From Methylobacterium aquaticum (GTDB lineage: Bacteria > Pseudomonadota > Alphaproteobacteria > Rhizobiales > Beijerinckiaceae), in the NCBI RefSeq assembly GCF_016804325.1, contig NZ_CP043627.1, positions 5,005,001 to 5,069,000 on the forward strand: DNA of 64,000 nt, written 5' to 3'. Positions 1-64,000 of the stretch are shown here, in pieces. Numbering within the stretch: the stretch's first letter is position 1; every line of letters starts with the position of its first letter. The translations under genes were made by a program, and so were the position numbers. The notes beneath the pieces are model-generated. The model did not search any database. It had not been told where the DNA came from and saw only the letters and a program-made list of their open reading frames with translations.

Positions 1-10
1 AGAATGTCGC

Positions 11-2605
11 TCACGCGGTGACCGTGAAGCAGGCGCCGGGGCAATTCTCGACTTCCAGCCGGGCGTTGATCTGGTCGAGCATGGCGCGAACCAGCTTCAT
101 GCCGAGGCCGGTACCGCGGGCGGGGACGTTCTGCCAGTCGACCGGCAGGCCCTTGCCGTCGTCGCAGACCGAGAGCCGCACCCGCCCCTCCGCCTCGCCC
201 GCGACCCGCACGGCGATGCGGCCGCCGGCTTCCGCGAAGGCGTATTTCAAGGCGTTCGTGATCAACTCGGTGGCGATCAGCGAGAGCGCCACCGCCTTGC
301 GGTAGGGCACCATCAGGCCGGGCTCGGCATCGAGGTCGACCGCATGCCCCTCCCCGGCCATGCCGGCGAGATCGGCACAGAGATTCTCGATGGTCTGGCC
401 GAGATCGACCTCCTCGACGCTCTCGGCCTGGTACAGGCTGTCATGGACCCGCGCCACGCTCATCACCCGGGCTGCGGTCTCGGCGAAGGCCGCCTGCGAG
501 GCCGGGTCGGTCACCTGGCGGCGCTGCATCTGCAGGAAGGCCGAGACGATCTGGAGCGAGTTCTTGACCCGGTGGTCGATCTCGCGGGTGAGCAGATCCT
601 TCTGGGTCAGGAGGCGCTCCTTGTCGGCGAGCAGCCCGGTCAACTCGGTGATCTTGCGCTGCTGGCGAAACACCACGCCCTCCACCGCCTGGGCCAGGGC
701 CTCGGCGATGCCGACCTGCCAGGCGGCGAAGGGCTCGGACACGCCGCGGCGCTCCTCGACCCAGCGCTCGAACGAGCGCCGCGGCAGCACCGCCACTGGC
801 CCGCTGCCGGCGAGGACGGGCTTTCGCGGATCGCCGCCCCAGGTGACCGTGCTCGGCATCTCGGGCCGGAACCACAGCAGCAGGTGGCGTCGCTCCGAAT
901 CGACGAAGACCGCGAGCAGCCCGCTCGCGCATTCGGCGAACGGCGCGCTCGGCGGATGGGCGGCGGCGAATTCCGCCGTGGCGTAGCTGGTGCGGTCCGC
1001 CGGCAGGGTAATTCGCAGCCAGGCGGCGATCGCCAGGACCGCCCCGGACGGCGGGGTCCGGCCGAGGCAGCGCACGGCATCATCCGAAACGGTGGCCGCG
1101 CCACCGGCCTCGAACAGGTCGAGCAGGGTATGGGCGTTCTCGGTCAGCGCGCTGACGAAGTCGTCGGAGCGGGCGAGCTCGCGCACCAGCTCGCTCTCCA
1201 GCGCGAGGTGGGCCTGCTGTTCCTGCCACAGGCGCCGGCTCTCGAGTTCGTAGACCCGCATCGCGAAGGCGTCGGCAAGGACGGTGGCGGCGGCACGGGT
1301 TTCGGGCGCGACGTAATGCGGCCGGCGGTGATGGCCGATCATCAACCCCCAGAGCCGCCCCTCGACCAGGATCGAGATCGACATCGAGCCGTTCACGCCG
1401 AGATTGCGCTGATATTCGAGGTGGATCGGCGACAGGCTGCGCGCCTGGGCGAAGGTGAGGTCGACGGGGACGTTCGCGGTCGACGGCGTCGCCACCAGGG
1501 GCACCGGCACGTAGTCGCGGTCGATGACGAAGCGGCTCTTCGACCGGGTGTAGAGGGCCCGGGCCTGCGCCGGGATGTCGGAGGCCGGGAAGTGCAGGCC
1601 GAGCAGGCTGCGGCTCCAGGCCGGATCCTTGTCCTCGGCGATGGCCGCGCCGTTCCAGTCCGGATCGAAGCGGTAGACCAGGATGCAGTCGAAGCCGGTG
1701 AGTGCCCGGGTCTCGCGCGCCGCCACCGCGGCGGCCTCCTCCAGGGTCGCGGCGCCGCGCAGGCGGCTGATGGCGAGTTCGGTGTCGAGCTGGCTCGCGG
1801 AGCGGAAATCCTCCGGATGGGCCGGCGCCAGTTCCAGCTCGACGATGATGCGGTCGCCGTTGCGATGGGCCACGAGTTCCACCGGCAGGCCGTCGGTGGC
1901 GGGCAGCACGAGGCGCTGGCGCAAGGTTCGGCCGGGATCGACGCCGTCACCCTGCAGGGTTTCGCGGATCCGGTCGGCGAGGTCGGTCCCGAGGAGCGCC
2001 GCGAGGTCGAGCCCGAGGGGGTCCCGGTCGAGGGCATCGCGGACGTTGCCGCTGCAGGCCACCACCGTCAGGGTGTCGAGGTCGGCGGCGACCAGGACGG
2101 CGTGGGGCTGGATCGCCCCCGGGATGTGGATCGGCTCCCGCTCGCACAGGCTCGGATCCACCGGCTCGGCCCGCACCCGCTGGCTCACCGCCGCCTGCAC
2201 CGCCTCGCGGCTGTGGCCGTGCTCCAGCGTCTCCACCGGCTCGGTGACGATCCAGTAGCGGTCGGGCAAGGCGGCCTGGCGCAGGGTGATCCGCACCTGC
2301 ATCGGCCGAGGATCGAAGCCGTAGACGAAGGAGAAGGTGTGATCGAGCCGGCCCCGGCGCACGCCCTCCCGGAACCGGCCGTAGAAATGCGGCAGGTGGG
2401 TGCAGGGGGCGACGTCGGTGAAGAAGTTGCGGCCGATCACCCGCTCGGGCGCGCGCCCGGAGAACGCGCTCTCGGCCCGGTTGTAGAGATGGATGATGCC
2501 GCGCCCGTCGATCTGAATCACGCCCTGGCGCAGGCGGTCGAGGTCGTGCGGCGCGAGGGCGTCGAGGTCGATCGTCGGAGCCGTGGTCGGGTCGGGCAGG
2601 GTCAC
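11..2605 (-). CDS. PYP-bacteriophytochrome hybrid sensor histidine kinase (Ppr-like)
   Basis: An 864-residue light-sensing kinase. Residues about 25-125 match photoactive yellow protein: the pocket residues Tyr41, Glu45, Ser49 (Thr in the Halorhodospira protein) and Arg51 are in register, and Cys68 in NFFTDVAPCT is the p-coumarate attachment site. The bacteriophytochrome core follows: Cys154 in LCEREPIHIPG is the biliverdin Cys, PASDIP is at 340-345 in the GAF domain, and PRRSFERW marks the PHY tongue. The output is a HisKA_2 kinase with phospho-His678 (DHRVKNSLQ) and an HATPase domain (ELITNALKYAF, DDGKGLP). The GTG start lies just before the PYP domain. No partner response regulator, heme oxygenase or tyrosine ammonia-lyase is nearby, so both chromophores must come from elsewhere. 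The family resembles Ppr of Rhodospirillum centenum. Domain assignment is confident; photochemistry is inferred. Confidence 0.93.
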   Translation of the reverse strand: MTLPDPTTAPTIDLDALAPHDLDRLRQGVIQIDGRGIIHLYNRAESAFSGRAPERVIGRNFFTDVAPCTHLPHFYGRFREGVRRGRLDHTFSFVYGFDPRPMQVRITLRQAALPDRYWIVTEPVETLEHGHSREAVQAAVSQRVRAEPVDPSLCEREPIHIPGAIQPHAVLVAADLDTLTVVACSGNVRDALDRDPLGLDLAALLGTDLADRIRETLQGDGVDPGRTLRQRLVLPATDGLPVELVAHRNGDRIIVELELAPAHPEDFRSASQLDTELAISRLRGAATLEEAAAVAARETRALTGFDCILVYRFDPDWNGAAIAEDKDPAWSRSLLGLHFPASDIPAQARALYTRSKSRFVIDRDYVPVPLVATPSTANVPVDLTFAQARSLSPIHLEYQRNLGVNGSMSISILVEGRLWGLMIGHHRRPHYVAPETRAAATVLADAFAMRVYELESRRLWQEQQAHLALESELVRELARSDDFVSALTENAHTLLDLFEAGGAATVSDDAVRCLGRTPPSGAVLAIAAWLRITLPADRTSYATAEFAAAHPPSAPFAECASGLLAVFVDSERRHLLLWFRPEMPSTVTWGGDPRKPVLAGSGPVAVLPRRSFERWVEERRGVSEPFAAWQVGIAEALAQAVEGVVFRQQRKITELTGLLADKERLLTQKDLLTREIDHRVKNSLQIVSAFLQMQRRQVTDPASQAAFAETAARVMSVARVHDSLYQAESVEEVDLGQTIENLCADLAGMAGEGHAVDLDAEPGLMVPYRKAVALSLIATELITNALKYAFAEAGGRIAVRVAGEAEGRVRLSVCDDGKGLPVDWQNVPARGTGLGMKLVRAMLDQINARLEVENCPGACFTVTA

Positions 2606-2730
2606 GGCGTTTCCAACGAATCGATGGCCCGGGAGAGTTGCGCCTTCGGCGGCTGATCCGGCACTTTAGAGAACTCCCAGCCTGAACGGAACCGCAACGG
2701 GTGATGGCCCGGCCGTTCCGCGCCGCAATG

Positions 2731-4122
2731 TCACCGGGTACCGCCGGTGCGCTCGGCCACCGCCTTGACCGCGCTCTGGAGGCCCTCCTCCAGGGTCGGG
2801 TGATAGAAGGGCCGGTCGAGGAAGGTCGCGGCATCCCAGCCCTCCTGCACGGCGATCGCCGTGAGATGCGCGAGGTGCTCGACACCCGGCCCGATCATCG
2901 CGGCGCCGGTGATTCGGCCGTCGGGCTCGGCATAGACCCGGATCAGGCCGGCGGCCCGGTCCATCGCCCGGGCGCGGCCCTGGTCGGCGAACGATGTCTC
3001 GCCGATCACCCAGTCGCGGGCCTCCTCCGCGTCGAAGGCCCGGCCGATCGCCGCGATCTGCGGATCGGTGAAGACCAGGGCGAAGGCCGGCCAGGGCGGC
3101 GGCGCCTCGACCTGGGGGAAGCGGGCGGCGTTGCCGCCGGCGATCCAGCCCTGGCGCTGGGCCTCGTGCAGGACCGGATGCTCCTGATTGGCGTCGCCGG
3201 CGATGAAGATCGGGGCGGTGCCGCACTGGAGCGTGCGCGGGTTGAAGTCCGGCAGGCCGTCCTCGTCGAGGGCGAGCCCGGCGGCGTCGAGGCCGAGATC
3301 GGAGAGGTTGGGCGGCCGGCCGGCGGCGGCGAGCACGTGCGCGAAGGTGGCGCTCGTCGTCTCGCCGGAATCGCGGCGCCAGGTCAGCCGTATCCCGTCG
3401 CCCACCGCCTCGGCCGTCTCGACGGTCGCGCCGAGATGCAGCGTGACGTCGGCGCCGATCAGCGCGGCGGCACAGGAAGCGATCTTCGGGTCGCGGGCAC
3501 CGCCGACGGCGTCGGCCGGATCGAGCAGCGTCACCTGGACGCCGAGGCGGGCCATGGCTTGCGCCAGTTCGAGACCGACCGGTCCGGCGCCGAGGACCGC
3601 GAGGGACTCGGGCGGGGTCTCGATCTCGAACAGGGTGTCGGTGGTGAGGACAAGGTCGGCGACTGCCCGCAAAGGGGGCGGGAGGCTCGGGGTCGAGCCG
3701 GTGGCGATCACCACCGCGCCGGCCGCGATCCGGGTGTGGTCGTCGACAACAAGTGTAGTGGGATCGGAGAAGCGGGCGGTCCCGGCGATGCGCAAGTCGG
3801 CGGGGATGCGATCGAGCCCCTCGAAGACCGAGGCGACGAAATCGTCGCGCAACGCCCGCACGCGGTTCATCACCGCCCGGCCGTCGACCCGCACCTCGCC
3901 CGTCGTGACGCCGAACGGCCCGGTTCCGCGGGCGTCGTGGGCGGCGCGACCGGCCTCGATCAGGAGCTTCGAGGGCATGCAGCCGACCCGGGCGCAGGTC
4001 GTGCCTCCGGGGCCGCGCTCGATCAGCACGGCGCGGGCACCGGCCTTGGTGGCCGCGGCGTGGGCGGCGATCCCGGCGGTTCCGGCACCGATGATCGCCA
4101 CGTCGCAGGCCAGTTCACGCAT
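2731..4122 (-). CDS. Dihydrolipoyl dehydrogenase-type pyridine nucleotide-disulfide oxidoreductase
   Basis: A 463-residue FAD flavoenzyme. It has the N-terminal FAD fold (DVAIIGAGTAGIAA), the redox-active disulfide in TTCARVGCMPSK (Cys-x4-Cys), a second NAD-binding fold (LAVLGAGPVGLELAQ), an FAD motif (PIFIAGDAN), and the C-terminal dimerisation domain with the catalytic His-Glu pair in FYHPTLEEG. All active-site residues of dihydrolipoamide dehydrogenase are present. There are no neighbouring 2-oxoacid dehydrogenase genes, so this is probably a paralogue of the housekeeping lpd. The ATG at 4122 has GGGACG a few bases upstream; an in-frame ATG at 4188 would add 22 low-complexity residues and is less likely. 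Mercuric or glutathione reductase is less likely because their extra motifs are missing. Confidence 0.85.
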   Translation of the reverse strand: MRELACDVAIIGAGTAGIAAHAAATKAGARAVLIERGPGGTTCARVGCMPSKLLIEAGRAAHDARGTGPFGVTTGEVRVDGRAVMNRVRALRDDFVASVFEGLDRIPADLRIAGTARFSDPTTLVVDDHTRIAAGAVVIATGSTPSLPPPLRAVADLVLTTDTLFEIETPPESLAVLGAGPVGLELAQAMARLGVQVTLLDPADAVGGARDPKIASCAAALIGADVTLHLGATVETAEAVGDGIRLTWRRDSGETTSATFAHVLAAAGRPPNLSDLGLDAAGLALDEDGLPDFNPRTLQCGTAPIFIAGDANQEHPVLHEAQRQGWIAGGNAARFPQVEAPPPWPAFALVFTDPQIAAIGRAFDAEEARDWVIGETSFADQGRARAMDRAAGLIRVYAEPDGRITGAAMIGPGVEHLAHLTAIAVQEGWDAATFLDRPFYHPTLEEGLQSAVKAVAERTGGTR

Positions 4123-4218
4123 GACTCGTCCCTTCGGGCTGTTCGGCGCGGCAGGAGCGGCGACGTAGCGGATTCGACGCGGGGGCAACTTGCATCGCGG
4201 GCGATTCGTTCCCGCGCG

Positions 4219-4909
4219 TCAGGTTTTCGGCGCCTCGGACGACCCCTGGCCCTCGGCGAGAAGGCCGCTCACGAAGCCGGCGAGACCGGTCTGGCGCTCG
4301 CGGCGCAGGTGCTCGGCGGCGAGGATGGCTTCCAGGGTCTTGAACGAGCGGTCGAGGTCGTCGTTCACCAGCACGTAATCGTATTCCGACCAGCGCTCGA
4401 TCTCGGTGCGGGCATTGAGCAGGCGGCGCTCGATCGTCTCGGCGGAATCCTCGGCCCGGCGCTCCAGGCGGCGGCGCAATTCGGCCATGCTCGGCGGCAG
4501 GATGAAGATGGTGACGACGTCGTCGCGCAGCTTGCCCCGCACCTGCCGGGTGCCCTGGTAGTCGATGTCGAAGATCATGTCGCGGCCGGCGGCGAGCGCC
4601 CGCTCCACCGGGCTGCGCGGCGTGCCGTAATAATTGCCGTGGACCTCGGCCCATTCGAGCAGGTCGTCGCGCTCGCGCAAATGCTCGAAGGCGTCCCGGT
4701 CGATGAAGCGGTAATGCTGGCCGTCGATCTCGGACGGGCGGCGGGCCCGGGTGGTGACCGAGACCGAGAGTTCGAGGCCCCATTCGGGCCGCTGGGCCAG
4801 CGCCCGGGTCAGGGTGGTCTTGCCTGCCCCGAGGGCGAGGAGAGGATCAGCACCAGGCCCGGCGCGCCACCGGTGTGGTCAGGAGTTCGGAGCCCATCGT
4901 CGCCACCAT
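4219..4909 (-). CDS. gmk: Guanylate kinase, reading frame broken twice (probable sequence errors)
   Basis: ATP-dependent GMP to GDP kinase, essential for nucleotide supply. The continuous part gives TRALAQRPEWGLELSVSVTT, then the GMP-binding and lid regions (GNYYGTPRSPVE, FDIDYQGTRQVR, FILPPSMAELRRRL). The P-loop SSPSGAGKTTL can be read only by adding one G in the run at 4827-4830, where the frame otherwise runs to GQARPP and a stop. A second missing G near 4858-4860 would join an upstream ATG at 4909 (MVATMGSELLTTPVARR) to GLVLIL. With both repaired the product is about 230 residues, normal for the family. It sits at the end of the fab-mltG-yicC cluster, its usual place. Both breaks are most simply assembly errors in G/C runs. 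The exact start (4909 or 4897) is uncertain. Confidence 0.85.
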
Positions 4910-5034
4910 CGCGTTGCGTCGTCCTCTCGCCGGCGCGGCTTGCGCGGCCGGCTTGCCAGTCTCTGCGTTCCCATGCCGTCCTCCCGGCGGGCGCGCAACC
5001 GGGGAGATCGTGACGGGACGGGGACAGATATCCC

Positions 5035-5910
5035 CTATTCGACGTTCTGGACCTGCTCGCGGAACTGCTCGACCACCGCCTTGAGGTCGAGGCCGATGCG
5101 GGAGAGCGACACGTCGTTGGCCTTGGCGCAGAGCGTGTTGGCCTCGCGGCCGAGTTCCTGGGCCAGGAAATCGAGGCGACGCCCGACGGCACCACCGGTG
5201 GCGAGGAGGTCGCGCGCCGCGGCGAGATGGGCGCGCAGGCGGTCGATCTCCTCGCGCACGTCGGCCCGGGTGGCGAGCAGGACCGCCTCCTGGTGCAGGC
5301 GAGCCGGATCGAAGCCGGCGACCTCCATCAGGCTGGCGACCTGCGCGGCGAGACGAGCCTTCACCGCCTCGGGCCGCCGGGCCGGGCAGGCCTCCGCCGC
5401 CTCGACGAGGTCGGCCATGGTCGCGAGCTGGCCGCCGACGATCTCGTCGAGGGCCCGCCCCTCCGCGCGGCGGACCTCGACCAGGGCCTCGACCAGCCGC
5501 AGGGCGGCCGCCGCGAGGTCGCGGCGCAACGCCTCGTCGTCGGCAGCCTCCTCCTCGACCTCGACCACGCCGCGCAGGCCCAGGAGACCGTCGACGGAGG
5601 GAAGCGTGATGCCGAGCGGCATCGGCACCCGGGTGACCGCCTCGGCGAGGGAGGCGAGCAGCGCCTCGTTGATCCGCACCCGCGGTGCCGATTCGGTCCG
5701 CAACAGGGTGAGGGTCAGGTGGCAGGTGCCGCGACTGATCCGCTTCTGCACCAGGGCACGGGCTTCCTCGCCGACGGCGTCGAGGCCGGTGGGGACCCGG
5801 ACGCGGACCTCCAGCCCGCGGCCGTTGACGCTCTTGAGCTCCCAGGCCCAGTGCGCGGGTCCGGTGGTTCCGGCTTCGCGGGCGAAGCCGGTCATGCTGG
5901 CGATGGACAT
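5035..5910 (-). CDS. yicC: YicC family endoribonuclease-type protein
   Basis: A 291-residue protein of the YicC family, close to the E. coli length of 287. It begins with the hallmark SIASMTGFAR, followed by WELKSVNGRGLEVRVRVP; the C-terminal DUF1732 part contains DFLAQELGREANTLCAKAND and ends near VEQFREQVQNVE. The family acts in RNA turnover and stress survival, and E. coli YicC has been described as an endoribonuclease; that activity is taken from the family here. It lies between mltG and gmk on the same strand, as in most alphaproteobacteria. The ATG has only a weak upstream ribosome site. Confidence 0.93.
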   Translation of the reverse strand: MSIASMTGFAREAGTTGPAHWAWELKSVNGRGLEVRVRVPTGLDAVGEEARALVQKRISRGTCHLTLTLLRTESAPRVRINEALLASLAEAVTRVPMPLGITLPSVDGLLGLRGVVEVEEEAADDEALRRDLAAAALRLVEALVEVRRAEGRALDEIVGGQLATMADLVEAAEACPARRPEAVKARLAAQVASLMEVAGFDPARLHQEAVLLATRADVREEIDRLRAHLAAARDLLATGGAVGRRLDFLAQELGREANTLCAKANDVSLSRIGLDLKAVVEQFREQVQNVE

Positions 5911-6022
5911 CGGGCGCTCTAAGCAGGTTTCATCATGGTGACCGCCGGGTTTTCGCGATGAAGACCCGCGGCACGACAGGAATCCGGGGGCGCCGGCGCC
6001 GGTGCGCCGACGCGTCGTCGGC

Positions 6023-7432
6023 TCACCGATTGCGCGACCCGGGCGTGGCCCCGGGCTGCGACAGGACCGGCACGGTCTTGGGCGAGTTCAGGTCGAACGT
6101 CTTGTTGCGCAGGGGATCGCGGGCAGTCCCCTCCGAGGCGTCGAACGCACGCGAGCGGGCACCCGGATTCGCGTCGCTGCCGTCATAGGCAAGCGGAGCG
6201 CCGGGCAGGCCGGTGCGCGGCGGCAAGCCTGAGGGCAAGGCCGAGGGATCGGCCTGCGGCGGCGGCTCGACCTTGTCGACGCCGACCGTCGAGGCCGGAT
6301 CGGCAGCGGCCTTCGCCTTCTCGACCTGGCGCCAGCGGGCGACGTTGCGGTTATGCGCGTCCAGCGTCTCGGCGAAGACGTGGCCGCCAGTCCCGTCGGC
6401 GACGAAGAACAGGTCCTTGGTGCGCGAGGGGTTCGCCACCGCCTCGAGCGCCGCGCGGCCCGGATTGGCGATCGGTCCCGGCGGCAGGCCCTCGATCGCG
6501 TAGGTGTTGTAGGGCGTCACCCGGTCGATCTCGGAGCGCAGGATGCCGCGCCCAAGGGTGCCGCGCCCGCCGACGAGGCCGTAGACGATGGTCGGATCGG
6601 ATTGCAGCCGCATCCGCTTCTGCAGCCGGTTGACGAACACCCCGGCGACCCGCGGGCGCTCGTCGGCCCGGCCGGTCTCCTTCTCGACGATCGAGGCCAG
6701 GGTGACCATCTCCTGGGGCGTGCGCACCGGCACGTCGGGCGAGCGGCGGGCCCAGATCTGGTTGAGCACCTCGCGCTGCTTGGTGCGCATCAGGTTGAGG
6801 ATCTTCTGGCGCGAATCGCCGCGCTCGAACTTGTAGGTGTCGGGGAGCAGCGAGCCTTCCGGCGGGGTCTCGTTGATGTCGCCGGTGAGGATGTCGTTGT
6901 CGTTGAGGCGGGCGACGATCTGCTCGCTCGTCAGGCCCTCGGGAAAGGTGATGGCGTGCTGCACCGGCCGTCCCTGGACCAGAACGTCGACGACGTCGTC
7001 GATGCTGGCCTGGGCCTTGAAGTTGTACTCGCCGGCCTTCAGCGCCGCCTTGCGGCCGAAGCGGGCGGTCAGCTCGAACAGCATGGGGTGGGCGATCACG
7101 CCCTCGCGCTTGAGGAGTTCCGCCATCTCGCCGACGCTGGAGCGGGGCACCACCACGACCTTGTCGGCGGCCAACGGTCCGGCCTCGTTGGTCTGGCGCT
7201 CCAGCACCACGATGCCCAGGATGGCGCCGAGGCCGAGGATGACGAACAGGGTGAGGAAGCCGCTCACCGCCGAGAGCAGGCCGCCGCGCTCGCGCACCGG
7301 CTTCTCGGGCGGCGGCGGGGCGGCCGTCGGCTTGATGGCCTCGCTCGGGCTGCGCGGGGCGAGCCGGTTCGGCGGGCTGACCGGCTCCGGCGCGCTCGGC
7401 GCCGGATCCTGCGTCTTCGATCTGCGAAACAT
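6023..7432 (-). CDS. mltG: Endolytic murein transglycosylase MltG
   Basis: A 469-residue inner-membrane lytic transglycosylase that cuts nascent peptidoglycan strands. The N-terminal 50 residues are Pro-rich and cytoplasmic, a single membrane helix follows at about 56-77 (LTLFVILGLGAILGIVVL), then a LysM-like part and the YceG catalytic domain. The catalytic Glu lies in LASIVEKETG, followed by the family motifs RVAGVFVNRL, MRLQSDPTIVYG and YNTYAIEGLPPGPIANPG. The C-terminal 70 residues are a low-complexity tail rich in Pro, Ser and Ala beyond the usual domain end. AGGA lies before the ATG. It is encoded between fabF and yicC. Confidence 0.95.
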   Translation of the reverse strand: MFRRSKTQDPAPSAPEPVSPPNRLAPRSPSEAIKPTAAPPPPEKPVRERGGLLSAVSGFLTLFVILGLGAILGIVVLERQTNEAGPLAADKVVVVPRSSVGEMAELLKREGVIAHPMLFELTARFGRKAALKAGEYNFKAQASIDDVVDVLVQGRPVQHAITFPEGLTSEQIVARLNDNDILTGDINETPPEGSLLPDTYKFERGDSRQKILNLMRTKQREVLNQIWARRSPDVPVRTPQEMVTLASIVEKETGRADERPRVAGVFVNRLQKRMRLQSDPTIVYGLVGGRGTLGRGILRSEIDRVTPYNTYAIEGLPPGPIANPGRAALEAVANPSRTKDLFFVADGTGGHVFAETLDAHNRNVARWRQVEKAKAAADPASTVGVDKVEPPPQADPSALPSGLPPRTGLPGAPLAYDGSDANPGARSRAFDASEGTARDPLRNKTFDLNSPKTVPVLSQPGATPGSRNR

Positions 7433-7850
7433 GGCGGTCCTGTCGTGGCGCGTCCGGGGAGCCGGCCGGTGGACGCGCGTGCCGGCCCGATGGGGCGGAA
7501 AGCGACCGAGACCCTAGCAAGTTTTATGGCGAAATGGAGCCGGTGCGGGCCGGAGGCCACAGACGGATAAGCCCCTCCGCGCGGGCGAGAGGGGCTTCAA
7601 TCGAATTTGCGATGCGCTTCGGAGCCAGCGTCCGGTTCGGCCAGCCGTCACTGGCACCCTCCGAGTCATTCCGGGGCCGCGGAGCGGAGCCCGGAATCCA
7701 GACGCTCAGGTAGTGCGGAAAGAGAGGACGCTCCTCGTTTGATCCTGAACCATCAGCGGTTCTGGATCCCGGGCTCCGCTCCGCGGCCCCGGGATGACGC
7801 GGAGGGTGTCAGACCGGACAGCCGATTTCGCCAGGCCCACAAGTGATCGT
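7433..7850. other. Gap between mltG and fabF, mostly a dispersed repeat
   Basis: A 418-base stretch with no convincing gene. Its centre is the inverted repeat listed at 7665-7798. The part near 7433-7530 should hold the mltG promoter region on the minus strand if mltG is not co-transcribed from fabF; I see no clear promoter or terminator. Confidence 0.6.
7665..7798. repeat. GC-rich intergenic inverted repeat (family B)
   Basis: The left arm from 7665 (CATTCCGGGGCCGCGGAGCG onward) and the right arm ending at 7798 (CTCCGCTCCGCGGCCCCGGG then ATGAC) are near-complementary over about 37 bases, separated by roughly 60 bases. Weaker relatives with the same core (CCCGGnATCCA, CGGCnnCGCCGAGCCC) occur near 17890-18010, 19405-19440 and 45415-45460. 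All lie in intergenic DNA, as expected of a REP-like mobile palindrome. Confidence 0.7.
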
Positions 7851-9107
7851 TCACACCCGCCGCAGGATCAGCGACGCGTTGGTGCCGCCGAAGCCGAAGG
7901 AGTTCGACAGGGCGATGTCGACCTTCCGCTTCTGCGCCTTGTGCGGCACGAGGTCGATCGCGGTCTCGACCGACGGGTTGTCGAGGTTGAGGGTCGGCGG
8001 GACGACACCGTCGCGGATGGCGAGCACGGAAAAAATCGCCTCGATGGCGCCCGCCGCACCCAGCAGGTGGCCGGTGGCGGACTTGGTCGAAGACATCGCC
8101 ACGTCGGTGGCGTTGCCGAGCAGGCGCTCGACCGCCTTCAGCTCCAGCTCGTCGCCGAGCGGGGTCGAGGTGCCGTGGGCGTTGATGTAGTCGATCTCGG
8201 AGGGCGTGATGCCGGCGCGCTTCACCGCCGCGCTCATGCAGCGGAAGGCGCCGTCGCCGTCCGGCGAGGGCGAGGTGATGTGGTAGGCGTCGCCCGAGAG
8301 GCCGTAACCGATCACCTCGGCGTAGATCTTGGCGCCGCGGGCCTTGGCGTGCTCGTATTCCTCGAGCACCACCACGCCGGCGCCCTCGCCCATCACGAAC
8401 CCGTCGCGGTCGCGGTCGTAGGGGCGGGAGGCGCGCTGCGGCTCGTCGTTGAATCCGGTGGAGAGCGCCCGGCAGGCGGCGAAGCCCGCGAGCGAGAGAC
8501 GGTTGATCGGCGATTCGGCACCACCGGCCAGCATCACGTCGGCGTCGCCGAGCGCGACGAGGCGCGCGGCGTCACCGATCGCGTGGGCGCCGGTGGAGCA
8601 GGCCGTCACCACGGAGTGGTTCGGGCCCTTCAGGCCGTGGGCGATCGAGACCTGGCCGGAGGCCAGGTTGATGATCCGGCCCGGGATGAAGAACGGCGAG
8701 ATCCGCCGCGGCCCCTTCTCGAACAGCGTCACCGAGGCATCGTAGATGCCGCCGATGCCGCCGATGCCGGAGCCGATGAGGACGCCGGTGGCACATTGGT
8801 CCTCGTGCGAGGACGGGTGCCAGTCGGCGTCGTCGAGCGCCTGGCCGGCCGCCGCCATCGCGTAGACGATGAAGGGGTCGACCTTGCGCTGCTCCTTGGC
8901 TTCCATCCACGTATCGGGATTGAAGGTGCCGTCGCTGCCGTCGCCAAGCGGGATCGAGCAGGCGATCTTGCACGCCAGATCCGACACGTCGAAGGCCTCG
9001 ACGCGGGCGGCACCGCTTTGCCCCTCGATGAGGCGGCTCCACGTGACGTCGACGCTGCTGCCCAGCGGCGACACCATTCCGAGGCCCGTGACGACGACTC
9101 GACGCAT
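7851..9107 (-). CDS. fabF: Beta-ketoacyl-ACP synthase II
   Basis: A 418-residue condensing enzyme that elongates acyl-ACP with malonyl-ACP in type II fatty acid synthesis. It begins RRVVVTGLGMVSPLGSS. The catalytic triad is visible: Cys in VTACSTGAHAIGDA, His in NAHGTSTPLGD and His in KSATGHLLGAAG, and the C-terminus has the Gly-rich NSFGFGGTNASL. The ATG at 9107 matches the family start; an in-frame ATG at 9131 would add eight residues. It is encoded directly after acpP, 63 bases away on the same strand, so translation in step with its carrier protein is likely. Confidence 0.96.
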   Translation of the reverse strand: MRRVVVTGLGMVSPLGSSVDVTWSRLIEGQSGAARVEAFDVSDLACKIACSIPLGDGSDGTFNPDTWMEAKEQRKVDPFIVYAMAAAGQALDDADWHPSSHEDQCATGVLIGSGIGGIGGIYDASVTLFEKGPRRISPFFIPGRIINLASGQVSIAHGLKGPNHSVVTACSTGAHAIGDAARLVALGDADVMLAGGAESPINRLSLAGFAACRALSTGFNDEPQRASRPYDRDRDGFVMGEGAGVVVLEEYEHAKARGAKIYAEVIGYGLSGDAYHITSPSPDGDGAFRCMSAAVKRAGITPSEIDYINAHGTSTPLGDELELKAVERLLGNATDVAMSSTKSATGHLLGAAGAIEAIFSVLAIRDGVVPPTLNLDNPSVETAIDLVPHKAQKRKVDIALSNSFGFGGTNASLILRRV

Positions 9108-9170
9108 CGCGTTATCCCGACCCGATCCCATGACGGAAGCGTTTACCCTAGTGGCTGAGGAACGCGGCGA

Positions 9171-9407
9171 TCAGCCGGCGTTCTTCTCGAGGAACTTGAT
9201 CGCGTCACCGACCGTCTGGATCGTCTCGGCGGCGTCGTCCGGGATCTCGACGTTGAACTCTTCCTCGAACGCCATCACCAGCTCGACGGTGTCGAGGCTG
9301 TCGGCGCCCAGATCGTCGATGAAGTTCGCGTTCGGGGTCACCTTCTCGGGCTCGACGCCCAGGTGATCGACGACGATCTTCTTCACCCGGTCCGCGATAT
9401 CGCTCAT
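9171..9407 (-). CDS. acpP: Acyl carrier protein
   Basis: A 78-residue acidic acyl carrier protein. The phosphopantetheine Ser lies in the invariant [20 protein letters not shown] motif, and the overall pattern ([18 protein letters not shown] at the start, [10 protein letters not shown] at the end) is that of the housekeeping ACP. The start at 9407 is set by homology; an open extension upstream has no ACP character. It sits between fabG and fabF, the standard order. Confidence 0.97.
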
Positions 9408-9654
9408 CGTGTAGATCCTTGAGTTACTGCTCGTGGCACTGTCCGGAGCCGCCGCGTGCGGGCGGAGCCCCGGGGAGAGTCGTGATGCGGCCGGCGCACC
9501 GGTCGCGCATGTCGTGGAAAAGCCGCGGGCGGCCGATCCGTCAATCCCCTCGCACGGCCGGCGGGTGCTTAACACAGGGATTTAGCCCTGGCGAGGGCCG
9601 CTTCACCCCCGGTTAAGAAACCGTGCCTCCTGCCTGGGGAATGTCCATGGAGGC

Positions 9655-10392
9655 CTAGAACATCGCCATGCCGCCGTTGACGTGCAGGGTGTGCCCGGTG
9701 ACGTAGGCCGCCTCGTCGGAGGCCAGATACACCGCCGCCGCGGCGATCTCGGCTCCTTCGCCGAGGCGACCCATCGGCACCGTGGCGAGGATGCCCTCGC
9801 GCTGCTTGTCGTTGAGCACGTCGGTCATCGGCGAGGTGATGAAGCCCGGCGCGATGCAGTTCACGGTGATCTTGCGGCTCGCCACCTCGGCGGCGAGCGC
9901 CTTGGTGAGGCCGACGAGGCCGGCCTTGGCCGCCGCGTAGTTGCCCTGGCCGGCATTGCCGGTCGCGCCGACCACCGAGCCGACATTGACGATGCGGCCG
10001 TAGCGCCGCTTCATCATGCCCTTCACCGCCGCCCGCGACAGCCGGAAGGCCGCCGTCAGGTTCACGGCGATCACGCTGTCCCACTCCTCGTCCTTCATGC
10101 GCAGGAAGAGGTTGTCGCGGGTGATGCCGGCATTGTTGACCAGCACGTCGAGCCCGCCGAGCGCCGCTTCCGCCGCCGGCACCAGGGCCTCGACCGCCGC
10201 GGTGTCGGACAGGTTGGCCTCCAGGACGTGGACGCGCTCGCCGAGCTCGGCGGCCAGCGCCTCCAGGGCCTCGCGCCGCGTGCCGGAGACCGCCACGTGG
10301 GCGCCCTGAGCGTGGAGCGCCCGGGCGATGGCGCCGCCGAGGCCGCCGGTGGCGCCGGTGACGAGGGCCTTGCGGCCGCTGAGATCGAACAT
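9655..10392 (-). CDS. fabG: 3-oxoacyl-ACP reductase
   Basis: A 245-residue short-chain dehydrogenase that reduces 3-ketoacyl-ACP with NADPH. It has the cofactor motif TGATGGLGGAIA, NNAGITRDNLFLRMKDEEWD (a FabG signature), the catalytic Ser in NVGSVVGATGNAGQGNYAAA with Tyr-x3-Lys (YAAAK), and a typical C-terminal HVNGGMAMF. It begins 14 bases after fabD ends, so the two are surely one transcript. The flanking fabD and acpP distinguish it from the many other SDRs. Confidence 0.96.
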   Translation of the reverse strand: MFDLSGRKALVTGATGGLGGAIARALHAQGAHVAVSGTRREALEALAAELGERVHVLEANLSDTAAVEALVPAAEAALGGLDVLVNNAGITRDNLFLRMKDEEWDSVIAVNLTAAFRLSRAAVKGMMKRRYGRIVNVGSVVGATGNAGQGNYAAAKAGLVGLTKALAAEVASRKITVNCIAPGFITSPMTDVLNDKQREGILATVPMGRLGEGAEIAAAAVYLASDEAAYVTGHTLHVNGGMAMF

Positions 10393-10406
10393 GCGAAAAC
10401 TCTTTC

Positions 10407-11342
10407 TCAGAGCGTGAAGGCCGCGACCTCGGCCGAGGTGCCGACCGGCGTGGCGCTGGTCCCCGCCGCGATGCGCTTGACGAGGCCCGACAGCACCTTG
10501 CCGGTGCCGATCTCATGGAAGGTGTCGACGCCGGCGGCGGCCATGGCGGCGACGCATTCGCGCCAGCGCACGGTGCCGGTGACCTGCTCGACGAGGGCGG
10601 TGCGGATCGCCGCCGGATCGGTGATCGGGGCGGCGAGGACGTTCGCCATCACCGGCACCTTGGCGGGGTGAAGGGCGACGGCGCCAAGCGCCTCGCGCAT
10701 CGCTTCCGCCGCGGGCGCCATCAGGCTGCAATGGAAGGGCGCGGAGACGTTGAGCATCACCGCGCGCTTGGCGCCGCGGCCCTGCGCCAGGGCGACCGCC
10801 CGCTCGACCGCCGCACGGTCTCCCGACACCACGACCTGGCCGGCGCCGTTGTCGTTGGCGACATCGCAGACGTCGCCCTGGCGGGCTTCCGCGGCGACCT
10901 CGGCCGCCGCCTCGACGTCGAGGCCGAGCAGCGCCGCCATGGCGCCGGAGCCCACCGGCACCGCCTTCTGCATCGCCTCGCCGCGCAGGCGCAGGAGCCG
11001 CGCCGTATCGGCCAGCGACAGGCTGCCGGCGGCGGCGAGCGCGCTGTACTCGCCGAGCGAGTGGCCGGCGACGTAGGCCACGTCCCGGGCCAGATCCAAG
11101 CCGCGCTCGGCTTCCAACACCCGCAGCACCGCGATGCTGGAGGCCATCAGGGCCGGCTGGGCATTGGCCGTGAGGGTCAGCTCCTCGGCCGGGCCCTCGA
11201 ACATCAGGCGGGACAGGTTCTGGCCCAGGGCCTCGTCCACCTCGGCGAAAACGGCGCGAGCGGCGGCGTGGTCCTGGGCCAGGGCGGAGCCCATGCCGAC
11301 GGCCTGGCTGCCCTGGCCCGGAAAGATGAAGGCGCGCGACAC
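10407..11342 (-). CDS. fabD: Malonyl-CoA:ACP transacylase
   Basis: A 311-residue transferase that loads malonyl from CoA onto ACP. It has the oxyanion-hole motif FPGQGSQAVGMG near the start, the nucleophile Ser in VAGHSLGEYSAL, Arg in LLRLRGEAMQ and the catalytic His in SAPFHCSLM. The start is GTG with AGGAAG about a dozen bases upstream. It is the first gene of the minus-strand cluster fabD-fabG-acpP-fabF-mltG-yicC-gmk, so a promoter should lie within 11343-11550. Confidence 0.96.
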   Translation of the reverse strand: MSRAFIFPGQGSQAVGMGSALAQDHAAARAVFAEVDEALGQNLSRLMFEGPAEELTLTANAQPALMASSIAVLRVLEAERGLDLARDVAYVAGHSLGEYSALAAAGSLSLADTARLLRLRGEAMQKAVPVGSGAMAALLGLDVEAAAEVAAEARQGDVCDVANDNGAGQVVVSGDRAAVERAVALAQGRGAKRAVMLNVSAPFHCSLMAPAAEAMREALGAVALHPAKVPVMANVLAAPITDPAAIRTALVEQVTGTVRWRECVAAMAAAGVDTFHEIGTGKVLSGLVKRIAAGTSATPVGTSAEVAAFTL

Positions 11343-11859
11343 GTGCGGGGTGCTTCCTGCCCTGGGTTGATGCGGCTGCGAGACGCAGCGATTGGGCGGC
11401 GCCAGTCGCAGAGCGGCAGGCGGTAGTCAAGCGTGGCTGGACGGTAAAAATGTGTCGGCCGGTGCGGGGGAATCCCGGCGACCGGACATCGTCGCCTCGG
11501 CGGATCTCTGCGAAGGGCGCGCGTTTCGGCAAGAAGAAGTGGCGCAGGGTTTCCCCCTCCCCCCTCTGCGGGGGAGGGTGCCCGGCGCAGCCGGGCGGGG
11601 GGGCGACGCTTCCGGAGAGGTCGCGACCGTGATGATGGGCGTCATACTTGGTATCGTCGCTCTGCCCCTCTCCCGCCCCGCATCCGCGGGGCACCCTCCC
11701 CCGCAGAGGGGGGAGGGTCATCCGCGTCATTGATTGTAACCGGCCAACCCACAAAACCTCCCCACATCCCCATCCCCGCCGACGCTTGTTGCAAAACGGC
11801 ATCTCGTGTAGGGAGGCCGCTACTCCGAGATTTTCGTTTGACCAAGGAAGGGGTCGCGC
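11343..11859. other. Divergent gap between fabD and rpoZ
   Basis: A 517-base divergent intergenic region. Its middle is filled by the long inverted repeat at 11555-11717. The flanks (11343-11550 for fabD, 11720-11859 for rpoZ) must carry the two promoters; I cannot assign -35/-10 boxes with confidence. Confidence 0.6.
11555..11717. repeat. 163-bp intergenic inverted repeat with perfect 28-bp arms (family C)
   Basis: Bases 11555-11582 and 11690-11717 are exact reverse complements over 28 bases, with a smaller hairpin (CCCGGCGCAGCCGGG) just inside the left arm. The bases leading into the left arm (AGAAGTGGCGCAGGGTTTCC) recur almost unchanged before the inverted repeat at 14817, so the two elements belong to one family. 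Confidence 0.85.
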
Positions 11860-12270
11860 ATGGCTCGCGTCACCGTTGAGGACTGCATCGACAAGGTCGA
11901 GAACCGCTTCGAGCTGGTGCTGCTCGCCGGCCACCGGGCGCGGCTGCTCTCCTCTGGCGCCCCGCTCACCGTCGATCGCGACCGCGACAAGAACCCGGTC
12001 GTGTCGCTGCGCGAGATCGCCGAGGAGACCATCACGCCGGACGACCTCAAGGAGCAGCTGATCCACTCACTGCAGAAATACGTCGAGGTCGACGAGCCGG
12101 AGGCCGAGACCGTGCCGCTGCTCTCCAGCTCGCCGGCCGCCGCCGCCGTGGCGCCGCAGAACTCGGGCGACGGCGACGACATCCAGTTCGACCGCATGAG
12201 CGAGGACGACCTGCTGCGCGGCCTCGAGAACCTCGCGCCGCCGACCGAGACCGAGGAGGAGGGCGACTGA
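11860..12270 (+). CDS. rpoZ: RNA polymerase omega subunit
   Basis: A 136-residue omega subunit that stabilises the beta-prime subunit. It starts with [20 protein letters not shown], the family signature, followed by [18 protein letters not shown]. The C-terminal 60 residues are acidic and rich in Ala and Ser, the usual extension in this order. The gene is monocistronic: a strong terminator follows 29 bases after the stop, before the stringent-response gene that neighbours rpoZ in many bacteria. Confidence 0.97.
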
Positions 12271-12298
12271 GTCGCCCTCTCGGTCCGACAACAACCCG

Positions 12299-12324
12299 AA
12301 CCCGGCCGAGAGGCCGGGTTTTTT
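12299..12324 (+). terminator. Rho-independent terminator of rpoZ
   Basis: Nine-base perfect stem AACCCGGCC / GGCCGGGTT with a GAGA loop, followed by a run of T. It lies 29 bases after the rpoZ stop. Confidence 0.95.
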
Positions 12325-12539
12325 CATGGACCACCGGTTTTTTCGTGCCCGCCCCGTGCAAAGCGGGGCTGCCGCGACGTTTGGGGGCTGGCGCGGCCGC
12401 CCGTTCGGCTCGATATTTAATCCTGGACCTCCACCAGCGTCGTCGGCGTTCAGCGCAACCGGCCCCGATCCGGCACGCCGCGACGCCTCCGCCGGCCGCG
12501 TGCCGACGGCTCTTACGCGCCCAAGGAGACCATCGGCGG

Positions 12540-14783
12540 ATGATGCGCCAGTACGAGCTCGTCGAGCGGGTCAAGGCCTACAATCCCGGCGCCGACGAGG
12601 CGCTGCTGAACCGGGCCTACATCTACGCGATGCGGGCGCACGGCACCCAGAAGCGCGCCTCGGGGGATCCGTTCTTCGCTCACCCGCTCGAGGTGGCGGC
12701 CATCCTCACCGACCTGCGGCTCGACGACGCCACCATCGTGGCGGCGGTGCTGCACGACACCGTCGAGGACACCGCCGCGACGCTAGAGGAGATCAACCGG
12801 GTCTTCACACCGGAGATCGGCCGGCTGGTCGACGGGCTGACCAAGATCAAGCGCCTGGATCTCGTCTCGAAGCGCGCGGCGCAGGGCGAGAACTTCCGCA
12901 AGCTCCTGCTCGCCATCGCGGTCGACGTCAGGGTCCTGCTGGTCAAGCTCGCCGACCGGCTGCACAACATGCGCACGCTCCAGCACATGCCGGCGGAGAA
13001 GCGCGCCCGCATCGCCCAGGAAACCCTCGACATCTACGCGCCGCTCGCCAGCCGCATGGGCATGCAGGAGCTGCGCGAGGAGCTGGAAGACCTCTCCTTC
13101 GTCAACCTGAAGCCCGACGTCTACGCGACGATCAGTAAGCGCCTCTCCGACCTCTCGGCGAAGTCCGAGCGGCTGGTCGAGAGCATCGAGCGCGACCTGA
13201 TCGCCAAGCTCGCCCATGCCGGCATCACCGCCACCGTCAAGGGACGGCAGAAGCGCCCCTACTCGATCTGGAGCAAGATGGAGCGCAAGTCGGTCGCCTT
13301 CGAGCAGCTCTCCGACATCTTCGGCTTCCGGGTCATCGTCGACGAGGTCGATACCTGCTACCGGGCGCTCGGCGTGGTCCACACCACCTGGCCGATGGTG
13401 CCGGGACGCTACAAGGACTACATCTCGACGCCGAAGCAGAACGATTACCGCTCGATCCACACCACGGTGATCGGGCCGAAGAGCCAGCGCGTCGAGCTTC
13501 AGATCCGCACCACCGAGATGGACGAGATCGGCGAGTACGGCATCGCCGCGCATGCCCTGTACAAGGACGGCGCGCCGCACCTCGCCACCGAGAGCGGCGC
13601 CTACCAATGGCTGCGCCGCACCATTGAACTCTTGGCCGAGGGCGACAGCCCCGAAGAGTTCCTGGAGCACACCAAGCTCGAGCTGTTCCAGGACCAGGTC
13701 TTCTGCTTCACCCCGAAGGGCCGGCTGATCGCGCTGCCGCGCGGCGCGACGCCGATTGATTTCGCCTACGCGGTCCATACCGATGTCGGCAACACCGCGG
13801 TGGGGGCCAAGATCAACGGCCGCATCGCCCCCCTGCTGACCGAGTTGCAGAACGGCGACGAGGTCGAGATCGCCCGGGCCGACGGCCAGATTCCGCCGGC
13901 GGCCTGGGAATCCCTCGTCGTCACCGGCAAGGCGCGCGCCGCGATCCGGCGCGCCACCCGCTCGGCGGTGCGGCGGCAATATGCGGGCCTCGGGCGCCAG
14001 ATCCTGGATCGCGCCTTCGAGCGCGCCGGCAAGAATTTTTCCGACGAGAAGCTGCGCGGCGCCCTGCCCCGGCTCGCCCGCCAATCGACCGAGGACGTGT
14101 TCGCCGCGGTGGGACGGGGCGAGATGTTCTCCGGGGACGTGGTGAAGGCGGTCTATCCCGACTACAAAGACGAGCGCCGCGCCGCGAGCCAGCCCACGCC
14201 GGGCCAGCCCCGCCCGCACGTCAACGGGGCCGGCCGCCTGTCCCTCGACAAGGATCAGACCGTGCGGCTGACCTGGCCGGGCAAGGCGCCGGGCAAGGAC
14301 GGATCCGGCAAGGAGGGCGAGCCCGACGAGGGCGCGATCCCGATCCGCGGCCTCGACCGCGACGTGCTGGTCCGCTTCGCCCCCGAGGGCGGCGCGGTGC
14401 CGGGCGACCGGATCGTCGGCATCCTCACGCCCGGCGAGGGCGTGACGATCTACCCGATCCAGTCCCCGGCGCTTGCCGCCTTCGACAACGAGCCCGACCG
14501 CTGGCTCGACGTGCGCTGGGACGTGGACGGCGCCTCCAACCAGCGCTTCCCGGCGCGGCTGGCGCTCCAATCGATCAACGAACCCGGCAGCTTCGCCCAG
14601 ATCGCCCAGGTGATCGCCGACCACGACGGCAACATCGACAACATCTCGATGAAGCGCCGGACCCAGGACTTCACCGACGTGACGATCGATCTCGCGGTCT
14701 GGGACCTGAAGCACCTCAACGCCATCGTGTCGGAATTGAGGGCCAAGCGCGTGGTGAGCCGGGTCGACCGGGTGAACGGGTAA
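12540..14783 (+). CDS. Bifunctional (p)ppGpp synthetase/hydrolase (RelA/SpoT family)
   Basis: A 747-residue stringent-response enzyme, the Rsh of alphaproteobacteria. The hydrolase domain keeps its HD residues (His48, His72-Asp73 in LHDTVEDT, Asp139 in LADRLHN). The synthetase domain has RPYSIWSKM, DIFGFRVIV, GRYKDYISTPKQNDYRSIHT and VELQIRTTEMDEIGEYGIAAH. A TGS domain (DQVFCFTPKGRLIALPRGATPIDFAYAVH) and a C-terminal ACT domain (INEPGSFAQIAQVIADHDGNIDNISM) follow. With both halves intact it should make and degrade (p)ppGpp. AAGGAG lies about 12 bases before ATG 12540; ATG 12543 is the alternative. Confidence 0.95.
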   Translation: MMRQYELVERVKAYNPGADEALLNRAYIYAMRAHGTQKRASGDPFFAHPLEVAAILTDLRLDDATIVAAVLHDTVEDTAATLEEINRVFTPEIGRLVDGLTKIKRLDLVSKRAAQGENFRKLLLAIAVDVRVLLVKLADRLHNMRTLQHMPAEKRARIAQETLDIYAPLASRMGMQELREELEDLSFVNLKPDVYATISKRLSDLSAKSERLVESIERDLIAKLAHAGITATVKGRQKRPYSIWSKMERKSVAFEQLSDIFGFRVIVDEVDTCYRALGVVHTTWPMVPGRYKDYISTPKQNDYRSIHTTVIGPKSQRVELQIRTTEMDEIGEYGIAAHALYKDGAPHLATESGAYQWLRRTIELLAEGDSPEEFLEHTKLELFQDQVFCFTPKGRLIALPRGATPIDFAYAVHTDVGNTAVGAKINGRIAPLLTELQNGDEVEIARADGQIPPAAWESLVVTGKARAAIRRATRSAVRRQYAGLGRQILDRAFERAGKNFSDEKLRGALPRLARQSTEDVFAAVGRGEMFSGDVVKAVYPDYKDERRAASQPTPGQPRPHVNGAGRLSLDKDQTVRLTWPGKAPGKDGSGKEGEPDEGAIPIRGLDRDVLVRFAPEGGAVPGDRIVGILTPGEGVTIYPIQSPALAAFDNEPDRWLDVRWDVDGASNQRFPARLALQSINEPGSFAQIAQVIADHDGNIDNISMKRRTQDFTDVTIDLAVWDLKHLNAIVSELRAKRVVSRVDRVNG

Positions 14784-15222
14784 GCGGGTGCCTGCCCGAA
14801 GCAGGTCTGTCCCGGAAAAGAAGTGGCGCTGGTTTTCCCCTCTCCCCGCGGGCGGGGAGAGGGCCGAGCCCTCGTTCAGAGGGCGCGGCAAGCCCGCAGG
14901 GCGAGGGTGAGGGGGTGTTTCCGAAGGAGTCTCATCCGGATACGCCCCCTCACCCTCGCTGCGGCTTTCGCCTCCGCTTCTTTCGTCCCCGACGAGGGGG
15001 ACGAAAGCCTCTCCCCGCCCGCGGGGAGAGGAGAAACCCGCGCCCCTTCTCTGCCCCGGACGGCCATGCGGGCCGGGTATCGGTGCGTGAAGAAATCGTT
15101 GCGGGACCGGTGCTTTCGCGCCGCGCTCCCGCATCGCGGCAAAGCGCCGTTAGCCTTAAACGGCCATTAACCGCCGCGCCCCATCCTCACCGTCCAGTTC
15201 CGCGTTCCCGGTTTTTGTCCGC
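14784..15222. other. Gap between rsh and ftsK
   Basis: A 439-base stretch holding the nested inverted repeat at 14817-15052 and, in 15060-15222, presumably the ftsK promoter. No gene is supported here. Confidence 0.6.
14817..15052. repeat. Nested intergenic inverted repeat (family C)
   Basis: The outer arms near 14840-14862 and 15008-15030 are reverse complements (CTCTCCCCGCGGGCGGGGAG against its complement), each also partly self-palindromic. An inner pair near 14901-14917 and 14943-14959 (GCGAGGGTGAGGGGG) is also complementary. The left flank AGAAGTGGCGCTGGTTTTCC matches the left flank of the repeat at 11555. Confidence 0.75.
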
Positions 15223-17835
<2,613 letters not shown>

Positions 17836-17874
17836 GGCCGTCCCGCATTCGGGCCATCGAGAGCGCATCGCACT

Positions 17875-18060
17875 CGACCACGACACGGACGTTTCCCGGG
17901 AGCCGCGTGGCGGAACCCGGGATCCATGACCGTCGAAGAGCGCCGCAGGGTCCGGAACGCTGTCCGCCTCCTCCTGAGCATCCCCGGCGGCCATGGCCAC
18001 CGGGTTCCCGGCTTCGCCGAGCCCCAGGACGACGGCGGAGGGTTCGGATGGAGCCGGGTG
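17875..18060. repeat. Degenerate copies of intergenic repeat family B
   Basis: Between ftsK and the next gene, segments such as TTCCCGGGAGCCGCGTGGCG, AACCCGGGATCCATGACC and CGGGTTCCCGGCTTCGCCGA resemble the arms of the repeat at 7665-7798 but are no longer fully complementary. A further fragment lies at about 19405-19440. Confidence 0.45.
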
Positions 18061-18074
18061 GCTCGAACCGATGC

Positions 18075-18404
18075 TCAGGCGCCCGAAACCAGATGGGCGA
18101 GATCGAGCACCACCCGGCCCGAAACCAGGCTCCAGCCGCAGGCCAGCATCGTCGCCAGCATCACGAACGGCACCGGCCGCCGCTCGATCCGCCGGCCGCG
18201 CACGGTGTTGCGCAGGATGATGAACGGCGCCCCGAAAGCCAGGATCGGCAGGGAGGCGAGCGCCACCAGGCCGCCGCCGGACAGGAGACCGAAACTCGCC
18301 CGCCGTGCCGTCGCCCATTCGAAGGCGCTCGCCAGGAGACCGGCGAAGGCGAGGCCGAGAACCAGGGTCTGCAGGTTCTCGAGGGCGGAGGGCGAAAGGT
18401 TCAT
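18075..18404 (-). CDS. Conserved small membrane protein of unknown function
   Basis: A 109-residue protein with three or four predicted membrane helices (about residues 12-30, 38-62 and 79-97). It has no catalytic motif that I recognise. RGRRIERRPVPFVMLA between helices is a basic, probably cytoplasmic loop. It lies alone on the minus strand between ftsK and a plus-strand membrane protein. I infer a real gene from the coherent helix pattern and the family-like N-terminus (MNLSPSALENLQ). The function is unknown. Confidence 0.65.
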   Translation of the reverse strand: MNLSPSALENLQTLVLGLAFAGLLASAFEWATARRASFGLLSGGGLVALASLPILAFGAPFIILRNTVRGRRIERRPVPFVMLATMLACGWSLVSGRVVLDLAHLVSGA

Positions 18405-18657
18405 GGGAGGTTAAACTCCGGAAGGCGCGTTCGTCCCACCCTGCGCCAGACGCGATTTTCGGTTATGGTTAATTTTCCGTTATCCACAGGTCTTTGCGGC
18501 CGGTCCCGTTGCGGGATTCTCCTGGGCATGACGCAGCCCAGTCACAGAAATCCGCCCCGCACCCAGGTTCCGGTAAGGGGTCGTTAACGCTCAAAGCCGA
18601 ACGTTCATGGAAAGGCCCGGTCCGGGCATCGAATCGAACGAATCGGAGGCGGGCGTC

Positions 18658-19365
18658 ATGGGGCCTGCACTGAGCGCCACTGTCGCGCAACTCGAACGGG
18701 ATGTGATGCGCGCGGCGCGGGCTGGCCGGCCCGCTTCGCCGCCCGTCCTCCACCATCCGGCCGACCGGCGCCTGATCCTGTCGGCGGCCCTCGGCCTCGC
18801 CGGCTCGCTCGCCCTCACGGGCGTCGTGGCGGCCTGGCTCGCGCGCCCATCCGCCCCGGCCGGTCCGGTGGTGGTCAGCAACCTCGCGCCCCGGCCCCTG
18901 GTCTTGCCCGCCGCCTGGTTCGTGCGGCCGGGGCCCGCCACCGAGGCGACGCCGGAGCGGATCGACCTCGCGATCCCGTGGACCGAATTGACCGGCAGCG
19001 TCCTGCCCGGCCTGATGCGGGTCACCGCCACGCGGGCGCCCGAGACCGAGGCACCGCTGAGCCCGGCCCGGCGCTACGCCCGGTTCCTGACCGCGGAGGC
19101 GCAGCCGGTCGCCGAAGGTCTCATGCGCCGGCGTTTCCGGGCCGGCACGCCGTTCGAGGGCGAGGATCTGTATCTCGCGCAGGGCGAGGGCAGCCGCTTC
19201 GCGGCGCGCTGCGCCACCGGAGCGGTCCCGGACCCCGACGCCGCCTGCCTCAGCGAGATCCGGATCGGATCCTTGAGCGTGCGGCTGCGCTTCTCGGCCG
19301 ACCGGCTGCCCTCCTGGAGCGCCGGGCTGGCCGGGCTGGAGCGGCTGTTCGGGGCCACTCCGTAG
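18658..19365 (+). CDS. Hypothetical membrane-anchored protein
   Basis: A 235-residue protein with one membrane helix at about residues 38-62 (LILSAALGLAGSLALTGVVA). A Pro-rich linker and a roughly 170-residue, probably periplasmic part follow, with two Cys (FAARCATG and DAACLSEI) that could pair. I do not recognise the family. The ATG at 18658 has GGAGG eight bases upstream, whereas an in-frame ATG at 18607 has no ribosome site, so the shorter form is chosen. It stands alone, with a repeat fragment after its end. Confidence 0.6.
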   Translation: MGPALSATVAQLERDVMRAARAGRPASPPVLHHPADRRLILSAALGLAGSLALTGVVAAWLARPSAPAGPVVVSNLAPRPLVLPAAWFVRPGPATEATPERIDLAIPWTELTGSVLPGLMRVTATRAPETEAPLSPARRYARFLTAEAQPVAEGLMRRRFRAGTPFEGEDLYLAQGEGSRFAARCATGAVPDPDAACLSEIRIGSLSVRLRFSADRLPSWSAGLAGLERLFGATP

Positions 19366-19501
19366 GAGCCCGTCCGGCCGGAGAAGGCCGACCTGGGAGC
19401 CCCTCGGGTCCGGGTTCCCGGCTGCGCCGAGCCCCGGAATCACGAGGAAAGATGTCTGCGTCTGCTCCGGATCGACCGGGCCAGGCGCTGGGGACGGAGG
19501 A

Positions 19502-19714
19502 CTACTCGTCCAGGTCGGTGTCGAGGATCGCCATCGAGAAGTTGAACGAGCGATCGCCGTCCTCGTCATCCACCGACAGAACGCCGAGGAATTCCTCGCC
19601 GATATAGACCTCGGCCGAATCCGTCTTCTTGGGACGGGCGACGAGCCGGATGTTGTGGTTGGCGAAAGTGCGGCGGAGATAGCCTTCCACCTTCGTCATC
19701 TCGGTCTTGTTCAC
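19502..19714 (-). CDS. DUF3126 family protein
   Basis: A 70-residue acidic protein of the alphaproteobacterial DUF3126 family, recognised by TKVEGYLRRTFANHNIRLVARPKKTDSAEVYIGEEFLGVLSVDDEDGDRSF-type sequence in which almost every residue is family-like. Function unknown. It follows cysE on the same strand about 250 bases downstream, a pairing common in this order that may mean a link to cysteine metabolism. Confidence 0.85.
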   Translation of the reverse strand: MNKTEMTKVEGYLRRTFANHNIRLVARPKKTDSAEVYIGEEFLGVLSVDDEDGDRSFNFSMAILDTDLDE

Positions 19715-19967
19715 GCTGGCCTCTTCACGTGCTGGGCGTGGCAGCGACCGCGCCCGGACCGGGCGCAGGCACTGCCGCCGTCAACGAGGATCCCGCGCCG
19801 CGCCGGCACGGGATGACGCCCCCTCCCCGCCGGGCGGACCGGGGGCCGTCCGCGGGCAGTTCCCTCGCCGCATGCCGCGCCTCGGGAACCTGCGCCGCGG
19901 GAGAGTGTCGGGGCGGCAGGCCCCCGCCTTGCCACGGCGGGGCCGGGCGGGCAAGGCGCCCCGGCCG

Positions 19968-20807
19968 TCAGATTCCGTCCATCGCGTTGATGAACTGGTC
20001 CATCGCGCGGGCCGGGTCCGAGCAGCCGGCCGAGCCGACCACCCGGGCCGGCACGCCCACAACCGTGGTGCAGGGCGGTACCGCCTGGAGCACGACCGAG
20101 CCGGCGGCGACCCGGGCGCAGGCCCCGACCTCGATGTTGCCGAGGATCTTGGCGCCGGCGCCGATCATTACGCCGTGGCGGATCTTCGGGTGGCGGTCGC
20201 CGCCGTGCTTGCCGGTGCCGCCGAGGGTGACGTCGTGCAGCATCGACACCTCGTCCTCGATCACCGCCGTCGAGCCGACGACGAGGCCGGTGGCATGGTC
20301 GAGGAAGATGCCGCGGCCGATCCGCGCCGCCGGATGGATGTCGGTCTGGAAGACCTCGGAAGAGCGGCTCTGGAGGTAGAGCGCGAGGTCGCGCCGGCCG
20401 CGGGTCCAGAGCCAGTGGCTCAGGCGATGGGCCTGGATGGCGTGGAAGCCCTTGAAGTACAGGACCGGCTCGATCGCCCGGCCGGCGGCCGGATCGCGGT
20501 CGATCACCGCGCCGATATCGGCCCGGAAGGCCTGCCCGATGCCGGGATCGTCCGCCACCGCCTCCGCGAAGCTCTGCGCGATCAGGTCGGCGGTCAGGGC
20601 CGGGTGGCCGAGGCGCGAGGCGACGCGGTGGGACACCGCCGATTCGAGGGTGGCGTGGTTGAGCACGCTGGCGAACAGGAACGACGCCAGGCGCGGCTCG
20701 TCGCGCATCACGGCCTCGGCCTCTTGGCGCAGCCGCCGCCAGACCGGATCGACGACGCCGGCGACCGGATCGGCGCCGGACAGGGTGGGAGCGGGGCTGG
20801 ACGACAA
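19968..20807 (-). CDS. cysE: Serine O-acetyltransferase
   Basis: A 279-residue enzyme making O-acetylserine from serine and acetyl-CoA, the committed step to cysteine. An alpha-helical N-terminal domain (DPVWRRLRQEAEAV, SFLFASVLNHATLE) precedes the left-handed beta-helix with hexapeptide repeats and the signatures SSEVFQTDIHPAARIG, FLDHATGLVVGSTAVIEDEV and TLGGTGKHGGDRHPKI. The tail ends in Ile, typical of the CysE C-terminus that binds the cysteine synthase active site. The start is uncertain: TTG at 20807 has GAGGAG correctly spaced, while ATGs at 20861 and 20900 have no ribosome site. DUF3126 follows. Confidence 0.9.
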   Translation of the reverse strand: MSSSPAPTLSGADPVAGVVDPVWRRLRQEAEAVMRDEPRLASFLFASVLNHATLESAVSHRVASRLGHPALTADLIAQSFAEAVADDPGIGQAFRADIGAVIDRDPAAGRAIEPVLYFKGFHAIQAHRLSHWLWTRGRRDLALYLQSRSSEVFQTDIHPAARIGRGIFLDHATGLVVGSTAVIEDEVSMLHDVTLGGTGKHGGDRHPKIRHGVMIGAGAKILGNIEVGACARVAAGSVVLQAVPPCTTVVGVPARVVGSAGCSDPARAMDQFINAMDGI

Positions 20808-20942
20808 CGGCCTTCTCCTCGGCAACGGCGGCGGGCGAACGAAACTCTCTCCACCGCACATAGCGCGACGGCGTTCATCCGGAATAGCCTGGAGAGGCAT
20901 CGGCGATTCATCAAGCCCCCGCCCCGCGGGGCAGACCCGCCC

Positions 20943-21695
20943 TCAATCGCCGTCGGGCCGGAACACGTAGCCCATGCCACGGACGGTCTTGATGAAACGA
21001 GGGTTAGCCGGGTCGGGCTCGACCTTCTTGCGGATGCGGTTGATCCGCACGTCGATCGCCCGGTCGAAGGCCTCGGGGTCGCGGGCATCGGCGAGGTCGA
21101 GCAGGCGCTCGCGGGTCAGCACGCGCTTGGGATTGTCCAGGAAGGCCTTGAGCAGGGCGTATTCCGAGCGGGTCAGGATGTGCTCGGTGCCGGCCGCGTC
21201 GCGCAGGCGCAGGGTCTCGATGTCGACGATCATCCGGCCGAAGCGGACGCCGCCCTCCTGGCCGTTCGCCTTCTCCGGCCTGATCTCGCGCCCGCCCTCT
21301 CCCGCCGGGGCGTTGCGGGCCTGCGCCGCCCGGCGCAGCACCGAGCGGATGCGGGCGACCAGTTCGCGCAGCTCGCAGGGTTTCGGCAGGTAGTCGTCGG
21401 CCCCGAGCTCGAGGCCGACCACCCGGTCGATCGGGCTCGCGGTAGCGGTGAGCATGATGATGGGGATCGTCGAGCGGGCCTTGAGGTCGCGCACGATCGA
21501 CAGGCCGTCCTCCTCCGGCATGTTGAGGTCGAGGACGATCAGGTCCGGGGCGACCTCGGCGAGGCGCCGCCGCAGCGCGCGGCCGCCGTCGCACAGGCTG
21601 ACCTCGAAACCGTGCATCCGCAGGTAGTCGCCCACCATCGCGCGGGCATCGGGCTCGTCGTCGACCACGACGACGTGCGGGGCGAGGCCCGTCAT
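20943..21695 (-). CDS. OmpR-family two-component response regulator
   Basis: A 250-residue regulator with a receiver domain at about 1-120 and a winged-helix DNA-binding domain at about 150-245. The receiver keeps the acidic pair in VVVDDEPD, the phospho-acceptor Asp in LIVLDLNMPEEDG, Thr in MLTATA and Lys in DDYLPKP. The effector has LTRSEYALLKAFLDNPKRVL and VDVRINRIRKKVE-like sequence ending in VRGMGYVF. The start at 21695 is set by the receiver; the open frame continues upstream without family sequence. No kinase gene lies directly beside it; the nearest is the hybrid kinase at 22466, with a receiver of its own. Confidence 0.93.
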   Translation of the reverse strand: MTGLAPHVVVVDDEPDARAMVGDYLRMHGFEVSLCDGGRALRRRLAEVAPDLIVLDLNMPEEDGLSIVRDLKARSTIPIIMLTATASPIDRVVGLELGADDYLPKPCELRELVARIRSVLRRAAQARNAPAGEGGREIRPEKANGQEGGVRFGRMIVDIETLRLRDAAGTEHILTRSEYALLKAFLDNPKRVLTRERLLDLADARDPEAFDRAIDVRINRIRKKVEPDPANPRFIKTVRGMGYVFRPDGD

Positions 21696-21947
21696 GCCGT
21701 CGCCCCCGGGCAGGTCGTCCGCCCGCGTCCCCGCCTCGCCGCCATCCCGCGCCCCCGTGCCGCAAGCGCTCCCGCCGGAGCACCCCACCTGCCCGGGGTG
21801 CCCTCGCCGACAATGCCGTGCCGGGCGCTTTCCGTCCACGTGCCGCACCGGAAGCCGGGGCGGGGCATAAATCTTATCCTCGATTCATCGCAAGCCGCGA
21901 CCAATCCGCCGGCTCGACCGAGGATGCGGTACGGGCTGCGGATCGGT

Positions 21948-22175
21948 TCAGCCGAGAATTCTTGCCAGCCGCTCGGCGAGCCTGGCGCGGGCGGCGGCCG
22001 AGAGGGCGCCGGGTGCCTCGGCCTCGATCGCGGCGGCGATCTGCGCCGGGCTCGGGCTCCGTGCGCGGGAATCCTGCAGAAGCGCATTCAACGCATCGAG
22101 ATCCTGCTGCCAGGGTGCATCCTCCGGTAGCGGAGTGGCGGTTGCGCCGGCATGTCCCGGAACCACGTGAAGCAT
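21948..22175 (-). CDS. Small hypothetical protein
   Basis: A 75-residue protein, Ala-rich (about a quarter) with a helical C-terminal half (PAQIAAAIEAEAPGALSAAARARLAERLARIL). It has no motif I recognise. The support is a good ribosome site, GAGGGAGG, seven bases before the ATG, and a clean stop before the response regulator gene. A second frame (22088-22258) overlaps its first third; only this one has a ribosome site. Confidence 0.5.
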   Translation of the reverse strand: MLHVVPGHAGATATPLPEDAPWQQDLDALNALLQDSRARSPSPAQIAAAIEAEAPGALSAAARARLAERLARILG

Positions 22176-22465
22176 GGCGTGCCTCCCTCGTCTTCAAGCG
22201 TGATGCTCGTAGGCGGGCTCTGTTGCAGAAGCATTACTTCCAGCTGATACTTGGCCATGTTCGCCGCGCGGGATGTGCTCTCCCGCACAAGACCTCACGC
22301 CTCGCCCGTCGCCGCTTCCATCCCCGATAGGCTGTCGAATCGTGAGTTCACCCGACCGGCACCGGCGCGGATCGACCGGCGCGATCTTGTCCCGACGGCC
22401 CGTCCCGGCCAGGATGACGCGCGGCGCCTTGCGAATCGGTCCGCGAAGACCCCGGCGGACGGTCG

Positions 22466-24211
22466 ATGAGCGACGACGACATCCTCTTCCTCCTGCCCGA
22501 CGACGAGCCCGGCGAGGCCATGCAGGCCGCTCCCTGGCCGGTGATGGTGGTGGACGACGATCCCGCCGTGCACGAGGGCACCCGCTTCGCTTTGTCCGGC
22601 TACGGCCTCGACGGGGCGGGGCTCGAACTCATCTCCGCCTACTCGGCGGCCGAAGCCCGGACCCTGCTGTCGGCGCGGCGCGGCATGGCGGTGATCCTGC
22701 TCGACGTGGTGATGGAGACCGACGATGCCGGCCTGAGGCTCGTCGACTTCGTCCGACGCGAACTCAAGGACGACACGGTGCGCATCATCCTGCGCACCGG
22801 CCAGCCCGGCCAGGCGCCGGAGCGGCGCGTGATCGTCGACTACGACATCAACGACTACAAGGCGAAGACCGAGCTCACCGCCGACAAGCTGTTCACCAGC
22901 CTCACCGCGGCGCTGCGCGCCTACCAGCAGCTCAAGCGCCTGCAGGAGACCCGGCGCGGACTAGAGATCATCATCGACGCCGCCCCGATGCTGCTCGACT
23001 ACAAGTCGATGCAGCGGCTGGCCGAGGGCGTGCTGACCCAGGTCTCCTCGCTCCTCAACGTCGCCTGCGAGGGCATCCTGGTCCTGCGCGAGCAATCCGG
23101 CCCGCAGGATGCGGTAAGCGTGCTCGCGGGCTCGGGCTGCTACCAGCACCTCGCCGGCGACGGGCAGCGGCCCCTCGACGACGACGTGCGCGAGATCGTC
23201 GCCCGCGCCTTCACCGAGCGGCGCCACACCTTCGGCGACCGCTGGTCGACCCTCTACGTCCACACCGCGAGCGGCAGCGAGATCGTCGCGCTCCTGAAGG
23301 CCGACCGCTCGCTCTCGGAGACCGACCGGGCGCTCATCGGCCTGTTCACCTCGCGCCTGTCCGTCGCCTTCGACAACGTGATCCTCTACGAGCAATTGCA
23401 GCGGGCCAATATCCGCCTGGAGCAGCGGGTGGTGGAGCGCACCGGCGAATTGATGCGCGCCAACCGCCGGCTCGCCATGCAGCGCTCGGACCTGCGCCGC
23501 GCCAACCAGCTCAAGACCGAGATCCTGGGCACGGTCGCCCACGACCTGAAGAACCCGCTCGCCGTCATCCTCGGCCGGACCGAGATGCTGGGCGACATGA
23601 TCGAGGTCCGGCCGCCGCCGGCCGAGGCGATGCACGCGCAGATCGGCCACATCCGCGAGACCGCGCGCCGCCTCACCGGCATGATCGAGACCCTGATCGC
23701 CGACGCGATGAACGACGCCCTCGACATCACGGTCCGGCACGAGCCGGTGGATTTCGCCGGCCTCGCCCGCGAGGTCTCCCAGGCCAACGCGCCCTTGGCC
23801 GAGACCAAGGGCCAGACCCTGCGCTCGGCGATTCCCGCGGGCCTCACGCTCCACGGCGACGCCGAGCGCCTGCGCGAGGCGATGGACAACCTGATCTCGA
23901 ACGCCATCAAGTACTCGCCGACCGGGGCCGAGATCGTCGTCACGGTGACGCGGGACGGGGACGAGACGGTCTACGCCGTGCGCGACCACGGGCCGGGCCT
24001 GTCGCCGGAGGATATCGGCCGCCTGTTTGGCCGCTTCCAGCGGCTCTCCGCCAAGCCCACCGCCGGCGAGGGCTCGACCGGCCTGGGGCTGTCGATCGTC
24101 AGGCGCATCGCCGAACTGCATGGCGGGCGGGCCACCGCCGAGACCCACGGGGACGCGCCGGGCTCCACCTTCGCGATCCGGCTGCCGAGCGGCGTCGGGG
24201 AGGTATCGTGA
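22466..24211 (+). CDS. Hybrid sensor kinase: receiver, DUF3369 and histidine kinase
   Basis: A 581-residue protein with its receiver at the front. Residues about 25-150 form a receiver (VMVVDDDPAVHEG, phospho-Asp in VILLDVVMETDDAG). DUF3369 follows, with its signature DYDINDYKAKTELTADKLFT and a GAF-like sensor body. A coiled-coil joint (VVERTGELMRANRRLAMQRS) leads to HisKA, with the phospho-His in GTVAHDLKNPLAV, and an HATPase domain (DNLISNAIKYSP, DHGPGLSPED, STGLGLSIVRRI). It has no membrane helix, so it is probably cytosolic. DUF3369 is more often joined to HD-GYP output; a kinase output is less common. It stands alone on its strand, divergent from the small gene at 22175. Confidence 0.9.
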   Translation: MSDDDILFLLPDDEPGEAMQAAPWPVMVVDDDPAVHEGTRFALSGYGLDGAGLELISAYSAAEARTLLSARRGMAVILLDVVMETDDAGLRLVDFVRRELKDDTVRIILRTGQPGQAPERRVIVDYDINDYKAKTELTADKLFTSLTAALRAYQQLKRLQETRRGLEIIIDAAPMLLDYKSMQRLAEGVLTQVSSLLNVACEGILVLREQSGPQDAVSVLAGSGCYQHLAGDGQRPLDDDVREIVARAFTERRHTFGDRWSTLYVHTASGSEIVALLKADRSLSETDRALIGLFTSRLSVAFDNVILYEQLQRANIRLEQRVVERTGELMRANRRLAMQRSDLRRANQLKTEILGTVAHDLKNPLAVILGRTEMLGDMIEVRPPPAEAMHAQIGHIRETARRLTGMIETLIADAMNDALDITVRHEPVDFAGLAREVSQANAPLAETKGQTLRSAIPAGLTLHGDAERLREAMDNLISNAIKYSPTGAEIVVTVTRDGDETVYAVRDHGPGLSPEDIGRLFGRFQRLSAKPTAGEGSTGLGLSIVRRIAELHGGRATAETHGDAPGSTFAIRLPSGVGEVS

Positions 24212-24612
24212 CCGGATCGGTGTCGCGCCCGGTCGGCCGACGAGCCGGCTGAACCTCTCGCCGGTACCGCCGAGTTGACGTGGACGACGGAGCAAGACTC
24301 CACAGTCGATCCATGCAGAGGCGGCCACGTGCCGTGCGGTTCCGCGGTTACGGCCGGCTGCAAGATTGATACGGCCAATCACGCCATCCGAACAGATCCG
24401 ACAACTCGTCGACAAAGTGCGAGTTTATCGGTTTTAGCACGTTCGACGTAACCGATGTTCAGCACCGAGCATCCCTGTGAGGGTCGCTGTTGCCGCTTCG
24501 CGCCGTGATCTTCGGCTTTGGCGTCGTCACCGCGTTTTCCGCGTTGGATTTAACATGTGAGAAACGATCTTGCTGTCAGATCAATCTCAGGTTGATCAAC
24601 CCGGGGTTGCTC
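24212..24612. other. Gap before the tadE/tadG pair
   Basis: A 401-base stretch with no supported gene. The stretch from about 24330 to 24600 is noticeably less GC-rich than its surroundings, with runs such as GAGTTTATCGGTTTTAGC and TTGATCAACC, so it is the likely promoter region for the pair starting at 24613. I could not fix the boxes. Confidence 0.5.
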
Positions 24613-25047
24613 ATGCGTATCGCGCGCTGTTCGCCGGCGAGGTTCGCGCCTGATCGATCGGGGTCGGCGGCGGTCGAGTTCGCGATCGTCGCCCCCACTC
24701 TCCTGATGATCATGCTCGGCATCATGGTATTCGGAAGCTTTCTGGGCGCCTCGCACAGTCTACAGGCTGCCGCCAGCGATGCGGCGCGGGCCGCCATCGC
24801 GGGGCTCGATCCTGCCGAGCGAACGACGCTCGCGACCCTGGCCGCACAACGAAGCGTTGCGTCGAGCCAGCTGCTCCAGCCGTCGGCCGTCGTCGTCGAC
24901 GCCAAGCCCGATCCCGACGATCCCGATCTCTTCACCGTGACCTTGCGGTACGACCTCAGGACGACCTTGCTCAACCTGCCGTCCCAGGTCGTGCCGATGC
25001 CCCAGACATTGTCGCGCTCCGCCAGCATCAGGAGGGGCGGGCTATGA
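24613..25047 (+). CDS. TadE-like pilus-assembly protein
   Basis: A 144-residue protein with the TadE pattern: a short basic N-terminus, then DRSGSAAVEFAIVAPTLLMIMLGIMVFGSF, in which Glu follows the processing-site-like Ala-Val and is followed by a hydrophobic helix. TadE pseudopilins belong to Flp/Tad pili, but none of the other tad genes is in the window. The stop overlaps the next ATG by four bases (ATGA), so the two are translationally coupled. The start at 24613 gives the normal short basic head; a longer frame from 24490 has no such character. Confidence 0.75.
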   Translation: MRIARCSPARFAPDRSGSAAVEFAIVAPTLLMIMLGIMVFGSFLGASHSLQAAASDAARAAIAGLDPAERTTLATLAAQRSVASSQLLQPSAVVVDAKPDPDDPDLFTVTLRYDLRTTLLNLPSQVVPMPQTLSRSASIRRGGL

Positions 25048-26672
25048 CGGGGTCCAGGCGCCTTCGCGCCGACGAGGCGGGATCGATCGCCCCCCTGGTG
25101 GGCGTCGTGATGGCGCTCCTGTGCGGCTTTGCCGGTCTCGGGATCGATCTCGGTCAGGTCTACCTCGAGAAGCGCCGCGTCCAGTCCGCCGTCGATCTCG
25201 CCGCCCTCGCGGCGGCCCGGGCCGGCAACAGCGCCGCCGTCGCCTCGCGCTCGCTGTCCGACAACGGCTACCGCATCCCGGAAACCCTGCTCGTCGCCAC
25301 CGGCACCTACGTCGCGGATCGCACGATTCCCGCCGCCGACCGGTTCACGCCGGCCGGGCCCGCGCCCAACGCGACGCGGGTCCGCGTCGCCAGCACCGTG
25401 AGGACGGCGTTCACCCGGATCGTCGGCGGGCCGGAGAGCTTCACGGTCTCGGGCGATGCCACCGCGCTGCGGGCCGATCTCGCCGCGTTCGGCCTCGGCT
25501 CGCGCCTCGTCGACGTCGATGCCGGGATCGCGAACGCCCTGCTGTCGCGCCTGCTCGGGACGACCGTTTCCTTCTCGATCCTGGATTACCGCGCGCTCGC
25601 GAATCTGAGGGTCGATGCGCTCGCCTTCCTGCGCGGGGCCGCGCCCCGGCTGGGCCTTCAGGCCGCCACCTACGACGACGTCCTGAAGACCAACTTGCGG
25701 ATCGCCGACGTCATGGCGCTGATCGGCCAGGCCTCCGAGCCGGGAAGCGCGGCCTCCCGAGCCGCCCTCAACACCCTGACGGCCGCCCTGAGCGGTGCGG
25801 GCGCATCGGTGCGGCTGGCAGGATTGCTGACGGCCGGCGAACTCGGCCCGTCTCCCGTCGCGCAGGCCGGCGAGGCGCTGTGGGTCGACGCCCTCGGGAT
25901 GATCACCGGGGCCGCCTTCCTGGCCAATGCGACGAACCAGGTGAGCCTCGATCTCGGCACCGCGATCCCGGGCCTCTTGCGCACCCGGCTCACGCTACGC
26001 GTCGGCGAGGCGTGGCGCACCTCCGGATTCACGGGCGTCGGCGGCAGCCTGAGCACCGCCCAGGAGCGGCTCCTCGTCGAGATCTGGATCCCAGGGCCGC
26101 TCGCCCTCACCAGCCTCTATCTGCCGATCTATGTCGAGCTCGCTCCGGCCCGGGCCGTTCTCAAGAAGGTCGCCTGCCCGTGGAACGCGGCCGGCGAGCG
26201 GAGCGTCGGGCTCGACGTCACGACCGGCGCCGCCTTCCTGGCGATCGGCCAGGTTCCGGCCGGCGCGCTCGACCTCGGCTCGTCCCGCCCGCTTCTCGCC
26301 CCGGCCACGATCCTGCAGGCGCCCCTCGTCTCGGTCACGGGGCGGGCGGCCGTGCCGCTCGGCGCCTCGGCGCAATCCGTGACCTTCTCCGACGCCGACA
26401 TCCGGGCCGGGCGGGTCAGGACGGTGTCGACGAACGCGATCGCCTCGTCATTGGCGGGGCCGCTGCTCTCGAATCTCGACCTGCAGGTCAACGGGCTCGC
26501 GCTGCCGACGATCCTCGACCTGGGCGGTGCGGTCTCCGCGACCCTGGGCGCGGCGGCGGCGCCGATCGATGCCGTGCTGTTCGCGATCCTGAAAACTGCG
26601 GGCGTGACCCTCGGCTCCGCCGACGTCGCCGTCACGGGCACCCGGTGCGGCGGCGCGGTCCTGGTTCAGTAG
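25044..26672 (+). CDS. TadG-like secreted or surface protein
   Basis: A 542-residue protein starting with the TadG N-terminal domain: DEAGSIAPLVGVVMALLCGF, then FAGLGIDLGQVYLEKRRVQSAVDLAALAAARAG. The remaining 450 residues are rich in Ala, Leu, Val and Thr, with repeated amphipathic stretches and a C-terminal Cys. Two others, in VACPWN and GTRCGG, could form a disulfide. It lacks the von Willebrand domain of long TadG proteins. It is coupled to the tadE-like gene. I infer a surface or pilus-linked role; the rest of the system must be elsewhere, or the pair has been recruited to another job. Confidence 0.7.
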   Translation: MTGSRRLRADEAGSIAPLVGVVMALLCGFAGLGIDLGQVYLEKRRVQSAVDLAALAAARAGNSAAVASRSLSDNGYRIPETLLVATGTYVADRTIPAADRFTPAGPAPNATRVRVASTVRTAFTRIVGGPESFTVSGDATALRADLAAFGLGSRLVDVDAGIANALLSRLLGTTVSFSILDYRALANLRVDALAFLRGAAPRLGLQAATYDDVLKTNLRIADVMALIGQASEPGSAASRAALNTLTAALSGAGASVRLAGLLTAGELGPSPVAQAGEALWVDALGMITGAAFLANATNQVSLDLGTAIPGLLRTRLTLRVGEAWRTSGFTGVGGSLSTAQERLLVEIWIPGPLALTSLYLPIYVELAPARAVLKKVACPWNAAGERSVGLDVTTGAAFLAIGQVPAGALDLGSSRPLLAPATILQAPLVSVTGRAAVPLGASAQSVTFSDADIRAGRVRTVSTNAIASSLAGPLLSNLDLQVNGLALPTILDLGGAVSATLGAAAAPIDAVLFAILKTAGVTLGSADVAVTGTRCGGAVLVQ

Positions 26673-26696
26673 CCCCGCGCCGACGCGATGCCGGCG

Positions 26697-26987
26697 TCAG
26701 CCGGCGTCGCTCGCCCCCAGGCCCTGCTCGTGCGGGTCGGTCACGGCGTCCGGGATCGGGCTGCGGGCCTTCGGCGTGATGTGGAGGGCGGTCAGCGCCA
26801 GGGGATCGAGGCCGTGATCGGCCTCGCCGCAATAGGCGGCGAGCTGCTCGCGCATGCGCGGGGTCCAGAAGGCCACGATGTGCTTGTGGATGCCCGCCAC
26901 CGCCTCGTCCTCCGGGTAGGAACGGAAGAAGGTGGCGATCTGGTTCGCCATGCGGACGAGCTTCTCGCTGGGATCGACGGCGCTCAT
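26697..26987 (-). CDS. fdsD: NAD-dependent formate dehydrogenase delta subunit
   Basis: A 96-residue protein matching FdsD: SEKLVRMANQIATFFRSYPEDEAVAGIHKHIVAFWTPRMR is the family core. FdsD is a small accessory subunit needed for a stable or active FdsGBA complex. It is the last gene of the operon, starting ten bases after fdhD. The ATG at 26987 is preferred over one nine bases upstream because it gives the family start MSAVDPSEKL. Confidence 0.9.
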   Translation of the reverse strand: MSAVDPSEKLVRMANQIATFFRSYPEDEAVAGIHKHIVAFWTPRMREQLAAYCGEADHGLDPLALTALHITPKARSPIPDAVTDPHEQGLGASDAG

Positions 26988-26997
26988 TGCAAACAAC

Positions 26998-27819
26998 TCA
27001 CGGAACGGTCAGGCGCTCGGGCGCGGTGAACAGGGTGACGGTGTCGCGCCGCGCGATCGCCGCCAGGGTCAGGCCGTGCTTGGCGGCGCGCTCCACGGCG
27101 AGCGAGGTCGGAGCCGAGATCGCCACCAGCACGGCCGCGCCGAAGCTCGCGGCCTTCTCGACCATCTCGAACGAGCACCGGCTGGTGATGACGAGGAAAC
27201 CGTCCTCGGGCCGGGTGCCGGCCCGCATGAGCGCGCCGATCAGCTTGTCGAGGGCGTTGTGGCGCCCGACATCCTCGCGCACCATCGCGACGCGACCCTC
27301 GCAGGTCGCCCAGGCGGCAGCATGGACCGCCCGGGTCTCGCGGCCGAGCACCTGGAGGTCGTCGAGGGCTTGAACCGCACGCTCGACCGCCGAGAGGGAG
27401 ACCATGACACCCTGCGCCGCCTTGCGGTCGGCCTTCGGGATGTCCTTCAGATCGTCGATGCCGCAGACGCCGCAGCCGGTGCGGCCCGAGAGCGCCCGCT
27501 TGCGGGCGAGGTGCTCGCGCAGGCGGCCCGGGACGAGGTCGACGACGAGGCGCAGGCCCCCTTCCCCGTTCTCGACCCGGGCGCCGCGGATCTCGTCGGC
27601 TCCCGCCACGATCCCCTCGGTCAGGCTGAAGCCGTAGGCGAAGTCGGCGAGGTCCGCCGGCGTCGTCATCATGACGGCGTAGGGCACGTCGCCATAGATC
27701 ACGTTCACCGGCATCTCGACGGCGAGCGACCGCTCCCCGTCGCGATCCTCGCCGCGGCCATAGGCGACGGTGCGGATCGGGACGGGATGACAGGTCGCGA
27801 GACCGTTATTCGGCGGCAT
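26998..27819 (-). CDS. fdhD: Formate dehydrogenase accessory sulfurtransferase
   Basis: A 273-residue FdhD/FdsC protein that carries sulfur from a cysteine desulfurase to the molybdenum (or tungsten) cofactor of formate dehydrogenase. The sulfur-carrying Cys pair is in TGCGVCGI. Other family motifs are EMPVNVIYGDVPYAVMMTTP, REDVGRHNALDKLIGA and VITSRCSFEMVEKA. Its ATG lies 14 bases inside the end of fdsA, which implies translational coupling; a longer reading from 27861 would overlap fdsA further and is unlikely. Confidence 0.94.
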   Translation of the reverse strand: MPPNNGLATCHPVPIRTVAYGRGEDRDGERSLAVEMPVNVIYGDVPYAVMMTTPADLADFAYGFSLTEGIVAGADEIRGARVENGEGGLRLVVDLVPGRLREHLARKRALSGRTGCGVCGIDDLKDIPKADRKAAQGVMVSLSAVERAVQALDDLQVLGRETRAVHAAAWATCEGRVAMVREDVGRHNALDKLIGALMRAGTRPEDGFLVITSRCSFEMVEKAASFGAAVLVAISAPTSLAVERAAKHGLTLAAIARRDTVTLFTAPERLTVP

Positions 27820-30667
27820 CGAGGGTCTGGGCGATGCGGGTGAGGGAGATGTCTTCCTCATAGAACCGGGCCTGCCAATCGGAGGGCCGGTTGGTACGCC
27901 GAACCTGCACCGCCGTCACCTTGTACTCGGGGCAGTTGGTCGCCCAGTCCGAGTAGTCGGTGGTGATGACGTTGGCGCCGGTCTTGGCGTGGTGGAAGGT
28001 GGTGTAGACCACCCCCGGCTGCATCCGCTCGGTGACGCGCGCCTTCAGGGCGATGTCGCCGGACCGGCTCTCCAGGCTGACGAGGTCGCCGTCGACGATG
28101 CCGCGGGTCTCGGCGTCGAAGGGATGGATCTCCAGCACGTCCTCCGGATGCCACAGCGAGTTGGCGGTCCGCCGCGTCTGCGCCCCGACATTGTACTGCG
28201 ACAGGATCCGGCCGGTGGTGAGCACCAGCGGGAACTTGCGGGTCGTCCGCTCGTCGGTCGGCACGAACTCGGTGAGCATGAAGCGGCCGAGGCCCCGCAC
28301 GAAGCGGTCGACATGCATCATCGGCGTGCCCTGCGGCGCCTTGTCGTTGCAGGGCCACTGGATCGAGCCCAGTTCCTCGAGCTTGGCGTAGGACACGCCG
28401 GCGAAGCTCGGGGTCAGGGACGCGATCTCGTCCATGATCTGCGACGGATGGGTGTAGTTCATCGGGTAGCCGAGCGCGTTGGAGAGCAGCACCGTGCCCT
28501 CCCAGTCGCCGTAGCCGCCCATCGGCGGCATGACCTGGCGCACCCGGCTGATCCGCCGCTCGGCATTGGTGAAGGTGCCGTCCTTCTCCAGGAACGAGGC
28601 GCCGGGCAGGAAGACGTGGGCGTATTTCGCCGTCTCGTTCAGGAACAGGTCCTGGACGACGATGCACTCCATGGCGCGCAGGCCGGCGGTGACGTGGTGC
28701 GTGTCGGGGTCGGACTGGGCGATGTCCTCGCCCTGGATGTAGAGGCCCTTGAACGTGCCCGTGACGGCCTCGTCCAGCATGTTGGTGATGCGCAGGCCCG
28801 GATTGGGCGACAGCGAGGCGCCCCACAGGGCCTCGAAGGTCTCGCGGGTGGCGTCGTCCGAGACGTGGCGGTAGCCGGTCAGCTCGTGCGGGAACGAGCC
28901 CATGTCGCAGGAGCCCTGGACGTTGTTCTGGCCCCGCAGCGGGTTCACGCCCGCGCCTGGCTTGCCGATGTTGCCGGTGGCCATGGCGAGGTTCGCCATG
29001 CCCATCACCATGGTCGAGCCCTGGCTGTGCTCGGTGACGCCGAGGCCATAGTAGATGCCCGCCGCGCCGCCGGTCGCGTAGAGCCGGGCGGCCGCCCGCA
29101 CCTCGGCCGGATCGCAGCCGGTGAGTTCCTGCACCGCTTCCGGCGCGTGGCGCTCGTCGGCGATGAAGCGGGCCCAGATCTCGAAATCCTTGAGATCGCA
29201 GCGCTCGCGGACGTAAGCCTCGTCGATCAGGCCCTCCGTCACGATGACATGGGCGAGCGCATTGACCATCGCCACGTTGGCGCCGGGCTTGACCGGGAGA
29301 TGGTGCGTCGCCTTGATGTGGGGCGACTTGACCAGGTCGATCCGGCGCGGATCGATGACGATCAGCTTGGCGCCCTGGCGAAGGCGCTTCTTCATCCGCG
29401 AGCCGAAGACCGGGTGGCCGTCGGTCGGGTTGGCGCCGATCACCAGGATCACGTCGGAATCTTCGACCGACTTGAAGTCCTGGGTGCCGGCCGAGGTGCC
29501 GAGCGTCGACATCAGGCCGTAGCCGGTCGGCGAGTGGCAGACCCGGGCGCAGGTATCGACGTTGTTGTTGCCGAAGCCGGCGCGGACCAGCTTCTGGACG
29601 AGGTAGGCTTCCTCGTTGGTGCAGCGCGACGAGGTGATGCCGCCGATCGAATCGCGCCCGTACTGCGCCTGGATGCGCTTGAACGCGGAGGCCGCGTGCT
29701 GGATCGCCTCCTCCCAGGACACCTCGCGCCAGGGATCGGTGATCTTGTCACGCACCATCGGCTTGGTGATGCGGTCCTTGTGGGTGGCGTAGCCGTAGGC
29801 GAAGCGGCCCTTGACGCAGGAATGGCCCTCGTTGGCCTTGCCGTCCTTGTAGGGCACCATGCGGACGATCCGGTCGCCCTGCATCTCGGCCTTGAAGGCG
29901 CAGCCGACGCCGCAATAGGCGCAGGTCGTGACCTTGGAATGCTCCGGCTGGCCCATCGCGATGACGGACTTCTCTTGGAGCGTCGCCGTCGGGCAGGCCT
30001 GCACGCAGGCACCGCAGGAGACGCACTCGGAGTTGAAGAAGTCGGTCGGGCCGGCGGCCACCCGCGAATCGAAGCCGCGGCCGGCGATGGTCAGCGCGAA
30101 GGTGCCCTGCACCTCCTCGCAGGCCCGGACGCAGCGGTTGCAGACGATGCACTTCGACGGGTCGTAGGCGAAGTACGGGTTCGACTCGTCCTTCGGCAGG
30201 TACAGCTCGGAATTCTTCGAGACGTGGTTCGCCCCGTCATAGCCGTAGCGCACCTCGCGCAGGCCCACTGTGCCGGCCTGGGTCTGCAGCTCGCAATCGC
30301 CGTTGGCCGAGCAGGTCAGGCAGTCGAGCGGGTGATCGGAGATGTAGAGCTCCATCACCCCCTTGCGCAGGCGCGCGAGCTTGTCGCTCTGCGTATGCAC
30401 CACCATGCCGTTCTCGGCCGGCGTCGTGCAGGAGGCCGGGGTACCGCGGCGCCCGTCGATCTCGACGAGGCAGAGGCGGCACGAGCCGAACGGCTCGAGC
30501 GAATCGGTGGCGCAGAGCTTCGGGATCTGCGTGCCGGCATGCATCGCCGCGGCCATCACCGAGGTGCCGGCGGGCACCGTCACGGATTGGCCATCGATCG
30601 TCAGCGTCACCGACTGGTCGGAGACGCGGATCGGGGTGCCGTAGTCGATTTCCTTGATGAGGGCCAT
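27806..30667 (-). CDS. fdsA: NAD-dependent formate dehydrogenase alpha subunit
   Basis: A 953-residue catalytic subunit oxidising formate to CO2 at a bis-MGD Mo/W centre. The N-terminus is a plant-type [2Fe-2S] domain (CATDSLEPFGSCRLCLVEIDG, with CTTP), then a His-Cys [4Fe-4S] cluster (DHPLDCLTCSANGDC) and two ferredoxin-type clusters (CIVCNRCVRACEEVQG, CVSCGACVQACP). The molybdopterin domain opens with CAYCGVGCAF; the metal ligand is Cys (ARVCHSPTGYG), not selenocysteine. The C-terminus binds MGD. It is 12 bases downstream of fdsB. The ATG at 30667 has GAGGA upstream. In methylotrophs this enzyme supplies NADH from C1 compounds. Confidence 0.96.
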   Translation of the reverse strand: MALIKEIDYGTPIRVSDQSVTLTIDGQSVTVPAGTSVMAAAMHAGTQIPKLCATDSLEPFGSCRLCLVEIDGRRGTPASCTTPAENGMVVHTQSDKLARLRKGVMELYISDHPLDCLTCSANGDCELQTQAGTVGLREVRYGYDGANHVSKNSELYLPKDESNPYFAYDPSKCIVCNRCVRACEEVQGTFALTIAGRGFDSRVAAGPTDFFNSECVSCGACVQACPTATLQEKSVIAMGQPEHSKVTTCAYCGVGCAFKAEMQGDRIVRMVPYKDGKANEGHSCVKGRFAYGYATHKDRITKPMVRDKITDPWREVSWEEAIQHAASAFKRIQAQYGRDSIGGITSSRCTNEEAYLVQKLVRAGFGNNNVDTCARVCHSPTGYGLMSTLGTSAGTQDFKSVEDSDVILVIGANPTDGHPVFGSRMKKRLRQGAKLIVIDPRRIDLVKSPHIKATHHLPVKPGANVAMVNALAHVIVTEGLIDEAYVRERCDLKDFEIWARFIADERHAPEAVQELTGCDPAEVRAAARLYATGGAAGIYYGLGVTEHSQGSTMVMGMANLAMATGNIGKPGAGVNPLRGQNNVQGSCDMGSFPHELTGYRHVSDDATRETFEALWGASLSPNPGLRITNMLDEAVTGTFKGLYIQGEDIAQSDPDTHHVTAGLRAMECIVVQDLFLNETAKYAHVFLPGASFLEKDGTFTNAERRISRVRQVMPPMGGYGDWEGTVLLSNALGYPMNYTHPSQIMDEIASLTPSFAGVSYAKLEELGSIQWPCNDKAPQGTPMMHVDRFVRGLGRFMLTEFVPTDERTTRKFPLVLTTGRILSQYNVGAQTRRTANSLWHPEDVLEIHPFDAETRGIVDGDLVSLESRSGDIALKARVTERMQPGVVYTTFHHAKTGANVITTDYSDWATNCPEYKVTAVQVRRTNRPSDWQARFYEEDISLTRIAQTLDAAE

Positions 30668-30678
30668 TGCGTGCATCC

Positions 30679-32241
30679 TCACTCGGCGGCCAGCGGCAGC
30701 TTGGCGCCGCGGCCGGAAAAATCTTCCGGGAAATGGGTGAGCGCGCTCATCACCGGGACGGGCGTGAGCCCGCCCATGGCGCAGAGCGAACCGTCGGTCA
30801 TGACTTCGCAGAGGTCGGTGACGAGGGCGAGGTTTTCGCGCGGCGACTCGCCGGCGAGCACCTTGTCGATCGTCTCCAGCCCGCGCACCGCGCCGATCCG
30901 GCACGGCGTACACTTGCCGCAGGATTCCGCGACGCAGAACTCGAAGGCGAAGCGGGCCTGGCGGGCGAGATCGACGGTGTCGTCGAACACCACGATGCCG
31001 CCGTGGCCCAAGAGGCCCTTCTTGGCCGCAAAGGCCTCGTAGTCGAGCGGCGTATCGAGGAGCGACTCCGGAAAGTAGGCCCCGAGCGGCCCGCCGACCT
31101 GCACCGCGCGCAACGGCCTCCCCGAGGCGGTGCCGCCGCCGAAATCCTCGATGACTTCGCGGAGCGTCAGCCCGAAGGCGGTCTCGATCAGGCCGCCGCG
31201 CTTGACGTTGCCGGCAAGCTGGATCGGCAGGGTGCCGAGCGAGCGGCCCATGCCGTAGGCGGCATAGGCCGGACCGCCATGCTCCATGATCCACGGCACG
31301 GCGGCGAAGGAGAGCACGTTGTTGACCAGCGTCGGCTGGCCGAACAGGCCCTTGAGGGCCGGGATCGGGGGCTTGGCCCGCACGAGGCCGCGCTTGCCCT
31401 CCAGGCTCTCCAATAGCGAGGTCTCCTCGCCGCAGATATAGGCGCCGGCGCCCAACCGCACTTCCAGGTGGAAGGCGTGGCCCGACCCCATCACGTTCGC
31501 GCCGAGATACCCGGCCCGCTCGGCCGCCGCGATGGCGATCTCCAGCGCCGCGAAGGCGTGCGGATATTCCGAGCGGCAATAGATGTAGCCGCGGGTGGCC
31601 CCCACCGCGACGGCGGCAATGGTCATGCCCTCGATGAGCGTGAGGGGATCGCCCTCCATCAGCATCCGGTCGGCAAAGGTGCCCGAGTCGCCCTCGTCGG
31701 CGTTGCAGACCACGTATTTCTGCTCGGCTTGCGCCAGCATCACCGTGTTCCACTTGATGCCGGTCGGGAAGCCGGCACCGCCGCGGCCGCGAAGCCCCGA
31801 CGCTTTTACCGCCTCGACGGTGCCGGCAGGCCCGGCCGCCAGCGCCGCTTCGAGCCCGCGATAGCCGCCATGGGCGCGGTAATCCTCGACCGAGGCCGGA
31901 TCGATCACGCCGCAGCGGCCGAAGGTCAGGCGCTGCTGGCGGGCGAAATAGGACTGGTCCTCGGGCCGGCCGATGCGCAGGCGGTGCGCGCCGCCCTCGG
32001 CCAGACCGGCATCGAGCAGGGATTCGATGTCGCCCGGGCGCACCGGCCCGTAGGCGATGCGCCCCTCCGGCGTCTCGACCTCGAGCATCGGCTCCAGCCA
32101 CAGCATGCCGCGCGAGCCGGTACGGACCAGCGTCGCGTCGAGGCCGCGGGCGGCGGCGGCGCGGGTCAGCGCCCTGGCGACGCGGTCGGCGCCGAGAGCG
32201 AGGCTCGCGGCGTCCTTCGGAAGATAGAATCTGATGCTCAC
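30679..32241 (-). CDS. fdsB: NAD-dependent formate dehydrogenase beta subunit
   Basis: A 520-residue NuoF-like subunit with an N-terminal thioredoxin-like part. It holds FMN, a [4Fe-4S] cluster and the NAD site. Motifs: GLRGRGGAGFPTGIKW (FMN and NAD binding), VVCNADEGDSGTFADR, GAGAYICGEETSLLESLEGKRG and the cluster ligands ESCGKCTPCRIG with Cys in DLCEVM. The GTG start overlaps the fdsG stop as GTGA, so the two are coupled. It passes electrons from fdsA to NAD+. Confidence 0.95.
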   Translation of the reverse strand: MSIRFYLPKDAASLALGADRVARALTRAAAARGLDATLVRTGSRGMLWLEPMLEVETPEGRIAYGPVRPGDIESLLDAGLAEGGAHRLRIGRPEDQSYFARQQRLTFGRCGVIDPASVEDYRAHGGYRGLEAALAAGPAGTVEAVKASGLRGRGGAGFPTGIKWNTVMLAQAEQKYVVCNADEGDSGTFADRMLMEGDPLTLIEGMTIAAVAVGATRGYIYCRSEYPHAFAALEIAIAAAERAGYLGANVMGSGHAFHLEVRLGAGAYICGEETSLLESLEGKRGLVRAKPPIPALKGLFGQPTLVNNVLSFAAVPWIMEHGGPAYAAYGMGRSLGTLPIQLAGNVKRGGLIETAFGLTLREVIEDFGGGTASGRPLRAVQVGGPLGAYFPESLLDTPLDYEAFAAKKGLLGHGGIVVFDDTVDLARQARFAFEFCVAESCGKCTPCRIGAVRGLETIDKVLAGESPRENLALVTDLCEVMTDGSLCAMGGLTPVPVMSALTHFPEDFSGRGAKLPLAAE

Positions 32242-32735
32242 GCGGCCCGCTCCGTCAGCGCATCCGCCAGGGTGTCGAGATCGAGGCGGCCGACCGGCTC
32301 GCCGTCGACGAGCGCGGCCGGGCCGCAGGCGCAGAGCCCGAGGCAGAAGACCGGCTCCACCGTCACCTGCCCGTCCCGGGTGGTGCCGTGCCAGGCGACG
32401 TCGTAGCGGCGCAGCACGTCCTCGTGGAGCGCGTCGGCCCCCACCGCCTGGCAGGCCTCGGCCCGGCACAGCTTCACGGTGTGGCGGCCCGCCGGCTCCT
32501 TGCGGAAGTCGTGGTAGAAGGTGAGGCAGCCGTGGACTTCCGCCCGCGACAGGTTCAGCGCCTCGGCGATCAGCGGCACCGCCGCGGTATCGACGTAGCC
32601 GAAGGTCTCCTGCAAGGCGTGCAGGATCGGCAGGGTCGCACCCTCGCGGTGCGCATGGCCGGCGATGATCCCGGCCGCCCGCTCGGCGTCCCAGGACTCG
32701 TATCCGCTCACTCGGCCAAGGTCTCGGCCCGACAT
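32238..32735 (-). CDS. fdsG: NAD-dependent formate dehydrogenase gamma subunit
   Basis: A 165-residue NuoE-like thioredoxin-fold subunit carrying one [2Fe-2S] cluster. The ligands are Cys in KLCRAEACQAVGA (C-x4-C) and in VFCLGLCACGPAA (C-x3-C). PILHALQETFGYVDTAAVPLIAEALNLSRAEVHGCLTFYHDF is the family signature region. It is the first gene of fdsGBA-fdhD-fdsD; a promoter must lie within 32736-33167, downstream of the LysR gene. Confidence 0.95.
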   Translation of the reverse strand: MSGRDLGRVSGYESWDAERAAGIIAGHAHREGATLPILHALQETFGYVDTAAVPLIAEALNLSRAEVHGCLTFYHDFRKEPAGRHTVKLCRAEACQAVGADALHEDVLRRYDVAWHGTTRDGQVTVEPVFCLGLCACGPAALVDGEPVGRLDLDTLADALTERAA

Positions 32736-33167
32736 CGGTTTCCAACCCAGATCGTTGTCGTTCTAGGGTGCAGCCTGGTCGGTCGAGGCCATCGGATCAA
32801 GCGCACGGTTCGGTGGGACGACAAGGAATTTTTGTCAAACCCGGCATTCACGAACGAGAAAGGACGAACGAGCGCCGCCCGGAGGTCGAGAGACTTCGCG
32901 GCGCCGCCTCACCGTCGACCGGCGGGACGGGAACGCACGACACCGGGCAAGCGGCGATGAATCCTGGCGTATTTCCGCTGGATGCTTGCGGCTGACGCAG
33001 CGAAGGCGAAGGCCCGTCCTTGCCGTGGACGCACTCGCTTCGATGCACCGGGGCGCGATCGACTATCCGGCGGGACGCGAGGCGCTGTCGTCGTTCCGCA
33101 GCTCCCCCTTGGACGAGAAAGCAATTTGGTTCGCTTTTCCCGATCCAATGGGGGGGACCGGGCGGCC
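32736..33167. other. Leader region of the fds operon
   Basis: A 432-base gap between the LysR gene and fdsG, both read on the minus strand. It holds a small inverted repeat at 32820-32836 (GACAA, seven bases, TTGTC) about 90 bases before fdsG, a possible LysR-type site, though the arms are too short to trust. I see no gene. Confidence 0.4.
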
Positions 33168-34076
33168 TCAGAGCGCCGCCACCTCGGCGGCCAGGTCCGG
33201 CGCGATCGCCCGCGCCTCGGCCAGGAAGGCGGCGACGAGCGGGGTCATCGGATCGCGCTCGGGGACCACGAGGCCGATCATGTGGCTGACATCCGGCTCG
33301 GTGATCGGCACCGCCCGCACCCGCTCGGTGAGCCGGAAGGTCTCGGCGAGCGCCGCCGGCATGATGCTGGCCCATTTGGCGGTGCGCACGTGGGTGACGA
33401 GCACGATCATCGAGTTCGATTCGAGCAGCGGTGCCGGCTCGGCGCCGGCGGCGCGCAGATGGCGGTCGATGATGCGGCGGTTCTGCATCGCCGGCGTCAG
33501 GAGGCAGAGCGGGATGCGCCCGACCTCGGCCCAGGTCACGCTCTGGCGCCCGCCATAGATCCCGTCGGCGGCGGTCAGCAGGCGGTAATGCTCGCGGTAG
33601 AGCGGGAGCGCCGTGACGCGGCCCAGGGGCTCGTCCTCGATGTAGGTCAGCCCGGCATCGAGCTCGAGATTCGCGATCTGGCGGATGATCTCGTGCGAGG
33701 TCGCGGATTGCACCGAGAAGCGTACCGCCGGGTGGCGGGCGCGGAACGGGGTGGTGAGCGCCGCCACCATCGGGGTCGCGGTCGGCACCGCCGCCATCCG
33801 GAGCGTGCCCGAGAGGCCGCGGCGCAGGGCCGCCACCTCCTGGCGCATGGCGCGGGTATCGCCGACGATGCGCCGGGCCCAGTCGAGCACCCGCTCGCCC
33901 TCCGGGGTGAAGCCCTGGAAGCGCGACCCGCGTTGCACGAGAAGCACACCCAGCCGTTCCTCGAGCTGCTTCACCCCCGCCGACAGGGTCTGCTGCGACA
34001 CCCCGCAGGCCTGGGCGGCGCGGCCGAAATGCTGCTCGCGGGCGAGCGCCAGGATGAACTCGAGACGGTCGATCAT
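33168..34076 (-). CDS. LysR-family regulator, probably of the formate dehydrogenase operon
   Basis: A 302-residue LysR protein: winged helix-turn-helix at about 1-62 (FILALAREQHFGRAAQACGVSQQTLSAGVKQLEERLG), then a periplasmic-binding-protein-like effector domain at about 90-295. It is upstream of fdsG on the same strand. In other bacteria an fds operon is accompanied by a LysR gene (fdsR), so control by formate is a fair inference, but no operator is proven here. It is divergent from coxB. Confidence 0.88.
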   Translation of the reverse strand: MIDRLEFILALAREQHFGRAAQACGVSQQTLSAGVKQLEERLGVLLVQRGSRFQGFTPEGERVLDWARRIVGDTRAMRQEVAALRRGLSGTLRMAAVPTATPMVAALTTPFRARHPAVRFSVQSATSHEIIRQIANLELDAGLTYIEDEPLGRVTALPLYREHYRLLTAADGIYGGRQSVTWAEVGRIPLCLLTPAMQNRRIIDRHLRAAGAEPAPLLESNSMIVLVTHVRTAKWASIMPAALAETFRLTERVRAVPITEPDVSHMIGLVVPERDPMTPLVAAFLAEARAIAPDLAAEVAAL

Positions 34077-34377
34077 CGAAGGGGCAAGGTCACATCCGGC
34101 GATCCGAAATGGCCCCGGATCGCGGGGCGCGGTTTTGCGGAATCATTCGAGCATCACGACGAATGTCCAGTGCCCACAAGCGAATTCCCGACACCGATGC
34201 GACGCCAACGCCGTTGCGCTTGCGGCGGCATTGTGGTGAGAGACGCCTGACCGGGTCTGGGCCGGTTTCCGGCCGCAGGGCGGCAGGCCGGTACCTGAAG
34301 GCCGAGACAGGACGGCGCTCCCGCCGCGCGGGCAGCCGTTGCCGGCAGACAGCCTGTTGGGGAGCATTGAGGGCACC
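34077..34377. other. Divergent gap between the LysR gene and coxB
   Basis: A 301-base region that must hold the LysR and cox operon promoters. I find no long palindrome or gene in it, and no -35/-10 pair I would defend. Confidence 0.4.
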
Positions 34378-35250
34378 ATGCGGATGGCGAGGGCGCAAGG
34401 ACGGCGGTTGAGCCGGGGCTTCTGGGGAGGCGCAGCGGCGCTGGCGACGACCGGGTTCCTCGGCACCGCCACGACCGTGTCGGCGGCGGGCATCGGCCAG
34501 CCGGTGCCGTGGCAGATGGACCTGCAGAAGCCCGTGACCGAGGTGGCGACGGAGATCTACAATTTCCACCACCTCCTGAACTGGATCATGCTGGTCGTCG
34601 TCCTGTTCGTGCTCGCCCTGCTGATCGCGGTGGTGGTCAAGTTCAACGAAAAGAAGAACCCGACCCCGTCGCGCACGACGCACAACACGATGCTCGAGGT
34701 CGCCTGGACGATCGTTCCGGTGCTGATCCTGGTGGCGATCGCGATCCCGTCCTTCCGGGTGCTGCGCACGCAGCTCTCCGACCCGAAGGCCGACCTGATG
34801 GTCAAGGTCATCGGTCACGCCTGGTACTGGTCCTACGAGTACCCGGAGGCCGTCGGCGGCTTCAAGTTCGACGCCAACCTCCTCGAGGGCGACGACCAGG
34901 TGAAGTCCGGCCAGCCCAAGCTGCTCGCCACCGACAACGAGATGGTGGTGCCGGTGAACAAGATCGTGAAGATCCAGGTCACCGCCGCCGACGTGATGCA
35001 TTCCTGGGCGATGCCGTCCTTCGGCTTCAAGATCGACGCGATCCCCGGCCGCCTCAACCAGTTCTGGTTCAAGGCCGACCGCGAGGGCGTCTATCACGGC
35101 CAGTGCTCCGAGCTGTGCGGCCAGCGCCACGCCTACATGCCGATCACCGTGAAGGTGGTGAGCGAGCAGGCCTTCCAGGCCTGGACCGCCGAGGCCAAGA
35201 CCAAGTTCGCCCGCACCGACGGCGGGCCTAAGTTTGCCGAAGCGAAGTAA
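34378..35250 (+). CDS. coxB: Cytochrome c oxidase subunit II
   Basis: A 290-residue subunit with a signal peptide (about residues 1-36, ending ...TTVSAAG), two membrane helices (around 65-90 and 108-130) and a periplasmic cupredoxin domain. The binuclear CuA ligands are complete: His in DVMHSWAMP, then CSELCGQRHAYM. It accepts electrons from cytochrome c. The ATG at 34378 has GAGGG upstream; an in-frame ATG at 34339 would lengthen the signal peptide. First gene of the aa3-type oxidase operon. Confidence 0.95.
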   Translation: MRMARAQGRRLSRGFWGGAAALATTGFLGTATTVSAAGIGQPVPWQMDLQKPVTEVATEIYNFHHLLNWIMLVVVLFVLALLIAVVVKFNEKKNPTPSRTTHNTMLEVAWTIVPVLILVAIAIPSFRVLRTQLSDPKADLMVKVIGHAWYWSYEYPEAVGGFKFDANLLEGDDQVKSGQPKLLATDNEMVVPVNKIVKIQVTAADVMHSWAMPSFGFKIDAIPGRLNQFWFKADREGVYHGQCSELCGQRHAYMPITVKVVSEQAFQAWTAEAKTKFARTDGGPKFAEAK

Positions 35251-35282
35251 CCCGCTTCGCGAACGCCGACTGATTTCATGAT

Positions 35283-35310
35283 GCGGGGCGCCGCCGCCGG
35301 CGCGCCCCGC
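35283..35310 (+). terminator. GC-rich hairpin between coxB and coxA
   Basis: Perfect nine-base arms GCGGGGCGC / GCGCCCCGC, followed by CCCTTT. The T-tract is weak, so it may attenuate transcription or protect the coxB mRNA end rather than stop all transcription into coxA. Confidence 0.5.
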
Positions 35311-35356
35311 CCCTTTCGACAGACCGACCGAGACATTCCTCGAAGAGGCTGACCCC

Positions 35357-36985
35357 ATGGCTCAAGCCGTCACGGCAGGGCACGACCACGCCCACGACCA
35401 TACGCCACCGTTCTTCACGCGCTGGTTCAACTCGACCAACCACAAGGACATCGGCACGCTCTACCTGCTGTTCGCCTTCTCGGCGGGCATCGTCGGCGCG
35501 TTCCTGTCCTTCGGCATCCGGATGGAGATGGAGGCCCCCGGCCTGCAGTACTTCTCCAACCCGCAGACCTACAACGTGTTCGTGACCGGGCACGGCCTCA
35601 TCATGGTGTTCTTCATGGTGATGCCGGCCCTCATCGGCGGGTTCGGCAACTGGTTCGTGCCGCTGATGATCGGCGCGCCGGACATGGCGTTCCCGCGCAT
35701 GAACAACATCTCGTTCTGGCTGACGGTCGCGGGCTTCATGAGCCTCGTCTGCTCGCTGTTCGTCGAGGGCGCGCCCGGCGCGGTCGGCGCCGGCACCGGC
35801 TGGACCGTCTACCCGCCGCTCTCCACCGCCGGCCATCCCGGCCCGGCCGTCGACTTCGCGATCTTCGCCCTGCACCTGTCGGGCGCGGGCTCGATCCTCG
35901 GCGCCATCAACTTCATCACCACCATCCTGAACATGCGCGCGCCGGGCATGACCCTGCACAAGATGCCGCTGTTCGCCTGGTCGATGCTGGTGACCGCCTT
36001 CCTGCTGCTGCTGTCGTTGCCCGTTCTGGCCGGCGCGATCACCATGCTGCTGACCGACCGCAACTTCGGCACGACCTTCTTCGACCCGGCCGGCGGCGGT
36101 GACCCGATCCTGTACCAGCACCTGTTCTGGTTCTTCGGCCACCCCGAAGTCTACATCATGATCCTGCCGGCCTTCGGCATCGTCTCGCACATCATCTCGA
36201 CCTTCTCGCGGAAGCCCGTGTTCGGCTACCTGGCGATGGCCTACGCGATGGTGGCGATCGGCGTCGTCGGCTTCGTGGTGTGGGCCCACCACATGTACAC
36301 GGTCGGCCTCACGCTCCAGACTCAATCCTACTTCGTGTTCGCCACCATGGTGATCGCGGTGCCCACCGGCGTGAAGATCTTCTCCTGGATCGCCACGATG
36401 TGGGGCGGCTCGATCCGCTTCACCGCCGCCATGCACTGGGCCGTCGGCTTCGTGTTCCTGTTCACCGTCGGCGGCGTCACCGGCGTGATCCTGGCCAACG
36501 CCGCCGTCGACCGCTACCTGCACGACACCTACTACGTCGTCGCGCACTTCCACTACGTGCTGTCGCTCGGCGCGGTGTTCATCATCTTCGCCGGCATCTA
36601 CTACTGGTTCCCGAAGATGACCGGCCGCATCATCCCCGAATGGGCCGGCAAGCTGCACTTCTGGCTCGCCTTCATCGGCGCCAACGTGCTGTTCTTCCCG
36701 ATGCACTTCCTCGGCCTCGCCGGCATGCCGCGTCGCTATGCCGACTATCCGGAGGCCTTCGCGGGCTGGCACTGGGTGGCCACCATGGGCGGTCACATCT
36801 TCGCGCTGGGCATGGTCGTGTTCATCATCGGCGTGGTGCTCGCCTTCCGCTCCAAGGAGCGGGCCGCGGACAACCCGTGGGGTGAGGGTGCCACCACGCT
36901 CGAGTGGACCCTGACCTCGCCCCCGCCCTTCCACCAGTACGAGACCCTGCCGGTGATCGTGGACGAGCCGTCCCACGCCCACTGA
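35357..36985 (+). CDS. coxA: Cytochrome c oxidase subunit I
   Basis: A 542-residue, twelve-helix catalytic subunit of the aa3 oxidase that reduces O2 to water and pumps protons. Ligands visible: His in [11 protein letters not shown] (heme a), the cross-linked pair in [17 protein letters not shown], the CuB His pair in [10 protein letters not shown] and the heme His in [12 protein letters not shown]. The D-pathway motif is in the [21 protein letters not shown] region and the K-pathway Lys in TGVKIFSW. All are intact. It starts 106 bases after coxB. Confidence 0.97.
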
Positions 36986-36994
36986 CCGGATCGA

Positions 36995-37023
36995 CAGGGG
37001 GCCGCCCGCGCGGCGGCCCCCTG
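36995..37023 (+). terminator. Hairpin after coxA
   Basis: Perfect 12-base arms CAGGGGGCCGCC / GGCGGCCCCCTG around a five-base loop, ten bases after the coxA stop, followed by CTCCTTCC. Very stable; it probably reduces read-through into the assembly genes and sets the high coxA to ctaB ratio. Confidence 0.6.
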
Positions 37024-37105
37024 CTCCTTCCCCGAGCGCCCCGACGTGGGCGCTCCGGCGAGGAGCGCGAAAGCCTGAGCCCTTCACCCGCGAAACCTTC
37101 CCACG

Positions 37106-38074
37106 ATGGCCGCGACACCCAGCATGACCACCCTGTCGAACTCTGCGATCTCCGACCGTCCCTTCGTCGAGGCGTCCACCTCCGGCGGCGAGGTCGCGGA
37201 TTACTTCGCGCTCCTGAAGCCCCGGGTGATGGCGCTGGTGATCTTCACCGCCCTCGTCGGCATGACGGTGACGCCGTCGCACGTGAACCCGGTGATCGGC
37301 GCGATCTCGCTCCTGATGATCGCCGTCGGGGCCGGCGCCTCGGGCTGCCTCAACATGTGGTGGGACGCCGACATCGACGCGGTGATGACCCGCACCCGCA
37401 CCCGGCCGATCCCGGCCGGGCGGATCCAGCCGAACGAGGCCCTGTCCTTCGGGCTCACCCTGTCGGTCGGCTCGGTGCTGGTGCTGGGCCTGGCGGCGAA
37501 CTGGCTGTCGGCGGGGCTGCTCGCCTTCACCATCGTGTTCTACGCCGTGATCTACTCGATGTGGCTGAAGCGCTCGACGGCGCAGAACATCGTGATCGGC
37601 GGGGCCGCCGGCGCCCTGCCGCCGATGATCGGCCAGGCGGTGGTCACCGGCTCGATCGGGATCGAGGGCACGGTCCTGTTCCTGATCATCTTCATCTGGA
37701 CCCCGCCGCATTTCTGGGCGCTGGCCCTGGTCAAGGCCGGCGAATACGCCCGCGCCGGCATCCCGATGATGCCGAACACCGCCGGTCCCGATTCCACCCG
37801 CCGCCAGATCCTCGCCTATTCGGTGCTGCTGGCCCCGCTCGGCCTCGCCCCGGTCTTCCTCGGCTTCGGCGGCCTGCTCTACGGCCTCGTCGGCCTCGTC
37901 GGTGGGCTGGCCATGGTGGGCCTGAGCGTCCAGGTGCTGCGCCGGCGCGAGGGCGAGGCGGCCAACAAGGCGGCGATGAGCCTGTTCGCCTTCTCGATCC
38001 TCTACCTGTTCCTGCTCTTCTCCGCCCTGCTGGCGGAACAGGGCCTCGGGCTGTTCCGGCCGGTCTTCGGCTGA
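37106..38074 (+). CDS. ctaB: Protoheme IX farnesyltransferase
   Basis: A 322-residue UbiA-family membrane enzyme converting heme B to heme O, the precursor of heme A for CoxA. It has about eight helices and the diphosphate/Mg motif [19 protein letters not shown], with a second Asp-rich region absent, as in Cta[16 protein letters not shown] and [17 protein letters not shown] are family signatures. It lies between coxA and ctaG, the usual order. Confidence 0.95.
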
Positions 38075-38102
38075 AACACCCTCCCCTCAGGTCGACGCAG
38101 TG

Positions 38103-38258
38103 ATGAGTCCGGTGCCCCAGCAACTCACCCCCGACGAGGTCCAGCGCCGGCGCAAGCGCTCCATCGCGATCGCGATGGTGCTCGCCGCCCTGGTCCTGAT
38201 CTTCTACGTGCTGACGATCGCCAAGCTCGGCCCCCAGGTCCTCAACCGGCCGCTGTGA
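38103..38258 (+). CDS. Small membrane protein of the cox cluster (CoxF-like position)
   Basis: A 51-residue protein, MSPVPQQLTPDEVQRRRKRS followed by a single membrane helix (IAIAMVLAALVLIFYVLTIA) and a short tail. Alphaproteobacterial cox operons usually have a small one-helix protein between ctaB and ctaG, sometimes called CoxF, with a suspected role in oxidase assembly. The positive-inside pattern places the N-terminus in the cytoplasm. It begins 28 bases after ctaB and ends 22 bases before ctaG. Confidence 0.85.
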   Translation: MSPVPQQLTPDEVQRRRKRSIAIAMVLAALVLIFYVLTIAKLGPQVLNRPL

Positions 38259-38280
38259 CGATCCGCGAGGCGAACCCGTC

Positions 38281-38913
38281 ATGACCGTGTCCCGCCAAGA
38301 GACGCAGCAAGAGACGACGCAGCAAGAGACGCAGAAGGCGTTGCAGAAGAAGGCCCGCAACACGGCGCTCGCCTGCCTCGGGCTCGTGATCGGGATGACG
38401 GCGCTCGCCTTCGCCTTCGTGCCGCTCTACGACCTGTTCTGCAAGGCGACCGGCTATGACGGCACGCCGCTCCGGGGCGCCGCCGCCTCCGGTCCGGCGA
38501 GCCAGGACAGGATGGTGGTGCATTTCGACACCAACGTCGCGCCCGGCCTTCCCTGGCGCTTCGTGGCGGAGACGCCGCAGGTCGAGGCCCAGCTCGGCGC
38601 GACCCAGACGGTGTTCTTCCGGGTGACGAACACCGGAACGGTGCCGAGCACCGGCATCGCGACCTTCAACCTCCAGCCCGGGCTGACCGGAGGCTATTTC
38701 GTCAAGGTGCAGTGCTTCTGCTTCAACGAGCAGACGCTGCAGCCCGGCGAGACCATGGACTTCCCGGTGGTGTTCTACGTCGAGCCCGGCATCAAGGCCG
38801 ATTCGAACACCCGCGACCTCACCGAGATGACCCTGTCCTACACCTATTTCGCGTCGAAGAACGGCCAGCCGCAGGCGGCGCTCGCGACGCCGGTGGGGAC
38901 CAAGGCCAATTGA
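38281..38913 (+). CDS. ctaG: Cytochrome c oxidase assembly protein (Cox11/CtaG family)
   Basis: A 210-residue copper chaperone that delivers CuB to subunit I. One N-terminal membrane helix (about 32-52, ACLGLVIGMTALAFAFVPLY) is followed by a periplasmic immunoglobulin-like domain. Copper-binding Cys are in VQCFCFNEQTL and the conserved LFCKATGY. The first 25 residues carry an unusual Gln-Glu-Thr repeat (RQETQQETTQQETQKALQ), from a near-perfect 15-base DNA repeat. Confidence 0.95.
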   Translation: MTVSRQETQQETTQQETQKALQKKARNTALACLGLVIGMTALAFAFVPLYDLFCKATGYDGTPLRGAAASGPASQDRMVVHFDTNVAPGLPWRFVAETPQVEAQLGATQTVFFRVTNTGTVPSTGIATFNLQPGLTGGYFVKVQCFCFNEQTLQPGETMDFPVVFYVEPGIKADSNTRDLTEMTLSYTYFASKNGQPQAALATPVGTKAN

Positions 38914-39073
38914 CGAGGTGACAACCCCGCTCGGGCGGCATTAAAGCGTGACCGTGGAAGGCCGATGGCGGGGGACGCCGCGGCGCCGGGGGAACGAGCC
39001 GCCTCCCGAACACCAAGATCCACGGCCGGCGCGGGGCGCGACCGGTTCGAGACCAGGCAGGAGACCCGACACG

Positions 39074-39934
39074 ATGGCCGAGGCGCACGGGAAGCACCAC
39101 GACTACCACCTCGTCAATCCGAGCCCGTGGCCGCTCATCGGCTCGATGAGCGGCTTCGTGATGACGACGGGCGCCGTCCTGTGGATGAAGAGCCTGACCG
39201 TCGCCAACATGGCGCTCGGTCCCTACGTGTTCTTCGCAGGCCTGCTCGGCGTGCTCTACACCATGCTCAGCTGGTGGCGGGACGTCGCCCACGAGGCCAA
39301 CACGGGCGACCACACCCGGGTGGTGCAGCTGTCGCACCGCTACGGCATGATCATGTTCATCGCCTCCGAGGTGATGTTCTTCGTCGCCTGGTTCTGGGCC
39401 TATTTCGAGGCGGCGCTCTACACCGCCGACCCGATCCAGGCCTCGCGGGTCGAGTTCACCGGAGGCCTGTGGCCGCCGAAGGGCGTCGAGGCCTTCGACC
39501 CCTGGCACCTGCCGCTGCTCAACACCCTGATCCTGCTCACCTCGGGCACCACGATCACCTGGGCCCACCACGCTCTCCTGAACGGCGACCGCAAGGGGAT
39601 GAAGTACGGCCTGTGGCTGACCATCGCCCTCGGCGTGCTGTTCTCCTTCGTCCAGGCCTACGAGTACGGTCACGCCCATTTCGGCTTCTCGGGCAGCATC
39701 TACTCGGCCACCTTCTTCATGGCGACCGGCTTCCACGGCGCCCACGTCATCATCGGCACGATCTTCCTCGCGGTCTGCCTGTACCGGCTCTATCTCGGCC
39801 AGTTCACGCCGAGGCAGCACCTCGGCTTCGAATTCGCCGCCTGGTACTGGCACTTCGTCGACGTGGTGTGGCTGTTCCTCTTCGCCGCCATCTACGTCTG
39901 GGGCTCGGGCGTCGGCCACGCCGCCGCGCACTGA
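39074..39934 (+). CDS. coxC: Cytochrome c oxidase subunit III
   Basis: A 286-residue subunit with seven helices that binds lipid and supports proton uptake. Signatures: [16 protein letters not shown] at the start, [45 protein letters not shown], and [14 protein letters not shown]. The conserved Glu in ASEVMFF and the His pair in WAHH are intact. The ATG at 39074 has AGGAG at the right distance; a longer frame from 38948 is low-complexity. A strong terminator follows. Confidence 0.96.
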
Positions 39935-39962
39935 CCGCGGCCCGCTGCGTCAGGAACATGAG

Positions 39963-39988
39963 AGGGCGGCGCGAGCCGCCCTTTTTCT
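39963..39988 (+). terminator. Terminator of the cox operon
   Basis: Stem AGGGCGGC / GCCGCCCT with a GCGA loop, followed by TTTTTCTT, 28 bases after the coxC stop. A textbook Rho-independent terminator, so the DUF983-SURF1 pair likely has its own promoter. Confidence 0.92.
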
Positions 39989-40046
39989 TATGGCGTGCAG
40001 GGACCAGATCGGGTTCACCGCACGAATACGTCCAGGAGCAGGCCCC

Positions 40047-40415
40047 ATGGAGCACAACCGCACCGTCGATTCACCGGCGACCGTGGGCCTGCGCGGCCGC
40101 TGCCCGCGCTGCGGCGAGGGGCACCTGTTCAAGGGCTTCCTCAGCTTCCGCCCGTCCTGCGAGGTCTGCGGCCTCGATTTCCGCTTCATCGATTCCGCCG
40201 ACGGCCCGGCCTTCTTCGTGATGTCGATCGTCGGCATCGTCGTGGTGGCGCTGGCGATGTGGGTGGAGTTCGCCTACGAGCCGCCGATGTGGGTCCACGC
40301 CCTGCTCTGGGCGCCACTCTCGATCGTCCTGAGCCTGCTGCTCGTCCGCCCGCTCAAGGGCATGATGGCGGCGCTGCAATATTCCAACAAGGCCGCGCAG
40401 GGCCGCTTCCGGTGA
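40047..40415 (+). CDS. DUF983 family membrane protein
   Basis: A 122-residue protein with two Cys-x2-Cys pairs that probably bind one metal (RCPRCGEGHLFKGF and SCEVCGLDF), followed by two membrane helices (about 55-75 and 80-100). DUF983 proteins are encoded next to SURF1 in alphaproteobacteria and are thought to take part in oxidase biogenesis; that role is inferred. The ATG at 40047 has AGGAG upstream. Its stop overlaps the GTG of the next gene. Confidence 0.88.
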   Translation: MEHNRTVDSPATVGLRGRCPRCGEGHLFKGFLSFRPSCEVCGLDFRFIDSADGPAFFVMSIVGIVVVALAMWVEFAYEPPMWVHALLWAPLSIVLSLLLVRPLKGMMAALQYSNKAAQGRFR

Positions 40416-41212
40416 CGGCGATGAGCCCGGCGGAACGGCGCGCCGCCCTCCGCGACCTCATCGCCCCGGCCCTCGCCAGTCTCGCGTGCCTCGTCATCCT
40501 GATCGGCCTCGGCGTCTGGCAGCTCGAGCGCAAGGCCTGGAAGGAGGCGCTGATCGACCGGATCGTCGCCCGCTCGCGCATCGAGCCGCCGGCGCCGCTT
40601 CCGGCCTCCGACCGGTTCGACCCGGCGCGGGACGAGTTCGAGCGGGTGCGCGCCACCGGCCGCCTCCTCAACGACAAGGAGACGCTGGTCCACGGGCTGG
40701 CGCCAGGCGACACGCCCGGCCGCGCGCTCCAGGGCTATTACGTGGTCACCCCGCTGCGCCTCGACGACGGCCGGGTGGTGCTGGTCAATCGCGGCTTCGT
40801 GCCGACCGAGCTGAAGGATGTCGCCCGCCGCGCCGCGGGCCAGGTCGAGGGTGAGACCACCGTGACCGGCATGCTGCGCCAGAGCGAGGCGAGGGCCCTG
40901 TTCGTGCCGGCGCCGAACCCGCAGACCGGCGAGTGGTTCAACCGCGACGTCGCGGGGATCGCGGCGGCGAAGGGCCTGGCCGGCGTCGCCCCCTACCTCA
41001 TCGAGGCCGATGCGACGCCCAATCCCGGCGGCTGGCCGAAGGGCGGGCAGTTGCGGGCCGACCTGCCGAACAACCACCTGCAATACGCCTTCACGTGGTT
41101 CGGCCTCGCGCTCTGCCTCGTCGGCGTCTTCGTTGCCTTCACCCTGCGGCGCCTGCGGGGCGAGGCTGTGGAGAGTGCCCCGGCATCGGCCGCGTCCCCG
41201 CCGCGTCCTTAA
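40412..41212 (+). CDS. SURF1 family cytochrome oxidase assembly protein
   Basis: A 266-residue SURF1 protein: an N-terminal helix (about 20-38, LACLVILIGLGVWQLERK with the family WQ motif), a large periplasmic domain (GYYVVTPLRLDDGRVVLVNRGFVP) and a C-terminal helix (NNHLQYAFTWFGLALCLVGVF). SURF1 helps place heme A in subunit I. The start is GTG 40412, overlapping the upstream stop (GTGA), or ATG 40421; the overlap favours coupling. Confidence 0.93.
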   Translation: MTAMSPAERRAALRDLIAPALASLACLVILIGLGVWQLERKAWKEALIDRIVARSRIEPPAPLPASDRFDPARDEFERVRATGRLLNDKETLVHGLAPGDTPGRALQGYYVVTPLRLDDGRVVLVNRGFVPTELKDVARRAAGQVEGETTVTGMLRQSEARALFVPAPNPQTGEWFNRDVAGIAAAKGLAGVAPYLIEADATPNPGGWPKGGQLRADLPNNHLQYAFTWFGLALCLVGVFVAFTLRRLRGEAVESAPASAASPPRP

Positions 41213-41301
41213 AACAGCCGCGTTGTCCAGGCTCGGTTCATCCCGCCGGGCGCGTACTCGCCGGGCTTCCCGTGCCGGCGCCCCCGGCCTTCTGGTCATC
41301 G

Positions 41302-44284
<2,983 letters not shown>

Positions 44285-44308
44285 CCCGAACCAACCAGGA
44301 CGAACCCT

Positions 44309-45358
44309 GTGCGTGACAGCCTGACGGCGCGCCCGCGCCTCTTTCCGCTCGTTCGTGCCGCGACGCTCGCGGCGTCGACGCTCGCGGTCTCCCCTGCCCT
44401 CGCCGAGTACCGCACCAAGGACGTGCCGGCGGTGACCGGCCTCGATCCGGCGGGGATCGCGCCGAACACCATCGCGTTCACCGATCACCGCGACAATCCG
44501 GCGAGCCCGGAAAGCGGGCTCGTTCCGTTCACCGAATGGGGCAAGCGCAGCCCGGCCCAGAAGGCGCTGCTCGCGCCGCATCCGGCCTATGCCGAACCGG
44601 ACTACGTCCAGACGGTGAACGGGGTGTCGAAGCCCCGGCACGAGGCGCTGAAGGTCTACGTCGCCGAGGCGCGGTTCATCGTGCCGCGGGCCGCCGACCG
44701 CATCAACCTGAAGCGCTTCGCCACGATCCCGTTCCTGTCGCGGATGGACCCGGCGATCAAGCACAAGCCCTTGAGCCCCGCGGACGCCACCCCGACCAAG
44801 GACCCGGCCGCCGCCTTCGCCCGCCGGCCCGACCGGCCGTGGTGCGAGGCCCCCGACACGACCTGCATCGAGTCGCGCTACGACCTCGAGGGCAAGCTGC
44901 CGCTCGGGGTCAAGCTCGCCAACAAGCTGGAGGACGGGGGCAAGAAGATCGCCGAGTTCGTCTCGTTCCAGAGCGAGTTGCGGGTGCTGCCGCCGGACGA
45001 GGCGGGGAAGCTCGTGCAGCTCACCAAGATCGAGGCGCCGGTGGCGGGCGCGATGGAGCAGAACATCTTCTGGGTCAACCAGATCCTGCGCTTCGGCAAG
45101 TTCCTGGCGGTGATGCAGCCGGTGGCGGGCGACCCGAACAAGACGGTCGTCACCGCCTACATGACGCTCGGCATCAAGGCCGACGTGCTCGACCGCAAGA
45201 AGGAATACGAGCGCGTCCCGGTGCTGCGCAACCTGCTGCCGGCCCAGGTGCTGATGGGCAATTCCTCGTTCAACACCGGCACCTCGATCAGCGCCGGCCT
45301 GCCGACCTATGCGCGCAACCGGATCGCCGCGTTCGCGGATGCGCTGGCGAAGGAATAA
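44309..45358 (+). CDS. Exported protein of unknown function
   Basis: A 349-residue protein with a signal peptide (about 1-30, ARPRLFPLVRAATLAASTLA then AVSPALA). The mature part has no motif I recognise. It has one close Cys pair (PWCEAPDTTCIESRYD) likely to form a disulfide, and a C-terminal half (FVSFQSELRVLPPDEAGKLV, FWVNQILRFGKFLAVMQPV) that looks like a mixed alpha/beta fold. The start is GTG with AGGA upstream, 24 bases after the penicillin-binding protein, so co-transcription and a cell-wall link are possible. Probably periplasmic. Confidence 0.7.
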   Translation: MRDSLTARPRLFPLVRAATLAASTLAVSPALAEYRTKDVPAVTGLDPAGIAPNTIAFTDHRDNPASPESGLVPFTEWGKRSPAQKALLAPHPAYAEPDYVQTVNGVSKPRHEALKVYVAEARFIVPRAADRINLKRFATIPFLSRMDPAIKHKPLSPADATPTKDPAAAFARRPDRPWCEAPDTTCIESRYDLEGKLPLGVKLANKLEDGGKKIAEFVSFQSELRVLPPDEAGKLVQLTKIEAPVAGAMEQNIFWVNQILRFGKFLAVMQPVAGDPNKTVVTAYMTLGIKADVLDRKKEYERVPVLRNLLPAQVLMGNSSFNTGTSISAGLPTYARNRIAAFADALAKE

Positions 45359-45414
45359 GAGATGACCCGCTTCACAGAGGCCGTCTGACTGTCTCGACAG
45401 CCTCGACAGCCTCT

Positions 45415-45460
45415 TCGTCATTCCGGAGCCGCGAAAGCGGAGCCGGGGATGACGAAGAGG
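45415..45460. repeat. Half copy of intergenic repeat family B
   Basis: GTCATTCCGGAGCCGCGAAA then GCGGAGCCGGGGATGACG matches both ends of the repeat at 7665-7798 brought together without the centre, forming a short imperfect hairpin downstream of the exported-protein gene. Confidence 0.5.
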
Positions 45461-45593
45461 ATGTCGAGATCCGTGGAGACCAACCGCGAACACGCGCTGG
45501 AGCGCAGGCCGGCGCGGAGACCGCGCCGACCCGTCGAGATCGCTTCACCCGGCATGATCCGTCGGGCGACCGCGCCCCCCCCGCGCGACGGCT

Positions 45594-46667
45594 TCAGCGG
45601 GCCAGGTCGATCAGGATCTTGAGCTGGCTTCCGGCCGGATCGAGCAGGGCGTCGAAGCCGCCGACGGCCTCGTCGAGGCCGATCGTGCGGGTGACGATCT
45701 TTCGCGCGGGCAGCTGCCCGGACGCGATCAGGCGGATCACCCGCGGCCAGAGCTGGGTCGGGTAGGCCCAGGCGCCGCGGATCTCGATGTCCTTCACCGT
45801 GACCTGGAACCAGTCGAGCGGATTGGGCTTCGGATGCAGCCCCGTCTGCACCACGACGCCCTGCTTGCGCACGGCATCCGCGCAGGCTTGGAGGGCGTGC
45901 TCGTTGCCCACGCACTCGATCGCGACGTCGCAGCCGACCCGTCCCTCGGTCGCCGCGCGGACGACCTCGCCGACTTGCTCGCGGCGCGGGTCGATGCCGG
46001 TCACCCCCGGGAGCAGGTCGACCGCGAAGGCGACCCGGGACGGGTTGGGATCGGACACGAAGAGCTGCGTGGCGCCGGCCGCCCGCGCCGCCAGCAGGGT
46101 GAGGAGGCCGATCGGTCCCGCGCCCGCGACCAGCACGCTGTCGCCGGACTGCACGCCGCCACGGTCGCAGCTATAGACCGCGACGGCGGCCGGCTCGACC
46201 AAGGCCGCCTCCTCGTCGCTCATCGCATCCGGGATCGGGTGGACGTTGTAGTCGTTGAGGATCGACGCCTCCGCCATCCCGCCCCAGGCCCAGCTCAAGC
46301 CCGCCAGGGCGAGGTCGCTGCTGAGATGGAACAGCCCGCGGTCGCTATAGTAGTTCCCGCTGCGCGGCATGATGAGCGGCTGCACCGACACCCGGTCGCC
46401 CGGCTTCACATGGGTCACCCCGTCGCCGACCGCTTCGACGACGCCGCCATATTCGTGCCCGAGCACCTGCGGGCCGTGGGCTCCGGTGAAGGGGTGAGGC
46501 TCGGTCGGCACGAAGATCGGCCCGTAGGCGTATTCGTGCAGGTCGGTTCCGCAGATGCCGGCGAAGCGGTTGCGGATCCGGACCTGGCCGGGGGGCGGCC
46601 GGTCGGGCGGGGCGTCGATGGCGTCGAGGCGCAGGTCCTTGGCCGCGTGGAAGCGGAGTGCTTTCAC
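45594..46667 (-). CDS. Zinc-type alcohol dehydrogenase, butanediol dehydrogenase-like
   Basis: A 357-residue medium-chain dehydrogenase. The catalytic zinc site is intact: Cys in GICGTDLHEYAYG, His-Glu in VLGHEYGGVV and Glu in ALVEPAAVAVYSC. The NAD fold is VLVAGAGPIGLLTLLAARAAGA with an acidic residue after strand two (FVSDPN), suggesting NAD+. All four structural-zinc Cys expected in the region after VSVQPLIM are replaced (PRSGNYYSDRGLFHLS). Sequence resembles 2,3-butanediol and sorbitol dehydrogenases. The GTG start has AAGGAGG. It follows the monooxygenase by 65 bases, under the same sigma-54 promoter, so it probably makes the ketone that the monooxygenase uses, or recycles its product. 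Confidence 0.87.
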   Translation of the reverse strand: MKALRFHAAKDLRLDAIDAPPDRPPPGQVRIRNRFAGICGTDLHEYAYGPIFVPTEPHPFTGAHGPQVLGHEYGGVVEAVGDGVTHVKPGDRVSVQPLIMPRSGNYYSDRGLFHLSSDLALAGLSWAWGGMAEASILNDYNVHPIPDAMSDEEAALVEPAAVAVYSCDRGGVQSGDSVLVAGAGPIGLLTLLAARAAGATQLFVSDPNPSRVAFAVDLLPGVTGIDPRREQVGEVVRAATEGRVGCDVAIECVGNEHALQACADAVRKQGVVVQTGLHPKPNPLDWFQVTVKDIEIRGAWAYPTQLWPRVIRLIASGQLPARKIVTRTIGLDEAVGGFDALLDPAGSQLKILIDLAR

Positions 46668-46732
46668 TGGTTCCTCCTTGATCGCTGATGGATGGGGACC
46701 GGCGGGGCCGGTCCCGGTCGAGCCCGAGGAGA

Positions 46733-48550
46733 TCAGGCCGCGTGATGCGTCTCGGCCAGCGCGTAGACCGGCGTCTCCAGCCCCTCCATCCGGGCCTTGA
46801 GCTGGAGGGCGAGGTAGAGCGAATAGTGGCGCGACTGGTGCAGGTTGCCGCCGTGGAACCACAGGGCCTCCTGCCGGGTCGGCTTCCACATGTTGCGCAA
46901 CTCGCCCTCCCAAGGCCCCGGATCCTTGGTGGTGTCCGAGCCGAGGCCCCAGCACTTTCCGACCCGGTCGGCGACGTCCTGGCTGATGAGCTTGGCCGCC
47001 CAGCCGTTCATCGATCCGTAGCCGGTGGCGTAGACGATCACGTCGGCGGGAAGCTGCGTGCCGTCCTCCAGCACCACCGCATCCTCGGTGATCTCCTTGA
47101 CCCTTCCATGAGCGAGCTTGATCTTGCCGTCGGCGATCAGGTCGGAGGCGCCGACATCGATGTAGTAGCCGGAGCCGCGTCGCAGGTACTTCATGAACAG
47201 GCCCGAGCCGTCATCGCCGAAATCGAGCTGGAAGCCGGCCTTCTCGAGCCGGCCGTAGAACTCGGCGTCGCGGATCTTCGCCTGCTCGTACACCGGGATG
47301 TGGAACTCGTGCATGATGCGGTAGGGCACCGAGGCGAACAGCATGTCGGCCTTGTCGGTGGTGATGCCCTTGGCCAGGGCCTCCTCCGAGTAGAGGCCGC
47401 CCAGCGCCAGCTCCATCAGCGTGTCGGACTTGACGATGTGGGTCGAGGAGCGCTGCACCATGGTGACGTCGGCGCCGTTCTCGTAGAAATCGGCGCAGAT
47501 GTCGTGGGCCGAGTTGTTGGAGCCGATCACCACCGCGCGCTTGCCGCGATAGGCCTCGCCGCCCGGATGCCGGCTGGAATGGTGGCTCTCGCCCCCGAAG
47601 CGCTCCATGCCCGGATAATTCGGCAGGTTGGGCACCCCCGACATGCCGGTGGCGAGGACCAGTTGCTTGGGGCGCAAGGTCAGGCTCTCGCCGTCGCGGG
47701 TCAGTTCGACCACCCACTCCCTTGCCGCTTCGTCATAGCGCGCCGAACTCACCTCGGTCTTCGACCAGTAGTTCAGCTCCATGACCTTGGTATACATCTC
47801 CAGCCAGTCGCCGACCTTGTCCTTGGCGGCGAAAACCGGCCAGTGATCGGGGAAGGGCAGGTACGGCAGGTGGTCGTACCAGACCGGGTCGTGCAGGTGC
47901 AGCGACTTGTAGCGGCTGCGCCACTGGTCGCCCGGCCGGTCGTGCTTGTCGACGACCAGGGCCGGGACGCCGAGGCGCTTGAGCCGGGCGCCGAGCGCGA
48001 TGCCGCCCTGGCCGCCGCCGACCACCAGGGCGTAGGGCTGGCGGGTGCGGCCGAGTTCCGCCTCCTCGTCGCGGCGCCGCTCGGACCACGAGCGCCGCCC
48101 GGGCTCGACGCCGTGATGCACGCCCCGCTCGCGCCGCGGACCGCCCGGCTCCTCGAAGCCCTTGAGTTCCCGCGCCGCGGTGAGCAGGGTCCAGGCCTCG
48201 TCCCCCTTCAGGCGGAGATAGCCGCGCCCGCGCAAGGTCGCGGTCTCGAAGGCGATCCAGGCCTCGGTGACGCCGTCGGCCTCGGTCGCCGGCTCCTCCA
48301 GGGTGAAGCTCCCGGGCGACACCGCGGGGAGCTGCGCCTGGAGCATGGCGCGGATCGCCCCGCGGCCCTCCAGCGTGGTGATGTTCCAGGTGAAGGCGAC
48401 GAGGTCGCGCCAGAAGCAGGTCTCGGCGAACAGCTCCGCCGCGCCGGCGGCATCGCCGGCCCGCAGGGCTCCCTCGAAGCGGTCGAGCCACGCGATCACC
48501 CGGGTGTCGGCGGGCGACAGGCGCTCCAGTTTGCGAGCGATGGCGTCCAT
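46733..48550 (-). CDS. Flavin-containing monooxygenase with N-terminal SnoaL/NTF2-like domain
   Basis: A 605-residue flavoenzyme. Residues about 1-150 form an NTF2-like domain (WLDRFEGALRAGDAAGAAELFAETCFWRDLVAFTWNITTLEG). The remainder is a class B monooxygenase: FAD fold VVGGGQGGIALGARL, WRSRYKSLHLHDPVWYDHLPY, the fingerprint FGGESHHSSRHPGG (FxGxxxHSS type) and a second nucleotide fold VVIGSNNSAHDICAD. It should use NADPH and O2 to oxygenate a ketone or soft nucleophile; the substrate is unknown. The ATG at 48550 has GGGAGG upstream and lies just downstream of the sigma-54 promoter, which rules out the longer frame from 48640. Confidence 0.87.
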   Translation of the reverse strand: MDAIARKLERLSPADTRVIAWLDRFEGALRAGDAAGAAELFAETCFWRDLVAFTWNITTLEGRGAIRAMLQAQLPAVSPGSFTLEEPATEADGVTEAWIAFETATLRGRGYLRLKGDEAWTLLTAARELKGFEEPGGPRRERGVHHGVEPGRRSWSERRRDEEAELGRTRQPYALVVGGGQGGIALGARLKRLGVPALVVDKHDRPGDQWRSRYKSLHLHDPVWYDHLPYLPFPDHWPVFAAKDKVGDWLEMYTKVMELNYWSKTEVSSARYDEAAREWVVELTRDGESLTLRPKQLVLATGMSGVPNLPNYPGMERFGGESHHSSRHPGGEAYRGKRAVVIGSNNSAHDICADFYENGADVTMVQRSSTHIVKSDTLMELALGGLYSEEALAKGITTDKADMLFASVPYRIMHEFHIPVYEQAKIRDAEFYGRLEKAGFQLDFGDDGSGLFMKYLRRGSGYYIDVGASDLIADGKIKLAHGRVKEITEDAVVLEDGTQLPADVIVYATGYGSMNGWAAKLISQDVADRVGKCWGLGSDTTKDPGPWEGELRNMWKPTRQEALWFHGGNLHQSRHYSLYLALQLKARMEGLETPVYALAETHHAA

Positions 48551-48585
48551 TGGGTTTCCTCCCCTTGTTGTGCGGGAGGGATTGC

Positions 48586-48600
48586 GCAAGGGGTGTGCCA
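48586..48600 (-). promoter_or_regulatory. Sigma-54 promoter of the monooxygenase-dehydrogenase operon
   Basis: On the minus strand the sequence is TGGCACACCCCTTGC: a perfect -24 TGGCAC, five bases, and a perfect -12 TTGC. Transcription should begin near 48574, about 24 bases before the monooxygenase ATG, leaving room for its ribosome site. The enhancer-binding protein gene upstream supports it. Confidence 0.9.
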
Positions 48601-48668
48601 GGGGTGGATGAGCGGGAAGGCCAGCCGTCTCGACAGTCATCCCGTGTCATAGAAAAGAACTTCTCATC

Positions 48669-48797
48669 CTCGACCTCATCCTGAGGTGTCGGCCGATCGC
48701 AGATCGGCTGACCTCGAAGGAGGGCTCCAGAAATCTCTGAGAACTCTGGAGCCCTCCTTCGAGGCTCACTGCGTTCGCACCTCAGGATGAGGTCGAG
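48669..48797. repeat. Intergenic palindromic repeat, family A, copy 1
   Basis: A 129-base element bounded by CTCGACCTCATCCTGAGGTG and its complement at the right end. It contains an inner hairpin (ACCTCGAAGGAGGGCTCCAG against CTGGAGCCCTCCTTCGAGG). The copy at 62676-62797 is almost the same over its whole length. Confidence 0.9.
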
Positions 48798-48903
48798 TAT
48801 GGGATCCGACTTGATCTGAGATCGATCGACATGAATTGGATTGGAGTGTCGCAAGGGCGCCGACAGGCGCCTGACGACCAAGCCCCGCCGCCACACCCGA
48901 CGC

Positions 48904-48944
48904 GCCACACCTGTGGCACCACACCGGCCCCGCCACAAGTGGCG
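48904..48944. promoter_or_regulatory. Candidate upstream activator sites for the AcoR-type regulator
   Basis: Two perfect palindromes, GCCACACCTGTGGC (48904-48917) and CGCCACAAGTGGCG (48931-48944), with centres 27 bases apart. They lie between the activator gene and the sigma-54 promoter, about 310 bases upstream of the latter. The shared GCCAC...GTGGC half-sites suggest binding of one regulator; this is inferred. Confidence 0.55.
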
Positions 48945-48951
48945 CGCGCCC

Positions 48952-50859
48952 TCACCCGGCGTGATTGGGCGAGACGAGGCCGAGGCGGCGCATGCGCCGG
49001 TGGATGGTGGAGCGATCGAGGCCGAGGTCGCGCGCCACCGCCGAGACGTTCCAGGCGCGGCGGCGCAGGGCCTCTTCCAGCGACGCGTCGCCCGTCGCGG
49101 CCGTCTCGGGCGCAGGGATGTGCGCCTGCGCCGCCGTCACCGTCGAAGGCAGGTCGTCGAGGCCGATCTCCGGCCCCTCGGCTAGCGCGCAGGCATGATC
49201 GAGCGCGCCGACCAGCTCGCGGACGTTGCCGGGCCATGCATGGCGCATGAGCGCCGCGGCCGCCTCGGGCGAGAGGCGCGGCGCCCCGGGCCGGGCCGCC
49301 AGCAGCCGCGCGACGAGGGCGGGCAGGTCGTCGCGCTCGCGCAGGGGCGGCAGGACGAAGCGGGCGCCGCCGAGGCGGTACAGCAGGTCCTCGCGAAAGC
49401 GGCCCTCGCGCACCAGGGCGGCGAGGTCGCGATGCGTCGCGGCGATGACCCGGATGTCGACGGTCTGCGGCGTCGTGCTGCCGAGCGCCGTCACCTCGCG
49501 CTCGGCGAGAACCCGCAGGAGCCGCGTCTGTGCGCTGAGCGGCATGTCGCCGATCTCGTCGAGGAACAGGGTTCCGCCCTCGGCCTGCTGCACCAGGCCG
49601 GTCCTGCCCTTGGCCGCCGCGCCCGTGAAGGCCCCCGCCACGTGGCCGAACAGTTCGGACTCGATCAGGGTCTCGGGCAAGGCGGCGCAATTGACCGCCA
49701 CGAAGGGCTTGTCTGCGCGGCCCGAGGCGCGGTGCAGCGCCTTGGCGAAGAACTCCTTGCCGGTGCCGGTCTCGCCGCCGACGAGGAGGCTCACCCCCGC
49801 GGCGTACAGGCGCGAGGCTCGGGCCGCCATCCGGGCGAGGACCGGATCGCCGCCGGCGAAATCGGGCGGCGCGGGCGGAGCGGTCCGGGCGACCGCCCGG
49901 GCGGGGATCTCGGCGGGTTCGAGCGCCAGCGCATAGAACCGCTCGCCCCCGCGCAGGCGCAGGACCCGGCGCTCGACCGGCACCGCCCGGGTGAACCGCG
50001 GCAGGTCGTCGACCGTGGCCTCGAACAGCGCGTCGAGGCGCAGGCCCAAGCCGGCGTGACGCAGGTCCGGCGCTCCCCGCGGGCGGTGCAGGACCCGGTC
50101 GATCAGCGCCCGCGCCCGGCTGTTGAAGCCGAGGATGTGGCCGCCCCCATCCACCGCCAGGGCGAGTTCCGGCTCGATGTCGGCGAATTCCGGCGAGCGC
50201 GACAGGTGCAGCATCCACTCGCGCCGAAAGCCGTTATGCAGGCTCGCGGTCTCGATGCGGTGGGCGAACGAGGTGACGAGCTGGAGCGCGAGGTGCTGGC
50301 TCGCCTTCGGGCCCGGCGCCTGGAGCGCCGAGATGTCGAGCACCGCCGCGAGCGTCCCGTCGGCGGCGTAGACCGGCGCCGCCGTGCAGGTGAGGCCGAT
50401 ATGGTCGCCGGCGAAATGGTCGTCGAGATGCACCGACAGGGCCTTGCCGGTGGCGATGCAGGTGCCGACGGCGCAGGTGCCGGCCAGGTGCTCGTTCCAG
50501 TCCGAGCCGCGATAGAGGCCGGCGCGGCGCAGGTCCTCGTCGCGGCTGGAATCGCCGATGAAGTCGACGGCGACGCCGCGGGCATCGGCCAGGATCAGCA
50601 CGTAGCCCAGGCCGGAGACCTGCCGGTACAGGGCCTCGACGCCGAAGCGCGCCACCCGGATCAGGTCGTCGAGGGCGTCGCGGTGCTCGCGCAGGCGAGC
50701 CTGAGTGTGGATGTAGGCGCGCCGGGGTGCCGCCGGATCGAGGCGGTACTCTGCGATGCACCGGCGCCACGACTGGCTGATGAGCGGATCGCGCGCGCCA
50801 CCCTCGTCGCGCGCGGCCCGGACCAGCTCGTCGATATGGGCCATCACGGCGGACCGCAT
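48952..50859 (-). CDS. Sigma-54-dependent activator, AcoR type
   Basis: A 635-residue enhancer-binding protein. It has an N-terminal GAF sensor (about 60-205), a PAS-like part (about 225-300), the AAA+ domain with Walker A GGETGTGKEFFAK, the sigma-54 contact loop GAFTGA, Walker B GGTLFLDEIGD and the R-finger region FREDLLYRL, and a C-terminal Fis-type helix-turn-helix (NVSAVARDLGLDRSTIHRRMRRLGL). AcoR-like proteins sense small alcohols, ketones or acetoin. It has a strong ribosome site (GGGGAGGAGG). It is read in the same direction as the monooxygenase operon and is its likely activator. Confidence 0.93.
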   Translation of the reverse strand: MRSAVMAHIDELVRAARDEGGARDPLISQSWRRCIAEYRLDPAAPRRAYIHTQARLREHRDALDDLIRVARFGVEALYRQVSGLGYVLILADARGVAVDFIGDSSRDEDLRRAGLYRGSDWNEHLAGTCAVGTCIATGKALSVHLDDHFAGDHIGLTCTAAPVYAADGTLAAVLDISALQAPGPKASQHLALQLVTSFAHRIETASLHNGFRREWMLHLSRSPEFADIEPELALAVDGGGHILGFNSRARALIDRVLHRPRGAPDLRHAGLGLRLDALFEATVDDLPRFTRAVPVERRVLRLRGGERFYALALEPAEIPARAVARTAPPAPPDFAGGDPVLARMAARASRLYAAGVSLLVGGETGTGKEFFAKALHRASGRADKPFVAVNCAALPETLIESELFGHVAGAFTGAAAKGRTGLVQQAEGGTLFLDEIGDMPLSAQTRLLRVLAEREVTALGSTTPQTVDIRVIAATHRDLAALVREGRFREDLLYRLGGARFVLPPLRERDDLPALVARLLAARPGAPRLSPEAAAALMRHAWPGNVRELVGALDHACALAEGPEIGLDDLPSTVTAAQAHIPAPETAATGDASLEEALRRRAWNVSAVARDLGLDRSTIHRRMRRLGLVSPNHAG

Positions 50860-50982
50860 CGCCTCCTCCCCGATCTTTTTCCCATACTGCGCGCGAATGG
50901 CAGTCAGGGAAAGACCGGTGCGGGGATGCGCCGCCCGTCGGGTCGCCGGACGAAGGAGGGGGGATCGGCCGGGCCGTCCGCC

Positions 50983-51531
50983 CTACGGGAACATCGCGTC
51001 GACCGCGTCCTGCGAGACGGCGGCCTCGCCGGGCAGCGCCGGGCCGTTGAGCAGGGAATCCTCGCCCTGGCGCCGCCCGGTGGCCGGCTTCGGTGCGGCG
51101 GTGCCGGCCGGGCTCGACCAGACGCGCAGCATCTCGTCCACCCGCTCCTCGACGAGGACGATGGTCTTGACGACCTTCGAGATGCGCTGGCCGGTCAGGT
51201 CCTGGAAGTTGCAGGCCTCGAAGATGGTCTGCATCTGGGCCTGGATCGCGAGGGCATCGTCCCGGGTCGCCCCGTCCCCGGCCCGCTTGGCGATTCCGCC
51301 GGCGAGCGCGTCGACCGTCTCGGAGGCGGTCAGGATCGTGTCGGTGGCCTGCTCGGTGCCCCGGACGACGGCCTGGAGCTCGTCGCGGGTGCGGCCCGCC
51401 TCCTGCTCGTCGCGCAGCTCGGCGATCTCCTGCCGCGTCCGCGCGATCGCTTCGGAGATCGCCAGCAGATGATGCTGCAGGAGGGCGGTGCTGTCTTCGA
51501 GAGATCCGAGTTTCGCCGTGCCGCTGTTCAT
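50983..51531 (-). CDS. CheZ-like protein phosphatase
   Basis: A 182-residue helical protein of the CheZ family. The catalytic helix has CNFQDLTGQRISKVVKTIVLVEERVDEML, with Asp and Gln placed as in E. coli CheZ (FQDLTGQ). The C-terminus VSQDAVDAMFP resembles the CheY-binding tail of CheZ. It should dephosphorylate a CheY-like receiver. No other chemotaxis gene is in the window, so the partner is elsewhere. Single gene with no close neighbour on its strand. Confidence 0.8.
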   Translation of the reverse strand: MNSGTAKLGSLEDSTALLQHHLLAISEAIARTRQEIAELRDEQEAGRTRDELQAVVRGTEQATDTILTASETVDALAGGIAKRAGDGATRDDALAIQAQMQTIFEACNFQDLTGQRISKVVKTIVLVEERVDEMLRVWSSPAGTAAPKPATGRRQGEDSLLNGPALPGEAAVSQDAVDAMFP

Positions 51532-51727
51532 GATCCCGGAACGCTGTACGAGACTGCCAGTCCCGCGACGATAGCCGGCCGGGATTAAGCGTTTCCGAAC
51601 ATCGTCGAAACCGTTCCGACACGGTGGTTATTCGGCGTTACCCGATAGCCGGCTGCGAGAGCCTCGGTTGACGGCAGGTGTGCAGAGGGAGCCGAACCCG
51701 TGCGCCCGCACGGGACCGCCATCCCCG

Positions 51728-52012
51728 TTACCGCGCGGCTTGCGCCGCGACGGGCGACGGCGCAAAGCCCAGGCTGTCCTTCTCCGCATCGCCGGTGGTC
51801 GCGCCGACCTGAAGCACGGACGAGCGACTCGCCGGCGAGGCCGGCGGCAGGGCGGCGTCGGGCTGCACGCAGAACAGCCCGACCGTGTCCTTCTCGGGGT
51901 TCCCCGTCATCGGCCCGACCCGCATCGGCAGATAGAGCGGGCAGCGCGCGAGCGCCGGGCCGAGTCCGGCGAGCAGCGACAAAGCCGCCAGCGGCGCAAC
52001 GAGCAGGCGCAT
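51728..52012 (-). CDS. Small exported protein with an internal repeat
   Basis: A 94-residue protein with a signal peptide (MRLLVAPLAALSLLAGLGPALA, cleavage after ALA). The 70-residue mature part contains two copies of a short repeat: VGPMTGNPEKDTVGLF and VGATTGDAEKDSLGFA. It has two Cys, in RCPLYLP and LFCVQPD. I do not recognise the family. GGGAGG lies before the ATG, which supports a real gene. Confidence 0.6.
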   Translation of the reverse strand: MRLLVAPLAALSLLAGLGPALARCPLYLPMRVGPMTGNPEKDTVGLFCVQPDAALPPASPASRSSVLQVGATTGDAEKDSLGFAPSPVAAQAAR

Positions 52013-52203
52013 CTCTTCCTCCCGATGATCGAGTTCTTGTCGACGAAGACGGCGCGGCGCGTCCCGCGCGCCGATGCTCCTCTATCGGTGACTTCGACCT
52101 CGATCGCGTCGTCAGAGTGAAGGAGATGCTCGATTGTTCGGCGTCGCGCAGACATCTCCGCTGCCGGGCCCGTGCCGCCCATCGGATGGACGACCGGTGC
52201 CCC

Positions 52204-52998
52204 CTACCCCGCCCATCCCAGGTCCCGGCTGATCGCGCCTGCGACCTCCCGCACCGTCGCGGCCAGCGCCGCCATGCGGGCCTCGTCCATGTACTGCACC
52301 GTGCTCGTCACGCTGAAGGCCGCGACGATCGCCCCGCCGGCGTCCCGGATCGGGCCGGCGACGCAGCGCACCTCCGGTTCGTTCTCCTCGCGGTCATAGG
52401 CGATGCCGCCGGCCGCGTAGGTCCGCATCCGCTCGAGCCATGTGTCCAGGTCCGGGCTGTGGCCGCCTCTCGCATCGCCCAGCCGGTAGAAGGCGCGCCA
52501 GCGCGCCTCGTCGAGGTCGAGGATCAGCGCCTTGCCGAGGCCCGTCGACCAGACCGGCTGGCGCTCGCCGACCCGCGAGCTGATCTCGATGCGCCGGCGC
52601 CCGGGCAGCTTGTCGAGGTAGAGCGCCCAGTCGCCCTCGAGCACGCCGAGATGGATGGTGTCGCCGCATTCCGCCGACAGCCGCTCGAGATGCGGCCGCG
52701 CCACCCGGGTCACCGGCGCCGCCTGCTGGGCGCGAAACCCGAGTTCGAGGAGCTTGGGGCCGAGACCGTAGCCGTCCCGCGGCGCGAAGGTGAGGTAGCG
52801 CTGCTCGACCAGAGCCGCGGCGAGGCGGTGGGTGGTGCTGCGGGTGGTGCCGAGCGCCGCCGACAGGCCCGCGAGATCGCGGGCGCCGCCCGCCACCGCC
52901 TCGAGGATGGCGAGGCCGCGCAGCAGCGTCTGGCTCCCGGGCGCGGCACCCGCCTCCCCGGTTGACGGCTTCGATGCCACGGGCGTATCGTCCCACAT
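52204..52998 (-). CDS. IclR-family transcriptional regulator
   Basis: A 264-residue regulator: winged helix-turn-helix at about 25-85 (LLRGLAILEAVAGGARDLAGLSAALGTTRSTTHRLAAAL) and the IclR effector domain with GDTIHLGVLEGDWALYLDKLPG, PVWSTGLGKALI and GIAYDREENEPEVRCVAGPIRDAGGAIVAAFSV-type sequence. It is divergent from the FAH hydrolase operon, with a 19-base palindrome just before its start. The ATG at 52998 is chosen because the alternative at 53016 lies inside that palindrome. Confidence 0.93.
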   Translation of the reverse strand: MWDDTPVASKPSTGEAGAAPGSQTLLRGLAILEAVAGGARDLAGLSAALGTTRSTTHRLAAALVEQRYLTFAPRDGYGLGPKLLELGFRAQQAAPVTRVARPHLERLSAECGDTIHLGVLEGDWALYLDKLPGRRRIEISSRVGERQPVWSTGLGKALILDLDEARWRAFYRLGDARGGHSPDLDTWLERMRTYAAGGIAYDREENEPEVRCVAGPIRDAGGAIVAAFSVTSTVQYMDEARMAALAATVREVAGAISRDLGWAG

Positions 52999-53008
52999 AC
53001 AAGAATAG

Positions 53009-53027
53009 GATCCCATTATATGGGATC
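53009..53027. promoter_or_regulatory. Probable IclR operator
   Basis: A 19-base palindrome, GATCCCAT-TAT-ATGGGATC, with perfect 8-base arms in an otherwise GC-rich gap. It lies eleven bases before the IclR start, in the divergent promoter region, and could control both directions. Confidence 0.75.
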
Positions 53028-53152
53028 GAATGGTGCGGCGCCAGGGCCGTGCCGGAGGAAACCGCCGACGACCTCCGTCACGCCCCGGCTCGGCGCCGGA
53101 AAAGACCCGCGCGCCGCGAGGGCGCGCCCGGATTCCAAGGAGGTTCGACCCG

Positions 53153-54010
53153 ATGAAGCTGTTGCGCTACGGCCCCGTGGGCCAGGAGAAGCCCGGCCTG
53201 CTCGATGCCGAGGGCCGCATCCGCGACCTGTCCGGCCACCTGGCCGATCTCGGTCCTGACGCGCTCGGCCGGGACGCGCTCGCCCGCCTCGCCAGCCTCG
53301 ATGCCGCCGGCCTGCCGGTGGTCGACGGATCGCCGCGCCTCGGCACGCCGGTGGCCAATGTCGGCAAGTTCATCGCCATCGGGCTCAACTTCGCCGACCA
53401 CGCGGCCGAGTCGAACCTGCCGGTGCCCAAGGAGCCGATCGTCTTCACCAAGGCGATCACCTCGCTGTCCGGCCCGAACGACCCGGTGATGCTGCCGAAG
53501 GATTCGGTGAAGAGCGACTGGGAGGTCGAGCTCGGCATCGTGATCGGCACCCGCGCGTCGTATGTCGAGGAGGCGCAGGCCCTCGATCACGTGGCCGGCT
53601 ATTGCCTGATCAACGACGTGTCGGAGCGCGAGTACCAGATCGAGCGCGGCGGCACCTGGGACAAGGGCAAGGGCTGCGACACCTTCGGGCCGGTCGGGCC
53701 CTGGCTCGTCACCTCGGACGAGGTCGGCGACCCACAGAGCCTCGACATGTGGCTCGACCTGAACGGGACGCGCATGCAGACCGGCAACACCCGGACGATG
53801 ATCTTCACCTGCGCGCAGATCGTCTCGTATGTCAGCCGCTTCATGACCCTGATGCCCGGCGACATCATCACCACCGGCACGCCCCCCGGCGTCGGCATGG
53901 GCATGAAGCCCGAGCCGGTCTTCCTGAAGGCCGGGGACGTGATGACGCTCGGCATCGAGAAGCTCGGTGAGCAGCGCCAGGACGTGACCGCCTGGCAGCG
54001 CCGGGACTGA
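53153..54010 (+). CDS. Fumarylacetoacetate hydrolase-family protein, probably a diketo-deoxy sugar acid hydrolase
   Basis: A 285-residue FAH-fold enzyme. Metal ligands appear in VKSDWEVELGIVIG (Glu-x-Glu) and INDVSEREYQ, with the family motifs FIAIGLNFADHA, GYCLINDVSERE and GDIITTGTPPGVGMG. The start MKLLRYGPVGQEKPGLLD is typical of the group annotated as ureidoglycolate lyase or 2,4-diketo-3-deoxy-L-rhamnonate hydrolase. The following SDR fits the second role, cleaving a diketo acid from L-fucose or L-rhamnose breakdown, but substrate is inferred. AAGGAGG precedes the ATG. Confidence 0.87.
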   Translation: MKLLRYGPVGQEKPGLLDAEGRIRDLSGHLADLGPDALGRDALARLASLDAAGLPVVDGSPRLGTPVANVGKFIAIGLNFADHAAESNLPVPKEPIVFTKAITSLSGPNDPVMLPKDSVKSDWEVELGIVIGTRASYVEEAQALDHVAGYCLINDVSEREYQIERGGTWDKGKGCDTFGPVGPWLVTSDEVGDPQSLDMWLDLNGTRMQTGNTRTMIFTCAQIVSYVSRFMTLMPGDIITTGTPPGVGMGMKPEPVFLKAGDVMTLGIEKLGEQRQDVTAWQRRD

Positions 54011-54015
54011 CACGG

Positions 54016-54765
54016 ATGACCTTCCCCCACCGCTTCGAGGGCCGCACCGCCCTCGTCACCGGCGGCGCCTCCGGCATCGGGCTCGCCGTCGCCGCCCGCC
54101 TCAAGGCCGAGGGCGCCGCGGTCTCGATCTGGGATCTGAACGAGGACGCGCTGGCCAAGGCCAAGGCCGAGACCGGCGCCGCCGACAGCCGCGCCCTCGA
54201 CATCGCCGATGCCGCGGCCGTCGAGGCGGCGATGCGCGAGACCGTGGCGGCGCTCGGCGGCCGCCTCGACGTGCTGGTGTGCAGCGCCGGCATCACCGGG
54301 CCGAACACCGTGCTGCGCGACTATCCCGTCGACGCGTGGCAGCGGGTGATCGACGTCAACCTGAACGGCCTGTTCTACTGCAACCGTGCCGCCGTGCCGG
54401 CGATGGAGGCGGGCGGCTACGGCCGCATCGTCAACGTCGCGTCGATCGCCGGCAAGGAGGGCAACCCCAACGCCTCGGCCTACTCGGCCTCCAAGGCCGG
54501 GGTGATCGGGCTGACGAAGTCGCTGGGCAAGGAGCTGGCGAAGTCGGAGATCCGGGTGAACTGCATCACCCCGGCGGCGGTGCGCACCGCGATCTTCGAC
54601 CAGATGACGCAACAGCACATCGACTTCATGCTGTCGAAGATCCCGATCGGCCGCTTCGGCGCGATCGACGAGGTGACCTCGCTGATCTGCTTCCTGGCGA
54701 GCGAGGAGGCGTCGTTCTCGACCGGCGCGGTGTTCGACGTATCGGGCGGCCGGGCGACGTATTGA
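54016..54765 (+). CDS. Short-chain dehydrogenase, probably 2-keto-3-deoxy sugar acid dehydrogenase
   Basis: A 249-residue classical SDR: cofactor motif VTGGASGIGLAVAARL followed by Asp (IWDLNEDA), which favours NAD+, CSAGITGPN, catalytic Ser in NVASIAGKEGNPNASAY with Tyr-x3-Lys (YSASK), and a C-terminus SGGRATY. It starts five bases after the hydrolase gene. The SDR plus FAH pair under IclR control is what the lower non-phosphorylated L-fucose/L-rhamnose route uses; other enzymes of that route are not in the window. Confidence 0.87.
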   Translation: MTFPHRFEGRTALVTGGASGIGLAVAARLKAEGAAVSIWDLNEDALAKAKAETGAADSRALDIADAAAVEAAMRETVAALGGRLDVLVCSAGITGPNTVLRDYPVDAWQRVIDVNLNGLFYCNRAAVPAMEAGGYGRIVNVASIAGKEGNPNASAYSASKAGVIGLTKSLGKELAKSEIRVNCITPAAVRTAIFDQMTQQHIDFMLSKIPIGRFGAIDEVTSLICFLASEEASFSTGAVFDVSGGRATY

Positions 54766-54942
54766 GCCTGCGCGGCTCGGCCCGCCCGCCCTCGTCCCGG
54801 TAAGGCGCGGGTTCTCGCGTTTCCCCGCGGGCGGCAGGGCCGCCCGGGGGGAGAGGGAACCGGCGCCTCGCTCTTCGCCGCCCCCCTTTTGCCCGCGGGA
54901 GAGCCCCCGCACCTCGTCGTTCCCCGGACGGCCCCCGCGGCC

Positions 54943-56286
54943 CTATTCCGCTGCCGCCATCGCCGGCCGCCGGTCCGCCACCCCGTCGAGCGCCGCCGGG
55001 CGCGGGCCGCCGGTGGCCCAGTCGAGGAGTTCCACCGTGTGGACGATCGGGATCGCCGTGCCCTTCCCGATCTGGGTGGCGCAGCCGATGTTGCCGGTGG
55101 CGATCACGTCGGGCCGCACCCGCTCGATGTTGGCGACCTTGCGGGCGCGCAGGTGCGCGGCGAGTTCCGGTTGCAGGATGTTGTAGGTGCCCGCCGAGCC
55201 GCAGCAGATGTGGCCCTCCGGCACGTCCTTCACGGTGAAGCCGGCGCGGGCGAGCAGCGCCTTCGGCTCCGTGCGCAGGCCCTGCCCGTGCTGCATCGAG
55301 CAGGCGGAGTGGTAGGCGACGACGAGGTCGGTCTCGACCACCGGCTCGGACAGGCCGAGGGCGGTCACGTATTCCGTCACGTCGCGGGCGATGGCCGACA
55401 CCCGGGCGGCCTTGTCCGCATAGGCCGGGTCGTCCCGGAACATGAAGCCGTAATCCTTGATCGTGGTGCCGCAGCCCGAGGCGGTGACCACGATGGCATC
55501 CAACCCCTCGCCGTCCATCTCGGCGATCCAGGCGTCGATCGTGCGCCTGGCGAGCGCGTGCGACGAGTCCTCCTGGCCCATATGGTGGGTGAGCGCGCCG
55601 CAGCAGCCCTCGCCCTTCGCCTGCACCACCTCGACGCCGTGGCGGTTCAGGAGCCGGATCGCCGCCTCGTTGAAATCCGGCCGCAGCACGCTCTGGGCGC
55701 AGCCGCGCAGGAGGGCCACCCGGCCCCGGCGCGGGCCGGGCGCCGGAAAGCGGCCGGGCCTGTCATGGGCCGAGCGGGTCGGCAGCGTGCCGGGGGCGAG
55801 ATCGAGCATCGCGGCAAGCCGGTTGCCGACCTTCGGCATCTTCGCAGCGATGCCCCGGAACGGCCGGCCGAGGGTGGCGCCGAGCAGCGCCAGGCGGAAG
55901 CGGTTCGGATAGGGCAGCACGCGCGCCAGTACCGCCCTCAGGAAGCGATCCTCCGCCGGGCGGGCATAGGTCTTCTCGATATGGGCGCGGGCATGGTCGA
56001 CGAGGTGCATGTAATGCACCCCCGACGGGCAGGTGGTCATGCAGGACAGGCAGGACAGGCAGCGGTCGACATGCTTGACCACCTCGGGGCTCGCGGGCTT
56101 GCCCCCCTCCAGCATGTCCTTGATCAGGTAGATGCGCCCGCGCGGCGAATCGAGCTCGTCGCCGAGCAGCAGGTAGGTCGGGCAGGTGGCGGTGCAGAAG
56201 CCGCAATGCACGCAGGTGCGCAGGATCTTCTCCGAGGCCGCCATGGCCGGGTCGGCGAGCTGCGCGGGGGTGAAGCTGGTCTGCAC
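54943..56286 (-). CDS. glcF: Glycolate oxidase iron-sulfur subunit
   Basis: A 447-residue protein with two [4Fe-4S] ferredoxin motifs (CVHCGFCTATCPTY and CLSCLSCMTTCPSG) and two Cys-Cys-Gly domains (GEGCCGALTHHMG, HICCGSAGTYN), the GlcF/HdrD arrangement. It would pass electrons from GlcD/GlcE to the membrane quinone pool. The GTG at 56286 has GAGGA upstream. glcD and glcE normally precede it, but here mbfA lies upstream, so the other subunits must be elsewhere. Confidence 0.9.
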   Translation of the reverse strand: MQTSFTPAQLADPAMAASEKILRTCVHCGFCTATCPTYLLLGDELDSPRGRIYLIKDMLEGGKPASPEVVKHVDRCLSCLSCMTTCPSGVHYMHLVDHARAHIEKTYARPAEDRFLRAVLARVLPYPNRFRLALLGATLGRPFRGIAAKMPKVGNRLAAMLDLAPGTLPTRSAHDRPGRFPAPGPRRGRVALLRGCAQSVLRPDFNEAAIRLLNRHGVEVVQAKGEGCCGALTHHMGQEDSSHALARRTIDAWIAEMDGEGLDAIVVTASGCGTTIKDYGFMFRDDPAYADKAARVSAIARDVTEYVTALGLSEPVVETDLVVAYHSACSMQHGQGLRTEPKALLARAGFTVKDVPEGHICCGSAGTYNILQPELAAHLRARKVANIERVRPDVIATGNIGCATQIGKGTAIPIVHTVELLDWATGGPRPAALDGVADRRPAMAAAE

Positions 56287-56414
56287 GGGGTTTCCTCGGG
56301 GTCGATCCTCGGGGGGCGTTTCTTCAGCGCCTTCACCCGCCGTTTCTAGACCATTTTCAAGGTAGCGGGAGCGGCTTTCGGGGCCGCCCCCCATGCATGG
56401 TGCCGCATGGGGCC

Positions 56415-57383
56415 TCAGGCACTGCCGATGGCGACGCCGGCGAGCAGCACCAGCACCCCGCCGAGCACCACCTGGAGGGCGGCGCGCCAGAAGGGCGTCT
56501 CCATGTAGCGGGTGCGGATGCCGGAGATGACCAGCAGCTCCACCGCCACCACCAGGGCGGCGAGCAAAGTCGCGATGGCGAAGGCGTTCGACCAGGTATC
56601 CGGCACCAGATAGGGCAGCGTGTGGCCCAGGCCCCCGACCGCCGTCATCACCCCGCAGACCAGGCCCCGCAGCCAGGGCGACCCGCGCCCGGTGATGCTG
56701 CCGTCATCCGACAGGGCCTCGGTGAAGCCCATGCTGATCCCGGCGCCGATCGAGGCGGCGAGGCCAACGAGGAAGGTCTGCCAGTTGTTGTGGGTGGCGA
56801 AGGCGGCGGCGAAGAGCGGCGCCAGGGTCGAGACCGAGCCGTCGATCAGCCCGGCGAGGCCCGGCTGCACGTAGCGCAGCACGAACAAGCGGTGGGCGGC
56901 CCGGGCCTCCTCGGCGGCGGCGTCGCCGCTCTCCTGCTCGAGGCTCAGCGCCTCGGCCCGGCGGCCATGGCCGCGCTCGATCTCGGCGAGACGGGTGAAG
57001 AGCTGGCGCACGCCGAGATCGCGGGAGAGTTCCGCCGCCCGCTCGTAGAAGCCGGCGGCCTGCGCCTCCATGGCCTCCGCCTCCCGCCGCATCCGCCCGG
57101 CATCGAGCCCCTGCCACCAGAACGCCCGGCGGTGGGGAAAGCCCCGCACGTCCTCACGCCGCAGGGGCGGCAGATGCTCGCCGAAACGCTGGCGATAGGC
57201 CGCGTAGAGGTCGTCGCGGTGGCCCCTCTCCTCGTCGGCCATCGCCTCGAACAGCCCGGCGGAACCCGGCAGGTCGGCCCGCAGGCTCTCGGCGAAGCTG
57301 CGATAGATGCGGGAATCCTCCTCCTCGCTGGCGATGGCCAGCGCCAGGACCTCGCGTTCGGTGAGATCGGTCAGGGCCTTCAT
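56415..57383 (-). CDS. mbfA: Membrane-bound ferritin MbfA (rubrerythrin-VIT1 fusion)
   Basis: A 322-residue fusion. Residues about 1-145 form a ferritin-like di-iron domain with paired Glu and Glu-x2-His motifs (ASEEEDSRIY, MADEERGHRDD, YERAAELSRDLGV, EIERGHGRRAE). The rest is a CCC1/VIT1 transporter with about five helices (GLAGLIDGSVSTLAPLFAAAF, GLAASIGAGISMGFTEALSDDG). In rhizobia and Agrobacterium MbfA exports iron or manganese and is repressed by Irr. AGGAG before the ATG touches the 44-base palindrome at 57395-57438, so repression there would block both transcription start and ribosome access. Confidence 0.93.
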   Translation of the reverse strand: MKALTDLTEREVLALAIASEEEDSRIYRSFAESLRADLPGSAGLFEAMADEERGHRDDLYAAYRQRFGEHLPPLRREDVRGFPHRRAFWWQGLDAGRMRREAEAMEAQAAGFYERAAELSRDLGVRQLFTRLAEIERGHGRRAEALSLEQESGDAAAEEARAAHRLFVLRYVQPGLAGLIDGSVSTLAPLFAAAFATHNNWQTFLVGLAASIGAGISMGFTEALSDDGSITGRGSPWLRGLVCGVMTAVGGLGHTLPYLVPDTWSNAFAIATLLAALVVAVELLVISGIRTRYMETPFWRAALQVVLGGVLVLLAGVAIGSA

Positions 57384-57394
57384 GCGCGCGCTCC

Positions 57395-57438
57395 TGTTTG
57401 GAATGGCTCCAATCTATAGATTGGAGCCATTCCAAACA
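57395..57438. promoter_or_regulatory. 44-base perfect palindrome before mbfA, probable double Irr (ICE) operator
   Basis: Bases 57395-57416 and 57417-57438 are exact reverse complements with no spacer. Each half contains TTTGGAATGGCTCCAA, itself an inverted repeat resembling the Irr control element (TTTAGAA-N3-TTCTAAA type). The left edge is 11 bases from the mbfA ATG. Confidence 0.8.
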
Positions 57439-57576
57439 AGCGGTTTTGCGGCCAGGGCGGAGCGCCGGTCACATCACCGTCGGAGGCGGTCGGCGCCCTT
57501 GACCGCTGCTCTGGACGTCCGCACCTTGCGGGGGTGACCGAGGGTCGCCCCAGCCTGGATGGAGGGATCATTCCTG

Positions 57577-57801
57577 ATGGCCGACGCCTCTCTCGACATC
57601 GCCGAGCAGGTTGCCCGCGTCATCCGCTCGAACGAGGAAACGCAGAAGTTCATCGCCGAGCAGCGCAAGCTGATCGCCGAGGCGGCGAAGCTGGAGCGTG
57701 ACCGGGTGCTCGCTCCCTGGCAGATCGTTGCCGCCACTGCCGCGGCAACAGCGGCGCTCATCGGTGGCACCGTCGCAGTCGTGAAGCTCTTCCTTCCTTG
57801 A
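57577..57801 (+). CDS. Small one-helix membrane protein with coiled coil
   Basis: A 74-residue protein. The first 45 residues form a charged coiled coil (DIAEQVARVIRSNEETQKFIAEQRKLIAEAAKLERDR), followed by one helix (IVAATAAATAALIGGTVAVVKLF). GGAGGG lies nine bases before ATG 57577; an in-frame ATG at 57559 has no ribosome site. I do not recognise the family; such proteins also occur in prophages, but no phage genes are nearby. Confidence 0.6.
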   Translation: MADASLDIAEQVARVIRSNEETQKFIAEQRKLIAEAAKLERDRVLAPWQIVAATAAATAALIGGTVAVVKLFLP

Positions 57802-58066
57802 AGCCTGGCCGACTTCGGGAGCAACTCGCGAGTTCGGCCGATCCCGACCCGCAATCCTAGTACGTCCCGACTCTCGCACTTGAGCAGGGATCGACGCCAA
57901 TCCCATGGCGCGTGCGGTGGCGCACCCATCGTCAAGCGGTGGCCCCTGACCGCCGGTTGCCTCGCCGCCCCGAACGGAGCATGACGGCGCCCGGATTCGC
58001 GCAGGGCCCGCCCGCCCCGCGGGTTCGCCGCGTCCCCGCCGAAGCGTTCCCTCCAGAAGTGCCCGC

Positions 58067-58798
58067 ATGAGCGTCGTCACCCGCATCGCCCGCAGCCGGG
58101 CGGCCCAGGAGAGCCTCGGCTTTCTCGGCGCGAGCTACCTGAAGCTGGTGCGGGGCACGAACCGCTTCAGCCTCGATCCGCCCGACGCCTATGACTGGCT
58201 GACGCCGCTGCGGCCGTTCATCATCGCGATGTGGCACGGCCAGCACCTGATGGTGCCGTTTGTGCGCCGGCCGCAGGACCGGGCCGCCACCATGGTGTCG
58301 CGCTCGGTCGATGGCGGGGTGAACACCGCCGTGCTGGAGCGGATGGGCGTGCGGGTGATGCGCGGCTCGGGCGCGCGACGCGCGAGCGACATGTGGGCCA
58401 AGGGCGGCGTGTCGGCCCTGCGCGGCTGCCTCAAGGCGCTGGAGGACGGCGAATCGGTCGCCTTCAGCGCCGACGTGCCGAAGGTGTCGCGGCGCTGCGG
58501 CGAGGGCATCGTGCTGCTGGCGCGCCTCTCCGGCCGCCCCGTCGTGCCGACCGCCGTGGTGACGAGCCGTTACATCCAGTTCGACAGCTGGGACCGGGCG
58601 AGCCTCGGCCTGCCCTTCGGCCGCGGCGTGATGGCCTTCGGCAAGCCGATCACCGTCGCCCGCGACCTCGATCCGGCGGGCATCGAGGCGGCGCGCCTGC
58701 GCATCGAGACAGACCTCAACGCCGTCCATGCCCGCGCCTTCGCGCAGGTCGGCCGGGTCGATCCGGTGCATACCCGAAACGGGGCGCCGGCCCGATGA
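58067..58798 (+). CDS. DUF374 lysophospholipid acyltransferase-family protein
   Basis: A 243-residue protein of the LpxL-like/DUF374 group. It shows the acyltransferase His in IIAMWHGQHLMVPF and the later motif SADVPKVSRRCGEGIVLLARLSGRPVVP. There is no clear N-terminal signal. Its stop overlaps waaA by four bases (ATGA), and waaA overlaps lpxK, so the three act together in lipid A or Kdo lipid building. The exact substrate is unknown. It is usual for this gene to precede waaA in the order. Confidence 0.85.
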   Translation: MSVVTRIARSRAAQESLGFLGASYLKLVRGTNRFSLDPPDAYDWLTPLRPFIIAMWHGQHLMVPFVRRPQDRAATMVSRSVDGGVNTAVLERMGVRVMRGSGARRASDMWAKGGVSALRGCLKALEDGESVAFSADVPKVSRRCGEGIVLLARLSGRPVVPTAVVTSRYIQFDSWDRASLGLPFGRGVMAFGKPITVARDLDPAGIEAARLRIETDLNAVHARAFAQVGRVDPVHTRNGAPAR

Positions 58799-60099
58799 GC
58801 CGCCAGGATGTGCCTGCTCTGCTGCGCGTCTACCATTACGGGCTGATCGCCGGCGAGCCGGCGCTCGCGGGGCTGCTCGCCTGGCGGCGCCGGCGCGGCA
58901 AGGAGGATCCGGTGCGCCTGCCCGAGCGCACCGGGCGGCCCGGCAAGCCGCGGCCCGCCGGCCCCCTGGTCTGGGCCCATGGCGCCAGCATCGGCGAGGC
59001 CCTGTCGCTCATCGGCCTCGTCGAGCGCCTGACCCGGCGCGGCTTCACGGTGCTCGTCACCTCCGGCACCCGGACCTCGGCGGCCCTGCTCGCCCGGCGG
59101 CTGCCCCGCGGCGCCCTGCACCAGTTCGCGCCCCTCGATGCGCCGCGCTACCTCGCCCGCTTCCTCGACCATTGGCGGCCGGACCTGGCGCTCGTCGCCG
59201 AATCGGAATTGTGGCCGAACACCATCCTGGCCTTGCACGAGCGCGAGGTGCCGCTGATCCTGGTCAACGGACGGATGTCCGAGCGCTCGGCGCGGGGCTG
59301 GTCGCGCACCCCGAAACTGTCCCGGGCGCTCCTGTCGCGCATCGCGCTCTGCCTCGCGCAGACCCAGGACGAGGCCGAGCGCTTCGCGCGGCTCGGCGCC
59401 CCCCGGGTCGAGCTCGGCGGCAACCTGAAATTCGACGCAGCGCCCCCGCCCGCCGATCCCGAGCCGCTGCGCCAGCTCGCCGACGTGATGACCGGCCGGC
59501 CGGTCTGGCTCGCCGCCTCGACCCATCCGGGCGAGGAGGCCGCCGCCACCGCGGCCCACAGGTCGCTCAGGCGCCGCCATCCCGACCTCCTCACCATCGT
59601 GGTGCCGCGCCACCCCGAGCGCGGCGCGGCGGTGGCCGCCGACGCGGCGGCGGCGGGCCTGCGGGTCGGGCGCCGCGCGACCGGGGGGCAGCCGCACGAC
59701 AAGGTCGAGTTCTACGTCGCCGACACGGTCGGCGAGCTCGGCCTGTTCTACCGGCTCTGCCCGCTGGTCTTCGTCGGCGGCTCGCTCGCCCGCCACGGCG
59801 GCCAGAACCCGATCGAGCCGGCCCGCCTCGGCGCCGCGATCCTGTACGGGCCGCATGTGCGCAACTTCGCCCAGGTCTACGGCGCGCTCGACCGGGCCGG
59901 CGGCGCCCGGATCGTGCGCGACGGGCAGGAGCTGACCGCCGCCATCGACCAGCTCCTCGCCGACCCGGTCGCCCGCCAGGCCATGGCCCGGGCCGGGGCC
60001 ACCGCGATCGAGGCCGCCGGCGGCGCCACCGACCGGGCGATGGCGGCGATCGAGCCCTTCATCTGCCAGCTGAAGATCGCCGGCCGGTTCGCCTCGTGA
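58795..60099 (+). CDS. waaA: 3-deoxy-D-manno-octulosonic acid (Kdo) transferase
   Basis: A 434-residue GT30 glycosyltransferase that adds Kdo from CMP-Kdo to lipid A precursor at the inner membrane. Family motifs are VWAHGASIGEALSLIGL with the catalytic Glu, VAESELWPNTI, LVNGRMSERSARGW, LAASTHPGEE and VFVGGSLARHGGQNPIEPA. The N-terminal anchor is weakly hydrophobic. It is coupled to both neighbours by four-base overlaps. Confidence 0.94.
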   Translation: MSRQDVPALLRVYHYGLIAGEPALAGLLAWRRRRGKEDPVRLPERTGRPGKPRPAGPLVWAHGASIGEALSLIGLVERLTRRGFTVLVTSGTRTSAALLARRLPRGALHQFAPLDAPRYLARFLDHWRPDLALVAESELWPNTILALHEREVPLILVNGRMSERSARGWSRTPKLSRALLSRIALCLAQTQDEAERFARLGAPRVELGGNLKFDAAPPPADPEPLRQLADVMTGRPVWLAASTHPGEEAAATAAHRSLRRRHPDLLTIVVPRHPERGAAVAADAAAAGLRVGRRATGGQPHDKVEFYVADTVGELGLFYRLCPLVFVGGSLARHGGQNPIEPARLGAAILYGPHVRNFAQVYGALDRAGGARIVRDGQELTAAIDQLLADPVARQAMARAGATAIEAAGGATDRAMAAIEPFICQLKIAGRFAS

Positions 60100-61070
60100 T
60101 CCGGGCGCCGGACTTCTGGTGGCGGGAGGAGCCGGCCCCGGTCGCCCGGCTGCTCGCGCCGATCGGTGCCGTCTACGGCGCGCTCGCCGCCCGCCGGATG
60201 GGGCGGGCGGGCGTCGCGGCCCCCTGCCCGGTGGTCTGCATCGGCAACTTCACCCTCGGCGGCGCCGGCAAGACGCCGACGGCTTTGGCGGTGGCGGGCC
60301 TGCTCCACGATCTCGGCCGGCGGCCGGTCTTCCTGAGCCGGGGCTATGGCGGGCGCCTCGCGGGCCCGGTGCGGGTCGAGCCTGCGCGCCACGGCGCGGC
60401 GGAGGTCGGCGACGAGCCGCTGCTGCTCGCCCGCGCCGCCCCGGCGATCGTCGCCCGCGACCGGGTGGCGGGGGCGCAAGCCTGCGTGGCGGCCGGCGCC
60501 GACATCATCGTGATGGATGACGGGTTGCAGAACCCGAGCCTCGCCAAGACCCTGGCGATCGCGGTGTTCGACGGCGCGGTGGGCCTGGGCAACGGGCGGG
60601 TGTTTCCGGCCGGGCCCCTGCGGGCGCCGGCCGCGGCACAGTGGGGCCGGGTCCAGGCCGCCCTGGTGATCGGCGACGGCGCACCCGGGGCGCGGGTGCT
60701 GGCGGCGGCGAAGGCGCGCGGCCTGCCGGGCCTGCGCGGCCGGCTCGTGCCGGACCCCACGGCGGCCGCGGCCTTGCGTGGGCGCCCGGTCCTGGCCTTC
60801 GCGGGCATCGGCCGCCCCGAGAAGTTCTTCGCGAGCTTGCGCGAGATCGGGGCCGACCTGCGCGCGACCCGGTCCTTCCCGGACCATCACGCCTTCACGG
60901 CCGCCGAGGCCGGGGCCCTGGCGGCGGAAGCCGAAGCCAAAGACCTCGTGCTGGTGACGACCGAGAAGGACCGGATGCGCTGGCCGGCCGGGCTGCCGGT
61001 GGCGAGCCTGCCGGTGGTGCTCGCTCTCGACGAGCCCGAGGCCCTGGGCGACCTGCTACGCGGTCTTTGA
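60096..61070 (+). CDS. lpxK: Tetraacyldisaccharide 4'-kinase
   Basis: A 324-residue membrane-associated P-loop kinase that phosphorylates the 4' position of the lipid A precursor. The N-terminal helix region is PDFWWREEPAPVARLLAPIG; the Walker A motif is GNFTLGGAGKTPTALAV; FLSRGYGGR, VMDDGLQNPSL and TTEKDRMRW are family signatures. The GTG start overlaps the waaA stop (GTGA). Its last 15 bases overlap the end of the convergent DUF2093 gene. Confidence 0.95.
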   Translation: MIRAPDFWWREEPAPVARLLAPIGAVYGALAARRMGRAGVAAPCPVVCIGNFTLGGAGKTPTALAVAGLLHDLGRRPVFLSRGYGGRLAGPVRVEPARHGAAEVGDEPLLLARAAPAIVARDRVAGAQACVAAGADIIVMDDGLQNPSLAKTLAIAVFDGAVGLGNGRVFPAGPLRAPAAAQWGRVQAALVIGDGAPGARVLAAAKARGLPGLRGRLVPDPTAAAALRGRPVLAFAGIGRPEKFFASLREIGADLRATRSFPDHHAFTAAEAGALAAEAEAKDLVLVTTEKDRMRWPAGLPVASLPVVLALDEPEALGDLLRGL

Positions 61071-61292
61071 GCCCTGGTGCTGGGGGCTCTGGCGCAGCCG
61101 CACCATCACGGCGTCGGGATCGGCATAGGCCTCCTGGCGCTCGACGCTCCAGTAGCGCAGGGCGTCGAGGGGGATCTCGACCCCGGTCACCGCGCAGCGG
61201 ACGAACCGGCCGGGCTTCACCACCCGCAGGTTGCTGTCGCCATATTCCACGACGGCCTCGCCGGACCCGCCGCGCTCGAACCGTCCGAGCAT
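61056..61292 (-). CDS. DUF2093 family protein
   Basis: A 78-residue protein of the alphaproteobacterial DUF2093 family: MLGRFERGGSGEAVVEYGDS and the core FVRCAVTGVEIPLDALRYWS are diagnostic. Function unknown. The ATG at 61292 has AAGGA upstream; a longer frame from 61382 lacks family sequence. Convergent with lpxK, overlapping it by 15 bases. Confidence 0.83.
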   Translation of the reverse strand: MLGRFERGGSGEAVVEYGDSNLRVVKPGRFVRCAVTGVEIPLDALRYWSVERQEAYADPDAVMVRLRQSPQHQGSKTA

Positions 61293-61414
61293 CGAAACTT
61301 CCTTCTCGCCTGAAACACCGCGGGTGTAGGGCGCGCGGCGCGGCTTGTCGACGGGCTCGACGGCGGGCGCCGAGGCCGTCATGATCGGTCACCACCGCAA
61401 TCCCCGGAGCCGGG

Positions 61415-61813
61415 ATGGACCCGACCGACACCCTGTTCTCCGCAGCCCGCGCGGCCCAGGCCCGGGCCCACGCGCCTTATTCGCGCTTCCGCGTCGGCGC
61501 CGCGATCCGCGACGAGGCCGGCGCGGTCCATGCCGGCTGCAACGTCGAGAACGCCGCCTACCCGGTCGGCACCTGCGCCGAGGCCGGCGCCATCGCGGCG
61601 ATGATCGCGGGCGGCGGCCGGCGCATCGCCGCGATCCTGGTGCTCGGCGACGGCGAGGCGCTGGTCACGCCCTGCGGCGCCTGCCGGCAGCGCATCCGTG
61701 AATTCGCCGCCCCCGACACGCCGATCCACGTCGCCGGGCCGCAGGGAGTGCGCAAGACCTTCACCCTGGACGAGCTGCTGCCCGCCTCGTTCGGGCCGGA
61801 CAACCTCGCGTGA
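61415..61813 (+). CDS. cdd: Cytidine deaminase
   Basis: A 132-residue zinc hydrolase turning cytidine and deoxycytidine into uridine forms. The catalytic Cys-Ala-Glu and the two zinc Cys are visible in CNVENAAYPVGTCAEAGAIA and TPCGACRQRIREF; FRVGAAIRDEAG is the substrate strand. Length is that of the homotetrameric small type. Its stop overlaps the GTG start of the next gene, so the two are coupled. Confidence 0.95.
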   Translation: MDPTDTLFSAARAAQARAHAPYSRFRVGAAIRDEAGAVHAGCNVENAAYPVGTCAEAGAIAAMIAGGGRRIAAILVLGDGEALVTPCGACRQRIREFAAPDTPIHVAGPQGVRKTFTLDELLPASFGPDNLA

Positions 61814-62646
61814 GCGCGCCGCCCGACGATCCCCGAGTGGCCGAGGCCGCGGCCTTCCTGCGGATGCGCGGCGTCGACGGTCCCTTCGCGCTCGCCCTCG
61901 TCACCGGCACCGGGCTCGGGCCCCTGGCGGACAGGGTCGAGGATCCGGTCGCCGTCGCTTACGGCGAGATCCCGCATTTCCCGGCCTCCGGCGTCTCGGG
62001 CCATGCCGGGCGGCTGGTGGCGGGGCGGCTCGGTGGGAAGCCTGTGCTGCTGTTCCAGGGCCGCGCCCACGCTTACGAGCATGGCGACGCGGCGGTCATG
62101 CGGGTGCCGGTCGGCGTGGTGGCGGCCCTCGGGGGCCCGCCCCTCCTCCTCACCAACGCGGCCGGCTCGCTCCTGGCGGAGGCCGGCCCCGGCCGCCTCG
62201 CGCTGATCACCGACCACATCAACCTGTCGGGGATGAACCCGCTCATCGGCGAGCCCTCCGATGCCCGCTTCGTGCCGATGGTCGATGCCTACGATCCCGG
62301 GCTCCGGGCGGCGCTGAAGGACGCCGCCGGGCTGAGCAGCGTGCCCCTGCACGAGGGCGTCTATGCCTGGTTCTCGGGTCCGAGCTTCGAGACCCCGGCG
62401 GAGATTCGGATGGCAAAAACCCTCGGCGCCGACCTCGTCGGCATGTCGACGGTGCCGGAGGTGATCCTCGCCCGCTTCTTCGGCCTGCGGGTCGCGGCGC
62501 TGTCGCTCGTCACGAACTACGGCGCGGGATTCGCGGCCGGCGCCCCGCATCACGACGAGACGAAGCGGGTGGCGGCGGACGCCGCGGACGATGTCGGGCG
62601 TCTGGTGACGGCGCTGCTCTCCGGCGACTTCCTGAGGTCGACCTGA
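61810..62646 (+). CDS. punA: Purine nucleoside phosphorylase
   Basis: A 278-residue trimeric-type phosphorylase (family 2). Phosphate and base-binding motifs: LVTGTGLGPLAD, QGRAHAYEHGD, LLTNAAGSL, FSGPSFETPAEIRMAKTLGADLVGMSTVPE and SLVTNYGAG (Asn for the purine). The GTG start overlaps cdd by four bases. With cdd and deoA it releases bases and pentose phosphates from nucleosides. Confidence 0.94.
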   Translation: MSAPPDDPRVAEAAAFLRMRGVDGPFALALVTGTGLGPLADRVEDPVAVAYGEIPHFPASGVSGHAGRLVAGRLGGKPVLLFQGRAHAYEHGDAAVMRVPVGVVAALGGPPLLLTNAAGSLLAEAGPGRLALITDHINLSGMNPLIGEPSDARFVPMVDAYDPGLRAALKDAAGLSSVPLHEGVYAWFSGPSFETPAEIRMAKTLGADLVGMSTVPEVILARFFGLRVAALSLVTNYGAGFAAGAPHHDETKRVAADAADDVGRLVTALLSGDFLRST

Positions 62647-62675
62647 CGCCGATGAAGAATCCCTTCCCACCCACG

Positions 62676-62797
62676 ACCTCATCCTGAGGTGTTAGCCGAT
62701 CAAAGATCGGCTGACCTCGAAGGAGGGCTCCAGTTCGCTCGGAGACTTCTGGAGCCCTCCTTCGAGGCTCCCTTACGGTCGCACCTCAGGATGAGGT
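62676..62797. repeat. Intergenic palindromic repeat, family A, copy 2
   Basis: A 122-base element with the same ends (ACCTCATCCTGAGGTG and its complement) and the same inner hairpin as the copy at 48669-48797. The hairpin loop differs most between copies. It lies in the 232-base gap between punA and deoA. Confidence 0.9.
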
Positions 62798-62878
62798 GAG
62801 AGGGTGGGACAGAAAGATGCCCACACCACTGTCTCCGCCGACCGGACACGCTCTGCTCTCTCTCCCCGGGACCGCCCC

Positions 62879-64000
62879 ATGACGCTGCTGCCGCAGGAAC
62901 TGATCCGCCTCAAGCGCGACGGCCACGCGCTGCCGCCCGAGGCCATCGAGGCCTTCATCGCCGGGCTGACCGCGAACCGGGTCACCGAGGGGCAGGCGGC
63001 CGCCTTCGCGATGGCGGTGTTCTTCCGCGGCCTGTCGCTGCCGGAGCGGGTGGCGCTGACCCGGGCAATGATGCGCTCGGGCACGGTGCTGACCTGGGAC
63101 CTGCCCGGCCCCGTGGTCGACAAACACTCGACCGGCGGCGTCGGCGACACGGTGAGCCTTCCCCTTGCCCCGATGATCGCCGCCTGCGGCGGCTTCGTGC
63201 CGATGATCGCGGGCCGCGGCCTCGGCCATACCGGCGGCACCCTCGACAAGCTCGACAGCATCCCGGGCTACGTCTCGCAGCCGGATGTCGATCTGTTCCG
63301 GCGGGTCACCCGCGAGGTCGGCTGCGCGGTGATCGGCCAGACGCCCGATCTCGCCCCCGCCGACCGGCGGCTCTACGCCATCCGCGACGTCACCGGCACG
63401 GTCGAATCCCTCGACCTGATCACCGCCTCGATCCTGGCGAAGAAGCTCGCCGCCGGGCTCCAGGGCCTCGTCATGGACGTGAAGGCGGGCTCCGGCGCCT
63501 TCATGGCGCGCACCGAGGAGGCGCGAGGCCTCGCCGAGAGCCTGGTCACGGTGGCGAACGGCGCCGGCCTGCCGACCCGCGCCCTCCTCACCGACATGGA
63601 CCAGCCCCTCGCCTCCGTCGCCGGCAATGCCGGGGAGGTGCTCTACGCCATCGACTACCTGACCGGGCGCCGGCGCGAGCCGCGCTTCCACGCGATCACC
63701 CTGGCGCTCGGCGCCGAGATGCTGGTCCTCGGGGGCCTGAGCCCCGACACGACCGAGGCCACGGCGCGCCTGGAAGAAACCCTGGCCTCCGGCCGCGCCG
63801 CCGAAACCTTTTCGCGGATGGTGGCGGCCCTCGGCGGCCCCTCCGACCTCGTGGCGCAGCCGGAGCGCCACCTGCCGGCGGCCCCCGTGATCCGCCCGGT
63901 TCTCGCGCCGCAGGCAGGCCGGGTCGCCGCCATCGCCACGAGGGCGGTCGGCGTCGCGGTGATCGGCCTCGGCGGCGGCCGCACCCGCCCGGAGGACCGG
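62879..64000 (+). CDS. deoA: Thymidine phosphorylase, cut by the window end
   Basis: The first 374 residues of a phosphorylase that normally has about 440. It opens with [21 protein letters not shown], followed by the phosphate-binding [23 protein letters not shown], the [19 protein letters not shown] motif and [12 protein letters not shown]. It converts thymidine to thymine and deoxyribose 1-phosphate. The last part, the C-terminal domain, lies outside the window; the frame is open to base 64000. Confidence 0.95.

Follow-up and report, generated by a model that had tools for sequence, protein, structure and literature searches.

The Ppr of R. centenum (Rhodocista centenaria) carries a photoactive yellow protein (PYP), followed by a bacteriophytochrome and a kinase, and absorbance maxima of 425 nm (PYP), 400, 642 and 701 nm are cited for the holo-protein (PMC2993699). 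Its PYP domain, solved as 1mzu, binds p-coumarate (PMC9664959), and the R. centenum genome paper mentions neither an ammonia lyase, nor coumarate, nor a heme oxygenase. Ppd of Thermochromatium tepidum (PYP-phytochrome-GGDEF/EAL), compared here by its published description only, also has an N-terminal PYP fused to a bacteriophytochrome but differs in its c-di-GMP output. Ppr proteins of methylobacteria have already been published (PMC9664959, PMC12826048), and a 2025 review places PYP-phytochrome proteins chiefly in Methylobacteriaceae and Chromatiaceae (PMC12826048). Together with this review, the PYP-family match that we found in 92 of 111 Methylobacterium genomes makes outdated the view, taken in a preliminary description of this locus, that such hybrids are rare and occur mostly in purple photosynthetic bacteria. 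Here, we describe a ppr gene in a window of Methylobacterium aquaticum DNA (the whole stretch analysed, 64,000 nucleotides), whose product belongs to this already known type of light-sensor kinase. Loci of the genus are called intact if the PYP pocket is kept and degenerate if Glu46 and Cys69 (H. halophila numbering) are missing.

Domain organization and chromophore sites of Ppr

The gene, its domains and the two expected chromophore-binding cysteines are as follows.

11..2605, minus strand: ppr, encoding a PYP-bacteriophytochrome-HisKA_2 kinase of 864 amino acids; GTG start, frame open throughout
2243..2566, minus strand: PYP domain (residues 14-121), pocket Y41 E45 S49 R51 C68 Y95 P99
2402..2404, minus strand: Cys68 codon, expected p-coumaroyl thioester site (from sequence and alignment)
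2144..2146, minus strand: Cys154 codon, expected biliverdin-binding cysteine; Cys in 17/17 intact and 73/73 degenerate loci
1256..2146, minus strand: PAS_2 and GAF chromophore-binding module (residues 154-450; Pfam)
659..1204, minus strand: PHY domain with PRxSF tongue motif (residues 468-649; Pfam and residue alignment)
17..583, minus strand: kinase output, HisKA_2 (His678) and HATPase_c (residues 675-863; Pfam and residue alignment)

Pfam places PAS at residues 23-107, PAS_2 at 154-259, GAF at 288-450, PHY at 468-649, HisKA_2 at 675-747 and HATPase_c at 772-863; one chain thus holds an N-terminal PYP, then PAS-GAF-PHY, then a histidine kinase. The NCBIfam photo_yellow model (TIGR02373) matches residues 20-120 (E 2.9e-35) with 121.1 bits, below its curated cut-off of 143.05 bits, which is passed in 0 of the 111 genus genomes. 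Since the model was built on only four PYP seeds (PMC9664959), this score is no bar to membership of the PYP family by the Cys69 definition of the same paper, and Cys69, Tyr42 and Glu46 are all there. The solved structure nearest to the PYP part is 1mzu (E 3.6e-38; named PPR by its depositors), ahead of PYP structure entries at E 1.7e-28 and weaker, and this match already fixes the fold. The Pfam, TIGR02373 and 1mzu matches therefore bear out the earlier reading of a PYP fused to a bacteriophytochrome kinase, and the HisKA_2 output holds as well. An opposite-strand frame (344-2656, plus strand, 770 aa) yielded no Pfam domain at E 0.01 or better and was rejected. In P0036, another Ppr of the Met100 type, the kinase is of the HisKA family (PF00512), whereas it is HisKA_2 here. 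The kinase part also matches the PhyK model (8.2e-37), but with 127 bits against a cut-off of 750, a weak pointer toward the general stress response; HisKA_2 kinases often feed PhyR.

The alignment pairs Y41/Y42, E45/E46, S49/T50, R51/R52, C68/C69 and P99/M100 (own/H. halophila numbering). This confirms the Tyr, Glu, Arg and Cys of the pocket and the changes of Thr50 to Ser and Met100 to Pro that had been described before, and adds a change that had been missed, the replacement of Phe96 by Tyr95. Tyr42, Glu46, Ser50, Arg52 and Cys69 are the same in the R. centenum PYP domain, which differs in having Met100 and Phe96 where our protein has Pro and Tyr. In the PYP literature consulted, no description of a PYP with Pro at 100 or Tyr at 96 was found. 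Mutation of Met100 slows recovery in H. halophila PYP. The earlier suggestion that Ser50 and Pro100 may be tuning residues holds. Since absorption near 434 nm is reported for both characterised Ser50 PYPs (PMC12826048), the blue band is expected near 430-435 nm and not at the 450 nm proposed earlier. Cys154 lies in the sequence CEREPIHIPGAIQP, and D343, H395, H425 and the PRxSF tongue (608-612), which we take to be GAF/PHY signature residues of a bacteriophytochrome, are all present along with this N-terminal bilin cysteine. At the level of residue alignment, the p-coumarate and biliverdin sites thus both appear intact, as had been claimed.

Genes adjoining ppr

The frames on either side of ppr are as follows.

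1..14, minus strand: opening codons (M S D I ...) of a presumed heme oxygenase gene; 4-base overlap with the ppr stop, remainder beyond the window edge
2731..4188, minus strand: dihydrolipoyl-dehydrogenase (DLD) gene with a CARVGC motif, upstream of ppr; a published neighbour of methylobacterial ppr

An equal overlap and the start V S D I L are found in the heme oxygenase frame of six relatives (G294, G223, G211, G206, G261 and G202), and the remaining relatives compared have different first residues. Heme oxygenase adjoins ppr in 71 of 90 other genus loci (14/17 intact and 57/73 degenerate), some of the misses being contig ends or missing sequence, and is described as "always" in the ppr neighbourhood (PMC9664959). 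A PF01126 search of the M. aquaticum genome returned no heme oxygenase, which says little because the stretch directly downstream of ppr lay outside the search. We rejected the idea of a genome without this enzyme on account of that stretch, the 14 intact loci that have the gene and the matching 14-base start; a heme oxygenase gene probably starts at the window edge, directly downstream of ppr.

Intact and degenerate Ppr clades

The pocket Y-E-S-R-C-Y-P is present in 18/18 Ppr proteins of the intact clade (our own and 17 others), whereas Glu46 and Cys69 are missing from 73/73 remaining Ppr found in the genus, which form the sister clade, so that pocket retention is nearly all-or-none between the two. 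The degenerate proteins (for example, that of Methylobacterium sp. Leaf123, PMC9664959) come from the same genus as ours, follow the same domain order, often have DLD and heme oxygenase next to ppr, and carry Pro100 (68/73). One intact locus, G253, has a run of missing sequence inside its frame and therefore does not enter the codon, residue or tree analyses, which leaves a set of 17 including the window's own; its PYP part is readable and was counted among the 18 pockets. The bilin Cys, the Asp of PASDIP, both His residues, the tongue and the kinase His are conserved in 17/17 intact and 73/73 degenerate proteins, as is the kinase G1 Asp815 of DxGxG, with the variation sitting at the neighbouring position 816.

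Because the intact clade was initially selected on its pocket, we give no weight to the P values obtained for the invariance of that pocket (0.004 over seven positions and 0.016 over eleven). A FastTree phylogeny of the phytochrome-kinase part, which is blind to the pocket, unites the same intact proteins (24/24, G253 left out) with a support of 0.849 and the degenerate clade with 0.994, which suggests that the pocket was lost once, in the sister clade. PYP identity among the 17 intact loci compared drops to 65%, so the conserved pocket is not mere near-identity of copies. By pairwise Nei-Gojobori counts over related, non-independent pairs and with dS unequal between clades, omega was 0.29 for PYP, 0.23 for PAS2-GAF and 0.25 for PHY in the intact clade and 0.44 for PYP and 0.39 for PHY in the degenerate clade. 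Relative to its own PHY (from medians), PYP stands at 1.14 and 1.18 in the two clades; it is about equally constrained in both, and conservation of the PYP domain alone is thus no proof of chromophore use. As Pro100 also occurs in metagenomic, Roseomonas and Belnapia proteins besides the degenerate Ppr, we rejected Met100Pro as a private change of our protein; judged from these sequences, it predates the genus, and Phe96Tyr is the mark of the intact clade.

Supply of p-coumarate

A tyrosine/phenylalanine ammonia-lyase was not found in the covered part of the M. aquaticum genome, where the single PF00221 match is HutH: it passes the histidine-lyase cut-off and has a HutD gene nearby. PF00221 is present in 18/18 intact genomes vs 5/70 genomes with only degenerate Ppr, and eight further genomes, in which no Ppr was counted, carry it too (G222, G244, G249, G258, G262, G268, G271 and G298). 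Given the cut-off, the HutD gene and these eight carriers, HutH was rejected as a sign of the organism's own p-coumarate synthesis, and we take it that its presence follows clade rather than pocket. For the PYP-type p-coumarate:CoA ligase (TIGR02372), the best score in the covered part of the genome was 67.1 bits against a cut-off of 334.7, and at E 1e-30 it was found in 0/18 genomes with an intact Ppr, in contrast to 11/11 genus genomes with a stand-alone PYP. The stand-alone protein (pocket Y-E-A-L-C-L-M) resembles our PYP in its family match, Tyr42, Glu46 and Cys69, and differs by the lack of a phytochrome and by Leu52, Leu96 and Met100.

NCBIfam scans of all 24 AMP-binding matches in the genome (best 25 families per protein) gave no hydroxycinnamate ligase over cut-off, general acyl-CoA ligases with this activity not being recognisable in this way. 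For one of these proteins, L079 (C1:4064486-4065568 of the genome), the best model is PRK12582 (704 bits, below the cut-off of 777); it has no PDB relative at 1e-20, and close relatives are named "feruloyl-CoA synthase" among the 120 of 7994 matches listed. Fcs enzymes accept p-coumarate, and L079 is a candidate loader of Cys68; its link to the intact clade is one of names among those 120 matches and follows phylogeny. A second candidate is L081 (C1:942170-943306), where TIGR02372 matches best; this short ligase comes close to PRK08308 (506.8 vs 513 bits).

The preliminary description had called for a genome check and held that the lack of a p-coumarate pathway, combined with no absorbance at 450 nm, would speak against its reading; the first half of this is what we found in the covered part of the genome, with neither TAL nor the PYP-type ligase detected and HutH as the only PF00221 match. 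However, this is a weak test, since TAL accompanies only 5% and pCL 32% of published pyp operons (PMC12826048) and the relatives keep the pocket unchanged. The same review leaves the sources of both enzymes open and mentions p-coumarate uptake as a possibility.

Discussion

We consider it probable, from the residues and their conservation, that this protein is a working two-chromophore Ppr in which the state of PYP tunes the phytochrome and thereby the HisKA_2 kinase. Biliverdin from the heme oxygenase that is probably encoded downstream would bind Cys154 for red/far-red sensing, and p-coumaroyl-CoA would load Cys68 to give a blue-absorbing PYP with the band predicted from Ser50; recovery is perhaps slow, because Met100 is Pro. 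The state of PYP would then tune the phytochrome, which would set kinase activity at His678. We infer the holo-protein in vivo, its colours, its recovery and the PYP-to-phytochrome coupling. As to the p-coumarate, we lean toward uptake of a plant hydroxycinnamate over the organism's own synthesis, and toward loading by the feruloyl-CoA-synthase-like or another general ligase.

The absence of TAL and PYP-type ligase hits and the presence of the feruloyl-CoA-synthase-like ligase would also fit a conserved pocket with another ligand (ferulate, caffeate or a non-covalent one), making the protein a chemical or chemical-plus-light sensor, and the clade-wide Tyr96 and Pro100 do alter the pocket. We regard this as unlikely, since the five residues shared with 1mzu are those of a p-coumarate-binding domain (PMC9664959). 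More improbable is an unloaded relic on its way to the sister-clade state, with only the phytochrome at work: all 73 sister loci have lost Glu46 and Cys69 and no dedicated p-coumarate loader was found in genomes of the intact clade, but all seven pocket residues are kept in 18/18 even at the lowest PYP identities. A redox-sensing role of the PYP domain, brought about by the DLD encoded next door, has been proposed for some methylobacterial Ppr (PMC9664959) but is very hard to credit here, for although DLD adjoins ppr in this window and in 15/17 other intact loci, the proposed Cys42/Cys50 pair is absent from our Ppr, and DLD does not track the pair, which occurs in only 16/73 degenerate loci whereas DLD adjoins 61/73.

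A further reading, which we think rather doubtful, is that loading of the blue half depends on hydroxycinnamates from plants, with no p-coumarate of the organism's own. The Fcs-like ligase would convert plant p-coumarate or ferulate to the CoA ester and would also be the only loader of Cys68. If true, the kinase would signal light jointly with plant contact, and if the sister lineage lost this supply, that would account for the single, all-or-none loss of its pocket.

The two clades amount to a natural experiment, in which one kinase lineage keeps a complete PYP pocket and its sister has lost it while the phytochrome and kinase residues are kept in both. This split within one kinase makes the contribution of PYP to a phytochrome testable, and the loading of PYP becomes testable in bacteria where neither TAL nor a PYP-type ligase was found.

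Architecture of the Ppr

The open frame at 11..2605 (-) has a GTG start and encodes an 864-residue Ppr, in which a photoactive yellow protein (PYP) domain, a bacteriophytochrome and a histidine kinase form one chain.

Domains of the Ppr (residues, strand of the gene, domain, source)
about 14-121, (-), PYP, profile matches
154-259, (-), PAS_2, Pfam
288-450, (-), GAF, Pfam
468-649, (-), PHY, Pfam
675-747, (-), HisKA_2, Pfam
772-863, (-), HATPase_c, Pfam

Among solved structures, the PYP part best matches 1mzu, named PPR (E 3.6e-38), followed by PYP entries from 1.7e-28, and the phytochrome part matches bacteriophytochromes (best 4r70, E 2.6e-93). The kinase domain is PhyK-like, far below the PhyK model cut-off. 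Alignment confirmed the PYP pocket residues named in the preliminary description. A 770-residue frame on the opposite strand has no Pfam match and was regarded as a side effect of high-GC coding. The genome (7.28 Mb, five contigs, 99.99% complete) has one PYP-family match, this Ppr. A second bacteriophytochrome is marked by a PHY match at G000:C1:4874202-4874750 (locus L203, about 5261-9278); behind it come genes for a response regulator and for a HisKA/HATPase/receiver-domain protein.

The PYP pocket is kept or lost almost as a whole

The preliminary description had called such hybrids rare, which does not hold: 92 of the 111 Methylobacterium genomes have a PYP-family match (E up to 1e-8), and methylobacterial Ppr are already published in the available parts of PMC9664959 and PMC12826048. 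In a family sample, 17/199 genomes have such a match (E up to 1e-10). By PYP domain, the closest named relative is M. frigidaeris (94% over 133 residues), followed in order by M. aquaticum, M. nonmethylotrophicum, M. platani, M. tarhaniae, sp. DB0501, M. ajmalii, M. indicum, M. terricola and M. crusticola; beyond Methylobacterium species, three Myxococcota genomes come next (39-43%).

All 101 genus matches other than the window's own were surveyed. Seventeen are Ppr with the window's pocket, Y E S R C Y P at H. halophila positions 42, 46, 50, 52, 69, 96 and 100 (hereafter intact), 73 are Ppr without these residues (degenerate), and 11 are stand-alone PYPs with Y E A L C L M. In the degenerate Ppr, position 46 is Ala (71/73) or Gly (2/73); at position 69, 40 have Gly, 29 Ser and 4 Ala. 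Tyr42 is still present in six. Substitution of Cys69 in many methylobacterial Ppr is reported in the available part of PMC9664959. Cys154, Asp343, Tyr311, His395, Tyr398 and His425, together with the PRxSF tongue, His678, Asn784 and Asp815, are kept in 73/73 degenerate and 17/17 intact Ppr (the window's own and 16 others, leaving out G253, whose frame was covered only in part), so the degenerate Ppr retained the red-light module and the kinase and lost the blue-light site. Five far-diverged Ppr (L175, L181, L183, L184 and L185 in genomes G214, G210, G269, G279 and G276) have the pocket A-A-L-x-G-L-x and lack an adjacent match to DLD (dihydrolipoyl dehydrogenase) or heme oxygenase; G269, G279 and G276 each carry theirs as a second Ppr.

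A FastTree phylogeny was computed for the phytochrome-kinase part of 108 proteins, with P0036 as root. The 24 Y-E-S-R-C-Y-P proteins group without exception in one clade (support 0.849); its sister clade (support 0.994) holds all 75 degenerate proteins, which are the 73 loci plus P0028 and P0035. No P values for invariance of the pocket are relied on here, because the pocket itself was the initial criterion for choosing the intact clade. The Ppr of Roseomonas, Belnapia and metagenome type fall outside both clades and keep Y E S R C F; position 100 is Pro in P0020, P0030, P0032 and P0038 and a gap in P0022, P0024 and P0026. Pro100 is therefore old, and among the sequences compared Tyr96 is confined to the intact Methylobacterium clade. 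On the simplest reading of these sequences, the pocket would have been lost once, on the branch leading to the degenerate clade, and separately in Microvirga arabica. The M. arabica protein (P0037), an apparently independent loss, has Leu for Glu46 and Ala for Cys69, with Tyr42 and Arg52 kept.

In the intact clade, median omega was 0.29 for PYP, 0.23 for PAS2-GAF and 0.25 for PHY; the corresponding degenerate-clade values were 0.44, 0.31 and 0.39. Relative to its own PHY, PYP constraint is about equal in both, so the degenerate PYP domain is not simply decaying. It may have another role, as the available part of PMC9664959 suggests for some degenerate methylobacterial PYP domains. The clades are set apart by the pocket, not by overall rate. 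We found no account of this split in the open-licence PMC literature other than PMC9664959, where figure 3 and the data sets may already show it.

Genes beside ppr

The genes next to ppr are as follows.

2731..4188, (-), DLD gene, upstream of ppr
beyond DLD, gmk-, yicC- and mltG-like and fatty-acid-synthesis-like genes (named by eye)
7851-11342, (-), fabF-, acpP-, fabG- and fabD-like genes (by eye), farther upstream of ppr than the mltG/yicC/gmk-like genes

The DLD matches NF004939 (548.5 bits, cut-off 435) and has a CARVGC motif. With a criterion of at least 50% identity over 400 residues, DLD adjoins 15 of the 17 other intact and 61 of the 73 degenerate Ppr. The Cys42/Cys50 pair occurs in only 16/73 degenerate Ppr, so DLD need not owe its presence to this pair, which weakens the redox proposal in the available part of PMC9664959. 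The same source states that the DLD gene is "always" in the operon of methylobacterial Ppr and that PYP-phytochromes "always" have heme oxygenase in the neighbourhood. Against this, intact-Ppr genomes G241 and G242 have neither DLD nor adjacent heme oxygenase in uninterrupted sequence; some of the remaining absences fall at contig ends or next to sequence gaps. Their Ppr (L099, L100) are nearest on the tree to P0015 of Methylobacterium sp. 4-46, each genome contains a heme oxygenase match at another place, and in G241 ppr again lies behind yicC- and gmk-like genes (by eye).

A heme oxygenase gene, proposed as a check in the preliminary description, gave no PF01126 match in the sequence searched, which lacked the bases directly after ppr; the empty search is therefore not counted against it. 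What stands is a matching gene start at the window end. In six intact relatives (G294, G223, G211, G206, G261, G202), the heme oxygenase frame starts within the ppr stop codon (GTGA) and begins V-S-D-I-L-E-R-L-R; the window ends on the (-) strand with GTGAGCGACATTCT, which reads V-S-D-I plus two bases of the fifth codon. Other relatives share the overlap and differ in the first residues of the frame, and heme oxygenase is adjacent at 14/17 other intact and 57/73 degenerate loci. Taken together, this start overlap and the adjacency in relatives suggest that a heme oxygenase gene probably lies directly after ppr.

p-Coumarate supply

The two p-coumarate genes also proposed there, for tyrosine ammonia-lyase and p-coumaroyl-CoA ligase, were not found in the genome sequence searched. 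The sole aromatic-lyase match is a histidine ammonia-lyase (TIGR01225, 696.9 bits, cut-off 539.15) with a HutD gene nearby, and the best PYP-type ligase score was 67.1 bits (cut-off 334.7). This weak TIGR02372 match is at L081 (G000:C1:942560-943306), a short ligase near PRK08308 (506.8 bits, cut-off 513). All 24 AMP-binding matches of the genome were scanned against family models, and among the 25 best families for each protein no hydroxycinnamate ligase scored above its cut-off.

Across the genus (best 15 candidates scored per genome), 11/111 genomes have a PYP-type ligase match at E 1e-30 or better, all at 1e-67 or better and none above the curated cut-off. They are precisely the same 11 genomes that carry a stand-alone PYP (Fisher P 2e-15, treating related genomes as independent), and none of the 18 intact-Ppr genomes is among them. 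In each, the ligase gene lies 1-2 kb from the small PYP (L153, L156, L157, L160, L167, L170, L174, L176, L177, L178, L182); seven also have a degenerate Ppr.

Another own-genome ligase, L079, is near PRK12582, below cut-off. Among the matches listed, the name feruloyl-CoA synthase is given to its relatives (83-91% identity) in Methylobacterium sp. SyP6R, terrae, terricola, tarhaniae, variabile, platani and sp. Gmos1, and carboxylic acid reductase to the one in M. crusticola (80%); SyP6R, terrae, terricola, tarhaniae and platani are assigned to the intact-Ppr set. A MarR gene near L079 weakly matches the Saro_0803 model (95.5 bits, cut-off 200). It lends no support, since Saro_0803 responds to resveratrol and tells it from p-coumarate, according to the available part of PMC10046596.

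A predicted two-chromophore sensor

The window protein is another Ppr of known type; the available part of PMC12826048 tallies 37 PYP-Phy-kinase proteins and 15 of the PYP-Phy-GGDEF/EAL kind, with Methylobacteriaceae and Chromatiaceae as their main hosts. The Ser50 of the window protein suggests a PYP absorption maximum near 434 nm, by analogy with two Ser50 PYPs that absorb there (same source). For R. centenum holo-Ppr, the available part of PMC2993699 cites 425, 400, 642 and 701 nm, and, according to a title cited in PMC12826048, photoactivation of its PYP domain accelerates phytochrome recovery. We consider it fairly probable that the window Ppr is a two-chromophore light-sensor kinase, which would carry p-coumarate at Cys68 and biliverdin at Cys154.
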